Assembly: GCA_016871755.1 (NCBI GenBank)
Contig: VHCJ01000009.1
Location: 1 to 64,000 of the forward strand
Length of the DNA stretch: 64,000 nt
From: Verrucomicrobiota bacterium
Lineage (GTDB): Bacteria > Verrucomicrobiota > Verrucomicrobiia > Opitutales > Opitutaceae
Reading direction: 5' to 3'
The notes under the pieces were generated by a model, which was given only the letters and a program-made list of their open reading frames with translations, had not been told where the DNA came from and did not search any database. The position numbers and the translations under genes were made by a program. This document shows, in pieces, positions 1 to 64,000 of the stretch (position 1 is the first letter of the stretch; each line of letters starts with the position of its first letter).

Positions 1-164
1 GCCGTTCCGCCGAGCGAGTCACCCTTCTCAAGCAGCAGCACGGAGCATCCGAGACGCGCCGCTGCAAGGGCGGCGCCGAAGCCCCCGCTGCCCGCGCCGA
101 CGACCACGAGTTCAAAGTGGCCGGCGGGCATGTCTTCGAGCAAGTCGCCGGCGCTCGTGTTCAT
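1..164 (-). CDS. FAD-dependent oxidoreductase, N-terminal fragment (runs off window)
   Basis: Only the first 54 codons lie in the window, starting at an ATG at 164. After a short lead, residues about 18-50 form a beta-alpha-beta dinucleotide fold with a GAGSGG glycine motif and the downstream acidic 'LLLEKG', the classic FAD-binding start of flavoproteins of the FAD_oxidored type. Its start overlaps the stop of the SDR gene by the ATGA tetranucleotide (161-164), so the two are probably translationally coupled and form one operon with the IclR regulator. Substrate cannot be told from this piece; context suggests oxidation of a sugar- or polyol-like compound or a heparinase/hydrolase-type FAD protein common in polysaccharide loci. 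The family is fairly sure, the function is not. Confidence 0.7.
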   Translation of the reverse strand, partial: MNTSAGDLLEDMPAGHFELVVVGAGSGGFGAALAAARLGCSVLLLEKGDSLGGT

Positions 165-892
165 AGCGGGCTGACTTCCTGCACGATGGGCCAAAGGATG
201 GTCTCCTGCACGCACAAGTGTGCTGGCAGGGAGCAATGGTCAGCGACGATTCGGCCCAGTTCGGCCGGCTGGATGCAGCGGGCGAGGGTCTCGGCATCCC
301 GTGGACCGATTCCAGCGGCGTCGGTGAAGTCCGTGGCGCCCCAAGAGGGTGTGACCGTCATGACCCTGACACCGTGGGGACGGAGTTCCAGGTAGAGCGA
401 CTTCGCGAAGTGATTCAGGCCGGCCTTCGCGGCGCCGTAGACGCCCCACGTTGGCCACGCATGGTGTCCGGCCACACTGGAGATGTTCATGATCGTGCCG
501 TTCCTCTGCTGCCGCATGATCCGGGCAGCGCGGCGGGCGCCGTAGATGACCCCGGTTAGATTGAGGGCAATTGCCGCCGCAATGCTTTCGTCAGTTTGCT
601 CCTCCGTGGCAGCGATCTTGATTCCGCCGCCGGCGTTGTTGACCAGAATGTCGAGCCGTCCGCTCGCCCGGGTCGCCGTCGCGATCGCGGCATCCCAGTC
701 GGCCGCCGACGTGACGTCGGCCCGGAAGTAGTTCACGCCGAGCGACGCAGCGGTCTTTTCGAGTGCCGCGGGGTCACGGCCGGTGATCCAGACGGACGCA
801 CCGGCAGCCTTCAGTGCGCCGGCGATGCCCACTCCGTAGCCCTTGGAGCCGCCGGTGACGAGGGCGGTCTGCCCTGAGAGAGGTGTAGCCAT
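161..892 (-). CDS. SDR family NAD(P)-dependent oxidoreductase
   Basis: A 243-residue classical short-chain dehydrogenase/reductase of normal length for the family. Visible motifs are the cofactor-binding TGGSKGYG at 13-20, NNAG at 85-88, the structural Asn111, catalytic Ser138/139 and the YxxxK pair Tyr152 and Lys156. It lies 6 nt after the IclR regulator gene and overlaps the FAD oxidoreductase start by 4 nt, so it is the middle gene of a three-gene operon. By family it oxidises or reduces an alcohol/ketone with NAD(P)H; the adjacent IclR regulator, FGGY kinase and semialdehyde dehydrogenase suggest a sugar-acid or polyol intermediate. The exact substrate cannot be read from the sequence. 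Confidence 0.88.
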   Translation of the reverse strand: MATPLSGQTALVTGGSKGYGVGIAGALKAAGASVWITGRDPAALEKTAASLGVNYFRADVTSAADWDAAIATATRASGRLDILVNNAGGGIKIAATEEQTDESIAAAIALNLTGVIYGARRAARIMRQQRNGTIMNISSVAGHHAWPTWGVYGAAKAGLNHFAKSLYLELRPHGVRVMTVTPSWGATDFTDAAGIGPRDAETLARCIQPAELGRIVADHCSLPAHLCVQETILWPIVQEVSPL

Positions 893-898
893 AGTGCC

Positions 899-1693
899 TT
901 ATATCAGGTTGTAACCGAAGCGGGTGGAGATGCGCTCCGCAGCGGCGGCGACCTTCAATCCCATGCCGTGTAACTCGGAGGCGGGAAAGCGGAAGCTCGG
1001 GCCCGTGACCCAGATCGCGGCAATGGGGTAGCCGCGGTGGTTGAAGATGGGTGCGCCGACGCAGTGGAGGCCCTCGATCTGCTCCGCACGGTCCGCCCCA
1101 TAGCCTTGCGAGAGTACGTCGGTGATCTCGCTCTCGAACTTGCTGCGACTGTCGAGTGTCCGCTCGTTGTAGCGGGTGAACTTCATCCGCTTCAGCAGCG
1201 CCTCACGCTCGATAGGAGGCAGGAAAGCGACGAACACCTTGCCGGGAGCGGACGTGTGCAGCGGAAAGTGGGTCCCTGGATCGACGAGAAACTTGACGGG
1301 CTGGGTGGAGGCCACCTGTTCCAGAACCACGCCTTGCAGGTCGGCCCGGACCCCCACAAGGACGGTCTCTTGCGTCTCGTCGCGAAGGGCCTGCATCACG
1401 TCGAGGGAGTGCTCGATGAGCTTGTCCTCGCCAACGGCCTTGTACCCAAGCGAGAGCAGCTTCCGGCTGAGCGTGTACCGCATGTCTTCACCGTCGCGAA
1501 GGAGATATCCGCGCTCCTCGAGAAGGCCGGTGATGCGAAAGACGCTGTTGGGGGGAATTTCCAAGGCCTCAGCAATCTCCCGCATGCGCAGCCCTTCGGC
1601 GTGCTGGGCGAGGAGCTCCAGGATGGAAAGCGCGCGATCAAGCGCGGGCACCTGAAATGCATCCGTGTCGTTTGGGTTTCGAGGGGGCTTCAT
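899..1693 (-). CDS. IclR family transcriptional regulator
   Basis: A 264-residue protein with the standard IclR layout. An N-terminal winged helix-turn-helix covers about residues 15-80 ('ALDRALSILELLA...MREIAEALEIPPNSVFRITGLLEERGYL'). A C-terminal effector-binding GAF-like domain covers about 85-260, with the family segments 'HTSAPGKVFVAFL' and 'GLHCVGAPIFNHRGYPIAAIWVTGP'. IclR proteins bind small carbon metabolites and control nearby catabolic operons. It is first in an operon with the SDR and flavoprotein and diverges from the TonB receptor gene, so it probably controls the intergenic region, where a pair of identical 12-mers lies 12 nt upstream of its start. Start ATG at 1693 gives the usual short N-terminal tail. 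Confidence 0.92.
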   Translation of the reverse strand: MKPPRNPNDTDAFQVPALDRALSILELLAQHAEGLRMREIAEALEIPPNSVFRITGLLEERGYLLRDGEDMRYTLSRKLLSLGYKAVGEDKLIEHSLDVMQALRDETQETVLVGVRADLQGVVLEQVASTQPVKFLVDPGTHFPLHTSAPGKVFVAFLPPIEREALLKRMKFTRYNERTLDSRSKFESEITDVLSQGYGADRAEQIEGLHCVGAPIFNHRGYPIAAIWVTGPSFRFPASELHGMGLKVAAAAERISTRFGYNLI

Positions 1694-1704
1694 TTCGACT
1701 CTTG

Positions 1705-1735
1705 ACTAATAGAACAGTAATTTACTAATAGAACA
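1705..1735. promoter_or_regulatory. Candidate IclR operator: tandem 12-mer in divergent intergenic region
   Basis: The 12-mer ACTAATAGAACA occurs at 1705-1716 and again at 1724-1735 as a direct repeat, 19 bp start to start. It lies immediately upstream of the IclR-family gene and about 115 bp before the TonB receptor start. It is AT-rich in an otherwise GC-rich region. Binding by the adjacent regulator is inference; no consensus for this particular protein is known to me. Confidence 0.5.
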
Positions 1736-1848
1736 CCTGTAAAGGCGCATTTTTGGTCTCTGACCGAAATTGCTCCGAGCGTCTGTGGCTCCCGTGCGGG
1801 TCTGCGGATGCGGCAGAACTAACCCTCATCCCCAACCGATCGATACCC

Positions 1849-4005
1849 ATGAACCGATGGAACCTCCGGACCCCCATGGTCCGTCTCCCCAACGTCCTCA
1901 GCCTTGCGGTCCTTTGCATCGCCCCCGTGATGGCGCAGAAGGCGCCAGTCGCCAAGCCTGCGGACAAGTCCCCTGACGAGCCTCTCGAGCTCAGTCCCTT
2001 CATCATCGCAGCGGATGCTGACGACGGCTACGCCGCGACCGAGAGTGCCTCGGCCTCGCGTTTCAGGCAGAAGTTGAAGGACATTCCGCAGTCGATTTCG
2101 ATCATGAGCGGACAGTTCCTCAAGGACATCGGCGCGGTTGACCTCGCCGACGTGATGCCGCTGGTCGGCGGAACTGTCTCGGGCGCGACTCGCAACCAGG
2201 ACACTTTCTCGATTCGCGGTTTCGCCGTGCAAGAGTCCTACCTTGATGGTTTCCGCGATGTGGTGGAGTGGGGCGGTGGTGATTTCGTCCACGTTCAGCA
2301 ACTGGAGATCATCAAGGGTCCGTCTTCGAACCTCTACGGCAATCCCAAGGGACTCGGTGGCATCATCAACCGTGTCTCCAAGGCCCCGCGGACGTCCCCA
2401 TTCTACCAGACTGCGGTGACCATCGGGGACTACGCCAACTATCACTTTACGGCGGATCTGACCGGTCCGGTCACGGCCGACAAGAAGGTGCTCTATCGGG
2501 TGAATGCCGCGTATCGCAGCATGGAGTACAACCGTGACTTCAAGGACATGGAGCGCTTCTTCGTGGCGCCGGTGTTTGAGTGGCGGGTCTCGGCGGCGAC
2601 CAAGGTCAGCCTTTTCACCGAACTGATGCGTCAGGACTATCAGGAGGACAACTGGATCCCCTCCGCCTTGGTGGCTCCGGGTGTACGGGCGCTGACCGTT
2701 CCGGAGACCCGGCGTATCGACGAGCCTTGGGCGAAGTCGAAAATCGAGCGGGAGCGCGCTCGCCTGATCGTGGAACACAAGATCAACGACAACCTGACCG
2801 CCCGCGTAGCCGGCCAACAGACGTACATCAACAACCCGATCACCCAGGTGGAGTTTCTGGCCCTTCAGGCCGACAACCGCACCGTCAACCGCCGCGCCTT
2901 CTGGCTCAATCGCTGGGAGGACTACACCTACACCGAGGCCAACCTGTTTGGCCGCTACCAGACGGGAGCAATCGAGCACTCCTTCATTCTCGCCGCCGAT
3001 CAATACCGCACCAAGTTCCGCAGCAACGTCCGGCGCACCTCCCTGAACTCGATCGACCTCATCAATCCGGTCTATGGCTCCGTCGCGCCAACGTTCCCCG
3101 CCAGCGGCGCGGCGACGAATACACTGGGCGAATCGGTGACCACGGGTGCGACTGGGACCTACCAGATGAACGCCTATGATGGACGGTTTATCCTCATCGG
3201 CGGCTGGCGCGACAGCAAGGTGGAGAGCAGTCGCTACGCGCAACTCGGCGTCGGGCCCTTTCCTCGCATTGTGGATCCCAACGCCAAGGCGGGGCTGCCC
3301 CGCTATGGCGCCATGGTTCGCCCGATCAAGCAGGTCGGCATCTACTATCAGTACAGCGAAGTGTTCCAGCCCCAGGGCGGCGGCGCCCTGCGTCTCGACG
3401 GATCCCCGCTCGATCCCGTAACCGCCTCATCCGAGGAGGTGGGCGTCCGGTTCGCTGTTCTCGATGAGCGCCTCAATTTCGAGGTCGTGAAGTACACGAT
3501 GAAGGCTGATGGACTGGCGCTGCGGCTTCCGCCGCCCAACAACTCGTTCTTCGCGAATGGCGGACAGACCACGTCCGACGGCTACGAGTACACGCTGACC
3601 TACAATGATCGCCGACTCACGGTTCAGGCGGGCTTCGTAGATGTGTTCGTCCGCGACACCACGCCGGGCGTGCTCGGAGCGCAGCAGGGTGGCCAGCCGG
3701 GCTACCGCGGTCAGCTGCATGCCCGCTACAAGTGGTCGGAGATCGGTCGGCACGGCGGGCTGTCGATTGGCGCGAGCGTCATTCACACCGGTGAGCGACC
3801 GCTTTCCTCCACCACGACCGGGCAGTTCATCCCGGAATACCAGTCCTTCAACGTGAACGCGAACTACGGGGTGGCCAAGGGCCTCAATGTGGCGCTCGCC
3901 GTCGGAAATGTCTTCGACAAGCGGACGGTCGTTGCGAACAGCGGCATTCTCTGGCGGCCGCTGGACCCGCGGACGATGCGGCTGACGGTAACGAAGACAT
4001 GGTGA
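1849..4005 (+). CDS. TonB-dependent outer membrane receptor
   Basis: A 718-residue protein if started at the ATG at 1849, which directly precedes a good signal peptide (hydrophobic 'VLSLAVLCIAPVMA', cleavage before QKAP). The open frame extends back to a TTG at 1753 but that would bury the signal peptide. The plug domain covers about residues 45-190: 'LKDIPQSISIMSG', the 'IRGFAV' segment, 'LEIIKGPSS...YGNPKGLGGIINRVSK'. A 22-strand barrel of aromatic-rich alternating strands follows, ending in a C-terminal aromatic residue (TW). The 'LSPF' plus 'DGYAATESASASRF' lead is typical of Opitutaceae receptors. It probably imports an oligosaccharide, glycan breakdown product or siderophore across the outer membrane; the neighbouring catabolic genes favour a carbohydrate. 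No SusD partner is adjacent, as is usual in this group. Confidence 0.93.
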   Translation: MNRWNLRTPMVRLPNVLSLAVLCIAPVMAQKAPVAKPADKSPDEPLELSPFIIAADADDGYAATESASASRFRQKLKDIPQSISIMSGQFLKDIGAVDLADVMPLVGGTVSGATRNQDTFSIRGFAVQESYLDGFRDVVEWGGGDFVHVQQLEIIKGPSSNLYGNPKGLGGIINRVSKAPRTSPFYQTAVTIGDYANYHFTADLTGPVTADKKVLYRVNAAYRSMEYNRDFKDMERFFVAPVFEWRVSAATKVSLFTELMRQDYQEDNWIPSALVAPGVRALTVPETRRIDEPWAKSKIERERARLIVEHKINDNLTARVAGQQTYINNPITQVEFLALQADNRTVNRRAFWLNRWEDYTYTEANLFGRYQTGAIEHSFILAADQYRTKFRSNVRRTSLNSIDLINPVYGSVAPTFPASGAATNTLGESVTTGATGTYQMNAYDGRFILIGGWRDSKVESSRYAQLGVGPFPRIVDPNAKAGLPRYGAMVRPIKQVGIYYQYSEVFQPQGGGALRLDGSPLDPVTASSEEVGVRFAVLDERLNFEVVKYTMKADGLALRLPPPNNSFFANGGQTTSDGYEYTLTYNDRRLTVQAGFVDVFVRDTTPGVLGAQQGGQPGYRGQLHARYKWSEIGRHGGLSIGASVIHTGERPLSSTTTGQFIPEYQSFNVNANYGVAKGLNVALAVGNVFDKRTVVANSGILWRPLDPRTMRLTVTKTW

Positions 4006-4146
4006 CAGCGGTTCACGGGCGGCCGCGGTCGTGCCACGATCGCAGCTTCCTCGTGATGCGCGTCTCACGGGTTCGCCCTCGGCTGTTCGGCGTATCGCTC
4101 GTGCACTCCGGTTCAATCAGGGCGTGAGTCCAGATCTGTCGCCGCG

Positions 4147-5532
4147 ATGATCCCTTCCTGCGCGTGGTCTTCCGGGCTCTCGATCGTTGGACTCGATGTC
4201 GGAAGCACCGTGATCAAGGCGGTGGTGTTTGATCGCCGCGGTCGCGTTCTCGCCGCGGCGTCCCGCCGCGTGCCGGTACGTCGGCCGCGGCGCGGATGGG
4301 TTGAGCGCGATGCCGAAGCCACTTGGCGAGGCGCAGCTGCGGCATTGCGTGAAGTCTCATCGGGCAGGCGCATCGCCGCGGTTGGCCTGACCGGCTGCGG
4401 AAATGGGGCCGTTTTCGTGGACGCCGCCTTGAGGCCCTTGGTTCCGGGGATTCTCTCCAGTGATCTGCGGGCGGCGCGTTGGGTTCAGTCGCAGAGGGTC
4501 GCCGGGCAGGCTGCCTACGCCGGCCAGACAGGCCCGCTGCTCCACTGGTTCCGCGCGGAGCAGCCTGCTTTGGCGCAGCGCCTTGCGCACGCCCTTCTGT
4601 GGAAGGACTTCATCCGCGCTCGACTGACGGGTGTGGTGGCGACGGATCCTACGGATGCGGGAGCGGCTGGCTGGCTTGTTCCCGGAGGTCGCGTCATGAG
4701 GACGGGGGACCCGGCGTTCCCTCCGCTTCGGGAGAGCCTGGCCTCGGCCGGGAAGGTGACGGTTCTTGCCGGTCGTCAGACGGGGCTACGCGCCGCTACG
4801 CCGGTTTTCATGGGATGCATTGACTGCGAAGCGACCGCGCTTGGAAGTGGAGCGGCGTCTGCGGGGGATCTCTCGCTCGTCGCGGGCACGTGGTCCATCA
4901 GCCAGAGATTCGTGGACCGCCGTCCGCGTCGTCGCGATCTCTTCTTGGTGAATCCGTCAGTCCAGCCCGGTCGCTGGCTGGTCCTGGAGGGCAGCCCCGC
5001 GTCGTCCGGGAATCTCGACTGGGCGGTCTGCCTTTTGGGCTTCACGGGCGTTGCGGATGCCTTGCGCCAAGCTGGGGCGGCGGCCCGCACGCGATTGCTC
5101 TTCGTCCCTTATGTTCCGACGGGTAAGGGGGCGTTTGCCGGGCTTGATGCGGCGTACGATCGCGTCGACGTGGTCCGCGCCGTGGTTGAGGGAGTGGCCT
5201 TCGCGCACCGAATGCAGGTCGAGAAGCTCCTGGGCCGAACCCCTGTTTCGTGCCGTGTACGACTGACCGGAGGCATGGCGCGGAGCGCATTCGTGGCGCA
5301 GGTGTTCGCGGATGTCCTCGGCTGCCCCGTGGAGGTGCCCGCGGCCGACGAACCGGGCGCGCTCGGTGCGGCGATCTGCGCCGGTGTAGGCCTCGGAGTC
5401 TGGCCTACGCTCGGTGCGGCGCAGCGAGCGACCGTGCGGATGGCGGCGACGTTCCGACCGGACCCAGGTCGCCGGATCGAATTCCAGAGCGACTACCTCC
5501 GCTACCGTACCCTCGCCGATTCCCTGTCATGA
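4147..5532 (+). CDS. FGGY-family carbohydrate kinase
   Basis: 461 residues, about normal for the family (450-550). The N-terminal ATPase lobe has the phosphate-1 motif 'VGLDVGSTVIKAVVFD' at about 14-29, followed by 'WVERDAEATW', and a second lobe begins near 'SLVAGTWSISQ'. The C-terminal 'RLTGGMARS...GCPVEVPAADEPGALGAAICAGVG' is the FGGY adenosine-binding signature. FGGY enzymes phosphorylate sugars or polyols such as xylulose, ribulose, glycerol or erythritol. Overall it looks closest to the xylulokinase/L-xylulose kinase side, but this is a judgement from general resemblance. It sits 141 bp after the TonB receptor and ahead of the beta-helix and dehydrogenase genes, consistent with the first cytosolic activation step of the locus. 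Confidence 0.87.
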   Translation: MIPSCAWSSGLSIVGLDVGSTVIKAVVFDRRGRVLAAASRRVPVRRPRRGWVERDAEATWRGAAAALREVSSGRRIAAVGLTGCGNGAVFVDAALRPLVPGILSSDLRAARWVQSQRVAGQAAYAGQTGPLLHWFRAEQPALAQRLAHALLWKDFIRARLTGVVATDPTDAGAAGWLVPGGRVMRTGDPAFPPLRESLASAGKVTVLAGRQTGLRAATPVFMGCIDCEATALGSGAASAGDLSLVAGTWSISQRFVDRRPRRRDLFLVNPSVQPGRWLVLEGSPASSGNLDWAVCLLGFTGVADALRQAGAAARTRLLFVPYVPTGKGAFAGLDAAYDRVDVVRAVVEGVAFAHRMQVEKLLGRTPVSCRVRLTGGMARSAFVAQVFADVLGCPVEVPAADEPGALGAAICAGVGLGVWPTLGAAQRATVRMAATFRPDPGRRIEFQSDYLRYRTLADSLS

Positions 5533-5647
5533 CACCCTCCGGTCCTTCCTTTCGCCCCTGCTTTGAGCGTGTGTGCGGTTGGTTAAGAGCGAACGGCGCA
5601 GCTGGGGCCTCACAACGCTCGATGTGCCCCGCCTCTCAACTCTAACC

Positions 5648-7525
5648 ATGAACTCGCGTCGCTTCAGCATCCTCCGTCTCCTGCTCCTTACCGTCTGGCT
5701 GTCTCTCGGTGCCCGCGCGGCAACGGTCATCTGGGTGGCCCCGCACGGAAGCGATGAGGCTGATGGCTCGCAGGAGCGTCCTCTGGCGACCCTGAAGGCC
5801 GCGCAGATCAAGCTGCGGACTCTCGTGGCACAGGGCCTCAAGGACGAAGCGACCGTCCGCCTACGCGGGGGGGAGTACTCCATGGCCGAGACCTTGGAGT
5901 TGACCCCGGACGATCTCGGGGACGGCTCCTTCCGAATCACCTTCCAACCGCATCAGGGGGAAAGGGTCACCCTTTCCGGAGCTCGGCGCCTGCCGTCGGG
6001 TTGGACGGCCTTGGGGGACAACCTGTGGGTACTGAGTCTTGCCGAGGCGAAGGGCGGCGCCTGGGTCTTCCGTAGTCTCTTCCGCGCCGGAGCATCGCTC
6101 CCGCGCGCGCGGGAGCCGGACTCCGGACACTGGACCGTCGCCCAAGTCACGGATGAGCGCCGCCGTCTGGTGCTCCACGAGCGGCTGCCCGCCGCGTGGT
6201 CTGCGCTCGGGGGAGTTGAACTGAACTCGATCGCCCATTGGCACTTCAACCGACAGCGGGTGGCCACAATCGCTCCGGAAAGCATCACCGCCTTGCGGGG
6301 AATCGGCACAGACGTCAGCAGCTCCCGCATCACCGAGAAGTCACACAGCCGCGTCTGGCTGGAAAACGCCCGCGAGTTCGCGGACTCTCCGGGGGAATGG
6401 TTTCTGGATTCATCCGAGGGCAATCTCTACTACCGCGCCGCCAGCGGGGAAGATCCGAACCTTCATGAGTTCCGAGCACCCGTGCTGCGTGAATTGATCG
6501 TGGTGCGTGGCTCCCCCGAGCGTCTCGCGCGCAATGTGCGCTTTCGCGATCTGGAGTGGGCGGAGACCGACTGGGAGATGCCGGCCGAGGATCGACTCGG
6601 AATTCAGGCCGGTGCGTGGGCCTCCGATCGGAGTCGGACCTTCTCGCCGGGGGCGGCGCTGCGTTTCATCTACGCTCATGACACGGTGGTGGAGCGGTGC
6701 CGCTTCCGCGATCTGGGGGACGGGGCGATCGCCTACGAGATCGGCGCCGCCCGCGGTCTCGTCAGTGATTGCGACTTCGTCCGCGTCGGTTCCAACTCCG
6801 TGCAAATTGGTCGAATGGCCGAGTACACGGGGGAGGGACATCCGCTGCACCGCGACTTCACCTCAATGCGGGAGCGGGTCGACCAGACGGGCAAGCTGCC
6901 CGGATCCCTCGAGATGTGGACCATTCGCAACGCGCAAGCTCCCGAGGCACCGGCGCAGATCACGGTCGCCGACAGTCGATTTATCGATTGCGGGCAAATC
7001 GACTTCGGCAGCGTCGCCGTGTGCGTCACCTACGCGCACCACGTCACGATCGAGCACAATCTGTTCCGAAGGCTCCCCTACAGCGCGGTCAGCGTGGGCT
7101 GGCGATGGGCGCCGGGGCTCACGCACTGCCACAGCAACCTCATCCGACGCAATCGCATTGAGGAGATCATGTTGCAGGCCGGCGATGGAGGGGGCATTTA
7201 CTTGGTCGGTGAACAGCCGGGTACCCGCGTGCTCGAAAACTTCATCCATGACAGCGGCCGCAATTACTGGGCCCACGGCATCTATCCCGATGAGTGCAGC
7301 GATCACATGGAGATCGCCGGCAACTACATCACGGGCGTTCTGGATCGGTCGATCTTCATGAACAAGAACGGCCCGAATCAGCAACTGCACGACAACAACG
7401 GGGAGCCCGGCCCGACGCGAGTCATGGGCCCCATCGCGAATGGTACCCGCTGGGTCCAGTTCTCACCCGAACGCACTCCGCCGGATCTCTCCCTGTACGG
7501 TCCGCGCATGTCTCCCAATCCATGA
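5648..7525 (+). CDS. Secreted right-handed parallel beta-helix protein
   Basis: 625 residues from the ATG at 5648, chosen because it opens a signal peptide (RR..., 'ILRLLLLTVWLSLGARA', cleavage before ATVIWV); the frame itself stays open from a GTG at 5573. Residues about 25-75 give the 'WVAPHGSDEADGSQERPLATLKAAQ' start typical of exported beta-helix (pectate lyase/DUF1565-like) proteins. From about residue 330 short repeats follow, such as 'VVERCRFRDLGDGAIAY', 'ISDCDFVRVGSNSVQIG' style and 'IEHNLFRRLPYSAVSVGW', ending with 'DGGGIYLVGEQPGTRVLENFIHDSG'. The fold suggests a periplasmic or cell-surface polysaccharide lyase or glycosidase; no catalytic set can be named. Its stop overlaps the next start by ATGA (7522-7525), so it is coupled to the semialdehyde dehydrogenase gene. 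Confidence 0.85.
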   Translation: MNSRRFSILRLLLLTVWLSLGARAATVIWVAPHGSDEADGSQERPLATLKAAQIKLRTLVAQGLKDEATVRLRGGEYSMAETLELTPDDLGDGSFRITFQPHQGERVTLSGARRLPSGWTALGDNLWVLSLAEAKGGAWVFRSLFRAGASLPRAREPDSGHWTVAQVTDERRRLVLHERLPAAWSALGGVELNSIAHWHFNRQRVATIAPESITALRGIGTDVSSSRITEKSHSRVWLENAREFADSPGEWFLDSSEGNLYYRAASGEDPNLHEFRAPVLRELIVVRGSPERLARNVRFRDLEWAETDWEMPAEDRLGIQAGAWASDRSRTFSPGAALRFIYAHDTVVERCRFRDLGDGAIAYEIGAARGLVSDCDFVRVGSNSVQIGRMAEYTGEGHPLHRDFTSMRERVDQTGKLPGSLEMWTIRNAQAPEAPAQITVADSRFIDCGQIDFGSVAVCVTYAHHVTIEHNLFRRLPYSAVSVGWRWAPGLTHCHSNLIRRNRIEEIMLQAGDGGGIYLVGEQPGTRVLENFIHDSGRNYWAHGIYPDECSDHMEIAGNYITGVLDRSIFMNKNGPNQQLHDNNGEPGPTRVMGPIANGTRWVQFSPERTPPDLSLYGPRMSPNP

Positions 7526-8988
7526 ACCTCAGTCACCTCATTGATGGCGCCTCGTTCGACTCCGGCAGCACCCGCTGGGGTGATGTGTTCAATCCCTCGC
7601 AGGGCAACGTCATTGCCCGTGTCCCGATGGGGGGAGCGACCGAAGTCGACGCTGCGGTAACGTCGGCCGCCCGTACCTTCCGATCATGGTCCGCCGTCCC
7701 CGTCCCCCGGCGCGCGGCGGTTCTTTTCGACTACAAGCGACTCCTCGACCTCCACGCTGACGAACTCGCGCGGCTCGTGACCCGCGAGAATGGCAAGACG
7801 CTTGATGAAGCGCGTGGCGACGTGCGTCGCGGCATCGAGGTCGTGGACTTCGCTTGCGGTATCGCCCAGCTGACCAAGGGCGAGAGTTTGCCCCAGGTCG
7901 CCGACCAGATCGACGCGGTGACCATGCGCGAGCCGATTGGCGTCTGCGCCGGGATCACCCCGTTCAACTTCCCCGCGATGGTCCCAATGTGGATGTTCCC
8001 GTTAGCCATCGCGTGTGGCAACACGTTCGTTCTCAAGCCGAGCGAGAAGGTCCCGCTTACTGCGCTGCGTCTGGCTGAGTTGTTCCTGCAGGCCGGTCTC
8101 CCGGCCGGCGTTTTCAATGTTGTCCACGGCGGACGTGAGGTGGTCGACGCGCTGTGCACGCACCCGGGCGTCGCCGCGGTCAGTTTTGTCGGCTCTTCCG
8201 GCGTCGCGAAGCATGTCTACACCTTGGCCAGTGCCCATGGGAAGCGCTGCCAAGCTGCGGGTGGCGCCAAGAACGTCCTGTTGGTCCTGCCGGACGCCGA
8301 ACCCGATTCGACGTTGCGAGCCATCCTTGGGTCGTCGTACGGCTGTGCGGGCCAACGCTGCATGGCCGGCTCCGTCCTCATGGGCGTGGGAAGGAAGACC
8401 GCCGACGACTGGCGCGACCGTGTCAGCGCCGCCTTGGCATCGCTCAAGGTCGACGACACCAGTCGCAATGACGCTGCGGGCATGGGACCGGTCATCGACG
8501 CCGCAGCGCAGGCACGACTTGAGCAACGGGTGAGCGCCGCTCCCGCGAGTGGCGCCGAGGTGGCCTTCCGGGGCTCGGGGGGGCCGGCCGGAGGATTCTT
8601 CGTGGCGCCAACCCTGCTCGATCGAGTTGTCCCGCAGATGTCCTTGTTCCAAGATGAGTTGTTTGGCCCGGTGCTCTCCCTGCTCCGTCCGGAGTCGCTC
8701 GACGAGGCGATCGCGACGATGAACGCGCTGAGTTTCGGCAACGGGGCGACAATTTTCACCAGCAGCGGCGCGGCCGCCCGGCAGTTCACAAGGGAGATCC
8801 AGTGCGGCATGCTGGGAATCAACATCGGGGTGCCGGCTCCGATGGCGCCGTTCGCGTTCAGCGGCTGGAACGCATCCTTCTACGGCGACCTGCATGTGCA
8901 GGGTACCGAAGGGGTGATGTTCTATACGCGGCAGCGCGTGGTGCTGTCGCGCTGGGACCGGGGATACGTGCGGGCGCAGGGGTGGTGA
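7522..8988 (+). CDS. mmsA: CoA-acylating methylmalonate-semialdehyde dehydrogenase family protein
   Basis: 488 residues from the ATG at 7522, which overlaps the upstream stop; the usual length is about 485-500. The aldehyde dehydrogenase fold shows 'PFNFPAMVPMWMFPLAIACGNTFVLKPSE', 'FVGSSGVAKHVY' and the catalytic Cys280 in 'CAGQRCMA'. At the place of the general-base Glu the sequence reads AAGGAKN. This Glu-less form and the CAGQRCMA box are marks of the MMSDH/IolA group, which converts malonate or methylmalonate semialdehyde plus CoA and NAD to acetyl-CoA or propionyl-CoA. That chemistry ends inositol, valine and uracil breakdown. Here it sits in a sugar/polyol locus without other iol genes in view, so the substrate may be a different semialdehyde. 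Confidence 0.85.
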   Translation: MNLSHLIDGASFDSGSTRWGDVFNPSQGNVIARVPMGGATEVDAAVTSAARTFRSWSAVPVPRRAAVLFDYKRLLDLHADELARLVTRENGKTLDEARGDVRRGIEVVDFACGIAQLTKGESLPQVADQIDAVTMREPIGVCAGITPFNFPAMVPMWMFPLAIACGNTFVLKPSEKVPLTALRLAELFLQAGLPAGVFNVVHGGREVVDALCTHPGVAAVSFVGSSGVAKHVYTLASAHGKRCQAAGGAKNVLLVLPDAEPDSTLRAILGSSYGCAGQRCMAGSVLMGVGRKTADDWRDRVSAALASLKVDDTSRNDAAGMGPVIDAAAQARLEQRVSAAPASGAEVAFRGSGGPAGGFFVAPTLLDRVVPQMSLFQDELFGPVLSLLRPESLDEAIATMNALSFGNGATIFTSSGAAARQFTREIQCGMLGINIGVPAPMAPFAFSGWNASFYGDLHVQGTEGVMFYTRQRVVLSRWDRGYVRAQGW

Positions 8989-8990
8989 AC

Positions 8991-10151
8991 ATGCCTGCAC
9001 TCTTCAACATCCCCTCCACGGTCATCGTCGGGGCCGGGGCCTCGCGGGAACTCGCGCCGGAGTTGTCCCGGCGCGGTCTCGCCCGTGTCTTGCTGGTCAC
9101 GGATGCCTACATGGTATCCTCCGGACTCGTGGCCCGGGTGGTCGGCGATTTGGCGGCGGCGGGTATCACGGTGCAGGTCTTTGCCGATGTGCAGCCCGAC
9201 CCGAGCGAAGAGAATGTCCATGCCGGAGTCGCTCTTCTTCAGTCCAGCGGCGCCCAAGCCGTGGTCGCGCTTGGCGGGGGAAGTCCGATCGACTGCGCCA
9301 AGGTGATCGCCGTCTTGCCGACGAATCCCGGTCCCATCAGCCGATTCATGGGGCGGCACAGGGTGCAAAAGGCTGGACTGCCGCTGTTTGCCGTTCCAAC
9401 GACGGCGGGCACGGGCAGCGAGGTCACCAAGGTGGCGGTGATTACCGACACGAAGCGCGATGTGAAGATGATGATGCTCGACGGCCACCTGATGCCGACC
9501 GTGGCGTTGGTCGACTTTGAACTGACGCTGACGATGCCCGCTCCGCTCACGGCGGCGGTCGGCATCGACACGCTGACCCATGGCATCGAGGCCTATGTGT
9601 CTCGGCTAGCGACCCCGCTCACTGACCCGCTGGCGCTGTCGTGCATCCGTCTTTGCGGTGAGCACCTGGAGACCGCATGGAGGGAGCCAGGCAACCGCGC
9701 CGCGCGCGAGGGCATGATGCTGGCCGCAACCCACGGCGGCATGGCCTTCTCCAACAGCAGCGTGGCACTGGTTCACGGCATGAGCCGTCCCATCGGGGCG
9801 CTTTTTCATGTGCCTCACGGCATTTCCAATGCCATGCTTCTTCCGGCGGTGACCCGTTTCTCCATTCCGGGCGCGGTGCCGCGGTACGCAACGGTGGCGC
9901 GGACTCTCGGTTGGATCGGTGCCGGAGAGAGCGACTGGGCTGCGGCAACCGTACTGGCAGATGGATTGGAGGCATTGAACCGCCGGTTGTGCGTGCCCCG
10001 CCTCGGCTCCTATCTGGCGTCGAACGAGATGCGCTTTCGCGAAGTGACGCCGAAGATGGCGCTTGATGCACTGGCCTCGGGCAGCCCGGGTAACAATCCG
10101 GTCGTTCCAAGTGCCGATCAGATCGCCGAACTCTACCTGCAGGCGTGGTGA
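8991..10151 (+). CDS. Iron-containing alcohol dehydrogenase (group III)
   Basis: 386 residues from the ATG at 8991, 2 nt after the stop of the semialdehyde dehydrogenase gene. The NAD-binding GGGSPID motif is at 95-101, and 'PTTAGTGSEVT' follows at about 136-146. The metal ligands Asp193, His197 ('GIDTLTHGIEAYVS'), His262 ('VHGMSRPIGA') and His276 ('FHVPHG') are all present, so the enzyme should be active. Family members reduce or oxidise short alcohols, diols, lactaldehyde or semialdehydes with NAD(P). Pairing with the CoA-acylating dehydrogenase suggests that one enzyme makes the aldehyde that the other consumes. It is the last gene of the plus-strand catabolic run. Confidence 0.9.
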   Translation: MPALFNIPSTVIVGAGASRELAPELSRRGLARVLLVTDAYMVSSGLVARVVGDLAAAGITVQVFADVQPDPSEENVHAGVALLQSSGAQAVVALGGGSPIDCAKVIAVLPTNPGPISRFMGRHRVQKAGLPLFAVPTTAGTGSEVTKVAVITDTKRDVKMMMLDGHLMPTVALVDFELTLTMPAPLTAAVGIDTLTHGIEAYVSRLATPLTDPLALSCIRLCGEHLETAWREPGNRAAREGMMLAATHGGMAFSNSSVALVHGMSRPIGALFHVPHGISNAMLLPAVTRFSIPGAVPRYATVARTLGWIGAGESDWAAATVLADGLEALNRRLCVPRLGSYLASNEMRFREVTPKMALDALASGSPGNNPVVPSADQIAELYLQAW

Positions 10152-10348
10152 GTTTCCGCCATTCTGGCCCGGTTGACGGCCGGTTCGGCCATTCCTGATC
10201 CCGGCTCCCGTCCTGGGTCGGTTCAGTGGTTCTACGGATAGAGCGTTTGCGTGCGCATGCATCCAGCCGTCGGGTTCGTTCGTTCCTCCCTCCAGCCGCA
10301 CGAGGCGTGCGGTATCCAAGTTCCTCCAACGTTCAACCCGCACCTCCC

Positions 10349-11251
10349 ATGTCCTTGTTCTCGAAAGCCACCCTCCTCGCCGGCCTCGGCCTGCTCGCAA
10401 CCGCTGCGTCCGCCCAGACCAGCAGCCTCATCAACTCCTCCACCCGTGGCGTCGCCGGCTCCGGCAGCCACACCATGATCTCCGGTTTCGTCGTCTAGGC
10501 GCCGGCCGGCCAACTCCGCTGGCTCCTCATCCGCGGCGTCGGTCCGACGCTCGGCCAGTTCGGCGTCACCGGCACTCTGGCTGACCCTTCGCTGCGCGTG
10601 TTCGACCGCAATGGCACGGTGATCGCCGCCAATGACAATTTCGGGACCGCTCCCAACCTCGCCCTCCTCAACACCGTGACCACCGCGGCGGGCGCGTTCG
10701 CCCTCGGCAATGCCAACGAGGCCGCCGTGCTCGTCGGCCTGCCCGCCGGCTCCTACACCGCCCAACTCGGCGCGGGTCAGGGCACCGCCACCGGTGCCGT
10801 GCTGCTCGAAACCTACGAGTTCGGCTCGGTCGGCTCCGGCCAGACGTCCCAAACCATCACCGGCATCGCCGCCGCGTTGGCCGACTTCAGCACGCTGACC
10901 ACCGCCCTCCGGCTCACGGGCCTCGACGCCGCCCTCGCCTCCGGCGGGCCTTTCACGGTGTTTGCGCCGACGGATGCCGCCTTCGCAAAGCTGCCCGCCG
11001 GCACGCTCAACTCGCTGGTCGCCAACCCCGCCCAGCTGGCCGACGTGCTCCGATATCACGTGGTCAGCGGCCAGGTGCTCTCGTCGCAGCTGACCAATGG
11101 TCAAGTCGCCCCGACTCTCCTTAGCGGGCGCTCGCTCACCGTCACCCTCGCTCCGGGGTCCGTGCGGATCAATGCCTCGAATGTCACCGCCGCCGACGTG
11201 CGTGCGCTGAACGGCGTGATCCACGTCATCGACACGGTGCTGGTGCCCTGA
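10349..11251 (+). pseudogene. Fasciclin (FAS1)-domain exported protein with in-frame TAG
   Basis: One continuous frame encodes a 300-position protein interrupted only by a TAG at 10496-10498 (codon 50). Residues 1-21 form a signal peptide (LLAGLGLLATAASA), followed by 'SLINSSTRGVAGSGS' and 'MISGFVV', and after the stop by 'LRWLLIRGVGPTLGQFGVTGTLADPSLRVFDRNG'. These two halves are the normal contiguous start of a family of exported Opitutaceae proteins that usually reads 'GFVVSG..PK..LIR..GPTL'. A FAS1 domain fills about residues 170-300 ('FTVFAPTDAAFAKLP', 'LRYHVVSGQV', 'NGVIHVIDTVLVP'). A single-base change of a Ser (TCG), Leu, Gln or Glu codon would explain the stop. It may be a recent pseudogene or a base error; an internal GTG start at 10598 would lack the signal peptide. 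Confidence 0.82.
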
Positions 11252-11407
11252 ATCACGGCGTTCCGCGGTCTGGCTCTGGCGTTCCGCGGAGTGTAAAAAG
11301 CGAAGCTCCGCCGCTCCGCCGCTCCGGCGCCCACGCGCGGGCGCGCGAGGCCGCCCAGCCCGCCGGGCGGAAAGGGGCGTTGCGAGTCGATGACTCAGAT
11401 CGTTCGC

Positions 11408-11452
11408 TGACCCGGACTCCGTTCGGCCATGGAGGCTGCGGAGTCCGGGTCA
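11408..11452. terminator. Perfect 14-bp inverted repeat between fasciclin and EamA genes
   Basis: TGACCCGGACTCCG (11408-11421) pairs perfectly with 11439-11452 across a 17-nt loop. The stem is strong and GC-rich but has no T-run on either strand, so it would be a Rho-assisted or mRNA-stabilising hairpin rather than a standard intrinsic terminator. It sits about 155 bp after the fasciclin stop and about 55 bp before the transporter start, so a dyad-symmetric protein-binding site is also possible. Confidence 0.5.
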
Positions 11453-11505
11453 CCTCGTGATCAACGGCCTTGCGCTGGGCCGGGGGGAGATGACTGAATC
11501 TGAGT

Positions 11506-12492
11506 TTGGCCCTCTCCCTCCACACCCGCGCGGTCCTCGGACTCCTGCTTGCCAACGTCTTCTGGGGCCTCTCCTTCCCGCTGATCAAGGGGTTGCTCCT
11601 GCTGCAGGATCGCCTGCTCGCACCGGGCACGCCGGCGTGGTTCCACACGGCGCTGGCCCTCGTCCCGCGCTTCCTGCTCGCGACCCTCGTCCTGCTGGTC
11701 TGGCAGCTGGTTCGTTCCCGACGTCTGGGATTCACGCGGGGTGAATGGACGCAGGGCGTGGTCCTCGGCTTGTTCGGCTCCGGCGGCATGCTGCTGCAGA
11801 GCGACGGCCTGCATTACACGGCCGCCAGCACGTCGGCGTTCCTCACGCAGCTCTACGCGATCCTGATTCCGCTCTACGTGGCGTGGCGGACGCGGCGCAA
11901 CCCCGGCCTCGCGGTCTGGGCCAGCGCGGGGCTCGTGCTGGCGGGAGTGGGGATTCTCGGGCGCTTCGATGTTCAGACGTTTTCCCTTGGGCGCGGCGAG
12001 GTCGAGACGCTGCTGTCATCGCTCTTCTTCATGGGCCAGATCCTCTGGCTGGACCGGTCCGAGTACGCGGCCAACCGCGCCGTGCCGCTCACGTCGATCA
12101 TGTTCGGAACCGAGGCGGTGGTGTTTCTCGCCGCCGCGTGGGTCGTCGCCCCGGACCACTCCCTCGGTGCGGCTGCCGCCGCCGCGCTCGGAACGTTCGC
12201 CAGATCAGGAGCGTGGTGGGGTATCACCGCCGCTCTCACGCTGTTCTGCACCCTCGGCGCGTTCTCCCTGATGAATGTCTGGCAGCCCAAGATCCCGGCG
12301 ACCCAGGCCGGTCTGCTCTACTGCGTCGAGCCGATCTTCGGGTCAATCAAGGCCCTGTTCCTCCCGGCTTGGCTGTCCGTCTGGACCGGCATCACCTATG
12401 CAAACGAACACGCGACATGGACGCTGCTGCTGGGCGGCGGCCTGATCACCGTCGCGAACATCTGGGTCCAACTCGCCGGCCGCCCGCGCTGA
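11506..12492 (+). CDS. DMT superfamily (EamA) transporter
   Basis: 328 residues with about ten hydrophobic helices in two EamA repeats. The first repeat begins 'AVLGLLLANVFWGLSFPLIKG' and the second follows 'FSLGRGEVETLLSSLFFMGQILWLD'; the family feature 'YTAASTSAFLTQLYAILIPLYVAW' is clear. Such inner-membrane carriers export amino acids, nucleotides or metabolites; the substrate cannot be predicted. The start is uncertain: an in-frame stop at 11491 leaves CTG at 11494 and 11500 and TTG at 11506 as the only candidates, and TTG is the most plausible. An ATG at 11490 is in another frame. It converges on the RND permease gene with a 154-bp gap in which I see no other feature. Confidence 0.88.
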   Translation: MALSLHTRAVLGLLLANVFWGLSFPLIKGLLLLQDRLLAPGTPAWFHTALALVPRFLLATLVLLVWQLVRSRRLGFTRGEWTQGVVLGLFGSGGMLLQSDGLHYTAASTSAFLTQLYAILIPLYVAWRTRRNPGLAVWASAGLVLAGVGILGRFDVQTFSLGRGEVETLLSSLFFMGQILWLDRSEYAANRAVPLTSIMFGTEAVVFLAAAWVVAPDHSLGAAAAAALGTFARSGAWWGITAALTLFCTLGAFSLMNVWQPKIPATQAGLLYCVEPIFGSIKALFLPAWLSVWTGITYANEHATWTLLLGGGLITVANIWVQLAGRPR

Positions 12493-12646
12493 GGGGGTGA
12501 CCTGTGATCGCGTTGGACCGTGGTCTGAACGCGCCCAGAGTTACCCGGACGCAGCCTCGCGCCGGGTGGCGAAGGCGCGGGATCGAGCGCTGAGGGTCGC
12601 AGAGGACGCGGCATGCGAGGGGCGCCCGGCGGGCGGCCCCGCCGTC

Positions 12647-15600
12647 TCAACGGCCGGCCGGGCGTCGCACGAGGGCGTAAAGAAGAGGCACCGCGATCGG
12701 GCTGATCAGGAGCGACGCGATCGCCCCGAATAGCAGTGAAATGGCGAGGCCCTGAAAGATCGGGTCGGCGAGAATCACCAATCCGCCAACCACCACCGCC
12801 AGCGCGGTCAGCATCATCGGCCGGAACCGCACCGCCCCCGACTCGATGCAGGCCTCCTCCAAGCTGAGGCCCTGACCGAGGCGCAGTTCGATGAAATCCA
12901 CGAGGATGATGGAATTGCGCACCACGATCCCAGCGCCCGCCATGAAGCCGATCATCGACGTCGCCGTGAAGAATGCCCCCATCAGCGCATGCGCCGGGAG
13001 AATGCCGATCAGCGAGAAGGGGATCACTGTCATCACCACCAGCGGGGTGCGGTAGTTCGCGAACCAACCGACCATGAGCATGTAGATGAGGATGCACACC
13101 GCCGCGAAGGCGAGGCCGAGGTCGCGGAAAACCTCCAGCGTCACCTGCCACTCGCCATCCCACTTCATCGCGGGCTCGCGGTCGTCCTCCGGCATCGCGG
13201 CGTTGAGCACGCGCAGCCGCGGGGTCGACCCGCCGAACTCGCGGGCGTCGAGCTTCGCGAGTTCCCGGTTCATTGCGAGGATGGCGTAGACCGGGCTCTC
13301 CACGATCCCCGCGACGTCGGCGGTGACGTAGGTGACGTTCTGCAGGTTCTTGCGGTAGATGTTCCGCTCGGCGGCGGTGGGGACGAGCGTGACGAGTTCG
13401 CGGAGCGGCACGAGGGGGGCCGCGGGGTTGAAGTCGGAGCGGACGGAGAGCGCGAGGAGGTCCTCGGGACGCGATCGGAATTCGCGGGGCAGTTCGAGGA
13501 CGATGTTCACGTCCTCGCGTGCGGTGTCGGTGTGCAGCAGGGCCACCGGATACCCCTGCACCGCCATCTGGACCGTGCGGGCGATCGTGGCCTCCGTGAT
13601 GCCGTGCAGCGCGGCCTTTTCCGCGTCGACGCGCACGACGGTGCGCGGCTGTCGCTCCTCGACGTACCAGTCGATGTCGACCACTCCGGGCGAGGCGCGG
13701 AAGATCTCGCGGACCTTCTCGGCGAGGCGAAGGCGGTCGGCGTCGGTCGGGCCGTAGATTTCCGCGACGATCGTCTGGAGCACGGGCGGACCCGGCGGCA
13801 CCTCCGCCACCGCGAGCGCGGCGCCGTGGCGCTCCGCAATCGCGGCCAGCCGGGGGCGCAGGCGGCCGGCGATTTCGTGGCTCTGCGCGTCCCGCTCATG
13901 CTTTGGGCGAAGGTTCACCTGGATGTCGGCGACGTTCGAGCCTCGGCGGAGGAAGTAGTGGCGGACGAGGCCGTTGAAATTGAACGGCGAGGCCGCGCCG
14001 GCGTAGACCTGGTAGTCGCGCACTTCGGGCTCGGTCCGCAACGCAGCGGCCATCTCCCGGGCGACCCGGGTGGTCTGCTCCAGCGTCGTGCCTTCGGGCA
14101 GGTTGAGGATGATCTGGAACTCCGACTTGTTGTCGAAGGGCAGCATCTTGACCTTCACCGCGCCGACGCCCACGAGGCCGAGCGAGCCCGCGGTGGCCAG
14201 CGCCACGCCGCCGAGCAGCGCCCACCGCCAGCTAACGTGGGCGAAGAGCGGGCGCATCAGGCGGTAGTAGAGCCGCGTGAACCGATTCGAGTCCGGCGGG
14301 CAGTGCGCATCCGGAGCGACGGGCGATGCGTCCGAGCTGGCGCGGGCCGCGGCTGGCGCGGAGCCCGCGTGGGCGGAGCCGTGCGGCGTACCGTGGCTGG
14401 TATGGCGGCGCAGGATGCGCAGTGCGGCCCACGGCGTGACCACGAAGGCAACGAGCAGCGAGAAGACCATGGCGGCCGTCGAGCCGATCGGGATCGGCCG
14501 CATGTACGGTCCCATCAACCCGCTCACGAACGCCATCGGCAGCACCGCCGCGATCACCGCCCAGGTGGCGAGAATCGTCGGATTGCCGACCTCGTCGACC
14601 GCCTCGATCGCGACCTCGCGGAAGCTTCGCCGCTCGCCACCGGGCAGGCCGAGGTGCCGGACGATGTTCTCGACGACCACGATCGCATCGTCGACGAGGA
14701 TGCCGATCGAGAAGATCAGCGCGAACAGCGTGATGCGGTTCAGCGTATAACCGTAGAGGTAGAAGACGAGGAGCGTGAGCCCGAGCGTGACCGGGATGGC
14801 GAGGAGCACGACGAGCGACTCGCGCCAACCGAGGAAGAGCAGGATGAGGAGGGCGACGCCGAAGACGGCGATGCCCATGTGCAGGAGAAGCTCGTTGGAC
14901 TTCTCGGCGGCGGTGGCGCCGTAGTCGCGGGTGACGGCGACCCCGACGTCGGCGGGGATCAAGCTGCCCTTGAGTCCGTCAACGCGGGCGAGCACGGCGG
15001 TGACGACGTCGACGGCGTTGGCGCCGGGGCGCTTGGCGAGGCTGACGGTGACGGCGGCCTCCTCGCCGACGGCGACGGATCCGGGACCGCCGGTGCCGTG
15101 GAGCACGTAATCGGCGGGCTCGGCGGGACCATCGACGATCTCGGCAACCTCGCGCAGGTAGATGGGTCGCCCTCCGTGGACGCCGAGGACGACGGCACCG
15201 ATCTCCTGAGCATCGCGGAAAAACGTGCCGACCTGGAGCAACGTCTCAACGTTTCCCGCAGGCAGCGCGCCCGCATGGGTCTGCGTGCCGGCCTGCTGCA
15301 ACATGGGGATGACGAGCCCCGGACTGAGGTTGCGGGCGGCAAGCCGCTGCGGATCGAGTTGCACGCGGATCGAGCGTGGACGCCCGCCGATCACGGTCGT
15401 CTCCGCGACCTGCGGCACCTGCTTGACCGCATCGTCGAGTTGCACGGCGATCCGCCGCAGCGTGGCGTGGTCGTAGCGCGCGCTGTGCAGCGTCAGCGCG
15501 AGGATCGGCACGTCGTCGATCGTGCGCGGCTTTACCAGCGGCGGCGTGACGCCAAGTGGGATCCGGTCGAAGTTGGCCTGCAGCTTCTGGTTGAGCCGTA

Positions 15601-15988
15601 TGAGGGCGGCCTCGAGATCGGTGCCCACCTTGAAGCGAACGATGGTGAGATTTCCGCCCGGACTGGCGGTGGAGTAGAGATATTCGACGCCGGGAATTTC
15701 CCAGAGCAGTTCCTCGATCGGTCGCGTGACCCGGTTCTCGACCTCGCTCGGCGTGGCACCGGGCATGCCGACGAAGACGTCGATCATCGGCACCTTGATC
15801 TGCGGCTCCTCCTCGCGGGGAAGCATGAGGATGGCGAAGAGCCCGAGCAGCAGCGACGCAGCGACGGCGATCGGCGTGAGTTTCGACTCGATGAAGACCG
15901 CGGCGAGCCGTCCGGCGATCCCCCGGGCGGGGACTTCGGAGGACGAGCTCGCGGAGGTTGGGCCGGACGTGGGCACGGGGGAACTCAC
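12647..15988 (-). CDS. RND efflux transporter permease subunit
   Basis: 1113 residues, slightly longer than AcrB-type pumps (about 1030-1050) because of a Ser/Pro-rich N-terminal tail and a His/Ala-rich insert near residues 535-565. TM1 lies at about 38-56, followed by '[37 protein letters not shown]'. The TM4 proton-relay pair Asp433-Asp434 is present in '[18 protein letters not shown]'. The C-terminal half shows '[16 protein letters not shown]' and '[16 protein letters not shown]'. The GTG start at 15988 overlaps the adaptor stop by GTGA. It is the proton-driven inner-membrane pump of the tripartite system formed with the adaptor and TolC genes upstream. The cargo (drugs, solvents or metals) is not evident; the sequence resembles the uncharacterised HAE1-like group more than CusA/CzcA. 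Confidence 0.93.
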
Positions 15989-17235
15989 GGCAGCACCTCA
16001 AGACGATCGCCCTCACGCAAGCTGGCAGGCGGGTTCAGGACGACGCGCTCGCCGACCTCGAGGCCCGCGAGGATTTCCACGAAGCCCTCTGGCAGAGCGA
16101 CTCCGGTGCGGACCAAACGAAGCGTCGCCCGCGGGCCGGCCGCGGCGGTGTCAGAGGCCGACGTCGCCGCTCCCAAGTCGCGTCCGCTCCGGGCCGACGC
16201 TTCGGCGGGGGCGGCGGCTCCTGAGCCGGTTCCCGCGGGCGCGGTCGCAAGGACGAAGACGCGTTCCATCTGACCCAGCACGGACACGGCTGCGGCGGGA
16301 ACGCTGAGGCGCCGCACGACGGGACCGGGCACGCTGAGGCGCACGAATTCACCGGAGCGCACGGCGGTGCCTGCGGGCACCGAAAGCTTTACCGGCACGG
16401 TGCGCGCAGCGGCGTCGGCGGAAGGCGAGAGTTCGGTCAGGACCGCGGAAAAGGATGCACCGGAACTCGGGGCAACCGCCGGGATGGCGCTGCCGACAGA
16501 GAGCCTGGCGGCGAGCGATTCCGGCAGATTGGCCTCGATCTGGAAATCGGATGTGCCCTCCAGCTCAAGCAGCGGGAAGCCCGGCGAGGCGAAGTCGCCG
16601 GTTTGGGCCATCTTGCGGACGACCACCCCGGTAAACGGGGCGCGAATCTCGGCGTAGCCCAGCATGACCTCGGCCTCGCGGACCATCGCCACGGTCATCG
16701 TCGCGCGGTCTTCGAGCGAGCGGACCAAGTCGGCGGTGCTGGCGCCCTGCGTGAGCAGCGACCGCTCCCGGTCGAGATCGCGCTGGGCGAGGTTCAACTG
16801 CGCGCGCGCCTGGGTCACGCGGGCGAGGATCTCCGCGGCGGAGATCCTCGCCAGCACCTCGCCGGCGGCGACGCGCTGGCCGAGCGTGACGGGCAGCGAC
16901 TCGATTGCGCCCATCAGCTTCGGTGCGACCAGGGCACGCTCTGCGGGACGCACGGTGCCGACCACCTCGGTCGGCAGCGGTTCCTCGGAGACGCGAACGG
17001 TCGCGATGGAAATCCGCACGACCGGACGCCCGGCGTCGGCGGTTCCGGCATCACTCTCGCCGGCGCGGCTCGGTCCGGTCGACCGACTGCATCCCGTGAG
17101 CGCGAGCCCTCCTGCCAGCAGGACCCACGTGAGCAGGGATGCCCGCGTCACGAGGGCGGGCGTGCGTGGGGACGGCGCGGAGGGAGCGGACACGGCGCTC
17201 GACCGTGGGGGGGCGGAAAGGATCGGCGGATTCAT
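15985..17235 (-). CDS. RND efflux periplasmic adaptor, lipoprotein
   Basis: 416 residues from the ATG at 17235, chosen because it places a lipoprotein signal correctly: hydrophobic '[16 protein letters not shown]' ends in the lipobox LTGC at about residue 47. The frame remains open upstream to 17355. The membrane-fusion fold is visible: a barrel/lipoyl strand '[44 protein letters not shown]', a coiled-coil hairpin around '[26 protein letters not shown]', then '[23 protein letters not shown]' and a beta-barrel with '[12 protein letters not shown]'. Ala/Gly/Ser-rich spacer segments near the C-terminus are unusual. It links the pump to TolC and is coupled to the pump gene by a 4-nt overlap. Confidence 0.92.
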
Positions 17236-17403
17236 GCGGTGGAGACGGGTAGCGGGGAGACGAACGGCTCGAGGAAGATGGAGGGTAGTGATCCGGCGGG
17301 CGGCGCATGGCCGGAGAGGTGGGATTTCGCGAGTGGAGCGGTGACGGGCGATCACGGAGGGCCGTGGAGTGGCGCGGCAACGCGAGGCGACGGAGGTCGG
17401 CGG

Positions 17404-18852
17404 CTAGGGGCAGGCAGAGGCGGAGGGGGGGAGGGGATCCAGGCCGAGGGTTCGGCGCAGCGAGACCAAGGCGATGCGCTCATCGGCGGTGGCGATGACG
17501 TGGCGCAGGCGGGCTTCGAGTCGGCGTCCCTCGGCACCGATGAGGTCGGCCGCGAGCAGCGATTCCTTCTCGAAGCGGAGCCGGGAAAGCCGGGCGGCCT
17601 CCTCGGCCTGCTCGGCGGCCAGGGCGGAGACGGCGACCCGCTCGCGGGCGTCGACGTGGGCAAGGCGGGCCTGTTCGACCTCAAGGCCGATGCCCAGCGA
17701 CGCGCGGCGCTCCAGGGCGCGGACCTCGGCCAGTTCGGCCTCGGCGCGGCGGACGCGGGCGGAGGTTTGCCCGCCGTCGAAGACGGCCACGTCGACCGAG
17801 ACCCCGGCGAGCCAGCTGCGGCCATCGCGGTTCGTCTCCCAACCCTGATCGTGCTGGACGCTGGCGAACGCGTTGACGGTGGGACGACGCCCGCCGCGCG
17901 CGGCGGTCACCATCGCCTCGGCGGCGCGGAGGCGGGCGGCGAGACCGAGCAACTCCGGACGCCGCGAAAAATCCCCCGTGTCGGGGGACGCCGCTGCGGT
18001 GAGAGCGGGGTCATCCGAGAGCGGCTCGACCTCGGGATCCGTCGGTTCAAGGCCAACCGCGAAGCGGAAGGCGAGCAAGGCGAGGGCCGCGCCGTGGCGG
18101 GCCGTGCCGAGCGACTCGCGGGTGCCGGCGCGCAGGACCTGCAGCGCAAGCAGGTCGGATTTCAGCATTTGTCCGGCGGCGTGGCGCGCCTCCGCGACCG
18201 CGACGGCAGCATCGTACGCGCGCAGGCCGCCCTCGAGGGCGACAACGGCCTCGCGGGCCTTTCGAACGTTGAGGGCGGCGCGAACCACCTCAGCGGCGAG
18301 TTGCTGGCGTGCCAGCGCGAGATCGTGGCCGGCGGCCTCGACCCCCGCACGGGCAGCGTCACGACCGGCGGTGGCGCGGCCGCCGCTGTAGAGATTGTAG
18401 GCGATCGTCCCCGTGGCGTTGAGATTGTCGATCCGGCCCGGGTGATTGAAGTCGAGGGCGAACGTGAAGGCGCGCTGATTGAGGATCGAGCCGAACGCCA
18501 TCATCGGGCTGTCGGTCTGCGTGTAGCGGGCGCCCAGCATCACCTGCGGTTTCCAGGCGGACTCGGCCTGATCGACGAGCGCGCGCGCGGCATCGACCCG
18601 CGCCCGCGCGGCCTGCGCTTCCGGGTGTCGCTCCAGCGCGGTGGCAACGCAGCGCTCGAGCGGCCACACGTCGGCGGCGGAGGCTGACGAAGCCAACGTG
18701 AACGCCGCGACGAGGAAGAGCGCCGTCCGAAGAGACCTCGCAGCGATGAAGTCGGAGAAACGCGCGCGCCCACGCGCGGGCGCGGTGGGTGCGTGGACTG
18801 GGGCGAAGTTGGAACGCGGACGGGCAGAGCGAGGGAGCACGAGTGAAGTCAC
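17404..18852 (-). CDS. TolC family outer membrane efflux protein
   Basis: 482 residues with a GTG start at 18852. A signal peptide lies late, at about residues 41-60 ('LRTALFLVAAFTLASSASA', cleavage before ADVW), so the true start could be further downstream, although no ATG is available. Two outer membrane efflux protein repeats follow: 'CVATALERHPEAQAARARVDAARALVDQAESAWKPQVML...' and, from about 300, 'PELLGLAARLRAAEAMVTAARGGRRPTVNAFASVQHDQG'. Long heptad-like Ala-rich helices match the periplasmic tunnel. It is the exit duct of the RND system and the first large gene of the minus-strand operon, 168 bp ahead of the adaptor. Confidence 0.9.
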   Translation of the reverse strand: MTSLVLPRSARPRSNFAPVHAPTAPARGRARFSDFIAARSLRTALFLVAAFTLASSASAADVWPLERCVATALERHPEAQAARARVDAARALVDQAESAWKPQVMLGARYTQTDSPMMAFGSILNQRAFTFALDFNHPGRIDNLNATGTIAYNLYSGGRATAGRDAARAGVEAAGHDLALARQQLAAEVVRAALNVRKAREAVVALEGGLRAYDAAVAVAEARHAAGQMLKSDLLALQVLRAGTRESLGTARHGAALALLAFRFAVGLEPTDPEVEPLSDDPALTAAASPDTGDFSRRPELLGLAARLRAAEAMVTAARGGRRPTVNAFASVQHDQGWETNRDGRSWLAGVSVDVAVFDGGQTSARVRRAEAELAEVRALERRASLGIGLEVEQARLAHVDARERVAVSALAAEQAEEAARLSRLRFEKESLLAADLIGAEGRRLEARLRHVIATADERIALVSLRRTLGLDPLPPSASACP

Positions 18853-18898
18853 GGCGACCGGGGAAATAGACGCGGGGATGACGGAGGAGGCGCGGACC

Positions 18899-19123
18899 TC
18901 AGCCGCGGCGGCCGCCCCAGTGGATCACATCCTGCTCGTCGATCCAGCCGAGTTGGCGCAGCAGCCACGCCGGCGGGCAAAAACCGGTCACGACGGACTG
19001 CAGCAGGTTGAGCCCCGCGAAGGCGGGCAGCAGCAGCCACCACGCGCTGACCTTCCAGGCGAGCAGGGTTCCGACCAGCACGACGGTGCCGGCGAGTAAA
19101 CGGACGAGGGATTCGGACTTCAT
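18899..19123 (-). CDS. DUF2892-type small inner membrane protein
   Basis: 74 residues from the ATG at 19123. Two hydrophobic segments (about 7-25 and 27-46) are followed by 'TGFCPPAWLLRQLGW'. This YgaP-like membrane hairpin with a conserved FCP motif is typical of DUF2892 proteins, often found beside sulfur, rhodanese or efflux genes. It is 46 bp upstream of the TolC gene on the same strand, so it may be the first gene of the efflux operon. The function of stand-alone members is unknown; its lone Cys49 could be redox-active or metal-binding. Confidence 0.75.
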   Translation of the reverse strand: MKSESLVRLLAGTVVLVGTLLAWKVSAWWLLLPAFAGLNLLQSVVTGFCPPAWLLRQLGWIDEQDVIHWGGRRG

Positions 19124-19245
19124 GGCGATGAGGCGGAGTGGACGAGGCAGGGGTACGGGATGCGCAACAGGAGCTGTCGGTCGAAGGAACGAAACCCGGT
19201 TGAGTTTCAGTAAATGAGCATTTGCGCATATGGCATTAATGTCAA
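19124..19245 (-). promoter_or_regulatory. AT-rich promoter region of the DUF2892/efflux operon
   Basis: Around 19200-19245 the sequence turns AT-rich with several CAT/ATG-type half sites (AATGAGCATT at 19213-19222 and ATATGGCATTAATG just after), unlike the GC-rich surroundings. This is where a promoter and operator for the leftward efflux operon would be expected. No clean -35/-10 pair can be fixed and no regulator gene is adjacent. Between 19245 and the tRNA I see no other feature. Confidence 0.3.
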
Positions 19246-19387
19246 GTTTAGTTTCCTCCGCGGAGTCGATGTTTGCCTCCGTTATCCGGTGGGCTGCGGA
19301 GGTGCGAACCGATGTCCGGGAAGGAGGTCGTTTCAGCGCGGTGGGCGATGTTCCTCCCGAGGGAGGGCTGGGGGCCTGACTTTGCCG

Positions 19388-19417
19388 TTGACCGTCTTCC
19401 GCTGCCTTGGCCAATGT
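19388..19417 (+). promoter_or_regulatory. Possible tRNA-Ser promoter
   Basis: TTGACC at 19388-19393 resembles a -35 box, and 18 bp later CAATGT (19412-19417) is a weak -10 candidate. It lies about 55 bp before the tRNA 5' end. The -10 match is poor, so this is tentative. Confidence 0.25.
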
Positions 19418-19471
19418 TGCGGGCTTGGAACGAAGCGGCGTCCCGCAAGGGGCCTGCGCCGGTTCTCCACC

Positions 19472-19559
<88 letters not shown>

Positions 19560-19621
19560 GTTTTCTCCTCTGAGCGGCCGGACCTGACAGCCGATTTGCC
19601 AGTTGACGTGGTAAATCGGTC

Positions 19622-20257
19622 ATGAGGCAAACTTCCGCCTTCGTGATTTCAGAGTTCACGAAGCCCTCCGCGGAGATCGTTTTTCCCGTCGCCGGTTGGC
19701 TCGTTGGCAAACGTGTTCGCAAGAACTTCCCCACGCGTCAGGAGGCAAGAGCCGAAGTCGATGCGCTCGAAATCCAGCGTCTCCAAGGCGAAACCGGCGT
19801 CCGCTCCACCGTGACCCGGTTAACCGAGGAGCAGCTGCACGAGGCCGAGGCCGTGGTCAAACGGCGTTAGGGTAGGCCGCATTCGCTTTCATTCCACGTC
19901 GATTTCGCCCTGGAAAACTACCGCGCGCCCTCGCGTCAGAAGGCGATTGCTGAGGCGATAGCGTCGTACATCCAGACCAAGGAACGCGAACTCGAACAGG
20001 ACTTGATCTCGGAGCCCTCCCTCGTGCGGCTACGGCGAGAGATGAACCGCCTCCCGAAACGATGCCCGGTCCGCACCGTTTCGGACCTCACTCCAGCTCG
20101 ACTGGTGGCCTACTTCGAGTTCGGCGATGCCTCGCGCAAGACCTACAACAATCGCCGCGGAGTGATCTCGGGCTTTCTCAAGTTCGCCCTGCAACGTGAA
20201 TGGATTGCCAGACCCTGTTGGGCCTGTCTGAGACGGAATCAATCAAAAGCAACCTGA
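19622..20257 (+). pseudogene. Truncated tyrosine-type integrase, N-terminal part, with in-frame TAG
   Basis: A single frame runs from 19622 to a TGA at 20255-20257, broken only by TAG at 19868-19870. The first part has a beta-sheet-like arm ('VAGWLVGKRVRKNFPTRQEA'). After the TAG comes 'HSLSFHVDFALENYRAP', then a helical SAM-like core-binding domain ending 'KTYNNRRGVISGFLKFALQ' and 'REWIA'. This matches the N-terminal layout of site-specific integrases seen in Verrucomicrobiota. Homology stops at about 20215, and the whole catalytic domain with the R...HxxR...Y residues is missing. It lies right after tRNA-Ser, so it is the relic of a tRNA-targeting element whose other end has been lost or replaced by the toxin-antitoxin genes. 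Confidence 0.75.
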
Positions 20258-20280
20258 CGACATGGACCAGCGGCGACTCA

Positions 20281-20667
20281 TCACCAGATGCGCTGGATGC
20301 CGTAGGCGTCGAAGGCGGGATCTCGGCTGACGAGGCTACGGTGCTCGATCTCGCACTGCGCGACGAGCAGGCGGTCGAACGGATCACCGTGGTGATGGGG
20401 CAGCCGGGCGACGCCCAAAGTGTGGGAGAGGGAGATCGGCAGGAAGCTGAAACCGTTGCCGATCACATAGCGTTCCAGCCAGCGCCCCAACTCGCGATCG
20501 AGCTTGAGTTTTCCGAGGCTGGTCTTGACCGCCATCTCCCAGGCGCTAGCATGACTCACGCAGATTTCGTTTTGCGGATCGGTGACCCGGGTGCGGGCGC
20601 TGGCGGAAAGAGCGGCGTCTCCCGTGGCGAACCAGAGAATGGCGTGCGTGTCGAGGAGCAGTCTCAT
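20281..20667 (-). CDS. vapC: PIN-domain ribonuclease toxin, VapC family
   Basis: 128 residues, a typical VapC length. The acidic metal-binding residues of the PIN active site are all visible: Asp6 ('LLLDTHAILW'), Glu44 ('SAWEMAVK'), Asp95/Asp98 ('GDPFDRLLVAQ') and Asp116 ('SRDPAFDAYG'). The protein should be a magnesium-dependent RNase that cleaves tRNA or rRNA, held inactive by its partner. Its start overlaps the antitoxin stop by ATGA (20664-20667), the usual antitoxin-first coupling. It lies beside the integrase relic, consistent with survival of an addiction module from a lost mobile element. Confidence 0.93.
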   Translation of the reverse strand: MRLLLDTHAILWFATGDAALSASARTRVTDPQNEICVSHASAWEMAVKTSLGKLKLDRELGRWLERYVIGNGFSFLPISLSHTLGVARLPHHHGDPFDRLLVAQCEIEHRSLVSRDPAFDAYGIQRIW

Positions 20668-20906
20668 TTCATGTAGTCCTTGAAGCAGTCCAACGGGGCG
20701 TCAAAGTCGGGCGCCATATAGAGCACGGTGCCTTTACCGCGGCCAAACCTGGCGAGCGGGCGTTTAGGCGACACCGGCTTCATCTCCGCGATCCGGCGTC
20801 CGTGCTTCGTGATATAGAAACTTCTGCCCTTTTCCACCTGGGTCAGCAGCGCCGACAACTTGGTTTTGGCTTCAAACGCTCCGATCTCGGTGATTTCCGT
20901 GCTCAT
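20664..20906 (-). CDS. Phd/YefM-type antitoxin of the PIN toxin pair
   Basis: 80 residues. The N-terminal half 'IGAFEAKTKLSALLTQVEKGRSFYITKHGRRIAEMKP' is the Phd/YefM DNA-binding fold (prevent-host-death family). The C-terminal half should wrap around and neutralise the VapC partner. It is upstream of and overlaps the toxin gene by 4 nt. By family it also represses its own promoter, and a tandem GGTTGAA repeat lies just before its start. Confidence 0.92.
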   Translation of the reverse strand: MSTEITEIGAFEAKTKLSALLTQVEKGRSFYITKHGRRIAEMKPVSPKRPLARFGRGKGTVLYMAPDFDAPLDCFKDYMK

Positions 20907-20917
20907 GGAACCAGACT

Positions 20918-20940
20918 GGTTGAACCGGTTGAAATGTCAA
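20918..20940 (-). promoter_or_regulatory. Candidate autoregulatory promoter/operator of the TA pair
   Basis: Reading leftwards, TTGACA (complement of 20935-20940) is a consensus -35 box. It is followed by two copies of TTCAACC, seen on the plus strand as GGTTGAA at 20918-20924 and 20927-20933, with AACCGGTT symmetry in between. The repeats fall between -35 and the antitoxin ATG at 20906, where Phd-type antitoxins usually bind. No good -10 is visible, and the start would leave a very short leader. Confidence 0.4.
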
Positions 20941-21546
20941 CGCATGCGAAGGCCGGAAGCGCGGGAGGCAGCCGGCTAACCTGACGGCCGGGCCATCGCC
21001 CTGCGGCTACTGCGGTGAATCGCCAAAGACATGGGTGGGTCGGTGGAGGAATTCCTCGGGAGCCGGTGAGGATGAGACGAGTCGAAACGCCGCCGGCACC
21101 ATGGACGGTGACGCACACGTATTCCTGCGTGGAGTGCAGGAGGGAGTACGGGAGAAATACAAGGAACGCGTTCACCGCGTGACCCAAACCCCAAAGCCGC
21201 ACCCCGTTTGGCTGAGCCGCAGCTTTGGCCCGATGGAACTGACGAACCCCCGGGGCACCCACGAGAGTTCGCGCAAGGCAAGTGTTCATGCTCAGGACAT
21301 ATGGTCTTCACAGTGAGGTTGATCAAAAGGTTCAACCTGCGCGGCCACGCTTTGGATGGGCGATGATCGGGCGGCGGGCGCAAGGGGGGCAGGGGATTGG
21401 CGGGAAAGTCACCGACGACCGCTTGCCAATCGGCGGGGGTCGTGTTTCTGATTGGCGCGGTTTAGCGGGCGTGGGTCGTGCCGACCTTCCTTCGTCCGCC
21501 CAATTCATCGTCGGCATTCTCGTCGGTTCCCAACCCTGCCCTCCCC
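20941..21546. other. 600-bp stretch with no supportable gene
   Basis: Open frames here on both strands lack family resemblance and normal residue composition. Visible features are a GATTGGC/GCCAATC inverted repeat (21395-21401 and 21425-21431) with a third GATTGGC copy at 21450-21456, upstream of the DUF5069-like gene. The stretch lies next to the integrase relic and may be residual element DNA. Confidence 0.5.
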
Positions 21547-21987
21547 ATGTCTCATGTCCCCATGATCCCGTGCAATGTCTCCGGGCCGCTCGGCGTCTTG
21601 CACCTCCCCCGTCTCTGGCTGAAGGTTTCCCTTGAGGCCCGCGGCAAGCTTGCCCCGGGCTACCCCGGCATCGGCCAAGGTTACGACATGATGGTCATCG
21701 GCGCGCTCGGACTCTCCGCTGACGCCGTCAAGGCCTTCATCGCTGCTAGCCACCCGACCTACCAGCAGTTCGAGGCGTGGGTCAAGGCCCAGCCTGGTGT
21801 GAAGCTCGACCGCAACACCGTCCACCGGCTCAACACCGCGATCCTCAACTACCACCACGACGAGGAACTGTCCCGCGGGATCCGCGCCGCGACCGGCTAC
21901 CCTGAGGATGGATCCGTCACCAGCACCGCCTGTGAGCTGAACGCGCTCGACGACTGGCAGGCCTTCCACGCCGCGGAGCTGAAGTAG
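21547..21987 (+). CDS. DUF5069-like domain protein
   Basis: 146 residues from the ATG at 21547; the frame is open further upstream but has no better start. Visible features are an N-terminal 'GPLGVLHLPRLWLKVSLEARGKL', then 'GQGYDMMVIGALGLSADAVKAFI', and a helical C-terminus ending 'ELNALDDWQAFHAAE'. The 'LPRLxxK' start and the 'LGLSADAVKAF' segment followed by a Tyr/Phe-rich 'SHPTYQQFEAWV' resemble DUF5069, a small soluble family common in Verrucomicrobiota with no known function. It has no signal peptide and no evident operon partner. Confidence 0.65.
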   Translation: MSHVPMIPCNVSGPLGVLHLPRLWLKVSLEARGKLAPGYPGIGQGYDMMVIGALGLSADAVKAFIAASHPTYQQFEAWVKAQPGVKLDRNTVHRLNTAILNYHHDEELSRGIRAATGYPEDGSVTSTACELNALDDWQAFHAAELK

Positions 21988-22148
21988 GGCAGAGCGGTCA
22001 GGCTCTTGCTCCGTCTGCGAGCGGCGCCTGCCGACGAAAACAAGCGTCGCATCGTCCGCAGGGCGCGCCCTCAGCCGCGACCCCTTCGTGGCCGAAGGCG
22101 CGGGTTCACCGTTGGGCCGGTCCCGGAAATCCACCGGGGCCGGTCTCG

Positions 22149-23501
22149 TCAGGACGCGTTGACCTGAATCGATGGTTCGAGGTCGGACACGCCGAAGAAG
22201 CGGGGCTTGAAAGGCCCGTGGTGCACGGTGAACGAGGCGACATGCCCCAGACGGTGGAGCAGGGCACGGGGGGCGCCGTCGCCGCGGTCGCCGAGGCCGA
22301 CTCCGATATCGACGAGGTACTCGCCGACGCCGAGGTGCGCGGACCACTCGAAGCGGACGCGGAGGCATTCGCCGGGGGTGATCGTCGATGTCGGGATCTC
22401 AAGGTGCGCGCTGGACACGCCGAACGCGACGAAGTTGTGGCGGGTTGAAATCTCGAACGAGAACTGCAGCTCAGCCAGCGGCTCGCGGGCCTCGATCCAG
22501 CAGTCGCAGATGACCCGCTCGCCGACGCCGAACACGGTGGCCGGTCGGCCGGACTCGTCGAGGAGCTTGAGTCCGACGACCTCGGCCTGTCGGCTGCCGC
22601 TCTCGCTTGTCCCCGCGCGCCACTGGCGGCGTTCGGCGGCCGGCAGGGTGCTGGAAGCGGCGGGCGCCTGAGGCGCGGCCGGGGCGGCGGGCCGCGGGTG
22701 CTCCGGTGAACTGTGCAGGGCGTGAAAGACGCTCACCGCCTCAGCGGACGGCCCGTGGAAGACGGGCCGGCCCTCGTGGAGTACGATCGCGTTGCGGCAC
22801 AGCGCCTTGATCGACGGCAGGTCGTGGCTCACGAGGAGCAGCGACATCCCGGCGGCGAGCCGTTCCTTGAAGAAGCGTGCGCACTGCGCCTGGAAGAAGA
22901 CGTCGCCGACGGCGAGCGCCTCGTCGACGATGAACAACTCCGGGTCCACGATCGTCTGGGCGGCGAAGGCGAGCCGCACCATCATGCCGCTGGAGTACGT
23001 CTTGACCGGTTGGTCGATGAAGTCGCCGATTGCGGCGAAGGCTTCGACGGCCGCCAGGGCGGCCTCCGCCTCCGCGCGCGGCACGCCTTGGAGGGCGGCG
23101 TTCAGGAGCACGTTTTCGCGCCCGGTGAACTCGAAGTTGAACCCGGAGCCGAGTTCGAGCAGGGCGGCGACCCGTCCCTGACGCTCGACGTGGCCGGAGG
23201 TGGGCGCGAGGGTGCTGGCAATGATCTGCAGGAGCGTGCTCTTGCCCGCGCCGTTGCGTCCGATGATGCCCAGGCTTTCGCCGCGACCGATCGTGAACGA
23301 CACCGGGTGCAGGGCCTGGAACTCGCGGGCGCGGCGCCCCACCATGCGGTCTGCCGCCCCCCGCCACGCACCGGGAACCCCCGGCAGCGCGGCGGCACGG
23401 GCGAGCAGCGGCATCGTCAGCCGGTCCGAGGGCGTCCGCCACAACCGGTAGGCTTTGGCGACGTCGTGGACGGCGAGGAGGGGTTCAGCCGCAGGCGTCA
23501 C
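22149..23501 (-). CDS. ABC transporter ATP-binding protein, Wzt/TagH-like polysaccharide exporter
   Basis: 450 residues with a GTG start at 23501. The nucleotide-binding domain covers about 8-285: Walker A GRNGAGKST (81-89), the Q-loop region 'ALLELGSGFNFEFTGRENV', signature YSSGMM (169-174), Walker B LFIVDEA (189-195) and switch His226 ('LLLVSHD'). An Ala/Pro linker (about 270-300) leads to a C-terminal beta-sandwich (about 310-445) like the Wzt carbohydrate-binding domain, which recognises the modified end of O-antigen or another surface glycan. By family it powers export of an undecaprenyl-linked polysaccharide. The permease (Wzm) gene is not adjacent in this window, which is unusual. Confidence 0.9.
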   Translation of the reverse strand: MTPAAEPLLAVHDVAKAYRLWRTPSDRLTMPLLARAAALPGVPGAWRGAADRMVGRRAREFQALHPVSFTIGRGESLGIIGRNGAGKSTLLQIIASTLAPTSGHVERQGRVAALLELGSGFNFEFTGRENVLLNAALQGVPRAEAEAALAAVEAFAAIGDFIDQPVKTYSSGMMVRLAFAAQTIVDPELFIVDEALAVGDVFFQAQCARFFKERLAAGMSLLLVSHDLPSIKALCRNAIVLHEGRPVFHGPSAEAVSVFHALHSSPEHPRPAAPAAPQAPAASSTLPAAERRQWRAGTSESGSRQAEVVGLKLLDESGRPATVFGVGERVICDCWIEAREPLAELQFSFEISTRHNFVAFGVSSAHLEIPTSTITPGECLRVRFEWSAHLGVGEYLVDIGVGLGDRGDGAPRALLHRLGHVASFTVHHGPFKPRFFGVSDLEPSIQVNAS

Positions 23502-23552
23502 GGGAGGGTGGGGAGGTGGGAGCGCCCGGGGGCGACCGGCCGGTTTCCCCGA

Positions 23553-24938
23553 TTAGAACGCGGCGTGGCCCGGGGTGCGGGCGAAGGGAATGACGTCGCG
23601 GATGTTGCCGACGCCGGTGACGAACATGAGAAGCCGCTCGAAGCCGAGACCGAAGCCGGCGTGGGGCACCGTGCCGTAGCGACGCAGGTCCAGATACCAG
23701 CCGTAGTCCGCGGTCGAAAGGTGATGGGCTCGCATCGCTTCCTCAAGGATGGGGAGACGTTCCTCGCGCTGGCTGCCGCCGATGATTTCTCCGATTCCCG
23801 GCACCAGCAGGTCCATCGCGCGGACGGTGCGGCCGTCGTCGTTCACGCGCATGTAGAAGGGCTTCAGGGAGCGGGGGTAGTCGTGCACCGTGACCGGCCC
23901 GCGGAAGTGCTCCTCGGCGAGGAAGCGCTCGTGCTCGCTTTGCAGGTTGTCGCCCCACTGCACAGGGTGTTCCCAGGTGCGTCCGGACCGGTTTAGGATC
24001 TCGATCGCCTCGGTGTAGGAGCAGCGCTGAAAAGGCCGGTCGAGGACGAAGTCGAGGCGGGCGCGGAGCCCCTTGTCGACAAACGTGCCGAAGAATTCGA
24101 GGTCGGCCGCGCAGTTCTCCCGCGCGTCCTTCACGAGGTGCTTCACGAAGCTCTCGGCGAGGTCCATGTTGCCCCAGAGGTCGCAGAAGGCCATCTCCGG
24201 CTCGATCATCCAAAACTCCGCCGCGTGGCGGGAGGTGTTGGAGTTCTCCGCCCGGAAGGTCGGTCCGAAGGTATAGACGTTCGAGAGCGCGGTCGCGGAG
24301 GCCTCGGCCTCCAGTTGGCCGCTGACGGTGAGGAACGTGGGCCGGGCAAAGAAATCCTGGGCAAAGTCCACCTTGCCCTCCGGCGTAAGCGGGGGGGCCT
24401 TCGGATCGAGCGTCGAGACGCGGAAGAGCTCCCCGGCACCCTCGCAATCACTCCCGGTGATGATCGGGGCGTGCACATACAGGAAACCCCGGCTCTGGAA
24501 GAACTCATGGATGGCGAAGGCCAGCCGGCTGCGGACCCGGAAGACGGCGCCGAACAGGTTGGACCGGGGCCGGAGATGCGCGATCTCCCGGAGGAACTCC
24601 AGACTATGGCCTTTCTTCTGCAACGGGTAGGTCGCATCCGCCTCCCCTAGCACCCGCAGGGACCGCGCCACCACCTCCCATTGCTGGCCCTGCCCCTTGG
24701 AAGCCACCAATTGGCCTCTCACCTCGACGGAAGCCCCGGTGGCCGCCCGGGCGACTTCCGGATAATCCGGCAGGGAGGCGTCAGCGATCACCTGCACTCC
24801 CTTGAGGCAGCTTCCATCGTTTATCTCGATGAAAGAGAAGGCTTTAGAATCGCGACGAGTCCGGACCCAGCCCTGAACGAGCACATCGTCGATGGGTTGG
24901 GTGGCGGAAAGCAGGGCCTTGACGGGGGTCCGTTGCAT
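23553..24938 (-). CDS. asnS: Asparagine--tRNA ligase
   Basis: 461 residues from the ATG at 24938, close to E. coli AsnRS (466). The frame is open further upstream, but the sequence before this Met is not AsnRS-like. An N-terminal OB-fold anticodon-binding domain (about 15-105: 'VQGWVRTRRDSKAFSFIEINDGS') precedes a class II catalytic core. Motif 2 lies around 'FRAENSNTSRHAAEFWMIEPEMAF' and motif 3 around 'GFGLGFERLLMFVTGVGNIRDVIPF'; the tail 'TPGHAAF' parallels the E. coli ending. It charges tRNA-Asn with asparagine in the cytoplasm. Asn rather than Asp specificity is judged from the C-terminal and motif 2 wording. Confidence 0.96.
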   Translation of the reverse strand: MQRTPVKALLSATQPIDDVLVQGWVRTRRDSKAFSFIEINDGSCLKGVQVIADASLPDYPEVARAATGASVEVRGQLVASKGQGQQWEVVARSLRVLGEADATYPLQKKGHSLEFLREIAHLRPRSNLFGAVFRVRSRLAFAIHEFFQSRGFLYVHAPIITGSDCEGAGELFRVSTLDPKAPPLTPEGKVDFAQDFFARPTFLTVSGQLEAEASATALSNVYTFGPTFRAENSNTSRHAAEFWMIEPEMAFCDLWGNMDLAESFVKHLVKDARENCAADLEFFGTFVDKGLRARLDFVLDRPFQRCSYTEAIEILNRSGRTWEHPVQWGDNLQSEHERFLAEEHFRGPVTVHDYPRSLKPFYMRVNDDGRTVRAMDLLVPGIGEIIGGSQREERLPILEEAMRAHHLSTADYGWYLDLRRYGTVPHAGFGLGFERLLMFVTGVGNIRDVIPFARTPGHAAF

Positions 24939-25074
24939 GGCGGGGAAGGGAAGACGGAAAGGAAACCCGAAGGACGTGGATTGGCAATTGCGTAAGCGAG
25001 GGTCGGGAGCAGGGTTGATGGTGTATATTTTTGGTGAATGGAGAGCCCGATCGCGACGATGAAGGACCGGACAC

Positions 25075-25608
25075 ATGTCTGTAGTTGATCCGAAACTTGC
25101 CCCCCGTACGAACCTGCCGCCTGAGCTGCAGGAACTGCTGGCGCGTGAGGCGGTTTTCTTCATGAGCCGCAAGCGGATCAGCGATGCCCTGAGCGCGGCG
25201 CGTCAGGGCAAGGCAGCCAAGCTCTTCGTCAAGCCGCTGCTTTCGCTGTTCGGGGCGGCTCCGGATCCGGTTCCGGACTCCCGCCCCGGTCGTGCCGGTG
25301 GACCTGATTCGCCGCCGGAGAGCGTTGAGTTGCTGGAGGCCGGTCTGAAGAAGATCGAAGACACCCTGCCTGCCCTGTCCGCCTGCGTGGACCGCAGCAT
25401 GGAGAATTTCCTGCGCGAATATGACCCGGAGTACGTGAACGGACTGGCCGCATCGCGTTACATCGAGGACTGGCGCCGTTTGTTGGACACGTTCAGTGCG
25501 CGGGTCGGATTGGCGACGGAAGGGCTTTACCGGCTCCGCGCGGTGCTCGGAGCCCTTCCCGGAGCGGTGGCCTGTGGCGCCAGCGAGGAGGGTCGTCAGG
25601 CGATCTAA
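25075..25608 (+). CDS. Unrecognised helical protein (N-terminal part; frame continues after a TAA)
   Basis: 177 residues from the ATG at 25075, with 'GAAGGA' about 10 nt upstream. It is mainly helical with a Pro/Gly/Ser-rich loop near 60-80, and I do not recognise a domain. The TAA at 25606-25608 is in the same frame as the next open segment, which continues without a gap in a similar helical style. A CAA (Gln) to TAA change would restore a single protein of about 530 residues. It diverges from asnS, and the AT-rich run at 25022-25033 between them may hold the promoter. Confidence 0.65.
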   Translation: MSVVDPKLAPRTNLPPELQELLAREAVFFMSRKRISDALSAARQGKAAKLFVKPLLSLFGAAPDPVPDSRPGRAGGPDSPPESVELLEAGLKKIEDTLPALSACVDRSMENFLREYDPEYVNGLAASRYIEDWRRLLDTFSARVGLATEGLYRLRAVLGALPGAVACGASEEGRQAI

Positions 25609-26667
25609 CTACAGGTGGTCCGCATGCAGGAGGTGCATGAGGACATCCTGTCCATCAACAAGATCGCCGACGCCCAGCGCATGCGGTCTGGGATCGATGG
25701 CATCACGTTGTACCGCCAGCCCGAGCGCAATTGGGCCGGCTCGGTGACGGCGCTGCAGTTCGCGCAACCTCCAGCTGCAGTCGAGGCGGTCACTGGCCTG
25801 CTTGCGGACTTGGAGGAGGTATCGGAGAAGGTGCGCACCGCAGTCCAGGGAGAATGCCAGTTGGCATCCTATGGCTCCGGTCTGGGGGTCACGAGCTACC
25901 AGCGGCGGGTGTGGGTGTCCCTGCGCGAGGCGGCGCACTTGTTGATCAACCCGGAGAACATGGAGGTCGTCATCTCCGAGACGGAACAACTCATCGATGC
26001 GGGCAAGCTGCTGGACTGGCGTCCCGCCCGGGCGCCCGTCGAACCGTCCGCAGTCGCGGCGGCGAACGTCCCGACCAAGGCTCCTGGAGCTGCGACTGCG
26101 GCCTCGGACGATGTCCCGGCAGGTACGCCGCCTCCACCGTTGCGCCGGATGACGATCCCGGCGGAGACGCCGGGAATCCCGGCCCGTCCCTCGAAGCCGC
26201 CCCCTGGGGTGACGGTGGCCCCGACTCGATTCGGGCGGGGTCCGGAGTTGCGCCTGCCGAGCCGGGGCTCGGGTGCCCCGCCGCGCCCCAAAGCCGAGCC
26301 GGTCACCAGTCCAGGCGCGGTGCCGCTGTCCGCCTCCCCGTTTCCGGTGGCGGCGAAATCCGATGGCTCCGTTCCTCCTGAGGCCACGGCGGAGACGATC
26401 GCCGACCTGATGGCCGAGCGTAAGCGGCTGGAGCAGATCCTTCTCGAAACGCGGGCCAGTCTCACCGAGCGCGAGCAGTTCCTCAGCGAGAGCGAGGCGC
26501 GGTTGATGAAGGTCAGTCAGACTCAGCTGGAGCGCGAGGTGGACCTTGAGCAGCGCGAGGAGCAGCTCCGCGACCTTGAGAAGCGGCTGCGCGAAATGCA
26601 GACGCGCCTCGCCACCGAGCGTCCGGCCACGACCGAAAAGAAGGTCTGGGACGAGTTCCGCGAATAG
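25609..26667 (+). CDS. Unrecognised protein with Pro-rich linker and C-terminal coiled coil
   Basis: About 350 residues in the same frame as the preceding gene, separated from it only by the TAA at 25606. If translated alone, the start is GTG 25615 or ATG 25624; the latter has AGGTGG at 25613-25618 as a possible ribosome site. A helical N-terminal domain (about 1-145) is followed by a Pro/Ala/Gly-rich linker (about 145-250). A strongly charged coiled coil then runs to the end (about 260-345, 'ETIADLMAERKRLEQILLETRASLTE...'). No family recognised. The layout suggests a scaffold or cytoskeletal/polarity-type protein, but this is only shape-based. Confidence 0.65.
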   Translation, partial: LQVVRMQEVHEDILSINKIADAQRMRSGIDGITLYRQPERNWAGSVTALQFAQPPAAVEAVTGLLADLEEVSEKVRTAVQGECQLASYGSGLGVTSYQRRVWVSLREAAHLLINPENMEVVISETEQLIDAGKLLDWRPARAPVEPSAVAAANVPTKAPGAATAASDDVPAGTPPPPLRRMTIPAETPGIPARPSKPPPGVTVAPTRFGRGPELRLPSRGSGAPPRPKAEPVTSPGAVPLSASPFPVAAKSDGSVPPEATAETIADLMAERKRLEQILLETRASLTEREQFLSESEARLMKVSQTQLEREVDLEQREEQLRDLEKRLREMQTRLATERPATTEKKVWDEFRE

Positions 26668-26802
26668 GCGCCGCGACGCCGACGCCGCAACCGCACCCGT
26701 TGTCGCCGTGAAGTGCGCTCCGGAGTTGCCCCCCCGGCGGGTCGTGACACGGTGACGGGGGTTCGTCTCCTTCTTGGAGCGGTCTCTCCGCTCGTCTGAC
26801 CG

Positions 26803-29766
26803 ATGCTTCCTCCGATCCTTCGCCGTGCTGCCTCGGGCGCCCGCCGGAACGCGGGCGACGCTCCGTCTCCCTGCTCATGCCGGGAGGGTCGCCGCCCGCA
26901 GTGGTTCGCGCGGAGGGTTTCGAGATGGCTCCTCGCGCTCGTCCTCGCCTTCGCGGCCGTGCCCGGCGCCGATGCCCAGTCGCCAGCCCGGGCGGGTCGC
27001 TGGGCTCATGAGACGAGCCGACTGGCGCCGGATCCGGGCGTCGTCTGGGGTCGCTTGGAGAATGGCTTCCGCTACGCCCTTCGGCCGCACGCCGGGGTCC
27101 CCGGTCGGGTGGTGCTTCAACTCATCGTGCTCTCCGGATCGCTCGATGAACGTCCGGACGAACGTGGGATGGCGCACTACCTCGAGCACCTCGCCTTCGG
27201 CGGGACCGAGGATTTCCTGCCGGGCGAGATGGTGCTGCTCTTCCAGCGACTCGGCATGGAGTACGGGAGCGACGTGAACGCGCAGACCACGTTCGACTCG
27301 ACCATCTACCGCCTTGATTACCGCCGCGCCGATCCGCTCCTGCTTCGGGATGGGCTCCGTCTCTTCCGGGGCTTTGCGGACGGACTGGCGTTCGATCCTC
27401 AGGTCATCGAACGGGAGAGAAAAGTCGTCCTCGCTGAACTTCGCCTTCGCAATACACTCGCGGGAAAGCGCGAATTGGCGTCCCTGCCGGTGGTGTTTCG
27501 GGGGCTCGCGTTCCCAGAGCGCAGCCCGGGCGGCAGCGAGGAGCAGATCGCGCGGTTCACGCGGGAGCAGTTCATGGCTTTCTACCGGCGAAATTACCGG
27601 CCGGACCTGATGGTGTTGGTCGTCACGGGCGACATTGGGGTGGCGGCGATGGAGTCGGACATCCGGGAGCGCTTCGGCAGCATGAGTCGGCCGGTGGGTC
27701 CGCCCCCGGTCCGGGATGAGGGGCGCCTGAACGCCCGGGCCTTGCGGGCGGGGGTGCTGCCGTTGGCGGGCATGTCGGCGGCGGCCGTCGAGGTGGCGAC
27801 GGTGGCGCCCCGCCCGGCTGGGGCCGAGACCCAGGCCCAGCGGGAGGAGGAGCAGAAGCGGGACCTCGTGATGCGCCTCTTTTCGCAGCAACTGGCGGCG
27901 GAAGGTTTGGGCGACGGGGGGATCGAAGCAGGCTACAGCGAGTTGCTCGGTCACGGAGTGGCGACGGTGCGGGCGATGGTGCCGGCACCGGCGTGGTCCG
28001 CCGGGGTGACGACGCTGGATACCAGCGTCCGCCGGGCGCTGGAGTTGGGTTTCGCGGGCACCGTGGTGACGGAGGCCCGGCGCGAGGAACTGCGGCGCCT
28101 CGCCCTGCTCCGCGAGCAGTTGCCGACGCTGGATCCGTCCGTGCTGGCGGATGCCCTGGTGGAATCGATCACGGAGCACCGGGTCTTCGTGGGACTTGAG
28201 CAGTCGCTGGCGTGGCGGGCGGCGTGGCTGGAGACCTTTGGTCCGTCCGAGGCGCAGCAGGTGTTTCGCCGGCTTTGGGCGCCGGCATCCCTGGCCTTCC
28301 ATGTCTCCGGTGGCGTCGGCGTGGAACTGAAATCGCAGAAGATCCTCGATGAAGTGGCGAAGGCGCGTCGCGGTCGCGTCGCGGCGCTGCCGCCGCGTCC
28401 GCCTGAGGACCGCGTGCCCTACCGCCTCCCGACTTGGGGACCGCCGGGGGAGGTGGCGGCGCGGACCGATCTGCCGGCCCTTGGCGCGGCCCTGCTCCGC
28501 TTCCGCAATGAGGTCCGCCTGAACGTGGTGTCGCGTCGCCAGGAACCGGGGATCGTGCACCTCGTGGTCCGTGTGGGAACCGGGCTCCTCGAAATGCCGG
28601 GAACCCGCCCGGCGCTGAAGGAGTTTGGCCTCAACACCGTGCTGGCCAGCGGAACCGAGCACCTGCGCGGCGAGACGCTTCGGGCGCTCGTGAGCCAGCG
28701 GTTCCTCGATTTCAGCTTCGACGTGGCGGACCGGGATGCCTTCGCGTTCCGCGCCACCGTCCCGGCGGATGAAGTCACCACGTTCCTCGGCGTCGTGGCG
28801 GACATCCTGCACCGCCCGCGATTCAGCAGCTTGGCGCACGCGGAGCAGCGGATGAATGCGGCGATGGGCCGCATGGCCGGCAGTTCGGGCATGGGCGACG
28901 GCATGCGGGCGCTCAACGACCGTCTCTTCCGCGGCGATGCGCGCTTCACCTCGGGGTCGCCGCTCGATTACATCGCAATGAGCGCCGAGGACGTGCGCCG
29001 CTGGATGGAGGCGCCTCTGGCGCGCGGCTACGTCGAGGCCACCGTGGTGGGTGACATCACCGAGGAGGCCACCGTCGAGGCGGTCGCGCGCACGCTTGGA
29101 TCCCTGCCTCCCCGGGCGGCGGACAAGTCCACCGCCACGCCGGTCAGGCCGGCGCAGGTGACGGCGCGACCGGGCTTTGAGCGGATCGAGTTCACCGGCG
29201 AGCAAAACACCGGTCTCGTGGTCGGCACGTGGCCGACGAACGAACTCCGCGAGGTGCGCGACCAAGCCGCCCTCGAGATTCTCACCAAGATCGTCGAACT
29301 CCGGGTGCGGGCCGAGGTGCGGGAACGCCTTGGCCTCGCCTACTCGCCGTCAGCGAGTTTGTCGGCGTTCGACGGTTTTCCCGGCTTCGCGCTCCTCCAG
29401 ACCCAGATCGACTGTGACCCGGCGGACGCGGAGCGCGTCGCACGGCTGGTGGAGCAGATCGGCGCGGAACTCGCCGCGGGCGGGATCAACGAAGGCGAAT
29501 TCATCGGTTCCCGCGGCATCCTGAAAAGCCAGCTGCAGCGGTCCTTCCGCGAGAACGGATTCCTCGTCACCCTGCTCAGCCGCGCCCAGGAACGGCCGGA
29601 GGAGCGGGAGCAGATCCTGGGTCTGGCCGATGGGCTGATTGACAGTGTCGAGCGGGCCGACGTGGAGCGCTGGGCGGCCTCGCTCCTGCGGCGCGAGAAT
29701 TGCCGCGCCGCGGCCGTGGTCCCGAAAGCCTTCATCGGCGTCTACCAGCTCTCGGATAAACCGTAG
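26803..29766 (+). CDS. M16 family zinc metalloprotease (insulinase/pitrilysin type), exported
   Basis: 987 residues, about normal for two-half M16 proteins. A hydrophobic signal segment lies at about 42-58 ('WLLALVLAFAAVPGADA'), so the real start may be downstream of the ATG at 26803. The inverted zinc motif HYLEH is at 125-129, with the third ligand Glu205 and Glu212 in 'ERERKVVLAEL', giving HxxEH-x75-E. The inactive C-terminal half (about 560-987) carries 'RAEVRERLGLAYSPSASLSAFDGFPG', the conserved R/Y segment. It should be a periplasmic or outer-membrane peptidase that degrades peptides in a closed chamber. No partner M16 gene is adjacent; it converges on the TlpA-like gene. Confidence 0.92.
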   Translation: MLPPILRRAASGARRNAGDAPSPCSCREGRRPQWFARRVSRWLLALVLAFAAVPGADAQSPARAGRWAHETSRLAPDPGVVWGRLENGFRYALRPHAGVPGRVVLQLIVLSGSLDERPDERGMAHYLEHLAFGGTEDFLPGEMVLLFQRLGMEYGSDVNAQTTFDSTIYRLDYRRADPLLLRDGLRLFRGFADGLAFDPQVIERERKVVLAELRLRNTLAGKRELASLPVVFRGLAFPERSPGGSEEQIARFTREQFMAFYRRNYRPDLMVLVVTGDIGVAAMESDIRERFGSMSRPVGPPPVRDEGRLNARALRAGVLPLAGMSAAAVEVATVAPRPAGAETQAQREEEQKRDLVMRLFSQQLAAEGLGDGGIEAGYSELLGHGVATVRAMVPAPAWSAGVTTLDTSVRRALELGFAGTVVTEARREELRRLALLREQLPTLDPSVLADALVESITEHRVFVGLEQSLAWRAAWLETFGPSEAQQVFRRLWAPASLAFHVSGGVGVELKSQKILDEVAKARRGRVAALPPRPPEDRVPYRLPTWGPPGEVAARTDLPALGAALLRFRNEVRLNVVSRRQEPGIVHLVVRVGTGLLEMPGTRPALKEFGLNTVLASGTEHLRGETLRALVSQRFLDFSFDVADRDAFAFRATVPADEVTTFLGVVADILHRPRFSSLAHAEQRMNAAMGRMAGSSGMGDGMRALNDRLFRGDARFTSGSPLDYIAMSAEDVRRWMEAPLARGYVEATVVGDITEEATVEAVARTLGSLPPRAADKSTATPVRPAQVTARPGFERIEFTGEQNTGLVVGTWPTNELREVRDQAALEILTKIVELRVRAEVRERLGLAYSPSASLSAFDGFPGFALLQTQIDCDPADAERVARLVEQIGAELAAGGINEGEFIGSRGILKSQLQRSFRENGFLVTLLSRAQERPEEREQILGLADGLIDSVERADVERWAASLLRRENCRAAAVVPKAFIGVYQLSDKP

Positions 29767-29836
29767 CCGGCGTTGTCCGTCGCCGACCGAACCACGCTGC
29801 GCCGGCCCGTCGGCGGCGGCGCAACGCGGATTTGAG

Positions 29837-32800
29837 TCAGTTGCCGCGCAGCGCGTTGCGGCGCTTCAGGTCCTCGGCGCCCTTGGCGACGATTTCCGGG
29901 GCGACCTTGACCCCGGCCTTGGCGAGGGCGGCGTCGAGGATGACTTCGCCCTCCATGTAGCCGCCGACGATGTCGACGATCTTGCCGTCGCGATCGATGA
30001 TGAACTGCGTCGGGATGCCGCCGACGCCGTAGAGCGTGCGGGAAATGTTCTTGTCGCCGCGCTCCGCCACATCATGGGTCCAAATGATGTCGGGGTATTT
30101 GGACTGATTGGCCCGCACCCAGCGCTCGAACGCACCGCGGGTGTCGCTGGTGCACGAACCGAGGACGACGACGCCCTGGTCCTTGTACTGCGCTGCGACC
30201 TTCTGGGTGTGCGGCATGGCGGCCATGCAGGGCCCGCACCACGTGGCCCAGAAGTCGAGGATGACGACCTTGCCCTTGAAGTCGGAGAGACGGACGTCCT
30301 TGCCGGCGAGATCCTGCGTGGTGAAGTCCGGCGCCTTGGCGCCGACCTTGAGCATCTCGCGACGGGGCGGGGGAGGGGCTTCCTTGGACTCTTCGCGGGT
30401 GAACACGCGGGCGGGCTGGTCCTCGGGCTTCAGTGTGATGCCGGCGCGGAGGAGGAGGTTGCCGAGCGATTCCTTGACCCGTTCGCCGGTGCCGACGAAG
30501 AAACCGACCACGTGGCCCTGGGCATCGATGACCACGGTGTGCGGAATCGGTGCCATCATGCCGCCGGCGAGCTTCATCGGGACGACCTTTTCCATGTGGG
30601 CGCGTTGCGTGGCCGAGAAGGCCTTTTTCTCGTCGTCGGACATTTCGTTGAAGTCCTTCTCCGGCTTCGGGCTGGAGCCGACAGGATCGAAGACGATCGG
30701 GAACGCGACGCCGGCCGCGCTGGCTTCGCGCCAGGTTTGGTAGGCCTCGCGGCTGCCGTAGGCGGCGAGTCCAAGGACCTGAAACCTCTGGTCGGCGTAG
30801 CGCTTGGCGTAGCCGTTGAGGAAGTCGATCCCGTCCTGTCCCGGGCCTCGGCTGGCGCCCCAGACGGTGATGACCGTGACCTTGCCAGCGGTGACGCTCG
30901 CGAGTGAAACGGCCTGGCCGGCGGCGTCCTCCACCGTGACCTCGGGCAACGGCGCGCCGTTGGCGGTGCGCAGGTAGCTGTCCCGGAACTGGGGCTTCTT
31001 CGCGGCCTCAATCGCGGCGGCGGCGCGTTCCTTCTCGGCGTCGATGGCGTCCGCGAGCTGCTGACGTCCGCGGGCGGCGACGGCCGGGTCGACCTTCACG
31101 CCGACGGAGGCGAGGGCGGCTTCGGCGCGGGCATCTTCCTTGCCGTTGTTGCCGACGAGGGTGGCGGCAATCTTGCCGTCGCGGCCGATGATGAACTGCG
31201 TCGGGATGCCGGTCACACCGTAGAGGCTGGCCGAAGCGCGTTGCTCGAAGGTGGGCGTGTTGCGGGCGTTGGGATCGAAGACGAATTGGAGGTTCGGGTA
31301 CTTGGGCTGGTTCTTCGGGATCCACTGCTTGAACGCGGCGATCGTGTCGCTCGTGCCGGACGCAAGGACGACGACATCCTGGTCCTTGTACCGGGCCGCG
31401 ATTTCCTGGGCGTGCGGGAAGGACGCGATGCACGGTCCGCACCAGGTGGCCCAGAAGTCGAGGATCACGACCTTGCCCTTGAAGTCGGAAAGACGGACTT
31501 CACGACCGGTGACGTCCTGCATGACAAAATCCGGGGCGATCACACCGGCGCCCAGCAGCGCCGGACGTGCGGCGGCCGCGGCGGCCGTGGTGGCCCCGGC
31601 GGGCGGAGCTTGGATCGTGGCGGCGGGGCGCACGGAGGCGGTCCCGGAGCCAGCGGCGGCCTTCTCCTGCTCCGCGTGGAAGGCATCCAGCACGCCGCGG
31701 AGCAGCTGGGCGTCGGCCTCGGTCAGCCGGACGCCGGCGCGGACGATCGGTTCGCGGAGCCAGCCGGAGACCTTCGGGCCGGCGCCGACGATGCCGCCGA
31801 CGAGTGAGCCGTCCTTGCGGATGACCGCGTAGGCCGGGTAGAGGCCGATGCCAAACTGGGTGTTGGCGGCGCTCTCGAGGAAGGCCTTGCCGGCGGGGTC
31901 CCACGAGACGGTGAAGCCGGCGTCCGCCATCTTCTCGCGATCGTACCAGGCGTCGAACTCGGCCTTTTCGGTGGCGACGTTGATCGCCCAGACCTTCAGG
32001 CCTTGGTCGGCGTAGGCTTTCTGGATGGCGGCGACGTCCGCGATGGGCGAACGGGCACCGGTCCAGAAGGCGATGAACACCGGGGAACCCTTGAAGCTGG
32101 AGAGGCGAATCTCCTTCCCGTCGCGGCCCTGTACCGCGAAGTCGGGCACCGCTTCGCCGGAGGCCAAGCGGCCGAGGCGGGCGGTCGGGAGGAACTTGGC
32201 GGGCTGGGCCATCGTCTTGCCCATGGCGGGAATGACCTTGGGGCGGGCATCAGCGGCCGGCTCCGGCGGAAGGTGGGAGGTATCGATCGGCAGGCCGGCC
32301 TTGGCGAGCAGGCGGGTGACGGCGGGGTTTTCGCCGGCGCCGCCGCCGGTGGTGGTGCCGATGATGCGGCCGTCCTTGCCGATCATGAAGAGCGACGGGA
32401 AGCCGGTCACATGGTACTCGGTGTTAAAGACCGACTTGGCCCAACCGTCCCGGCCCGCCGGGTCGAAGGCGGTGCGGAAGGCGTACTTGGCGCCATTGCG
32501 CTTCACCCAGCCGTTGTAGGCCTCGAGCGTGTCGTTGGCGCAGACCGCCAGGAGGACGAAGTCATTTCCGGCGAACTTGGCCGCGAGTTCGCTGTTATGC
32601 GGCATGGCCGCGACGCAGGGGCCGCACCACGTGGCCCAGATGTCGAGGAGCACGAGTTTGCCGCGCAGGTCCGACAGCCGCAGCGTCTGTCCGTCCGGCG
32701 TGCGCACCGCGAAGTCGGGGGCCATGTCGCCGGCCTTGAGGCGCGGCGGGGGGCCGCCAGCGGCGGGCGCGGAGGCTGCCGCCTGAGCGGAGCCGGGAAG

Positions 32801-32869
32801 AGGCGCGAGGCACAGCCCGAGGGCAAGGAGCGCGATGGCGGAACGGAGCGGACGGAGGAGACGTTGCAT
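29837..32869 (-). CDS. Exported protein of five thioredoxin-like (TlpA/redoxin) domains
   Basis: 1010 residues, several times a normal TlpA. A signal peptide (about 1-30, 'AIALLALGLCLAPLPGSAQA') is followed by five redoxin domains. Domain 1 (about 44-195) has CGPC at 82-85. Domain 2 (about 238-385) has RSPI at the same place (273-276). Domain 3 (about 438-595) has CGPC at 477-480. Domain 4 (about 635-815) has RGPG at 674-677. Domain 5 (about 840-1000) has CGPC at 878-881. Each active domain keeps 'ILDFWATWCGPC' and a cis-Pro loop ('GIPTQFII'). So three domains look redox-active and two are cysteine-free. TlpA proteins act in the periplasm on cytochrome c maturation and other thiols. The gene lies 1.3 kb from dsbD, a plausible electron source. 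Confidence 0.93.
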   Translation of the reverse strand: MQRLLRPLRSAIALLALGLCLAPLPGSAQAAASAPAAGGPPPRLKAGDMAPDFAVRTPDGQTLRLSDLRGKLVLLDIWATWCGPCVAAMPHNSELAAKFAGNDFVLLAVCANDTLEAYNGWVKRNGAKYAFRTAFDPAGRDGWAKSVFNTEYHVTGFPSLFMIGKDGRIIGTTTGGGAGENPAVTRLLAKAGLPIDTSHLPPEPAADARPKVIPAMGKTMAQPAKFLPTARLGRLASGEAVPDFAVQGRDGKEIRLSSFKGSPVFIAFWTGARSPIADVAAIQKAYADQGLKVWAINVATEKAEFDAWYDREKMADAGFTVSWDPAGKAFLESAANTQFGIGLYPAYAVIRKDGSLVGGIVGAGPKVSGWLREPIVRAGVRLTEADAQLLRGVLDAFHAEQEKAAAGSGTASVRPAATIQAPPAGATTAAAAAARPALLGAGVIAPDFVMQDVTGREVRLSDFKGKVVILDFWATWCGPCIASFPHAQEIAARYKDQDVVVLASGTSDTIAAFKQWIPKNQPKYPNLQFVFDPNARNTPTFEQRASASLYGVTGIPTQFIIGRDGKIAATLVGNNGKEDARAEAALASVGVKVDPAVAARGRQQLADAIDAEKERAAAAIEAAKKPQFRDSYLRTANGAPLPEVTVEDAAGQAVSLASVTAGKVTVITVWGASRGPGQDGIDFLNGYAKRYADQRFQVLGLAAYGSREAYQTWREASAAGVAFPIVFDPVGSSPKPEKDFNEMSDDEKKAFSATQRAHMEKVVPMKLAGGMMAPIPHTVVIDAQGHVVGFFVGTGERVKESLGNLLLRAGITLKPEDQPARVFTREESKEAPPPPRREMLKVGAKAPDFTTQDLAGKDVRLSDFKGKVVILDFWATWCGPCMAAMPHTQKVAAQYKDQGVVVLGSCTSDTRGAFERWVRANQSKYPDIIWTHDVAERGDKNISRTLYGVGGIPTQFIIDRDGKIVDIVGGYMEGEVILDAALAKAGVKVAPEIVAKGAEDLKRRNALRGN

Positions 32870-33116
32870 GAGCCTGAAAAAAGAGGAAAGAGGTCGCCGT
32901 TACCCGGTGCTGGCGGGCGTCTGGCGACGCAGTGACGGCGGGAGGAAAGGAGCGCGAACGGTGCGAAAGGGAGTCGAGGCGCGGAAACGGATGCCCGAAC
33001 ACCTGGAGGAAGGGTGAGAGTCGGGGAAGAGCGGGGCGAAGTCGAACCCTGAAAATCAGCGCCTTTGAAGCGCCCGGGCGCCGGCTCGACGCGCGACGAG
33101 GCGTTTCCCTCTAGGA

Positions 33117-33129
33117 TTTTTTCAAAAAA
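33117..33129 (-). promoter_or_regulatory. AT-rich element upstream of the five-domain redoxin gene
   Basis: TTTTTTCAAAAAA (33117-33129) is a short dyad in a GC-rich gap between the divergent redoxin gene (start 32869) and the cysteine synthase (start 33190). It could be part of a promoter or an upstream activating tract. No -35/-10 pair can be assigned with confidence. Confidence 0.25.
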
Positions 33130-33189
33130 GTTTCGGAAGGGCGGATCGGGGTTGGCTCGCGGCCGTTCGGGCCTGATGATGAGTCCCGC

Positions 33190-33897
33190 ATGGCCTCCCG
33201 AGGTTCCGCCTTGTCTCCCGTCCGCGCCCCGGTGCGGGCGCGCGCGCATCCGGTGCTGTCTTTGATCGGGAACACGCCGCTGATCCCGCTGCGGTTCGAG
33301 CCGGAGGGCATCACCCTCTACGCCAAGGCCGAATTCATGAACCCGAGCGGTTCGATCAAGGACCGGCTGGCGCTGACGATCCTCGGCGACGCGCGGCGGC
33401 GGGGCTGGCTGCGGCCGGGGACGACCATCCACACCGGCCGGGAAATCCTCGCCCAGATGCAGAGCCGGGTAGACGCGTTCGTCAGCGGCTACGGCACGGG
33501 CGGTACCCTCAACGGCGTGAGCCGCGCCCTGCGCAAGGCGTGCCCGCGCGTGCAAATCGTCGCGATGGAGCCCGCCGAGGCCGCCATGCTTTCGGGGGAA
33601 TCCCCCTGCTGCCACAGCATCGAGGGCGTGGCGGGCGGCTATTTGCCCCCGTTGCTCAAGGCGGTCTCGGTGGATGCACAGGAAAAGGTCCCGAGCGCCG
33701 AGGCCTTGCGCATGACCCAGCGCCTGGCCCGCGACTTCGGTTTGCTGGTCGGCACTTCGTCCGGCGCGAACGTCATCGCGGCGCTCCGGACCGCCCAACG
33801 GCTCCGGCGTGGCGCGCGGGTGGTGACCATCCTGTGTGACCGGGCGGAGCGGTATTACTCAACGCGGTTGTTCGCGGGCGTCGGGGGTGACGCGTGA
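33190..33897 (+). pseudogene. Cysteine synthase family protein with an internal in-frame deletion
   Basis: 235 residues against about 300-320 for CysK/CysM. The N-terminal part is normal ('VLSLIGNTPLIPL', PLP-binding Lys57 in 'NPSGSIKDRLAL', 'GWLRPGTTI'). At residue about 80 the sequence jumps to 'HTGREILAQM' and continues normally with 'VDAFVSGYGTGGTLNGV' (GTGGT at 102-106) and the C-terminal 'GTSSGANVIAAL'. The missing segment of about 80 residues holds the TSGNTG substrate loop and much of the mobile small domain. The enzyme can therefore hardly make cysteine from O-acetylserine and sulfide. The frame is kept, so it is either a recent deletion allele, a remodelled protein, or an assembly collapse. 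It precedes dsbD. Confidence 0.82.
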
Positions 33898-34156
33898 GAG
33901 CGGCTGGTCTTTGGAACTCGCCAGCGGCGCGGGGATTCCGGAACCGGGCGTTGGCGCAGGGGTCTTTGCACCCGGCGTTCGCTGGCGAGTCGGCGTCTGC
34001 CCGGTCGGTCGGCTTGCGTCGTCCGTTCGTCCCGGCATCGTTGTTCTTGCCCATCGGAGGGGCTCGGCCAATCGCGGCGCGAGCGTCCTGCCGCCATGGC
34101 GTGCCGCGGGGCGCGTCTTCCCTCCGAATCTTTCCTCTCTGAAATCCTCTTTTCCT

Positions 34157-36496
34157 ATGAACCTTGGTCGATGGTCTGTGATGTGGCTGGCGGGTGTGAT
34201 GGCTGCGGTGGGCGCGCTGGCGCCGTTCACGCGGCTGGAGGCCCGCCCGGTGCGCAACGGCGCGGTCCAGGTTGAACTCGTCGCCCGGCAGACCGCGGTG
34301 CAGCCGGGGCAGCCTTTCTGGGTCGCGCTGAAGGTGGACCACGACGCCCCGTGGCACACCTACTGGATCAACGCCGGCACCGGCTATCCGACATCAATCG
34401 CGTGGACGCTGCCGGAGGGTTTCGCGGCGGGCCCCATCGTCTGGCCCGCGCCCCACACCGTGAAGGACACGGCGGGCAACGTCACGGGCAACGGCTATGA
34501 AGGCACCGTCTACCTCTTCACGCAGATCACTCCTCCGGCGACGCTGGCGGCGGGATCGAAGGTCGAGTTGCGCGCGGCGGCCGAGTGGCTGATGTGCGCG
34601 GAATCGTGCATGCCGGGCGATGCCAAGGTCGCCCTGACTTTGCCCGTGGCTGCGGAGGCCGGAGCGGAGAATGCAGCGGTGGCGAAGGCCTTTGCGGACC
34701 TTCCCCATGATCCGGCACCGTGGACGGTGTCCGCGCGGCGGGATGGCGCGAAGGTCTTCCTGACCGTCAGTGCACCGCCGGGCGCCCCGGTGCACGCGCC
34801 CGAGGGGCTGCATTTCTTCGAGGAACAGGCGCACATCGATTATGCGGCGCCGCAGGCCCTCACCACGGCGGCGGGCAGTTGGACCCTGCAGTTGGCGGCA
34901 GCGGCGGATGCGCCGGCCGATGCGGCGCGGCTCAAAGGGTTGCTCGTTGCCAAGAACGGCTGGACGGCGGGCGAGGGCTATGCGGCGCTGGCGGTGGACG
35001 TGCCTCTGACGGCGGGGGCGGGCGCGGCGGCCGCCGCAGGGGTGGCGCCGGCGGGCGGTGCCCCGGGGAAGCCGACGGCGAGTGGCGCTGGCTCGACCGG
35101 CGATGCCGGCGGATCCGCCTCGGCGGCGAAGGGCGGGGGAAGCGCGAGTGCTCCGGCGTGGGCAACCGCGGGCGGCGGGTCCGCCGCAGGGGCGGTGGCA
35201 ACGGGTGGGGCGGGGTCGGCGTCCAGTGCGGGGCTCTTGGGCACGGTGCTGCTGGCCTTCCTCGGTGGGGCGGTGCTGAACCTCATGCCCTGCGTCTTTC
35301 CGGTCCTGGGCATCAAGGTGCTCGGCTTCGTGAACCAGTCCGGCAGCGACCGCGGCAAGGTGGTGCTGCACGGGCTCGTCTTCACGGCGGGGGGGCTGGG
35401 GTCGTTCTGGGCTCTGGCAGGGGCGCTGCTCGTCTTGCGGGCGGGCGGTGAGCAACTCGGCTGGGGGTTCCAGCTGCAGTCGCCGGCCTTCGTTTATGGC
35501 ATGGCGGTCTTCATGCTCGTGTTCGCGCTGAACCTCAGCGGCCTCTTTGAGGTGGGTCTCTCGGCGACCGGCGCGGGGGCCGGACTGCAGAGTCAGGAAG
35601 GCCTCGGCGGATCCTTCTTCACCGGCATGCTGGCGACGCTGGTGGCGACGCCCTGCAGCGCGCCCTTCCTCGCGCCCGCCCTCGGGGCGGCGCTGGCGCT
35701 GTCGGCGGTGGAGTCCCTCGTCGTCTTCACGGCGATCGCGGTGGGGCTCTCCGCTCCGTACCTGCTGCTCTCGCTGTTCCCCCGCGCCGTGAAACTGCTT
35801 CCGCGTCCGGGTGCGTGGATGGAGACTTTCAAGCAGGTGATGGCCTTTCCCCTCTACGCGACCGTCGGTTGGCTGCTGTGGGTGCTCGCCGCGCAGACGG
35901 CCGGTGACGATTACGGTCTGCTGATGATTCTGTTCGGTTTCGTGCTCGTCGCGATGGCGGCGTGGGCCTACGGCCGGTTCGGTCAGGCGCACGGCAAGCC
36001 GACCCGGCAGCGCTGGGGGACGGCGTTCGCGCTGGTGCTGCTGGTCGGCGGCGTCGCGCTCGGCTGGCCGCAGCCTTCGGCGCCGGTGACGGTGGGCGGA
36101 GCGTCCGCGACTGCCGGCGGCACCGCCGGCAAGGGCGCGTATGTCGTCGCGTGGCAACCGTGGAGTTCCGAGGCGGTGACGGCGGCGCAGGCCGCCGGGC
36201 GGACGATCTACGTCGACTTCACCGCGCGCTGGTGCGCGACCTGTCAGACGAACAAGGCGGCGGTGTTCTCGTCGGCCGACGTGCTGGCGGAGCTGGCGCG
36301 CCGCGATGTCCTGTTGCTGCGCGCGGACTGGACCAACAAGGATCCGCGCATCACGCAGGAACTGGCGAAGTACCAGCGCTCCGCCGTGCCGTTCAACCTC
36401 GTGTACCATCCCGGCCAGCCCGCCCCGCAGGTGCTGCCGGAGTTGCTGACGCCGGGCATCGTCCTCGACGTGCTCCGTCGGGTCGGCGCGCCCTGA
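34157..36496 (+). CDS. dsbD: Thiol:disulfide interchange protein DsbD
   Basis: 779 residues from the ATG at 34157, which opens a signal peptide; the frame is open to 33836 but without a better start. The N-terminal periplasmic domain (about 30-270) has its Cys pair region 'LMCAESCMPGDAKVAL' near 150. A Gly/Ala/Ser-rich linker of about 80 residues follows. The eight-helix electron-transfer core has its two membrane cysteines in 'LNLMPCVFPVLGIKVLGF' and 'VATPCSAPFLAPALG'. The C-terminal thioredoxin domain has CATC at 693-696 ('FTARWCATCQTNKAAVF'). It carries electrons from cytoplasmic thioredoxin to periplasmic thiol proteins. The five-domain redoxin gene nearby is a likely client. Confidence 0.93.
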   Translation: MNLGRWSVMWLAGVMAAVGALAPFTRLEARPVRNGAVQVELVARQTAVQPGQPFWVALKVDHDAPWHTYWINAGTGYPTSIAWTLPEGFAAGPIVWPAPHTVKDTAGNVTGNGYEGTVYLFTQITPPATLAAGSKVELRAAAEWLMCAESCMPGDAKVALTLPVAAEAGAENAAVAKAFADLPHDPAPWTVSARRDGAKVFLTVSAPPGAPVHAPEGLHFFEEQAHIDYAAPQALTTAAGSWTLQLAAAADAPADAARLKGLLVAKNGWTAGEGYAALAVDVPLTAGAGAAAAAGVAPAGGAPGKPTASGAGSTGDAGGSASAAKGGGSASAPAWATAGGGSAAGAVATGGAGSASSAGLLGTVLLAFLGGAVLNLMPCVFPVLGIKVLGFVNQSGSDRGKVVLHGLVFTAGGLGSFWALAGALLVLRAGGEQLGWGFQLQSPAFVYGMAVFMLVFALNLSGLFEVGLSATGAGAGLQSQEGLGGSFFTGMLATLVATPCSAPFLAPALGAALALSAVESLVVFTAIAVGLSAPYLLLSLFPRAVKLLPRPGAWMETFKQVMAFPLYATVGWLLWVLAAQTAGDDYGLLMILFGFVLVAMAAWAYGRFGQAHGKPTRQRWGTAFALVLLVGGVALGWPQPSAPVTVGGASATAGGTAGKGAYVVAWQPWSSEAVTAAQAAGRTIYVDFTARWCATCQTNKAAVFSSADVLAELARRDVLLLRADWTNKDPRITQELAKYQRSAVPFNLVYHPGQPAPQVLPELLTPGIVLDVLRRVGAP

Positions 36497-36587
36497 GGCG
36501 CGCGGCGGGCCGGCGTTGCGCCCGGCGGCAAAGCCTCGCGATCCGCGCGGGGCTGGACTTGCGGGAGACGGCTGGCAGGGTGGGGGC

Positions 36588-37376
36588 ATGCGCAAGGTCT
36601 TTCCTCGGTTTTCGATGCGGTGGGCGGTGATGGGCGGCGGGATGCTGCTGGTCGGCGTCGCCGGCGCCTTGGCCGCGGCGACGGTCCCGGCCGCAGTGCC
36701 GACGGCAGGCCCGGCAGCAGTCCGGACTGTCGCGGCGGAGTCGACGCCGGGAGCGAACGGCGTGATGCTGCCGCCGCTCGCGCCCGATGATCGCTGGGCG
36801 AAGGAAATGCTGGCATTCGCCGCTGAGGACGCGGCGCACCCGCCGCCGGCAAGCCCGATCGTTTTCACCGGGAGTTCGTCGATCCGGCTCTGGAAGGACC
36901 TCGCGACCGACTACCCGGGACTGCGGGTGATGAACCGTGGCTTCGGAGGATCGCGGGTGAAGGACCTCGTGCGGCACTTCGAGCGCGTGATTCTCCAGTA
37001 CCGGCCGCGCCAGGTGGTGATCTACTCCGGCACGAACGATGTGAACGGCGGCGTGCCGGTCGACGAGGTCGTCGCCGATGTCCGCGCCGTCGTCGACCGC
37101 ATCCACCGGGAACTGCCCGAGACGCGCGTGCTCTTCCTGTCCCTCGCGCTGAACCCGGCGCGGTGGGCCAAGCGCGATCTCATGCTTGAGACCAACGCCA
37201 AGGTCCGCGCCTACCTCGAGCAGGATCCGCGCAACCGCTTCCTCGACGTCAATCCGGCGATGCTCGGTCCCGACGGCTTGCCGAAGCCGGACATCTTCGT
37301 CGCCGACTGGTTGCACATGAACCGCAAGGGCTACGAACTCTGGGCGCCGCTGGTGCGGCCGTGGCTGGTTCCCTGA
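36588..37376 (+). CDS. Exported SGNH/GDSL-family hydrolase
   Basis: 262 residues from the ATG at 36588, which begins a signal peptide (about 10-32, 'MRWAVMGGGMLLVGVAGALAA'). SGNH blocks are visible: block I 'IVFTGSSSIRLW' (91-102, nucleophile Ser in GSSS), block II Gly in 'NRGFGGSRV', block III GTND (148-151), and the catalytic pair Asp240-His243 in 'DWLHMNRKGYELW'. The enzyme should be a periplasmic or secreted esterase/lipase, perhaps deacetylating a glycan or acting on a lipid. It lies 91 bp after dsbD on the same strand but has no evident functional link. Confidence 0.9.
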   Translation: MRKVFPRFSMRWAVMGGGMLLVGVAGALAAATVPAAVPTAGPAAVRTVAAESTPGANGVMLPPLAPDDRWAKEMLAFAAEDAAHPPPASPIVFTGSSSIRLWKDLATDYPGLRVMNRGFGGSRVKDLVRHFERVILQYRPRQVVIYSGTNDVNGGVPVDEVVADVRAVVDRIHRELPETRVLFLSLALNPARWAKRDLMLETNAKVRAYLEQDPRNRFLDVNPAMLGPDGLPKPDIFVADWLHMNRKGYELWAPLVRPWLVP

Positions 37377-37460
37377 TGCCGGACCCGCACCGGACGGCGG
37401 TGCACCCTGAGGTCAGGCGTCACGGGTGCAGGCTCACCCGCCGCACGGTGCCGGGAAGGA

Positions 37461-38216
37461 TCAGCCCCCGGATTTCCGATAATCGCCCCGGCTGAAGTAC
37501 TTCTCCAGCCACACGTACATGCAGATGAAGAAGTAGCGGCTGCCCATTTCCTTGATCTTGAGTTTGGCCACGCCGTGCCGCCGGTTCCGCCACGAGATCG
37601 GCATCGTGGTCCACGTGTAGCCGCGCACGATCGCCTTCAAGGGGATCTCGACCGTGAGGTTGAAATGCGGGGAGAGGAATGGACGACAGCCGTCGATCGC
37701 GGTGCGCCGGTACGCCTTGAACGCGTTGGTGGTGTCGTTGAGCGAGAGGGTGAACAGCGCGCGGATGAAGGCGTTCGCCATCCGGTTGAGCAGCAGCTTC
37801 ACCCGCGGGTAATCCTCCACGCGGGCGCCGCGGACGAAGCGGCTGCCGAAGACGCAGTCGAACCCCTCGTTGAGTCGCTGCCAGTAGCGCACGGCGTCGT
37901 CCGGCGAGTCCGAGGCGTCCGCCATCATGATGACCACCGCATCGCCCCGGCTCTGGTTGAGTCCGTGCACGACCGCCCGACCGAACCCGTGCGGCCCCAG
38001 GTTTTGCACGGGCCGCAGCGTGGGCACCGGCCCCGCCTTCAGCGCCTGCAGCACCTCCCACGTGCGGTCGCGCGAACCATCATCGACGACCACGATCTCG
38101 TGCGGCACCGCCGCGGCGGAGAACGCCGCGAACAGGTCGCCCAGTGTCCCCGGAAGCGACTCCTCCTCATCGCGCGCGGGGATCACCACCGAGAACAGCT
38201 GGAGCGGGGCAGGCAT
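37461..38216 (-). CDS. Family 2 glycosyltransferase (polyprenyl-phosphate sugar transferase-like)
   Basis: 251 residues from the ATG at 38216. The GT-A fold begins 'FSVVIPARDEEESLPGTL' and shows VVVDDGS (42-48), a metal-site acidic cluster 'MMADASDSPDDA' (about 98-107) and the 'FGSRF' and 'LNDTTNAFKAYRR' segments. The whole resembles dolichol-phosphate mannose synthase/GtrB-like enzymes that move a sugar from a nucleotide donor to a lipid carrier at the inner membrane. No C-terminal membrane helices are present. It is 67 bp downstream of the epimerase gene on the same strand, so the two probably act in one glycan pathway. Confidence 0.9.
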   Translation of the reverse strand: MPAPLQLFSVVIPARDEEESLPGTLGDLFAAFSAAAVPHEIVVVDDGSRDRTWEVLQALKAGPVPTLRPVQNLGPHGFGRAVVHGLNQSRGDAVVIMMADASDSPDDAVRYWQRLNEGFDCVFGSRFVRGARVEDYPRVKLLLNRMANAFIRALFTLSLNDTTNAFKAYRRTAIDGCRPFLSPHFNLTVEIPLKAIVRGYTWTTMPISWRNRRHGVAKLKIKEMGSRYFFICMYVWLEKYFSRGDYRKSGG

Positions 38217-38283
38217 GGCGGGAGGGCCGGGTCGGATCGATGAGATCGGGGGACCACCGCCGGCGGCGGTCCGCGGCGCAGGT

Positions 38284-39345
38284 TCAGGCGGCGGGACGGG
38301 ACTGCCAGGCCGCCACGATCTGGCGGACGGTTTCCTCAAGGGATTGCGTGATGTCCCAGTCCGGGAAGTGCGCCTTGATCTTCCGAAGATCGGAATAGTA
38401 GCAGATGTGGTCCCCGCTCCGGTTCTGGTCGGAGTAGGTGGTGACCTGACGTCGGCCCGAGAAGCGCTCGACGAGCGCGAAGGCCTCGAGGATCGAGGTG
38501 CTGTTGGCCTTGCCCCCGCCGAGGTTGTAGACCTCGCCCGCGCGCGGGGCCCGCACGAACGCCGCCATGAAGCGGGCCACGTCCAAGGCGTGGATGTTGT
38601 CGCGGACCTGCTTCCCCTTGTATCCGTAAATCGTATACGGACGGCCCTCGAGGTTGCACTTCACGAGGAAGGAGAGGAAGCCGTGCAACTCGACGCCGCT
38701 GTGGCGGGGTCCGGTGAGGCAGCCGCCGCGCAGGCAGCAGGTCGGCATGCCGAAGTAGCGGCCGTACTCCTGGACCATCAGGTCGGCGGCCGCCTTGGAC
38801 GCACCGAAGAGCGAGTGCTTCGACTGGTCGATCGTGAAAGTCTCGGGGATGCCCTCGGCGTAGGCCGGATCCGCGAAGTCCCACCGCGTGTCCAACTCGC
38901 GCAGCGCGATCCGGTTGGGGGCGTCGCCGTAGACCTTGTTCGTGCTCAGGTGGATGAACGGCGACTCCGGGCAGGCTTGGCGGGCCGCCTCGAGCAGATT
39001 CAGCGTCCCCCCCGCGTTGGTGTCGAAGTCGTCGAACGGGATGGCGGCCGCGCGGTCGTGGGAGGGCTGGGCGGCGGTGTGGACGATTACGGCGGGACGG
39101 AGCGTGCGCACGAGCGCGAGCACCCCGGCGCGGTCGCGGATGTCGAGTTCGTGGTGCGTGAAGCCGGGAAGTTCGCGGGCGAGCCGCGCCTGATTCCACC
39201 GGGTGTCGCCCTGCGGACCGAAGAAGACGGCCCGTTGGTTATTGTCCACTCCGTGAACGGCGTAACCCAACTCGCGCGAGAAGTGCGTGCACACCTCGGA
39301 GCCGATGAGGCCGGACGAACCGGTGACGAGGAGGACGGGGGGCAT
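38284..39345 (-). CDS. NAD-dependent sugar-nucleotide epimerase (CDP-paratose 2-epimerase-like)
   Basis: 353 residues from the ATG at 39345. It is an extended SDR with TGSSGLIG at 8-15, '[19 protein letters not shown]' at about 33-51 and '[11 protein letters not shown]' (134-144). At the place of the usual catalytic YxxxK the sequence reads FGASK (180-184), with the tyrosine position occupied by Phe. The 'DNN.R..FFG..GDT.WN' block resembles CDP-tyvelose/paratose 2-epimerases. It probably makes a rare sugar nucleotide for a surface glycan, together with the downstream glycosyltransferase. The exact substrate is inference. Confidence 0.87.
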
Positions 39346-39546
39346 GGGCAATCGGTGAACGGACGTTCGGAGTGGAAGGCCGGGCGGGGCGTCGGATCGT
39401 TCGTAGGCTGGTCGGCGGTGGGTCTTCCTTGGGGGAGGTCGGTGCGGGACAGACAGATAGCGGAACCGGTCGCGTACGGAAGACGAAAGCGGCGAAGACG
39501 CGGAGGCACCGGTTGACCTCGGGCGGGTGGGACCTACGGTCAAGGG

Positions 39547-41628
39547 GTGCGTCTTGAAGAGCTCTCCAGCCTGCAGCAGTTGGTCCTCCCCGACCGTTGG
39601 CAGGCGGAGGCGATCCAGGCGTTGCGCTCCGGCAAGGACGTGATCGTGGACGCCCCGACCGGGGCGGGGAAGACCTACGTCTTCGAGCGCTGGGCGGAGC
39701 AGACGAACTTCTCGCGTCGTTCCCTCTTCACCGTGCCGACGCGGGCCCTGGCGAACGACAAGTACGCCGAGTGGCGGGCGCGCGGGTGGCGGGCCGGCAT
39801 TACGACCGGAGATGTGACGGTTGACCCCGGTGCTCCGCTGGTGGTGGCGACCCTGGAGGCGGTGCAGCATCGGGTGACGGGCGGGCGCGAGTCCGGCCCG
39901 GAATTCCGCCTGCTGGTGATCGACGAATACCAGTGGCTGGCCGATCCCCACCGCGGCTCGCATTACGAAGGCGTGATCATGTCGGTCGCGCGGGAGACCC
40001 AGCTCCTGCTGCTCTCCGGAGCCGTGGGCAATCCGGAGGACGTGGCGGCCTGGCTCCGGCGGCTGGGCCGCGACGTGGTGGTGGTGCAGACCAAGCAGCG
40101 CCCGGTTCCGCTGGAGGAGGTGGAGGCGGATGATCTGATCCACGGCCTGCCGCGGACGATCGAAGGCTTCTGGTCGCGCCGCGTGGCCGGGGCGCTGCGC
40201 GAAGGCCTGGGTCCGGTGCTGGTCTTTGCGCCGCACCGGCAGGATGCGGAGCGGCTGGCGCGGCAGTTTGCGCGGGAGTTGCCCCTGCCCGAGCCCCTGA
40301 CCCTCTCCCAGGAGCAGGAGGACCTCTGTGGTCCGGCGCTGGCGAAACTGATCAAGGCCCGCGTGGCCTATCACCACAGCGGTCTCACCTACGCGCAGCG
40401 GGCGGGCGTGATCGAGCCCCTCGCCAAGGCGGGCCAGCTCCGCGCGGTGGTGGCGACGCTCGGGCTGAGCGCCGGGATCAATTTCTCGCTTCGCTCGGTC
40501 ATGATCACCGCCGGCTCGTACCACCACGGCCACCAGGACCACGAAATCGAACCCCACGAACTGCTGCAGATGGCCGGGCGGGCCGGGCGGCGCGGGCTCG
40601 ACGAGACGGGCTACGTGCTGGTGAGCAGCTCGACGCCCCGCCTCCGGCGCGCGGCCCAGATGCGCCTGAAGCGGGGTGCGCCGCTGCCCTGGGCGTTCTT
40701 TCTGCGCCAACTCCGCGCCGGCGGCACGGCGGCCGGCTTGGCGGCGGACCTGTGCCAGCGGTTCTTCACGGACGAACCGCTCGTGCTCGGACTCGAACAG
40801 ACGCTTGGCCTGCCTCCCGGAACCCTGCCCTGCGAGCAACGCACGGACACCGGGCGGGCCCGGCTCGTGCGGCGCGAGAAAACCCCCTTTCCCGCCTGCA
40901 CCGGCTGCTCCCGGCGCCCGGACTGCCTTGCCCTGGCGCCCCAGCCGACCCTGCTCTGGCAGTTGCAACGGACTAACGTTCTCGACCGCGAACTCCGCCT
41001 TACGCCGCGTGGCCAGATCGTGGCATCCTTCCTCGGCCCCGAAGGCCTTGCGATCGCCGTCGGGTTGGAAGATCGTCGTTACCCCCTGGATGCCTTGATC
41101 TTCGATCTGGCGAATCTCTTTTCCGGTGAGCGCTTTGCGGGCACGAACCCCCGCATCCTCGGACGTCTCTCGGCGGTGTGTGAGAAGGCCTTCCACCGCT
41201 TTTCCATCGACGGTTATCTGGTCAACGGCGTCCCGCCGCAATACGGTTACGGCGCGGCGGAAGTCGTGAAGGCACGGGTCGGAGGCGAACGCCTTCGCGT
41301 CCTGGCGGAAGCGCAGGAACAGGCGGGCCGCGGGGATATTGACCGCCTGATGACCGAGTGGCGTTCGCTGCTGCGCCAGATTGCGGCGGCCCCGCCGATC
41401 ACGTTCGAGGGCGAGATGGCGGCGGCTCCGGCGCTCTTTCTGGCGGAGCGATGGGATACCCTGCGCAGCATGGCGCAGGCCTATATCAACGACTTACGTG
41501 TCGAGGCCCTCCCGGATTTGCCGCCCCTGACGCCGGAGCAGCGGCGACCCGTGAATCACCGTTTCCTCCGGGCGGCGGCGGGGCGCGGCGGCGTGGGAAT
41601 TTCGGCTCAAGAGTCCTTGCGTCGGTGA
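39547..41628 (+). CDS. Ski2-like DEAD/DEAH-box helicase with four-cysteine cluster
   Basis: 693 residues with a GTG start at 39547. The helicase core has the Q-like '[13 protein letters not shown]', Walker A APTGAGKT (36-43), motif II DEYQ (126-129) in place of DEAD/DEAH, motif III '[15 protein letters not shown]' (about 156-170), and motif [12 protein letters not shown] (341-350). '[11 protein letters not shown]' (about 303-313) is the Ski2/Brr2-type motif V. The C-terminal part has cysteines at 429, 451, 454 and 460 (C-x21-C-x2-C-x5-C), likely a zinc or iron-sulfur site. It should unwind RNA or DNA with ATP. Bacterial Ski2-like proteins are poorly known. It is transcribed alone, divergent from the epimerase gene. 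Confidence 0.88.
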
Positions 41629-41742
41629 CGATCAACGACGGACACGGTCGGTGCTGGCCGGGCTGAGTGCACCAAGGAGGGACGCGCTTCCTTCTGTGGC
41701 GCGCCCGCCCGGAGAGTGGCCTTCCCTGCGCACCACACCGCC

Positions 41743-42257
41743 ATGGCTGAAACACCTCCCTCTCTGCACCTCCTTCGCGAGCTGAGCGCTCACGAGCGCC
41801 GACTCGCCGAGAACCCGGATGCCCACGGGTATCTGAAGCTGGCCTCCGGCTATGCGGAGGCGGGCTGGATCAAGGAGGCCACCCGCGCCGCGCAGCGGGC
41901 CAAGGCGTTGGCGCAGGGCGGCGAGGTGGAGCGCCCCGAGGCCACAGTCCTGAGCGGTCCGTGCACGCCCAAGGTGCTGCTGGAGATCGTGCGGTCGATG
42001 ACCCTGACCGGCAGACGGGCCATTTGCAACTGGATGCGCCGGGCGGCATCCGCGTGTCCCTGGGCTTGGTCGACGGGCGCTTGGTGGGGGCGCAGTCGTC
42101 CGACACGGCTCCGGGCGAGGCGGCGCTTCTTCGGGCGACGTCCCTCCGCGCCTGCCGCTACGCGTTCGTCGCCGGGCCGTTGACGGTCGACCTGCCGACG
42201 CTGGACGCGCCGACGGATGAGTTGCTGGCCCTGATGGCCGCCCGCGTGGCAGGGTGA
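41743..42257 (+). pseudogene. DUF4388/PATAN-like protein with a -1 frameshift
   Basis: The reading frame starts at the ATG at 41743 ('AETPPSLHLLRELSAHERRLAENPDAHGYLKLASGYAEAGWIKEAT', TPR-like helices). It continues to 'VLLEIVRSMTLTGR' near 42014. The natural continuation 'TGHLQLDAPGGIRVSLGLVDGRLVGAQ' lies in another frame and runs to the stop at 42255-42257. One lost base at 42012-42016 (AGACG for AGAACG) would reconnect them into a 171-residue protein. The C-terminal part is the DUF4388-like 'GHLQL...G....DGRLVGA' fold found with bacterial two-component and gliding regulators. It is 19 bp before the response-regulator gene, which has the same kind of lesion. Confidence 0.68.
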
Positions 42258-42276
42258 AGACCGAACGGATCCGACC

Positions 42277-44141
42277 ATGCGCATTCTGATTCTCGAAGAC
42301 GACCGGGCGACGGTCCAACTGCTCGGTCTGCCCCTGACCTCCTCGGGACACACCGTGGTTCACGCCCTCGATGGCACCGAGGGTCTCAAACAACCGCGGG
42401 CGGCTCCCTGTGATCTCGTGATCTCGGACGTCCAAATGGTGCCGATGGACGGGCCGGGTTTCTCAAGGGGGCGCGACTGGAGTTCCCGCGCGTCCTCGTG
42501 GTGCTGGCCTCGGCGTGCTCGGACCTCCATGTCCGGATCGAGCAGCAGCCTCACAAGCCCTTTGACGTCGTGCACAAGCCCTTCCGAATCGAGGAAGTGC
42601 GGCGCGTGCTGGCGCGGGCCGAGGAAGCTCTGGCGATGCAGGCAACGGTGGCCCGCTCCTCCGCGGTTGCCGAGACGCGGGCGCCCTCCGCTGCGCTTTC
42701 CCCGCTGAATGATCGTCTTCTGCCGCTATTTCCGGGTCAGGGCTACGCGCCGACCCGAGCCAGTCTGGCGCGGGCCATCGCTCATCCGGGGTACGCCCTG
42801 CTCGTGGCGGCGCGGGGGTTGCTGACCACGGAATTCTTTGAGCTTTGGAAGGCGGGCTCGCCGCAGCCCAACGCGGTCTGGAAGGCGATCGACGCCGTCG
42901 AATCGCCTGACGCGGTGCGCGGCCTGATCGATTCCGACGACCTCTCCCGGGGCGGTACGTGGGTCGTTCAGAATCTCGAGGCCATCCCGCTGCCGGAGCA
43001 GGTGCAGTTGCTGGCGTCCTCCCGCCGCCTGCCGCCGACGCGGCTCATCGTCACCGTGCGGCGCGACCCGGACGTTCTTCTTGAGGAAGGGAAGCTCGAC
43101 GAGGCACTCTACTTCAGACTGTCGAGTCTCATCATCCCGATCCCCGCATTGTCGGAGGTCAGCGAGCACTTGGACGGTCTGCTGATCGATGCGCTGCGGA
43201 TGGCTCAGGGTTATCCGTTTGGTGGGACGGATGTGATGATCGAGCCGGTGGCTTTGACCGCACTCAAGGCGCACCCGTGGAAGGAAAACCTGGCCGAGTT
43301 GCGGGGCGTGGCGGTGTGGACGGTGACGCAGATGCGTTCGCCGCGGGTCACGCTCGCGAACTTGCCGGAGCGTTTTCACCGGGCGCGCTTGGCGACGCTG
43401 GGCGAGGCGTTGGGCGAAGCCCAGCGGGAGCATCTGGAGCGGGCGCTTCGCGTGAGCGGGAGCTCGATTGAGGCGGCTCATGCCTTGGGCGTCGGCGTGG
43501 AGGAGTTTTCCCTCGCGGTGGAACCGGGTGGTCCCCTGCTGTTTTCGCTTTCGGGTGCCCACTCGGCCGCTCTGCCGGCCGGGGACGGGCGCGATCGCTC
43601 GCCAGTGGTCCTGTTCGTCTCCGCTGATTCCCAACTCCGGCACGCCGCCGAGGCGCAGCTGGCTGCCTTGGGCGTGGAGGCGCGGATCGCCGCCGATGGG
43701 CTGCAGGCGATCGCTCATTCCGTGCTTTCCCCGCGCCGACCGGCGGTGGCGATTCTCGCCGGGCGCAGCGCCCCGTTCGAGGTGGAGGAGTTGATCAGCC
43801 AGTTGCGGCGGCTCAGCCCTTCACTCGTCGTGGCCAAGGTCGGGGTCGGGGAGGAGACCGACGGCTCGCTTTATTTTCCGCCCCTCGAGAGAATGGACCT
43901 CTTCCCAGTCATCGTCGCCCACTTGCTCCAGGCGATTCCGAAGTCGGCGGCGCCGTCGGGTCGGGCATCGGCCGCCGCGGCTTCGCCGGGTTTGCACCTC
44001 GCGTCCACCCCCCAGCGGTACGGCCGGTCGGCCGTCCCCCGAGTTCGAGGCTTCCACCCGCGGGGCCTAGTCGGCCGCGGGTCACCGCCCGCGCCCGCGC
44101 GCGATCAGGGCTCCCCGGACTTTTCGTCCTCGTCCGCCTGA
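42277..44141 (+). pseudogene. Unusual response regulator (REC - degenerate AAA+ - Fis - pseudo-REC) with a -1 frameshift
   Basis: The ATG at 42277 opens a receiver domain 'MRILILEDDRATVQLL' with the acidic pocket 'LEDD' and phospho-acceptor Asp in 'DLVISDVQMVPMDG'. At about 42451-42456 (GACGGGCC, one G short) the frame changes. The receiver then continues 'GFLKGARLEFPRVLVVLAS...VVHKPFRIEEVRRVL', with Lys of the HKPF motif. Next comes a region resembling the sigma-54 activator ATPase but without Walker A or GAFTGA ('EALYFRLSSLIIPIPALSEVSEHLDGLL', 'HPWKENLAELRG'). A Fis-like helix-turn-helix follows ('HLERALRVSGSSIEAAHALGV'), then a second receiver-like fold near 43590-43960 without the usual Asp. 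Restored length would be about 620 residues. The 3' end overlaps the convergent lipoprotein gene by 37 bp. Confidence 0.72.
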
Positions 44142-44689
44142 TCGGCCCGGATCACTACGCCGTCGCGGATCACGACCTCGCGCTCGGTCGTAACGGGCGG
44201 ACGCACCATGACGGGCCCCCCCGCCATCACACCGCCCATCCCCACGCCGCCCGTGCCGACTCCGATGCCCCCAGCGCCCACGCCAATGCCGGTGGCGCCG
44301 CCGGTGCCCACGCCGACGCTGACCCCGGTCGAGCGGCCTCCGACGCCGACCGGGTAGCCACCGGGGTACCCGCCCGGATAGCCCCCCATCGGGGTCGTCG
44401 GGTAGATGTAGTCACCGCCCGAGGTCTTGCGGTAAATCCAGATTTCATCCTCATGCGGCCCATTCCGCCGGGCGATCACCTCGTCCGGCTTGCCCCACGC
44501 GACTTCCACCATCTCCGGCGTCATGCCGGGTTCGATGCGACCGTCGAGCACGGCTTGACGCATGTCGAGCGGCCAGGACTCGTAAGCCTCGCGGCTCTGC
44601 TCGATTCGACTGAATTGCGGGCTCGAGCACCCGGCGAGGAAACCGGCGGCAAGGCAAAGCAGGCACGCAAGGCGGCGGGCGGGGTTCAC
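44105..44689 (-). CDS. Gly-rich lipoprotein with BamE/SmpA-like segment
   Basis: 194 residues from a GTG at 44689, chosen because it gives a compact lipoprotein signal 'RRLACLLCLAAGFLAGC' with lipobox LAGC. An ATG at 44785 would add 32 residues ahead of it. The mature part has a helical 'ESWPLDMRQAVLDGRIEPGMTPEMVEVAWGKPDEV' that resembles the BamE/SmpA-OmlA small lipoprotein fold. A Tyr/Gly/Pro repeat (GGYPGG type) and a long Gly/Val-rich stretch follow, then a charged tail. It should be anchored in the outer membrane on the periplasmic side. Function unknown; the Gly-rich half suggests a flexible or adhesive region. Confidence 0.75.
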   Translation of the reverse strand: MNPARRLACLLCLAAGFLAGCSSPQFSRIEQSREAYESWPLDMRQAVLDGRIEPGMTPEMVEVAWGKPDEVIARRNGPHEDEIWIYRKTSGGDYIYPTTPMGGYPGGYPGGYPVGVGGRSTGVSVGVGTGGATGIGVGAGGIGVGTGGVGMGGVMAGGPVMVRPPVTTEREVVIRDGVVIRADQADEDEKSGEP

Positions 44690-44904
44690 AGCGCCAACAA
44701 GAAAGCACACAACCCCCGCCCCGTAAAGGCTCCGACGTGCGCTCCGGGAGGAGGCTCGGGGTGCCCGACGATGCCGGGCAATCACCCCACGCCGACCGGT
44801 CCCTGCGCCAAGCGTCGGAAGGTTCGTGGGTTACGATTCTGCGCCGCGATCCCGGGTCGGAGTGATTCGGAAAAAAGCCACTTGCACGGGGCTACCCGGG
44901 AGGT

Positions 44905-44923
44905 AACCCTGCTGGGGTTTTTT
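44905..44923 (+). terminator. Terminator-like hairpin in the nuo leader
   Basis: AACCC (44905-44909) pairs with GGGTT (44915-44919) across a 5-nt loop and is followed by TTTT to 44923, the form of a short intrinsic terminator. It is 41 bp before the nuoB ATG and far (760 bp) from the end of the nearest upstream plus-strand gene. So it is either a leader attenuator of the complex I operon or a weak hairpin without a role. The stem is only 5 bp. Confidence 0.4.
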
Positions 44924-44963
44924 GGTTCATCGTCCGCTCTCCCTTTCCGCCATCGCCATCACC

Positions 44964-45473
44964 ATGGTCTCGTCGAACAACGAACTCGCCTACAACACCA
45001 AGATCGAGGGTGACGTCATCGTCACCCGGGCGGATGCCGTGATCAACTGGATCCGCGCCAATTCCGTCTGGCCGATGCCCATGGGTCTGGCCTGCTGCGC
45101 GATCGAACTGATGGCGACCGCGTCGAGCCGTTTCGACATCGCCCGCTTCGGAGCCGAGGTCTTCCGCTTCTCCCCGCGCCAGGCTGACTGCATGATCGTC
45201 GCTGGCACCGTGACGTACAAGATGGCCCCGCACCTGCGCCGGATCTACGATCAGATGGCGTCGCCCAAGTGGGTCATCGCGATGGGCGCGTGCGCGAGCT
45301 CGGGCGGCATGTACCGGAGCTACGCCACGTTGCAGGGGGTGGACCGCATCGTGCCGGTCGATGTGTACATCAGCGGCTGCCCGCCGCGGCCCGAGGCGCT
45401 CCTCGATGCCTTGATGAAGCTGCAGGCGAAGATGGGTCGCGAGACCTCGGCGCGGACTTTGCTCACCGCTTGA
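44964..45473 (+). CDS. nuoB: NADH-quinone oxidoreductase subunit B
   Basis: 169 residues from the ATG at 44964; the frame is open 14 codons further up but those residues are not NuoB-like. It carries the terminal N2 [4Fe-4S] cluster of complex I. All four ligands are visible: Cys44-Cys45 ('[10 protein letters not shown]'), Cys110 ('GACASSGG') and Cys139 ('GCPPRPE'). It sits at the quinone site between the peripheral arm and membrane arm and passes electrons to quinone. It is first in the thirteen-gene operon; NuoA is not found directly upstream, which is noted as a finding. Confidence 0.97.
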
Positions 45474-45543
45474 TCCCGCGCCCCCGCCGCCGCGTCTCCC
45501 TCCGCCCCCGTCCCGCCTGATCCGCCCGTCAGCCACCTTCGCG

Positions 45544-46167
45544 ATGTCCGCCACCGTCGATCCCCTTGCCGCGATCAAAGAGCTCATTCCTCAGGCGACC
45601 GAACGCGCGTCGCTGGATCACCCGGCGATCAACGTCCCGGCTGACGCCGTGGTGGAGGCGCTCCGCCAGCTGCGCGACCGCGGCGGCTACGACTTCCTCG
45701 TCGACCTGACCGCCATCGATCAGGGCGAGGGCGTCGCCGACCGCTTCACGGTCGTCTATCACCTGTTCTCGACCGCGGCCTCGACGTACGTGCGGGTCGC
45801 GACGGACTGCCGTGGCGGCGCCGCTCCGGTCGCCCCGAGCGTCACCGCCGTGTGGCCGGCGGCGGATTGGCACGAGCGCGAGGCGTTCGACATGTTCGGC
45901 ATCCGCTTCGAGGGACACCCTGATCTCCGGCGCATCCTGATGTGGGACGGCTACCCGAACCATCCGCTGCGAAAGGAGTTTCCGCTCGCGGGCGTCGAGA
46001 CCCAGCTCCCCGACCTCGAGGTCGCGGCCGAGACCGGCACCAAGGTGCTGCCGGCTCCGATGGCGGGCGGTCCCTTCGTCGCTCCTGCCGGTGAGATGAA
46101 CCTCACCAACGCGGAGCCGCGGGCCAAGGACGAGAGCTGGAATGAGCGCCACGTGAAGCCCGAGTAA
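45544..46167 (+). CDS. nuoC: NADH-quinone oxidoreductase subunit C
   Basis: 207 residues. The 30-kDa subunit signature is clear: 'GGYDFLVDLTAID', 'RFTVVYHLFS', 'WPAADWHEREAFDMFGIRFEGHPDLRRILMWDGYPNHPLRKEFPL'. The C-terminal tail of about 50 residues ('LEVAAETGTKVLPAPMAGGPFV...') is longer than the core family. It is separate from NuoD rather than fused as in E. coli. NuoC is a structural part of the peripheral arm that contacts NuoB and NuoD. It lies 70 bp after nuoB. Confidence 0.96.
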   Translation: MSATVDPLAAIKELIPQATERASLDHPAINVPADAVVEALRQLRDRGGYDFLVDLTAIDQGEGVADRFTVVYHLFSTAASTYVRVATDCRGGAAPVAPSVTAVWPAADWHEREAFDMFGIRFEGHPDLRRILMWDGYPNHPLRKEFPLAGVETQLPDLEVAAETGTKVLPAPMAGGPFVAPAGEMNLTNAEPRAKDESWNERHVKPE

Positions 46168-46198
46168 GCCGCGCGCAACCACCCGACCCCTCCTTTCG

Positions 46199-47431
46199 AT
46201 GGCCACCGAATTTGCCTTTCCCGATGCCGGCGCGAAGACCGCGGCGGCCGCGCCGGAGTTCCAGACCGAGAAGATGTCGCTCTCGATGGGACCGTCGCAC
46301 CCGTCCACCCATGGTGTGCTGCGCCTGCAGCTGGAGCTGGATGGTGAGGTCGTGACGAAGTGCGAGCCGATCATCGGCTACCTGCACCGCGGCGACGAGA
46401 AGATCGCCGAGAACATGACCTACAACCAGTTCGTGCCCTACACGGACCGGTTGGATTACCTCGCCCCGCTCGCAAACAACGTCGCCTACGCCATCGCCGT
46501 CGAGCGCCTCGCGAAGCTCGAGGTGCCGGAGCGCTGCCAGGCGATCCGCGTCCTCTGCTGCGAGCTCGCGCGCATCTCCTCGCACCTCCTCGGCCTCGGC
46601 GCCTACGGCATCGATGTCGGCGCCTGGTCCGTGTTCCTGTACTCCTTCACCGAGCGCGAGAAGCTCTACAAGCTCTTCGAGGAGCTGACCGGCGCCCGCT
46701 TCACCACGAGCTACACCCGCATCGGCGGGGTGGCGCGCGATGTTCCCGAGGGCTGGACGGACCGCGTCAACGCGTTCTGCGACCAGTTCCTGCCGATCCT
46801 CGACGAGATCCTCGCGCTCCTCACCCGGAACAAGATCTTCATGGATCGCACCGTCGGCGTGGGCGTCATTTCCCGCGAGGACGCGATCGCCTACGGCCTC
46901 ACCGGTCCGAACCTGCGCGGCTCGGGGGTGGGGTTGGACCTCCGCAAGGACCGGCCTTACTCGGGCTACGAGCGGTACCAGTTCGACGTGCCGGTCGGCA
47001 CGAAGGGCGATTGCTACGATCGCTACCTCGTCCGCGGCGAGGAGATGAAGCAGTCGGTCCGCATCGTGAAGCAGGTCCTCGCGAACTTCCCGAAGGGACC
47101 GTGGCAGGCCACCGACGCGCGCCGGATCGTGAGTCCGCCCAAGGACAAGGTCCTGACCTCGATGGAGGAGCTGATCCAGAACTTCATGCTCGTGACCGAA
47201 GGCCCGCAGATGCCGGCCGGCGAGGTCTACTTCGAGGCGGAGAACCCGAAGGGCGCGCTCGGTTTCTACGTCGTCTCGCGTGGCGGCGGCGTGCCGTGGC
47301 GGCTGAAGATCCGCGCCCCGTCCTTCTGCAACCTTTCCATTCTCCCGAAACTCTGCGCCGGCACGATGGTGTCGGACGTGGTCTCGATCCTCGGCTCGCT
47401 CGACTTCGTGATGGGCGAGTGCGACCGCTGA
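46199..47431 (+). CDS. nuoD: NADH-quinone oxidoreductase subunit D
   Basis: 410 residues. The 49-kDa subunit is recognised by 'MGPSHPSTHGVLRLQLELDGE', 'GYLHRGDEKIAENMTYNQFVPYTDRLDYLAPL', 'ELARISSHLLGLGAYGIDVGA' and the C-terminal 'LSILPKLCAGTMVSDVVSILGSLDFVMGECDR'. The His and Asp/Tyr residues that form the quinone-binding pocket with NuoB are within these blocks. It is related to the large subunit of NiFe hydrogenases but lacks the nickel cysteines. It lies 31 bp after nuoC. Confidence 0.97.
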   Translation: MATEFAFPDAGAKTAAAAPEFQTEKMSLSMGPSHPSTHGVLRLQLELDGEVVTKCEPIIGYLHRGDEKIAENMTYNQFVPYTDRLDYLAPLANNVAYAIAVERLAKLEVPERCQAIRVLCCELARISSHLLGLGAYGIDVGAWSVFLYSFTEREKLYKLFEELTGARFTTSYTRIGGVARDVPEGWTDRVNAFCDQFLPILDEILALLTRNKIFMDRTVGVGVISREDAIAYGLTGPNLRGSGVGLDLRKDRPYSGYERYQFDVPVGTKGDCYDRYLVRGEEMKQSVRIVKQVLANFPKGPWQATDARRIVSPPKDKVLTSMEELIQNFMLVTEGPQMPAGEVYFEAENPKGALGFYVVSRGGGVPWRLKIRAPSFCNLSILPKLCAGTMVSDVVSILGSLDFVMGECDR

Positions 47432-47450
47432 ACCTGCTTCTTTTCGCTCG

Positions 47451-47939
47451 ATGAATCTCAAGCCCGAAACCCTCGCGCGCATCGACGAGGTGATCCCGCA
47501 TTACCCGTCCAAGCGCAGCGCCACGCTGCCACTCCTGCATCTCATCCAGGAGGATGTCGGCTACATCCCGCAGGAGGCGATCGAGTGGGTCGCGGCGCGG
47601 CTCGAGCTCCAGCCGATCAACGTCTACGAGGTCGTGACGTTCTACCCGATGTTCCGCCAGAAGCCGATCGGGCGGCGGCACGTCAAGGTCTGCCGCACGC
47701 TGTCGTGCGCGCTGCTCGGCGCCTACCGCACGTGCGAGACGTTTGAGCGCGAGTTCGGCGTCCGTCGCGGCGAGGTCTCCGCCGATGGCGAGGTCACGGT
47801 GGATTTCGTGGAGTGCCTCGCGAGTTGCGGCACGGCCCCGGTGGTGATGATCGACGACGCGCTGCACGAGAAGGTGGACGTCGCCCGCACCCAGGAACTC
47901 TCCGCCCAGATCCGCCGCGAGGCCGCCGCGCGTTCCTGA
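47451..47939 (+). CDS. nuoE: NADH-quinone oxidoreductase subunit E
   Basis: 162 residues with a thioredoxin-like [2Fe-2S] ferredoxin domain. The four ligands are visible as Cys81, Cys86 ('VCRTLSCALLGA') and Cys122, Cys126 ('VECLASCGTAPV'). The N-terminal helical part 'KRSATLPLLHLIQEDVGYIPQEAIEWVA' is typical. The protein (24-kDa subunit) forms the NADH-input module with NuoF and NuoG and holds cluster N1a. It is 19 bp downstream of nuoD. Confidence 0.97.
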   Translation: MNLKPETLARIDEVIPHYPSKRSATLPLLHLIQEDVGYIPQEAIEWVAARLELQPINVYEVVTFYPMFRQKPIGRRHVKVCRTLSCALLGAYRTCETFEREFGVRRGEVSADGEVTVDFVECLASCGTAPVVMIDDALHEKVDVARTQELSAQIRREAAARS

Positions 47940-47991
47940 GCCGCCCCGTCCCGCCCCCCGTCCCGTCCCTTTCCCGATTTTCCCCTTCGCC

Positions 47992-49350
47992 ATGCCTGCG
48001 CCCGCACAACGTCGCATCATCTTCCAGCACATCGACGAGCCCGGCTACACCAACGATCTCGCCTGCTACCTGCGGCACGGCGGCTACGCGAACCTGCGCC
48101 AGGCGGTCACCCGCAAGCCGGAGGAGCTGATCGATGAGGTGAAGAAGTCCGGTCTGCGCGGCCGCGGCGGCGCCGGCTTCCCGTGCGGCGTGAAGTGGGA
48201 CCTGGTCGACCGCAAGAGCGGCAAGCCGATCTACCTCGTCGTCAACGCCGACGAGTCCGAGCCGGGCACGTTCAAGGACCGCTACATCATCCACCAGGAT
48301 CCGCACCAGCTGATCGAGGGGATCATGATCACCTGCTTCGCGAATAACGTGAAGCAGGCGTACATCTACATCCGCGGTGAATTCCCTGAGGGCGCGCGCA
48401 TCCTCGAGAAGGCGATCGCCGAGGCCCGCGCCGGCGGCTTCGTCGGCCCCAACATCCTCGGCACCGGCTACGGCTGCGAAATCTACGTCCACCGCGGCGC
48501 CGGCGCCTACATCTGCGGTGAGGAAACCGGCCTGATCGAATCCCTCGAGGGAAAGCGTCCCTACCCGCGCATCAAGCCGCCGTACTTTCCCGCGGTCCTC
48601 GGCCTCTACCAGTGCCCGACGATCGTCAACAACGTCGAGACGCTCTGTCACGTGAAGAAGATCGTCGAGATCGGTGGCGAGGCCTACGCCAAGATCGGCA
48701 CGCCGAACAACACCGGCACCCGCATCCTCTGCGTCTCCGGCCACGTGCAGCGCCCCGGCTACTACGAATTCGAGGTCGGCAAGGTCACCCTCGGCGAACT
48801 GCTCAACGAGGTCTGCGGCGGCCCGCTCCCGGGCCGTCGCTTCAAGGCCGTCATCCCTGGCGGCTCGTCCGCGAAGGTCCTCCGCTTCGGCGAGCGCTTC
48901 AAGGGGAAGCGCAAGATCGGCAACGACCTCGTCGACTACGACTGGGGCGTCGAGGATGTCCCGATGGACTTCGACTGCCTCGCCATGATCGGCTCGATGG
49001 GCGGCTCCGGCGGCGTGATCGTGATGGACGACTCCGTCGACATCGTCGCCGCGCTCGCCAACATCAACGAATTCTACGCCCACGAGAGCTGCGGTCAGTG
49101 CACGCCCTGCCGCGAGGGCTCGCTGTGGATGAAGAAGATCTCCGCCCGCATGGTGCACGGCGAGGCCCGCACCGAGGACGGCGCGCTGCTCAAGAGCGTC
49201 GCCGACCAGATCGCCGGTCGCACGATCTGCGCCTTCGGCGAGGCCTGTTCGTGGCCGACCCAGAGCTTCCTCGCCAAGTTCGGCGATGAGTTCAAGGCGT
49301 ACCCGGAATCCCGCAAAGCCGCCGCCGCCCCGGCCGTCCCTCTCGCCTGA
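47992..49350 (+). CDS. nuoF: NADH-quinone oxidoreductase subunit F
   Basis: 452 residues, normal for the 51-kDa subunit. The NADH/FMN site shows 'LRGRGGAGFPCGVKWD' (55-70) and 'NADESEPGTFKDR' (85-97). 'GAYICGEETGLIESLEGKR' (171-189) is the FMN-contact block. The N3 [4Fe-4S] ligands are Cys367, Cys370 and Cys373 ('ESCGQCTPCREGS') plus a Cys in 'TICAFGEACSWP'. It takes a hydride from NADH and starts electron flow through the cluster chain. It lies 52 bp after nuoE. Confidence 0.98.
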   Translation: MPAPAQRRIIFQHIDEPGYTNDLACYLRHGGYANLRQAVTRKPEELIDEVKKSGLRGRGGAGFPCGVKWDLVDRKSGKPIYLVVNADESEPGTFKDRYIIHQDPHQLIEGIMITCFANNVKQAYIYIRGEFPEGARILEKAIAEARAGGFVGPNILGTGYGCEIYVHRGAGAYICGEETGLIESLEGKRPYPRIKPPYFPAVLGLYQCPTIVNNVETLCHVKKIVEIGGEAYAKIGTPNNTGTRILCVSGHVQRPGYYEFEVGKVTLGELLNEVCGGPLPGRRFKAVIPGGSSAKVLRFGERFKGKRKIGNDLVDYDWGVEDVPMDFDCLAMIGSMGGSGGVIVMDDSVDIVAALANINEFYAHESCGQCTPCREGSLWMKKISARMVHGEARTEDGALLKSVADQIAGRTICAFGEACSWPTQSFLAKFGDEFKAYPESRKAAAAPAVPLA

Positions 49351-49376
49351 GTGCCCGTTCCCTCTTTCCTCGCGCA

Positions 49377-51062
49377 ATGACTTCGCCCGCCAAGACCGAG
49401 CTCGTCACCGTCAACATCGACGGCAAGGAGATCGCCGTGCCCAAGGGCACGAACGTGATCGAAGCCGCCCGGCTGGTCGGGGTGGACGTGCCGCACTACT
49501 GCTACCACCCGAAGCTGAGCGTGGTCGGCAACTGCCGCATGTGCCTCGTCGAAATGGGCATGCCCGCCGTCGATCCGGCGACCAAGGCGCCCGTGATGGA
49601 CCCGGCCACCGGCTGCCAGAAGATCAACTGGATCCCGCGCCCGCAGATCGGCTGCGCGACCAACGCGTCCCCGGGCCTCCACATCCGCACGCAGACGCCG
49701 CAGATCCGCGACTGCCGCGAGGGCGTGATGGAGTTTCTGCTCATCAATCACCCGCTCGACTGCCCGATCTGCGACCAGGCCGGCGAGTGCAAGCTGCAGG
49801 AACAGTCCACCGGCTACGGCCGCGGCTACTCCCGCTTCGTCGAGCAGAAGAACGTCAAGCCGAAGCGCACCCAGCTCGGACCGCGCGTCACGCTCGACGA
49901 CGAGCGCTGCATCCTGTGCTCCCGCTGCATCCGTTTCTCCAAGGAAATCGCCAAGGATGATGTCCTTGGCTTCATCGACCGCGGCAGCTACTCGACGCTG
50001 ACTTGCTACCCGGGCCGCAAGCTCGAGAACAACTACTCGCTCAACACCGTCGACATCTGCCCCGTCGGCGCGCTGACCTCGACCGACTTCCGGTTCAAGA
50101 TGCGCGTCTGGTTCCTCAAGCAGACGAACAGCCTCGACACCGAATCCTCCGTCGGCGCCAACACCGTCGTCTGGTCGCGCGAGGGCGTCATCTACCGGAT
50201 CACGCCGCGCCGCAACGATGCGGTGAATGACACGTGGATGGCCGACAGCGGGCGCCTGCTCTACAAGGCGGTCCGCGCCGAGTCGCGCCTGACCGCCAAG
50301 GACTCCCTCGCCGCGCTGCTCGCCCGGGCCGAGACGATCCTCCGCCTTTCCCCGGGTCTCGCCGCCGTCGTGGGCTCCGGCCAGAGCAGCGTCGAGGAGC
50401 AGTTCCTCACGCGCCAGCTGGCGCACGCGCTCAACGCTCCGGCCTACCTGGTTTCCCGCACCGCGGAGGGCGACGGGATCCTCGTCTCCGCCGACCGCAA
50501 TCCGAACGTCCGCGGCGCGCTCGTTACCGGTCTGGTGTCGGACCTGCCGCAGCCCTACCTTGACGATCTCGGTGAGGCGATCGACCGCGGGGACGTGCGC
50601 ACCGTGGTGTCGGTCGGCGAGGATCTCATGGCCGCCGGTCTCTCCGCGACCCAGCTGGCCAAGATCTCGGTCATCCAGCTGGGCACCCAGGTGTGCGCCT
50701 CCAGCGTGGCGGCCTCCGTGGTGATCCCGACGCTCACGGTCTTCGAAAAGGCGGGCACGATGATCAACCAGCAGTTCCGCCTCCAGCGCTTCGCCAAGGC
50801 GGTGGCCGGACCGGTCGGCGCGTTCGATGATCTTGAGGTGCTCGCGCGCTTGATTGCGGCCGCCGGCGGCCCCGCGGAGCCCTCCGACCTCGCCGGGGTC
50901 TGGACTCGCCTCGCCGCCGAGATTCCGGCCCTGCGGGGTCTGTCGTACGCCGCGGTCCCCGAGACCGGCGTCGTGCTCGACGCCTCCCCGTGGGCGTCGC
51001 TGCCCTTCGTCGAGGGCGAGTCGCTCCACCATCGCCCCGCCCTTGTGGCGGCGAGCGCCTGA
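49377..51062 (+). CDS. nuoG: NADH-quinone oxidoreductase subunit G, short form
   Basis: 561 residues; many bacterial NuoG proteins are 680-910, so the molybdopterin-like C-terminal part is shortened. The N-terminal [2Fe-2S] cluster has Cys42, Cys53 and Cys56 ('YCYHPKLSVVGNCRMC') plus a Cys near 84. A His-Cys3 cluster follows in 'HPLDCPICDQAGECKLQ', then a [4Fe-4S] site with 'DDERCILCSRCIRFSKEI'. The remaining region (about 250-560) keeps 'GRLLYKAVRAESRL' and 'FEKAGTMINQQFRLQ' from the molybdopterin oxidoreductase fold. It bridges NuoEF to NuoI electronically. It lies 26 bp after nuoF. Confidence 0.95.
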   Translation: MTSPAKTELVTVNIDGKEIAVPKGTNVIEAARLVGVDVPHYCYHPKLSVVGNCRMCLVEMGMPAVDPATKAPVMDPATGCQKINWIPRPQIGCATNASPGLHIRTQTPQIRDCREGVMEFLLINHPLDCPICDQAGECKLQEQSTGYGRGYSRFVEQKNVKPKRTQLGPRVTLDDERCILCSRCIRFSKEIAKDDVLGFIDRGSYSTLTCYPGRKLENNYSLNTVDICPVGALTSTDFRFKMRVWFLKQTNSLDTESSVGANTVVWSREGVIYRITPRRNDAVNDTWMADSGRLLYKAVRAESRLTAKDSLAALLARAETILRLSPGLAAVVGSGQSSVEEQFLTRQLAHALNAPAYLVSRTAEGDGILVSADRNPNVRGALVTGLVSDLPQPYLDDLGEAIDRGDVRTVVSVGEDLMAAGLSATQLAKISVIQLGTQVCASSVAASVVIPTLTVFEKAGTMINQQFRLQRFAKAVAGPVGAFDDLEVLARLIAAAGGPAEPSDLAGVWTRLAAEIPALRGLSYAAVPETGVVLDASPWASLPFVEGESLHHRPALVAASA

Positions 51063-51079
51063 ACCCTAGGGAACCCACC

Positions 51080-52234
51080 ATGGACGTCTCCCTCTACTTC
51101 AACCTTCCGGCGTGGCTGCGCGTGACGCTCCAGGGCGTGGCCGTGATCGTCGTGCTCTTCCCGCTCGCCGCCGCGTGTTCGATGGCCGAGCGCAAGATCT
51201 CCGCGTGGATTCAGGGCCGGCCCGGCCCAAACCGAACCATCCCGCCGTTCCTCGCCTGGATCCCGGTCGTCGCCCCGCTGCTCCAGAAGCTCGGGCTCTT
51301 CCAACTCGCGGCCGACGGCGGCAAGTTCGTCTTCAAGGAGGATCCGATTCCCGGGCACGTGAACAAGGTCTACTTCGTGCTCGCGCCCATCCTCGCGATG
51401 ATCCCGGCGCTGACCACGATCGCGGTGGTGCCATTCGGCGCCTACCTCGACTCCGCCGGCCGAACCGTCCCGCTGGTGCTCGCCAACGTCGATGTCGGCA
51501 TCCTCGCCGTCTTCGCGGTCGCCTCCCTCAGCGTCTATTCGGTGATCCTCGCCGGCTGGGCCTCGAACTCGAAGTACCCGTTCCTCGGCGGCGTGCGCGC
51601 CTCCGCGCAGCTGATCTCATATGAGCTGTCGATGACGCTGTCCGTGCTCCCGGTCTTCCTCTGGGTGAACGCCCCCGGCGGCCCGGGCACCCTGAGTCTC
51701 TTCGACGCCGTGCAGAGCCAGAGCCAGCCCGGCTTCTGGGGCGGGATGTGGTACGGCGTGCTGATGCCCGTGTCCGCCTTCATCTTCCTCGTCGCCCTCT
51801 TCGCCGAGACGAACCGCCAGCCCTTCGACATGCCGGAATCCGAGGCCGACCTCGTCGGCGGTTTCCACACCGAGTACGGCGCGTTCAAGTGGTCGCTCTT
51901 CTTCGTCGCGGAGTACTGCCACATGATCGTGGGCTCCGGCGTCTTCGTCCTCCTCTTCCTCGGCGGCTGGAATCCGCTGCCCTGGGTCTCCCTGGAGACG
52001 CTCGCGGGCTGGCTCCACCTTGCCGGCAGCCCGGTGCTCACGGGCGTACTCGCGACTCTCCTTTTCCTCGGGAAGGTGGTCGCCTTCATCTTCTTCTTCA
52101 TGTGGGTCCGGTGGACGCTGCCGCGCTTCCGCTACGACCAGGTCATGAAGCTCGGCTGGCAGAAGCTGCTGCCGCTCTCGATCGCCAATCTCATCGTCTA
52201 CGCCATCGTCATCGCGCTCATCGAGCGCGCCTGA
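51080..52234 (+). CDS. nuoH: NADH-quinone oxidoreductase subunit H
   Basis: 384 residues from the ATG at 51080; the upstream open frame overlaps nuoG and is ignored. About eight membrane helices are visible, with the conserved loop 'AERKISAWIQGRPGPNRT' near the start and 'LFAETNRQPFDMPESEADLVGGFHTEYGAFKWSLFF' in the E-channel region. NuoH forms the quinone tunnel with NuoB and NuoD and couples redox energy to the membrane arm. It is 17 bp after nuoG. Confidence 0.97.
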   Translation: MDVSLYFNLPAWLRVTLQGVAVIVVLFPLAAACSMAERKISAWIQGRPGPNRTIPPFLAWIPVVAPLLQKLGLFQLAADGGKFVFKEDPIPGHVNKVYFVLAPILAMIPALTTIAVVPFGAYLDSAGRTVPLVLANVDVGILAVFAVASLSVYSVILAGWASNSKYPFLGGVRASAQLISYELSMTLSVLPVFLWVNAPGGPGTLSLFDAVQSQSQPGFWGGMWYGVLMPVSAFIFLVALFAETNRQPFDMPESEADLVGGFHTEYGAFKWSLFFVAEYCHMIVGSGVFVLLFLGGWNPLPWVSLETLAGWLHLAGSPVLTGVLATLLFLGKVVAFIFFFMWVRWTLPRFRYDQVMKLGWQKLLPLSIANLIVYAIVIALIERA

Positions 52235-52277
52235 TCCGTCCGCCTCTCCCGCTCCCTCCGCCTCTTTCGCTCCTCCC

Positions 52278-52826
52278 ATGCCCGTCATCCCCGTCGAACG
52301 CAAACCGCTCACCCTGGCCGAGCGCACCTACCTCCCGCAGATCGTCCATGGGCTGAAGACGACGTTCCGGCACCTCGTGGCGCCGAACGTGACCTTGGAG
52401 TACCCGGAGCAGCGCCCGGAGATCCCGGGCGGCTACCGCGGCGTCCCGACACTCGTCCGCGACCCCAACGGCCGTGAGAAGTGCGTCTCCTGCCAGCTCT
52501 GCGAATTTGTCTGCCCGCCGAAGGCGATCCGCATCACCCCGGGCGAGATCGCCCCGGACTCCCCGCAGGCGCACGTCGAGCGCGCGCCGCAGGCCTTCGA
52601 CATCGACATGCTCCGCTGCATCTACTGCGGCCTGTGCCAGGAGGTCTGCCCCGAGGAGGCGATCTGGCTGCAGACGCAGTACTCGATGACCGGCTACACC
52701 CGCGAGGAGATGGTCAACCACAAGGACCGCCTCTACGAACTGGGCGGCACGCTCCCGGATGCCCACCACAAGTGGGACAAGAAGAAAGCCGCGGAGAACG
52801 CGGCGGCGCACGGCGGCCATCACTGA
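52278..52826 (+). CDS. nuoI: NADH-quinone oxidoreductase subunit I
   Basis: 182 residues with two [4Fe-4S] ferredoxin motifs: Cys69, Cys72, Cys75, Cys79 ('CVSCQLCEFVCP') and Cys114, Cys117, Cys120, Cys124 ('CIYCGLCQEVCP'). These hold clusters N6a and N6b, which pass electrons from NuoG to NuoB. 'GGYRGVPTLVRDPNGREKC' is the typical lead-in. The His-rich C-terminal end is unremarkable. It lies 43 bp after nuoH. Confidence 0.97.
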   Translation: MPVIPVERKPLTLAERTYLPQIVHGLKTTFRHLVAPNVTLEYPEQRPEIPGGYRGVPTLVRDPNGREKCVSCQLCEFVCPPKAIRITPGEIAPDSPQAHVERAPQAFDIDMLRCIYCGLCQEVCPEEAIWLQTQYSMTGYTREEMVNHKDRLYELGGTLPDAHHKWDKKKAAENAAAHGGHH

Positions 52827-52864
52827 TCTGAACCGCCCCGTTTCCTGCCCGCTCCTTTCCAGCC

Positions 52865-53383
52865 ATGGCTGACCTGCTCTTCTACGTTCTTGGTGGCGTG
52901 ACGCTCGGCACGGCCGCGCTCACGGTGCTGAGCCGCAACGCGGTGAACTCCGCGATGTTCTTCCTCCTGAGCCTGCTGGCGACGGCGGGGCTCTTCGTGC
53001 TGCTCGACGCCTACCTCCTCGCCGCGCTCCTCGTCCTCGTCTACGCGGGCGCGGTGGTCGCGCTGTTCCTCTTCATCATCATGCTGCTCGACATGCAGGG
53101 AGGCGTGCGGCCGCCGTTCACGCGCGCGACCATCGCCGCCGCGGTCGCGGCGACGGGTCTCCTGACCGTGGCCGTGCTGGGCTTCGTGAAGCGCGCGCAG
53201 TTGAGTGTCGCCCCGGTCTCCCCGGACCTGCCGGTCGTTGGCGCGTCGCTCAAGGCCTACGCCGCCCAGTTGTTCACGACCTACCTCCTGCCGGTGCAGG
53301 TGGTGGGTTTCCTGCTCCTGATCGCGATGCTCGGAGTCATCGTGCTGAGCAAGCGCGTCGAGGGCCTGGAGGACATCAAATGA
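52865..53383 (+). CDS. nuoJ: NADH-quinone oxidoreductase subunit J
   Basis: 172 residues with five membrane helices. '[53 protein letters not shown]' is the conserved TM2-TM3 region, including the kinked helix of the E-channel. NuoJ is a non-catalytic core part of the membrane arm involved in proton coupling. Its stop overlaps the nuoK start by 4 nt (53380-53383). Confidence 0.97.
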
Positions 53384-53685
53384 CCATCGGACTCAATGCC
53401 TACATCACGCTGAGCGTGATTCTGTTCGCGCTCGGCTTCCTTGGCGTGCTCCTGCGCAAGAACACGCTCGTGATCTACATGTGCCTCGAGCTCATGCTAG
53501 TGGCGTCGACGCTCGCGCTGGTGGCCTTCTCCCGGTTCAACAGCCTGCTGGATGGAAATGTCTTCGTCTTCTTCATCCTCACCGTGGCCGCCGCGGAGGT
53601 CGCGGTCGGGCTCGCGATCATCGTCGCGCTCTTCCGGCGCCGGCAGACGGTGCAGGTCGACGAATTGAACGCCCTGCGCGACTGA
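53380..53685 (+). CDS. nuoK: NADH-quinone oxidoreductase subunit K
   Basis: 101 residues, the standard length, with three membrane helices. '[35 protein letters not shown]' carries the conserved membrane Glu of TM2, and '[20 protein letters not shown]' carries the Glu of TM3. These residues are part of the proton path linking the redox arm to the antiporter-like subunits. The ATGA overlap with nuoJ indicates coupled translation. Confidence 0.97.
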
Positions 53686-53722
53686 GCGCCCGTCCCGACT
53701 GGCTGAACCCTTTCCTGATTCC

Positions 53723-55606
<1,884 letters not shown>

Positions 55607-55634
55607 CCCGTCTTCCGCGAACCAGCGCTGACCC

Positions 55635-57155
55635 ATGCAACTCGACCCTCTCCTCCTCGCCATCGCGACGCCCCTGGCGGTGGCGGCCGTGATCTTCGCC
55701 GGGCTGCCCAAGCGCTACTCCGTGCGCCTGGCCTACCTCGGCTTCGGCGTCCCGGCAGCCATCGCCCTGTGGCTCTGGAGCCGCTTTCCCGCGGGCGCGG
55801 GCGAGGCCTACCAGTTCATGTCGAGTCGCGACCTCGGGCTCTCCCTGCTCGGGATCAAGCTGACCCTCGGGCTCAACGGCATCTCCCTGCCGATGTTCGT
55901 CCTCGCGGGCGTCGTCGGTCTCGCCGCCGGGCTCTACGCGATCCAGTCCGGCGCGGAGCGACTCAAGATCTACCTCGCGCTCCTGCTCGTCATGCAGGGC
56001 GGGTTGATGGGTGTCTTCGCCAGCGTGGACATCTTCTTCTTCTATTTCTTCCACGAACTCGCGCTGATCCCGACCTTCATCATGGTCGGGATCTGGGGCG
56101 GGCGCGACCGGGGCTATGCGGCGATGAAGCTCACGATCTACCTCACGGTGGGAGCGATGCTGTCGCTGGCCGGCTTGATCCTGATCTACCACCAGAGCGG
56201 TGCGCAGACGTTTGATCTGATCACGCTGCGGGCCGAGGCGCTGGCGCATCCGTTGTCCTTCACGGCGCAGAAGTACGGTTTCGGTCTGCTGCTTTTCGGT
56301 TTCGGCATCCTGGTTTCCCTGTGGCCGTTCCACACGTGGGCCCCGCTCGGCTACGGTGCCGCCCCGAGCTCGGCGGCGATGCTGCACTCGGGTGTGCTGA
56401 AGAAGTTCGGCCTCTACGGTCTCCTGCAGGTCGCCCTCCCGCTGGCCCCGGTCGGCGCGGCGCACTGGTCCGGTGTCCTCACCGTCCTCGCCTTGGGCAA
56501 CGTCCTGATCGTCGGCATCATCGCCCTCGCCCAGCGCGACCTCAAGCAGGTGGTCGGGTACGGCTCGGTCATGCACATGGGCTATGCCTTCCTCGGCATC
56601 GCGGCGACGTCCGTCGTCGGGGTGGGGGGCGCCGTCCTCATGATGGTGGCGCACGGGTTGTCCGTCGCCCTGCTCTTCCTGCTCTCGACCTGCATCTACC
56701 ACCGGACGCACACGTTCGATCTCACCGAGATGGGCGGGCTGGCGCGGCACACTCCCGTGCTGGCGGCGTTCTTCGTCGCCGCCACGATGGCGTCCATCGG
56801 TCTGCCGGGCTTCGCCAATTTCTGGGGTGAGCTGACGCTCTTCGTGGCGATCTGGAAGTCCTCTCCGTGGGTCGCCGCCGGGGCGGTCGCCGGGGTCGTC
56901 ATCACCGCGATCTACGCCTTGCGCGCGGTCGCAAAGGTCTTCTTCGGTCCGCCGACCGAGGCGTTCTCCCGGGTCGTCGCGCATGTCGCGCCCGTCGATC
57001 TGCGCTGGGCCGAGCGCCTGCCCGCGCTGCTGCTCCTCGGCTTGCTGCTCTTCATCGGTTTCTGGCCGCGGTCCCTCTCCGCGCCGCTCAACTCCGCCCT
57101 CGGTTCCCTGGCCCCGGCGCTGGCCGTCAAGGCGGCCGCCGATCCGCGTCCCTAA
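55635..57155 (+). CDS. nuoM: NADH-quinone oxidoreductase subunit M
   Basis: 506 residues, typical of NuoM. Antiporter-like motifs are 'IFFFYFFHELALIPTFIMVGIWGG' with the conserved Glu, 'LLFGFGILVSLWPFHTWAPLGYGAAPSSAAMLHSGVLKKFGLYGL' with the conserved Lys residues, and 'VVGYGSVMHMGYAFLGIA'. It is the middle proton-translocating subunit between NuoL and NuoN. It lies 28 bp after nuoL. Confidence 0.97.
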   Translation: MQLDPLLLAIATPLAVAAVIFAGLPKRYSVRLAYLGFGVPAAIALWLWSRFPAGAGEAYQFMSSRDLGLSLLGIKLTLGLNGISLPMFVLAGVVGLAAGLYAIQSGAERLKIYLALLLVMQGGLMGVFASVDIFFFYFFHELALIPTFIMVGIWGGRDRGYAAMKLTIYLTVGAMLSLAGLILIYHQSGAQTFDLITLRAEALAHPLSFTAQKYGFGLLLFGFGILVSLWPFHTWAPLGYGAAPSSAAMLHSGVLKKFGLYGLLQVALPLAPVGAAHWSGVLTVLALGNVLIVGIIALAQRDLKQVVGYGSVMHMGYAFLGIAATSVVGVGGAVLMMVAHGLSVALLFLLSTCIYHRTHTFDLTEMGGLARHTPVLAAFFVAATMASIGLPGFANFWGELTLFVAIWKSSPWVAAGAVAGVVITAIYALRAVAKVFFGPPTEAFSRVVAHVAPVDLRWAERLPALLLLGLLLFIGFWPRSLSAPLNSALGSLAPALAVKAAADPRP

Positions 57156-57170
57156 CCGTCGCCCGCCGCG

Positions 57171-58694
57171 ATGAATCTCTCCCTCCTCCAGTCCGCCGCC
57201 GCCGACAATCGTTGGGCGGACTTGTTCCCCGAACTGCCGCTGGCGTTGCTGGCGCTGTTCCTCCTCGTCCTCGAGATCGTGCTCCCGAAGCGGCAGCACC
57301 GGTCCATCCCGGTCGTGGCGATCCTCGGCCAGGTCGCGCTGCTCGTCGCCCTGCTGGTCAATCTGCGTGGGGGCATGACTGAGCAGCTGACGTTCAACGG
57401 TCTCCTGCGGCATTCGCCGACCGGGCAGTTCTTCCGGGTCCTCTTCCTCGTCACGTCGCTTCTCGTCAGCATCCTCGGAGTGGTCAGCCTCGCCCGGCAG
57501 CGCATGCCGCGGGTGGAGTTCTTCCACATCGTGATGGTCGTGGCGGCCGCGATGATGCTGCTCGTGCAGAGTCATCACTTCGTGATGTTCTTCGTCGCGC
57601 TGGAGACCGTCACGGTCGGGTTCTACATCCTCGTCAGTTACTTCCGGACCAATCCGCTCTCGCTGGAGGCCGGCCTGAAGTACCTCGTGATGGGTGCGCT
57701 CAGCTCCGCGATCCTGCTCTTCGGCATCGTGCTGCTCTACGGCGCGGTCGGCAACCCGGCGCTGGCGCCGTCCGGCATCGCCGCCGGGGCGATGGACTTC
57801 GCCTCGGTGCGGCAGTTCCTCCTCGCGCACCCCGACAACTTCCTCGCCCAGCTCGGTATCGTCCTCGTGCTCTCCGGGGTGGCCTTCAAGATCGGTGCGG
57901 TGCCGTTCCAGATCTGGGTGCCGGATGTCTACCAGGGGGCTCCGACCCCCGTGACGGCCTTCCTCGCCGTGGGCTCGAAGGCCGCCGGCTTCGGCGCCTT
58001 GGTCGTCCTCGCCGGCGTCTTCGCCCCGTGCAAGAGCCTGGTCATTCCGGTGCTGTCCGTGATGGCGGGGGCGACGATTCTCTTCGGCAATCTCGCGGCC
58101 CTGACCCAGTACAACGTCAAGCGGCTAATCGCTCTCTCCGGCGTGTCGCACGCGGGTTACCTCCTGATCGGGGTGATCGCGGCCTATTACGACCCGGCGG
58201 CCTTGAGCGGGGTTTACTTCTACCTCATCGCCTACCTCGTGGCGTCGTTCGCGGTGTTTGGCGTCATGACCCATGTGTGCGGCGAGAATGAGGCGGATCA
58301 GGAGCTCGAGCACTACGCCGACCTCGCCCAGACGCATCCTTTCCTCGCGCTGGTGCTCGTGATCGGGCTGGGTTCGCTGGCCGGCATTCCGCCGCTGGCC
58401 GGCTTCATCGGCAAGCTGATGATCTTCCTCGCCGCCTTCTCGGCCGGGCTCTACGTGCTGCTCGGCATCGCGGTGCTGGGCGTCATGATCTCGATCTACT
58501 ACTACTTCGGCTGGATCAAGGCGGCGTGTTTCTCCGCCTGGCGGCTGCCCACCCCGGCGGGTGAGGCGGTCCCGAGCCTGCCCCGCACCCCGGTGGCATG
58601 GCCCGCCCGGATCACCCTCGGCACCCTCGCGGTCGCCTCCGTGGTCCTCGGGCTTTGGCAAGGCCCGATCATCGGCTGGCTGCTTGCGCGCTGA
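57171..58694 (+). CDS. nuoN: NADH-quinone oxidoreductase subunit N
   Basis: 507 residues, normal for NuoN. Recognised by 'HFVMFFVALETVTVGFYILVSYFRTNPLSLEAGLKYLVMGALSSAILLFG', 'GVAFKIGAVPFQIWVPDVYQGAPTPVTAFLAVGSKAAGFG' and 'RLIALSGVSHAGYLLIGV'. These blocks hold the TM5 Glu and TM7/TM8 Lys of the proton channel. It is the last gene of the complex I operon, 15 bp after nuoM. Confidence 0.97.
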   Translation: MNLSLLQSAAADNRWADLFPELPLALLALFLLVLEIVLPKRQHRSIPVVAILGQVALLVALLVNLRGGMTEQLTFNGLLRHSPTGQFFRVLFLVTSLLVSILGVVSLARQRMPRVEFFHIVMVVAAAMMLLVQSHHFVMFFVALETVTVGFYILVSYFRTNPLSLEAGLKYLVMGALSSAILLFGIVLLYGAVGNPALAPSGIAAGAMDFASVRQFLLAHPDNFLAQLGIVLVLSGVAFKIGAVPFQIWVPDVYQGAPTPVTAFLAVGSKAAGFGALVVLAGVFAPCKSLVIPVLSVMAGATILFGNLAALTQYNVKRLIALSGVSHAGYLLIGVIAAYYDPAALSGVYFYLIAYLVASFAVFGVMTHVCGENEADQELEHYADLAQTHPFLALVLVIGLGSLAGIPPLAGFIGKLMIFLAAFSAGLYVLLGIAVLGVMISIYYYFGWIKAACFSAWRLPTPAGEAVPSLPRTPVAWPARITLGTLAVASVVLGLWQGPIIGWLLAR

Positions 58695-58766
58695 GGCGGG
58701 TAAATCGGAGGTCGCGCCCACCCCTTTCACCGCCGCGCCCCCGATCCCCGAACCCTCCGCCCCGCC

Positions 58767-60113
58767 ATGCGCATCACCGGTCTCGCCCTCGTTCCGCCGC
58801 CGACCGCCGCCGGCCTGCCGCAGGTCTCCCCGGAGTTGCTGGCCTCAGTCCTCGCCCGGTATTCACGGAGCAACGACGGACTGGAGGCCATTCTCGCGAA
58901 GGTGGATCTTCGCGACCCGGACGCCTCGATCGACCGCATCCTGAAGTTTGTCGATTACGGCCATGCCTCCATCGGCGGCCTGACCGGCGGCTTGGCGGTG
59001 GCGCTCGACGGCGTGTCGATGTGGCTCGCCTACAAACTGTTTGAGATCGCTCAGATGGCGGACGGGCAGGAGTCGTCGACGCGGTACATCACGATGGACG
59101 CGTCGCAGGTGCCGTCCGCCGAGGAACTCGGCGTGCCGGAGGATCTCGCGGATCGCTGGCGCGGCGTGATCGCGCGCAGCTTCGCGGCCTATCACGCCGA
59201 GTACGGACGGCTCGACGCCTTGGCGACGGCCGAGCCGGACCGCGTGCGACTGCCCGCCGACGCCAAGCCCGCCGTGGTCACGCGCCTGCGGAAGAACTAC
59301 GCGCTCGACCGCGCCCGTTACTTCATCCCGCTCGCCACCCGCACCAACGTCGGCCTCGTGCAGACCTCGCGCATGTGGGCGCAGACGGTGAAGCACCTCG
59401 ATTCCCTCCCGCAGCCCGAGGCCCGCGCGGCGGCGACGCTGATCCGCGACGAGCTGCTCAAGCAGTCGCCGCGCCTGATGCGCCACAGCCGCGCCGAGGC
59501 GTCCTTCGAGGAGCAGGCCCGGCAGGAACTCGCCCTCTCGTGCCGGATGGGTCTGGCGCGTCTTTCGACGGATGGGTTGGCCGACGAGGTCTGGGTGCAC
59601 GTCGACCGGGCCGCCCCGCCGTTCCTTGCCGAGGAGCAGGGCGCGGCCGAGGCGCTCCGTCACCGCCGCAACCGTTACGGCCATCAAGGTCTGGCGACCC
59701 GGCGCATGCGTGTGACCTTCGCGTGGAACAACCTCGCGCTCGCGGAACTGCGCGACCTGAACCGCCACCGCACCGGGCACCGGTTTACCCCGTTGATCCA
59801 GGCCGGGTTCTACCTCCCGCCGGAGATCGCGCGCGCGCCGCACGCGGACCTCCTGCGTGAGCAGGCCGCGCTGACCGCCGAACTGCTGCGGCGCGGCTCG
59901 CCGGCGTATGCCTATTCGCTGCTCCTCGGCGCGCAGACTCCCTTCGAGCACAGCACGCACGCCGACAAGTTCATCTACGAGGCGGAGCTGCGCACCGGCG
60001 TGGGTGCGCATTTCCGCTACGCCGAGCACCTCAGCGCCGCGCTGCGGGAATTCTTCGCGCAGGTGCCCGAGGCCCGGGAGTGGGTCGTCGAGGGCACCGC
60101 GGAGCCCGAGTAG
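58767..60113 (+). CDS. ThyX-like (FAD-dependent thymidylate synthase family) tandem-domain protein
   Basis: 448 residues, about double a standard ThyX (about 220-250). The first half has 'ILKFVDYGHASIGGLT...LFEIAQMADGQESSTRYITMD', where 'QESSTRY' matches the S-x-N-E-x-S-x-R-Y dUMP-binding region. The second half has 'AWNNLALAELRDLNRHRTGHRFTPLIQAGFY', resembling the RHR part of the ThyX motif, and ends 'ELRTGVGAHFRYAEHLSAALREFF'. Two ThyX folds in one chain, each with only part of the motif, are suggested. It may make dTMP from dUMP with FAD and methylenetetrahydrofolate, or have another flavin-dependent role. It is 72 bp after nuoN and could be read through. Confidence 0.65.
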   Translation: MRITGLALVPPPTAAGLPQVSPELLASVLARYSRSNDGLEAILAKVDLRDPDASIDRILKFVDYGHASIGGLTGGLAVALDGVSMWLAYKLFEIAQMADGQESSTRYITMDASQVPSAEELGVPEDLADRWRGVIARSFAAYHAEYGRLDALATAEPDRVRLPADAKPAVVTRLRKNYALDRARYFIPLATRTNVGLVQTSRMWAQTVKHLDSLPQPEARAAATLIRDELLKQSPRLMRHSRAEASFEEQARQELALSCRMGLARLSTDGLADEVWVHVDRAAPPFLAEEQGAAEALRHRRNRYGHQGLATRRMRVTFAWNNLALAELRDLNRHRTGHRFTPLIQAGFYLPPEIARAPHADLLREQAALTAELLRRGSPAYAYSLLLGAQTPFEHSTHADKFIYEAELRTGVGAHFRYAEHLSAALREFFAQVPEAREWVVEGTAEPE

Positions 60114-60149
60114 GCGGTCCGGCGTACCGGCCGCCCCGCCCGGCCCGGG

Positions 60150-60380
60150 TCACAAATCGTCGCGCAAGCGCCGCTCCGAAATCGGTGGCGGCGTGGTCCG
60201 GGCCTTCGGTGCGGGCTTGGACTCGCGCATCCGGACCACGACGGAGAGCTGGCAGTTCACGGCTTTGCCCTCGTGGAAGATCGGGGAGAACTCGGCGTTG
60301 ACGACCGCGACCACGGCGGCCACCCGCAGGGCATCCGGACCTTCCGGCGCGACACCGGGTGCAGTTAGGCAAACATCGAC
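60150..60380 (-). pseudogene. Fragment of a TonB-family C-terminal domain
   Basis: On the minus strand the frame between stops at 60150 and 60381 reads 'LRVAAVVAVVNAEFSPIFHEGKAVNCQLSVVVRMRE' (about 60225-60335). This matches the last part of TonB/energy-transducer domains ('F.P....G..V.....V.V.F'). There is no ATG and the N-terminal anchor and first half of the domain are missing. It is therefore a truncated relic or the end of a frameshifted gene. It lies between the ThyX-like and rhomboid-like genes, antisense to them. Recognition is by eye from a short stretch. Confidence 0.4.
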
Positions 60381-60468
60381 TCAGGAGAAGCCGGGATTGA
60401 GCCCCGGTCAGCCGGAAAATGCTTTTCGGATAGCAACCGGGGCGGGGACGCGGCACGTTCCCCCCTGC

Positions 60469-61272
60469 ATGTCGTGGCTGCATCGGCTGGAACGCTGGCT
60501 GGGCCCCGTGGCCCTCCCGAACCTCACCCTGTATCTGGTGATGGCTCAGGCATTTGTGTATTTGACGGCCCTGCTTGGGCTGCTTGACCCGACGCGGGTG
60601 ATGCTGATCCCGGCGGCGGTGATGGCGGGGGAGTGGTGGCGCCTCTTCACCTTCGTGGCCGATCCGCCGGCGGCGCACTGGGTGTTCGTGGCCTTCGCCC
60701 TCTACTTCCTGTACCTGAGCGGATCCGCGCTGGAGGAGCAGTGGGGAACGGTGCGTTACAACCTGTTTCTCCTCGTGGGCTACCTGCTGGTGGTCGGCAC
60801 GGCGTTCCTGACCCCGTATGCGGCCGCGACGAATCTCTTCATCAGCGGCTCGATCTTCCTCGCCTTCGCGCAGCTCAATCCGACGTTCACGATGTACGTC
60901 TTCCTGGTGCTGCCGATCCAGATACGATGGCTCGCGCTGATCGCCTGGCTGGGCTACGCGTGGAGCTTCGCGACGGGGGATCTTGCCACCCGGCTCTCGA
61001 TTACGGCGGCGTTGGCGAACTACTTCCTGTTCCTCGGACACGACCTCTGGCTCTCGCTGCGGCAAGGCTTCCGCCGCGCGCGCACGAACGCCGAGCGCCG
61101 CGACGGCCCCCAGGTCCGACACCGGTGCCATGTCTGCGGCAAGACCGATTTGAGCCACCCGCAACTCGACTTCCGTTACTGCTCCAAGTGCGCCGGCGAT
61201 CAGTGCTACTGCCCGGAACACATCCGCAACCACGAACACGTGCTCACCGATGGCGACGCGAAGCAGCCCTAG
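60469..61272 (+). CDS. Rhomboid-like membrane protein with C-terminal zinc ribbon
   Basis: 267 residues from the ATG at 60469; the frame is open upstream through the ThyX gene but without sense. Six hydrophobic segments occupy about 15-200, with the rhomboid-style 'AGEWWRLFTFVADP' loop after TM1. The catalytic GxSG of active rhomboids is not clearly present ('NLFISGSIFLAFAQLNP' is at the equivalent place), so it is probably a pseudoprotease. The C-terminal cytoplasmic part has 'CHVCGKTD' and 'YCSKCAGDQCYCPEHIRNHEH', a Cys/His-rich zinc ribbon. Function unknown; the architecture may serve a membrane adaptor. It overlaps the methyltransferase gene by 23 bp. Confidence 0.72.
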   Translation: MSWLHRLERWLGPVALPNLTLYLVMAQAFVYLTALLGLLDPTRVMLIPAAVMAGEWWRLFTFVADPPAAHWVFVAFALYFLYLSGSALEEQWGTVRYNLFLLVGYLLVVGTAFLTPYAAATNLFISGSIFLAFAQLNPTFTMYVFLVLPIQIRWLALIAWLGYAWSFATGDLATRLSITAALANYFLFLGHDLWLSLRQGFRRARTNAERRDGPQVRHRCHVCGKTDLSHPQLDFRYCSKCAGDQCYCPEHIRNHEHVLTDGDAKQP

Positions 61273-62440
61273 CCGCCGCGCCAGCCCCAGGGGCGCGACG
61301 GCCGTCAAGCGAACCCGCACCCGCCCGCCGACCGGTTCGGCCGCCGCCAGCGGCCCCGGCGCTCCCGCCGCGCCGCTGGCTCCGACGGGCCAACTGGCGA
61401 CGCTGCGTGCCTGGCTCGCGTTCGCGGAGCGAGCCTACGCGGACGCCGGTCTCGCCCTCGGGCAGGTGGCGTCGACGGCGCACGATGAGGCGTTGTTCCT
61501 CCTGCTGCGGTTGCTCGGCTGGCCGCTCGACAGCGATGCCTCAGTGCTCGATCAGCGCCTCGACCCCGCGCAGCGGATCACCCTGCGGCAGGGACTCGAG
61601 CGACGCGTGCGGGACCGCGTCCCGGCCGCCTACGTGGTCGGCCAGGCCTGGCTCGGCGGCCTGCGCTTCCACGTCGACGAGCGCGTCATCATTCCGCGCA
61701 GCTACTTCGTCGAGCATCTCCTCTCCGGACAACTTGAGCTCCTGACCGGTCCCGCGCGTTCCGTGCGCCGGGTGGTCGACGTGTGCACCGGCTCCGGCTG
61801 CCTCGCGATCCTCCTCGCGCGGCACTTCCCGCGCGCCACGGTCGATGCGATCGACCTCTCCCCCGGCGCCTTGGAGGTCGCGGCCCTGAACGTGCGCGCA
61901 CACGGCCTCGACCGTCGCGTGCGCCTGCACCGCAGCGACGTGTTCGCCGCCGTGCCGGCCCCGGCGGACGGCTACGACCTGATCTTGAGCAACCCGCCGT
62001 ACGAACCGAGTGCGGTGTGCGACCGGTTGCCCGAGGAATTCCGACATGAGCCGCGGCTCGCGCTGGATGGCGGACGCGACGGCCTCGACATCATCCGCCG
62101 CCTGCTGCGGGAGGCGGCTCCGCGTCTGGCCCCGCGTGGTCTCGTTGCGCTCGAGGTCGGCGGACTGCGCGCGGCGATGGAGCACGAGTTCGGCCACCTC
62201 GGACTGCTCTGGCTGCCGTCGGAGGACGGCAGCGACTGCGTGTGCGTCATCCGCGCCGATCGCCTGCGGGCGGCGGCGTCCGCGGGCGCGACGGCGTTGA
62301 AGGCCGTGGCCGCGAAGCCCGGACGGAGTCAGACTTCGGCGGGCAGGCCGGCTCCGGCGCTGCCCGAAGCCGGGGCGAAGGTGCCCGCCCCGCCTGCACG
62401 GGCGAGGCTCGTTAAGCGCGGGCGTAGCAGTACAGCATAG
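61250..62440 (+). CDS. prmB: PrmB/HemK-type glutamine N5-methyltransferase
   Basis: 396 residues, longer than PrmB (about 310) because of basic, Pro/Ala-rich tails at both ends (1-45 and about 335-396). The N-terminal helical domain leads to 'HVDERVIIPRSYFVEHLLSG' (141-160), SAM motif I VCTGSGC (178-184), the acidic 'DAIDLSPGAL' (199-208) and the NPPY methyltransfer motif (248-251). The 'RVIIPRS' wording and layout fit PrmB, which methylates a Gln of ribosomal protein L3, better than PrmC. The start at 61250 lies inside the 3' end of the rhomboid-like gene, suggesting coupled translation. Confidence 0.85.
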   Translation: MATRSSPSRRASPRGATAVKRTRTRPPTGSAAASGPGAPAAPLAPTGQLATLRAWLAFAERAYADAGLALGQVASTAHDEALFLLLRLLGWPLDSDASVLDQRLDPAQRITLRQGLERRVRDRVPAAYVVGQAWLGGLRFHVDERVIIPRSYFVEHLLSGQLELLTGPARSVRRVVDVCTGSGCLAILLARHFPRATVDAIDLSPGALEVAALNVRAHGLDRRVRLHRSDVFAAVPAPADGYDLILSNPPYEPSAVCDRLPEEFRHEPRLALDGGRDGLDIIRRLLREAAPRLAPRGLVALEVGGLRAAMEHEFGHLGLLWLPSEDGSDCVCVIRADRLRAAASAGATALKAVAAKPGRSQTSAGRPAPALPEAGAKVPAPPARARLVKRGRSSTA

Positions 62441-62469
62441 CCCGCCGACCCCGCCCGCACGGGCGAGGC
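62389..62469. repeat. Near-identical 20-nt direct repeat around the prmB stop
   Basis: CCCGCCTGCACGGGCGAGGC (62389-62408) recurs at 62450-62469 with one change (C for T at position 7). Each copy has an internal GCCCG/CGGGC-type dyad. The pair brackets the end of the methyltransferase gene at 62440 and may be a small GC-rich repeat or transcription-end element. Confidence 0.5.
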
Positions 62470-62488
62470 CGGGCGCGCGCCCGCGCCG

Positions 62489-63767
62489 TCAGGCGTAGGT
62501 GTCGACCAGCGAACCGGTCCGCAGGCGCGCGAGCACCGCTTTCGGCGTCAGGGGGCGCGCCAGCGAGACGCGCACGGTCCGGGGCTCGTTCGGGTAAAGC
62601 TCGAAGAAGTTGTCCGACGCCTCGTGCACGACGCCAGGGAGATCGAAGTGCACGCGGTGCTGGAAGACCGCCGACTGGAACGTCACGTCGACCTCCCGGC
62701 CGCCGCGGCCAACCGCGCGGGCGCGGGTGCGGATGCGGCCCCGCGGCAGCGCGAGGAAACGCGGCGGGGCGAGGAAGACCGTCTCCTCGCTGACCGTCCG
62801 GTCCGCCACGTCGAGCGCGATGCGCAGGTAGAGGTGGTCGCGTCCGTGCGTGGCCATGGCGGCGGCGACCGGCACGGTGACGTGGCGGCGGCTCTCGCCG
62901 GGGCGCAGCGCGACGCTCCGGCGTCCGCCCTCAAGGCGGCGTCCGTCGAGGTGGAGGAGATCCCAGCGCAGCACCCCGCGCGCGGCGACCGGGGCGTCGT
63001 ACACGGTGTGGACATGCACCTCGTTGACCGTCGTACCGCGGTAGTTACCGATCTTGGTCGTCTCGTCGGCGGGCACGTGGGCCGAGACCAGAGCAGGAGA
63101 GTCCGGCGGCGGCGGCTCCGTCCGGCCGGGCCAGCTGGGGTTCGACGGTGAGGGTGACGCTCCCGGCGTCGTGCTGCTGCTGGATCCGGACGTTCGCGAG
63201 ACGGTTGCGGCTCCAGCCTTCCAGACGCAGGTCGCGCCAGATGCCGGCCGTGACGAAGCGGGGACCCCAGTCCCAGCCGAACTGGCACTGCTGCTTGCGG
63301 ATGCGCACGCAGTTGCCGACCGGGTCGTTGAACTCCGCCGGGGGCGTGAAGCCTCCCCGCTCGCGGATGTAGCGGAGCGCGCTGTCAAAGCGGATCACGA
63401 GGCGGTTGCGTCCCGGGCGCAGCCACGGCTTCACGTCCCAGCGGAAGCCGATGAACATGTTCTCGGTGCGGGCGACGCGGTGCCCGTTGAGCGTCACCGT
63501 CGCCACCGTGTCGAGTCCGTCCGCCACGAGGTCAATCACCTCCTCGCCGCGAAGATCGGCGGGGACCGTGAACCACGTCTCGTACTCCCAGTTCCGCTCC
63601 TCAATCCACTGCAGGTCGAGTTCGTTCGTCCCGTAAAATGGATCCGGAATCCGGCCCGCCCGACGCAGATCGGTGTGCACGCAGCCCGGCACGAGCGCCG
63701 GTTGCCAGGTTCGGGTCGCGGCGGCGCGAAAGCGCCAAGCCGGGCCGGAGAGGGGAAGGGTCTTCAT
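62489..63767 (-). pseudogene. GH2 beta-mannosidase with catalytic core deleted and frame changed
   Basis: The ATG at 63767 opens a normal GH2 sugar-binding domain: 'WQPALVPGCVHTDLRRAG', 'NWEYETWFTVPADLRGEEVIDLVADGLDTVATVTLNGH', 'IRKQQCQFGWDWGPRF', then 'VTLTVEPQLARP' at about residue 220. At about 63085-63110 it joins, in another frame, the C-terminal Ig-like part of the same family ('LVSAHVPADETTKIGNYRGTTVNEVHVHTVYD ... SLVDTYA', stop at 62489). Around 420 residues are missing, including the whole TIM barrel with both catalytic Glu residues. The intact enzyme would remove beta-mannose from glycan ends. No signal peptide is seen. The gene cannot be functional as written. Confidence 0.82.
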
Positions 63768-63948
63768 GGGTGAGGAGGCAGGGAAGAGGGCGGGAGGAGG
63801 ACGGAGTGCGGTGCATCCCCCGCGGCCGGGGGAGGAAGGGTGCCCCCGGTGCCGCACCGGCGCGCGGCGATGAACCGCGGCCGGGTGCGCACGCTGGGTG
63901 CGAAGGGGAAGCCTAGCAGGTGGGGGCGATTCCGGCGTTGCCTGAAAT

Positions 63949-63963
63949 GACATATCTTTTGTC
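63949..63963. promoter_or_regulatory. Small dyad in the region between mannosidase and the window end
   Basis: GACA (63949-63952) and TGTC (63960-63963) form an inverted repeat around the AT-rich TATCTTT, standing out in GC-rich DNA. It lies about 180 bp upstream of the mannosidase start and just before a possible plus-strand ATG at 63976. It could be an operator for a divergent regulator. Evidence is thin. Confidence 0.25.
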
Positions 63964-63975
63964 GAATCCGACGTC

Positions 63976-64000
63976 ATGGCCCTCCCGCCGCCCCCCTTCC
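63976..64000 (+). CDS. Possible start of a divergent gene (8 codons in window)
   Basis: An ATG at 63976 opens 'MALPPPPF' and runs off the window. Only its position, divergent from the mannosidase gene after an AT-rich dyad, supports it. A sugar-responsive regulator would be usual at such a place, but nothing in eight codons shows this. Confidence 0.2.

What the first reader, a model, noticed from the sequence alone, without database searches (positions are those of the whole stretch)
29837..32869. Five-domain redoxin protein alternating active and cysteine-less thioredoxin folds
Seen: CGPC in domains 1, 3 and 5 (82-85, 477-480, 878-881), but RSPI and RGPG at the matching sites of domains 2 and 4. 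Known: TlpA-type proteins normally have a single domain. Inference: an active/inactive/active/inactive/active chain may work as a periplasmic thiol relay or scaffold, with inactive domains as spacers or client-binding units. DsbD is encoded 1.3 kb away.
Basis: partly seen in the sequence, partly recalled or inferred. Interest (0 to 1): 0.75.

Follow-up and report, generated by a model that had tools for sequence, protein, structure and literature searches.

The report
Beaded periplasmic redoxin, alternate beads cysteine-less
A secreted bacterial protein made of five linked thioredoxin-like units, in which units one, three and five keep the reactive cysteine pair and units two and four have lost it, belongs to a conserved family in Opitutaceae whose genes usually lie near dsbD or behind an outer-membrane import receptor, and so looks like a bacterial counterpart of the mixed-domain disulfide enzymes of eukaryotic cells.

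Summary
Confirmed: window 29837-32869 (minus strand) encodes a 1010-aa secreted protein of five TlpA/ResA-type folds, CGPC in domains 1, 3, 5, RSPI and RGPG in 2 and 4. It is no quirk of one genome: 73 of 252 Opitutaceae genomes (17 of 49 genera) carry relatives. In 35 five-domain frames the cysteine pair is at position 1 in 35, 2 in 0, 3 in 35, 4 in 2, 5 in 34. Forms with 2 to 7 domains exist, the 7-domain one also split over two adjacent genes. D2 and D4 keep fold and cis-proline and evolve under purifying selection. dsbD, single-copy in the 8 genomes tested, is a neighbour in 33/70 genomes; a TonB-dependent receptor is directly upstream in 36/70, often behind FecR and an ECF sigma factor; an M16 protease is near in 15/70. 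Best reading: a DsbD-fed disulfide reductase whose cysteine-less domains hold clients, perhaps unlocking imported disulfide-bonded (poly)peptides for proteolysis. The reductase role rests on fold and context, the import role is inference, no client is known. New variant of a known kind; ten paper searches listed nothing on it.

The parts
29837..32869 (-). Gene for the five-domain redoxin, 1010 aa
   Evidence: full-length relatives
32780..32869 (-). N-terminal signal peptide (residues 1-30; hydrophobic stretch, AxA-type end); Cys20 lies inside it with Leu before it, so no clear lipobox. Read by eye, no predictor run
   Evidence: Sequence; low pLDDT for 1-42
32285..32740 (-). Domain 1 (residues 44-195), catalytic type, plus a third cysteine C110
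32615..32626 (-). CGPC 82-85
31715..32176 (-). Domain 2 (232-385), no cysteine, cis-Pro P345 kept
32042..32053 (-). RSPI 273-276, at the place of CxxC
31094..31555 (-). Domain 3 (439-592), catalytic type, no third cysteine (Gly)
31430..31441 (-). CGPC 477-480
30416..30979 (-). Domain 4 (631-818), no cysteine, helical insert before the cis-Pro P776
30839..30850 (-). RGPG 674-677, at the place of CxxC
29906..30361 (-). Domain 5 (837-988), catalytic type, third cysteine C906
30227..30238 (-). CGPC 878-881
33836..36496 (+). dsbD ORF (DsbD_N, DsbD_TM, C-terminal thioredoxin-like domain); the true start is probably near 34154
   Evidence: the only DsbD_TM hit in this genome
33190..33897 (+). Cysteine-synthase-like gene between redoxin and dsbD; lacks 267 nt in frame against relatives
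26803..29766 (+). M16 metalloprotease gene with HxxEH (HYLEH), convergent with the redoxin, about 70 bp away

Best explanation
A periplasmic, soluble, multi-domain disulfide reductase. DsbD, the only one in the genome, would pass electrons from the cytoplasm to the CGPC sites of D1, D3 and D5. The cysteine-less D2 and D4, which keep the thioredoxin fold and cis-proline, would hold extended or partly unfolded clients between the catalytic domains, as the non-catalytic b-type domains of PDI do. In many relatives the gene stands directly behind a TonB-dependent receptor gene, often itself preceded by FecR and an ECF sigma factor, and in some it is followed by an M16 protease; the likely clients are therefore disulfide-bonded peptides or small proteins brought in by the receptor, which must be reduced before the protease can thread them. 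Shown: fold (predicted), alternation, conservation, purifying selection, gene neighbourhoods. Inferred: electron donor, reductase direction, client binding by D2/D4, imported clients. My own split: DsbD-fed reductase with non-catalytic accessory domains about 0.75; role in import and digestion about 0.4.
For: ResA/TlpA-like folds. Five-domain ORFs (35): CxxC at position 1 in 35, 2 in 0, 3 in 35, 4 in 2, 5 in 34. All 100 multi-domain genes (70 genomes, 16 genera), by best-matching position model and without relabelling: D1 55 of 55, D2 0 of 56, D3 78 of 79, D5 82 of 82; D4 71 without and 17 with the pair, the 17 being the extra active domain X. Cis-Pro kept in 34/34 D2 and 47/47 D4 rows; dN/dS of D2 and D4 0.036-0.206 in six pairs. 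dsbD within the fetched flanks in 33/70 genomes, 9/16 genera, 21 of them within 3 kb, although 8/8 genomes tested have a single DsbD_TM gene. No DsbA, VKOR or DsbB hit in the window's own genome, which fits a reductive rather than oxidative role. TonB-dependent receptor directly upstream on the same strand in 36/100 genes (35 of the 88 with at least 600 nt upstream), 36 genomes, 14 genera; sigma, FecR and receptor all upstream in 23 genes of 19 genomes, 11 genera (families checked on examples). dsbD or that receptor in 53/70 genomes, both in 16. M16 in the fetched flanks in 15/70 genomes, 3 genera. Of 27 adjacent receptors longer than 900 aa, 22 have no cysteine after residue 45, 4 have one, 1 has two, so the receptor is hardly the client.
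Against: In the window no receptor, FecR or sigma hit was found with the queries used (only M16 and DsbD); of the nine other genus members, five have a receptor 1.3-5.9 kb downstream of the five-domain gene on the other strand and four none in the stretch held. The M16 link is in 3 of 16 genera. These genomes are rich in receptors, 15-117 Plug domains in 8 genomes, so an adjacent one by chance is of the order of 1-2% (my estimate). 37 of 70 genomes show no dsbD in the fetched flanks; some flanks are short, but of 43 genomes with at least 5 kb on both sides of a gene 24 have it and 19 do not. In G185 dsbD is about 19 kb away and in G029 on another contig. G093 and G007 do have DsbA-like hits, G093 also VKOR. 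Genomes share ancestry, so counts are not independent. The active X domain shows that the D4 type is not cysteine-less everywhere. No client, redox potential or expression data.
Confidence: 0.55

Rival explanations
1. A bacterial PDI: it rearranges or makes disulfides in the cell's own secreted and outer-membrane proteins, with DsbD keeping it reduced.
For: The mix of catalytic and non-catalytic thioredoxin folds resembles PDI, ERp57 and ERdj5; D2/D4 conserved. DsbD-fed isomerases of the DsbC type are established knowledge (recalled).
Against: The window's genome has no DsbA, DsbB or VKOR hit, so there is little sign of an oxidative pathway to correct; the adjacent receptors are nearly cysteine-free; the gene is often in a FecR/sigma-linked receptor row, unlike a housekeeping folding enzyme; 73 of 252 family genomes carry it at the threshold used. 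Absence of oxidases was judged on three Pfam families only.
Confidence: 0.2
2. Apocytochrome c reduction (ResA/CcmG role), with extra domains of no special meaning.
For: Closest solved structures by sequence and fold are ResA/DsbE types; NCBIfam's ResA model scores above its cut-off (a score summed over several stretches).
Against: The same genome has other relatives, among them a short single-domain one, that could do this; I recognised no cytochrome-maturation gene among the recurrent neighbours shown, but did not search for them by family; the family is below threshold in 179 of 252 related genomes.
Confidence: 0.1
3. D2 and D4 are passive spacers or decaying copies; only D1, D3 and D5 matter.
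For: D2 and D4 diverge faster than the active domains (invariant columns 19% each against 34-53%); D4 has the highest or second highest dN/dS in six of six pairs and D2 exceeds every active domain in five of six.
Against: dN/dS well under 1 in every pair (some dS values near or above 1, so rough); each position is a clade or nearly so across genera, so the inactive state has persisted since before those genera split; D4 is retained in the 2- and 3-domain forms, 13 and 12 genes. Conserved surface residues were not mapped.
Confidence: 0.15

Closest known systems
ResA / TlpA / CcmG(DsbE)-type periplasmic thiol-disulfide oxidoreductases (Pfam AhpC-TSA, Redoxin)
   Same: Fold and sequence of every domain; CGPC in the active ones; secreted; DsbD/CcdA-type electron donor expected
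   Different: Known members (recalled) have one catalytic domain, some with an unrelated N-terminal part, and usually a membrane or lipid anchor; here 2-7 such domains in a soluble chain, some cysteine-less
PDI family: PDI, ERp57, ERp72, ERdj5, ERp90
   Same: Chains of thioredoxin folds mixing CxxC domains with non-catalytic b-type domains, which give substrate binding or chaperone activity (passage of the introduction of PMC3040216)
   Different: Different branch of the thioredoxin fold (TlpA-like here), bacterial, strict alternation in the 5-domain form; no relation beyond the fold was shown. ERp90 has five such domains but no canonical CxxC (PMC3040216, abstract passage)
Fus and other protease-associated import systems (FusA/FusC, YddB/PqqL)
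   Same: Gene clusters with a TonB-dependent receptor and an M16 protease; imported protein is processed by the protease (abstracts of PMC6071955 and PMC6793856)
   Different: No redox partner is named there: 'thioredoxin', 'disulfide', 'TlpA', 'redoxin' and 'DsbD' occur 0 times in the main text of either. Whether the receptors here are FusA-like was not tested. Receptor and M16 stand together only in some relatives, not in the window
C. jejuni FetE/FetF thioredoxins
   Same: Putative thioredoxins encoded in an iron-acquisition gene cluster (abstract of PMC10783030); FetE is among the fold matches (8t4c_B)
   Different: Two separate proteins rather than one chain; [quoted passage not shown]

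Membership tests
TlpA/ResA-type redoxin (superfamily level) | AhpC-TSA/Redoxin fold in each unit | tested here: met
   Five stretches; D2 and D4 alone above the gathering score; fold
TlpA/ResA-type redoxin (superfamily level) | CxxC active site | tested here: met
   Met in D1, D3, D5; not met in D2, D4
TlpA equivalog (NCBIfam NF047696) | Whole-protein score above the curated cut-off | tested here: not met
   189.7 bits against 230
ResA subfamily (NCBIfam NF002854) | Whole-protein score above the curated cut-off | tested here: inconclusive
   311.1 against 170, but summed over four matched stretches
ResA/CcmG function | Reduces apocytochrome c | not testable with these tools
   Needs a mutant
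PDI family | Score of the ER PDI model TIGR01130 | tested here: not met
   61.7 bits against 344.25
PDI family | Mix of catalytic and cysteine-less thioredoxin folds in one chain | tested here: met
   a resemblance of plan, not descent
Protease-associated import system (Fus type) | TonB-dependent receptor gene beside an M16 protease gene | tested here: not met
   Window: M16 adjacent, no receptor hit in the window with four receptor queries. Met in some relatives, e.g. L206
Protease-associated import system (Fus type) | FusA/YddB-type receptor with large extracellular binding site | not tested
   -
DsbD electron-acceptor proteins | Reduced by the DsbD C-terminal domain | not testable with these tools
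   Only gene linkage

The most novel reading that the evidence does not exclude
Opitutaceae evolved, independently of the eukaryotic ER, a PDI/ERdj5-like enzyme from TlpA-type domains: catalytic domains alternate with client-holding cysteine-less ones in a chain whose length (2 to 7 domains, in one or two polypeptides) is adjusted to the cargo, and it acts as the disulfide-opening stage between TonB-dependent uptake of folded peptides or proteins and their digestion by M16 protease, powered by the cell's only DsbD.
Probability: 0.35. Interest if true: 0.8.

Novelty: new variant of a known kind. Interest (0 to 1): 0.6.

Why it matters
Multi-domain disulfide enzymes with built-in non-catalytic domains are thought of as a feature of the eukaryotic ER; the bacterial periplasm is usually described with one- or two-domain Dsb proteins (both recalled). 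A natural series of 2- to 7-domain chains, including a 7-domain form split over two genes, would let one test what cysteine-less thioredoxin domains add to catalysis. If the receptor link is functional, it also adds a reduction step to TonB-dependent uptake of (poly)peptides; the two Fus-type import papers opened do not use the words thioredoxin or disulfide in their main text.

Tried and rejected
TonB-receptor adjacency: a first clustering of all neighbouring ORFs chained unrelated ORFs; a check with one receptor taken from it found four genes with such a hit nearby. A cleaner gene call (receptor next upstream in 30 of 76 genes) and tblastn with four other receptors gave the numbers quoted. 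Of three redoxin-linked receptors scanned, one passes Pfam's STN cut-off and two fall just under it, so 'FecA-like' is not claimed.

Two independent losses of the cysteines in D2 and D4: the tree puts D4 with the active domain X (99/97 support) and X has a shorter insert at the same place (X 30, D4 about 48, others in the family 20-24 residues), but the AU test does not reject D2+D4 as one clade (p 0.346), so I do not claim it.

Class labels: I relabelled as X those domains with CxxC whose best model was D4 or D1 at under 200 bits (17 and 3). By labelling alone this makes D4 look purely cysteine-less, so the report gives the counts without relabelling and by position in the chain. That X is a type of its own rests on the four X domains in the tree. 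Of 35 five-domain ORFs, 33 are active/inactive/active/inactive/active; G198 is active/inactive/active/active(X)/active; G182, cut by a contig end, reads active/inactive/active(X)/active/inactive. Dropped before the counts: 3 of the 73 genomes, in which only one-domain pieces passed (G017, G088, G257); genes with one domain or a best class score under 140 bits; 18 domains under 120 bits (7 with, 11 without the pair). The G082 D3 site reads SAPC.

Family outside Opitutaceae: phylum draw 12 of 387 and order draw 10 of 273 genomes with a match at 1e-30, all in the window's own family; how many drawn genomes lie outside it is not listed in full. Absence elsewhere is likely, not proven.

Literature: ten searches listed no paper on this family. 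Five returned nothing; searches matched 38 and 1,435 papers, of which I saw 10 and 12 titles. Queries were narrow and most subscription papers are not held. I recall, without a call, that Bacteroidota loci often join SusC/D, TlpA and M16 genes; one search found no held paper with those terms.
Full report
WHAT IS THERE. The minus strand of window 29837-32869 encodes 1010 aa with a signal peptide read by eye. There are nine cysteines: one in the signal peptide, three CGPC pairs (82/85, 477/480, 878/881) and two single ones, C110 and C906, each 25 residues after a pair. Domains 1 to 5 are 21-59% identical to each other, D3 and D5 most alike. Pfam, NCBIfam and PDB sequence searches place the domains with ResA/TlpA-type redoxins. 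AlphaFold2 gives five such units with linkers, two of them with long helices (384-406, 595-623), but no reliable mutual arrangement (pTM 0.39). Because the aligned rows of the full chain covered mainly D1 and D5, D4 was folded alone with an alignment of 47 rows: pLDDT 92, pTM 0.89, Z 18.3 over 140 residues to 3gl3_A. D2 was not folded alone; it rests on the full-chain model and on its Pfam score.

CONSERVATION. Near relatives: in the 57 genomes, the nine other members of the genus and one of another genus match over most of the length (one is cut by a contig end). In the ten complete five-domain proteins aligned, all six CGPC cysteines are invariant and none has a cysteine at the D2 or D4 site; C906 is in 10 of 10, C110 in 9 of 10, and D3 has glycine there. 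Family-wide: a profile search of 252 genomes of the family found 73 with a match at 1e-60, in 17 of 49 genera. I fetched stretches around the listed matches and parsed ORFs with domain models. This gave 100 genes with two or more domains and a class score of at least 140 bits, in 70 genomes and 16 genera. By best-matching model, CxxC is at D1 in 55 of 55, D2 0 of 56, D3 78 of 79, D5 82 of 82; domains best matched by D4 are 71 without and 17 with the pair, the latter an extra active type called X. By position in the 35 five-domain ORFs: 35, 0, 35, 2 and 34 with the pair. The commonest plan is the five-domain alternation (33 genes, 9 genera); D4-D5 (13) and D3-D4-D5 (12) follow (some shorter ones may be cut by contig ends). 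Chains D1-D2-D3-X-D3-D4-D5 occur as one gene in three genomes of two genera, and as two adjacent genes with overlapping open frames (D1-D2-D3-X, then D3-D4-D5) in G171, G172, G186, G188 and G081, of two other genera. A fused and a split form of one chain suggests that the two polypeptides work together; that is inference.

HISTORY. In a tree of 103 domains, D1, D2, D3 and D4 are each one clade across genera, and D5 is one but for a single-domain protein inside it. The chain is thus older than the genera that share it. Whether D2 and D4 lost their cysteines once or twice is open. Both diverge faster than D1, D3, D5 but stay under purifying selection: dN/dS 0.036-0.203 for D2 and 0.059-0.206 for D4 in six pairs. 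The cis-proline is in every D2 (34/34) and D4 (47/47) row aligned.

NEIGHBOURS. In the window the order is M16 protease (plus), redoxin (minus), a cysteine-synthase-like gene (plus), dsbD (plus), a GDSL-lipase-like gene (plus). The order redoxin, cysteine synthase, dsbD recurs in eight other genus members; in the ninth, G001, the contig ends in the cysteine synthase; in G002 the last two are 5.6 kb apart. Eight of eight genomes tested have exactly one DsbD_TM gene, and dsbD is within the fetched flanks in 33 of 70 genomes, 9 of 16 genera, never more than 7.4 kb away and within 3 kb in 21. A single-copy gene would fall within 10 kb of a given gene by chance in roughly half a percent of cases in a 4-Mb genome (my estimate; shared ancestry ignored). 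In many other genera another neighbour dominates: a TonB-dependent receptor directly upstream on the same strand in 36 of 100 genes (36 genomes, 14 genera), with FecR and an ECF sigma factor further upstream as well in 23 genes of 19 genomes (families confirmed on examples). Either dsbD or such a receptor is there in 53 of 70 genomes, both in 16. M16 genes lie downstream on the same strand of 15 genes in 10 genomes of two genera, and in the fetched flanks of 15 genomes of three genera, the window's own among them. In L206 the whole row sigma, FecR, receptor, redoxin, M16 stands on one strand, with dsbD on the other strand about 6 kb upstream. Receptors are common in these genomes (15-117 Plug domains), so a chance neighbour at 1-2% is possible, but not 36 of 100. 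The 27 adjacent receptors longer than 900 aa are almost cysteine-free, so the redoxin is hardly there to fold them.

MECHANISM. DsbD provides electrons; the CGPC domains reduce; the cysteine-less domains, with an intact cis-proline, hold clients. The window's genome shows no DsbA, DsbB or VKOR hit, in line with reduction rather than oxidation, though G093 and G007 do have DsbA-like hits. The receptor and protease context points to imported cargo with disulfides; in the window itself only the protease and dsbD are left near the gene. Only the anatomy and the neighbourhoods are shown; direction of electron flow, clients and the role of D2/D4 are inferred.

COMPARISON AND VERDICT. Works like: a PDI-type enzyme on a TlpA chassis. 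Member of: the TlpA/ResA superfamily at domain level only; not PDI by sequence score, not a Fus-type system in the window. Interest 0.6; novel reading 0.35 probable.

Noticed in passing
window 33190-33897, junction near 33430: The cysteine-synthase-like gene lacks 267 nt (89 codons, in frame) that are present in the three relatives aligned and, by the gap between tblastn pieces, in all eight relatives where both pieces were found; a real deletion or an assembly fault cannot be told apart here.
   Followed up: partly
own genome G000 and 5 relatives tested: No DsbB hit in 6 of 6 genomes, no VKOR in 5 of 6, no DsbA in 4 of 6, yet one DsbD in each of 8 tested: a mainly reductive periplasm?
   Followed up: partly
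window residues C110 and C906, and relatives: A third cysteine 25 residues after the CGPC pair: D5 16/17, X 4/4, D1 9/17, D3 0/20 in the tree set, where the eight outgroup rows have Ser or Thr. Role unknown.
   Followed up: partly
L207, L208, L215, L216, L178: Seven-domain redoxin split over two adjacent genes in two genera, fused in two others.
   Followed up: partly
L064:10814-12052 and similar: A LuxR-type regulator gene directly downstream of the redoxin on the same strand in 10 genomes of 4 genera by sequence cluster; two such genes checked by Pfam.
   Followed up: no
L075, L079: Candidatus Poribacteria ORFs with two adjacent active redoxin domains, perhaps an unrelated route to multi-domain redoxins.
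   Followed up: no
L051, L056: Several TlpA-type genes, most with a long N-terminal part, near one another in one relative.
   Followed up: no
own genome G000: 63 TonB-receptor Plug-domain hits in 3.7 Mb.
   Followed up: no
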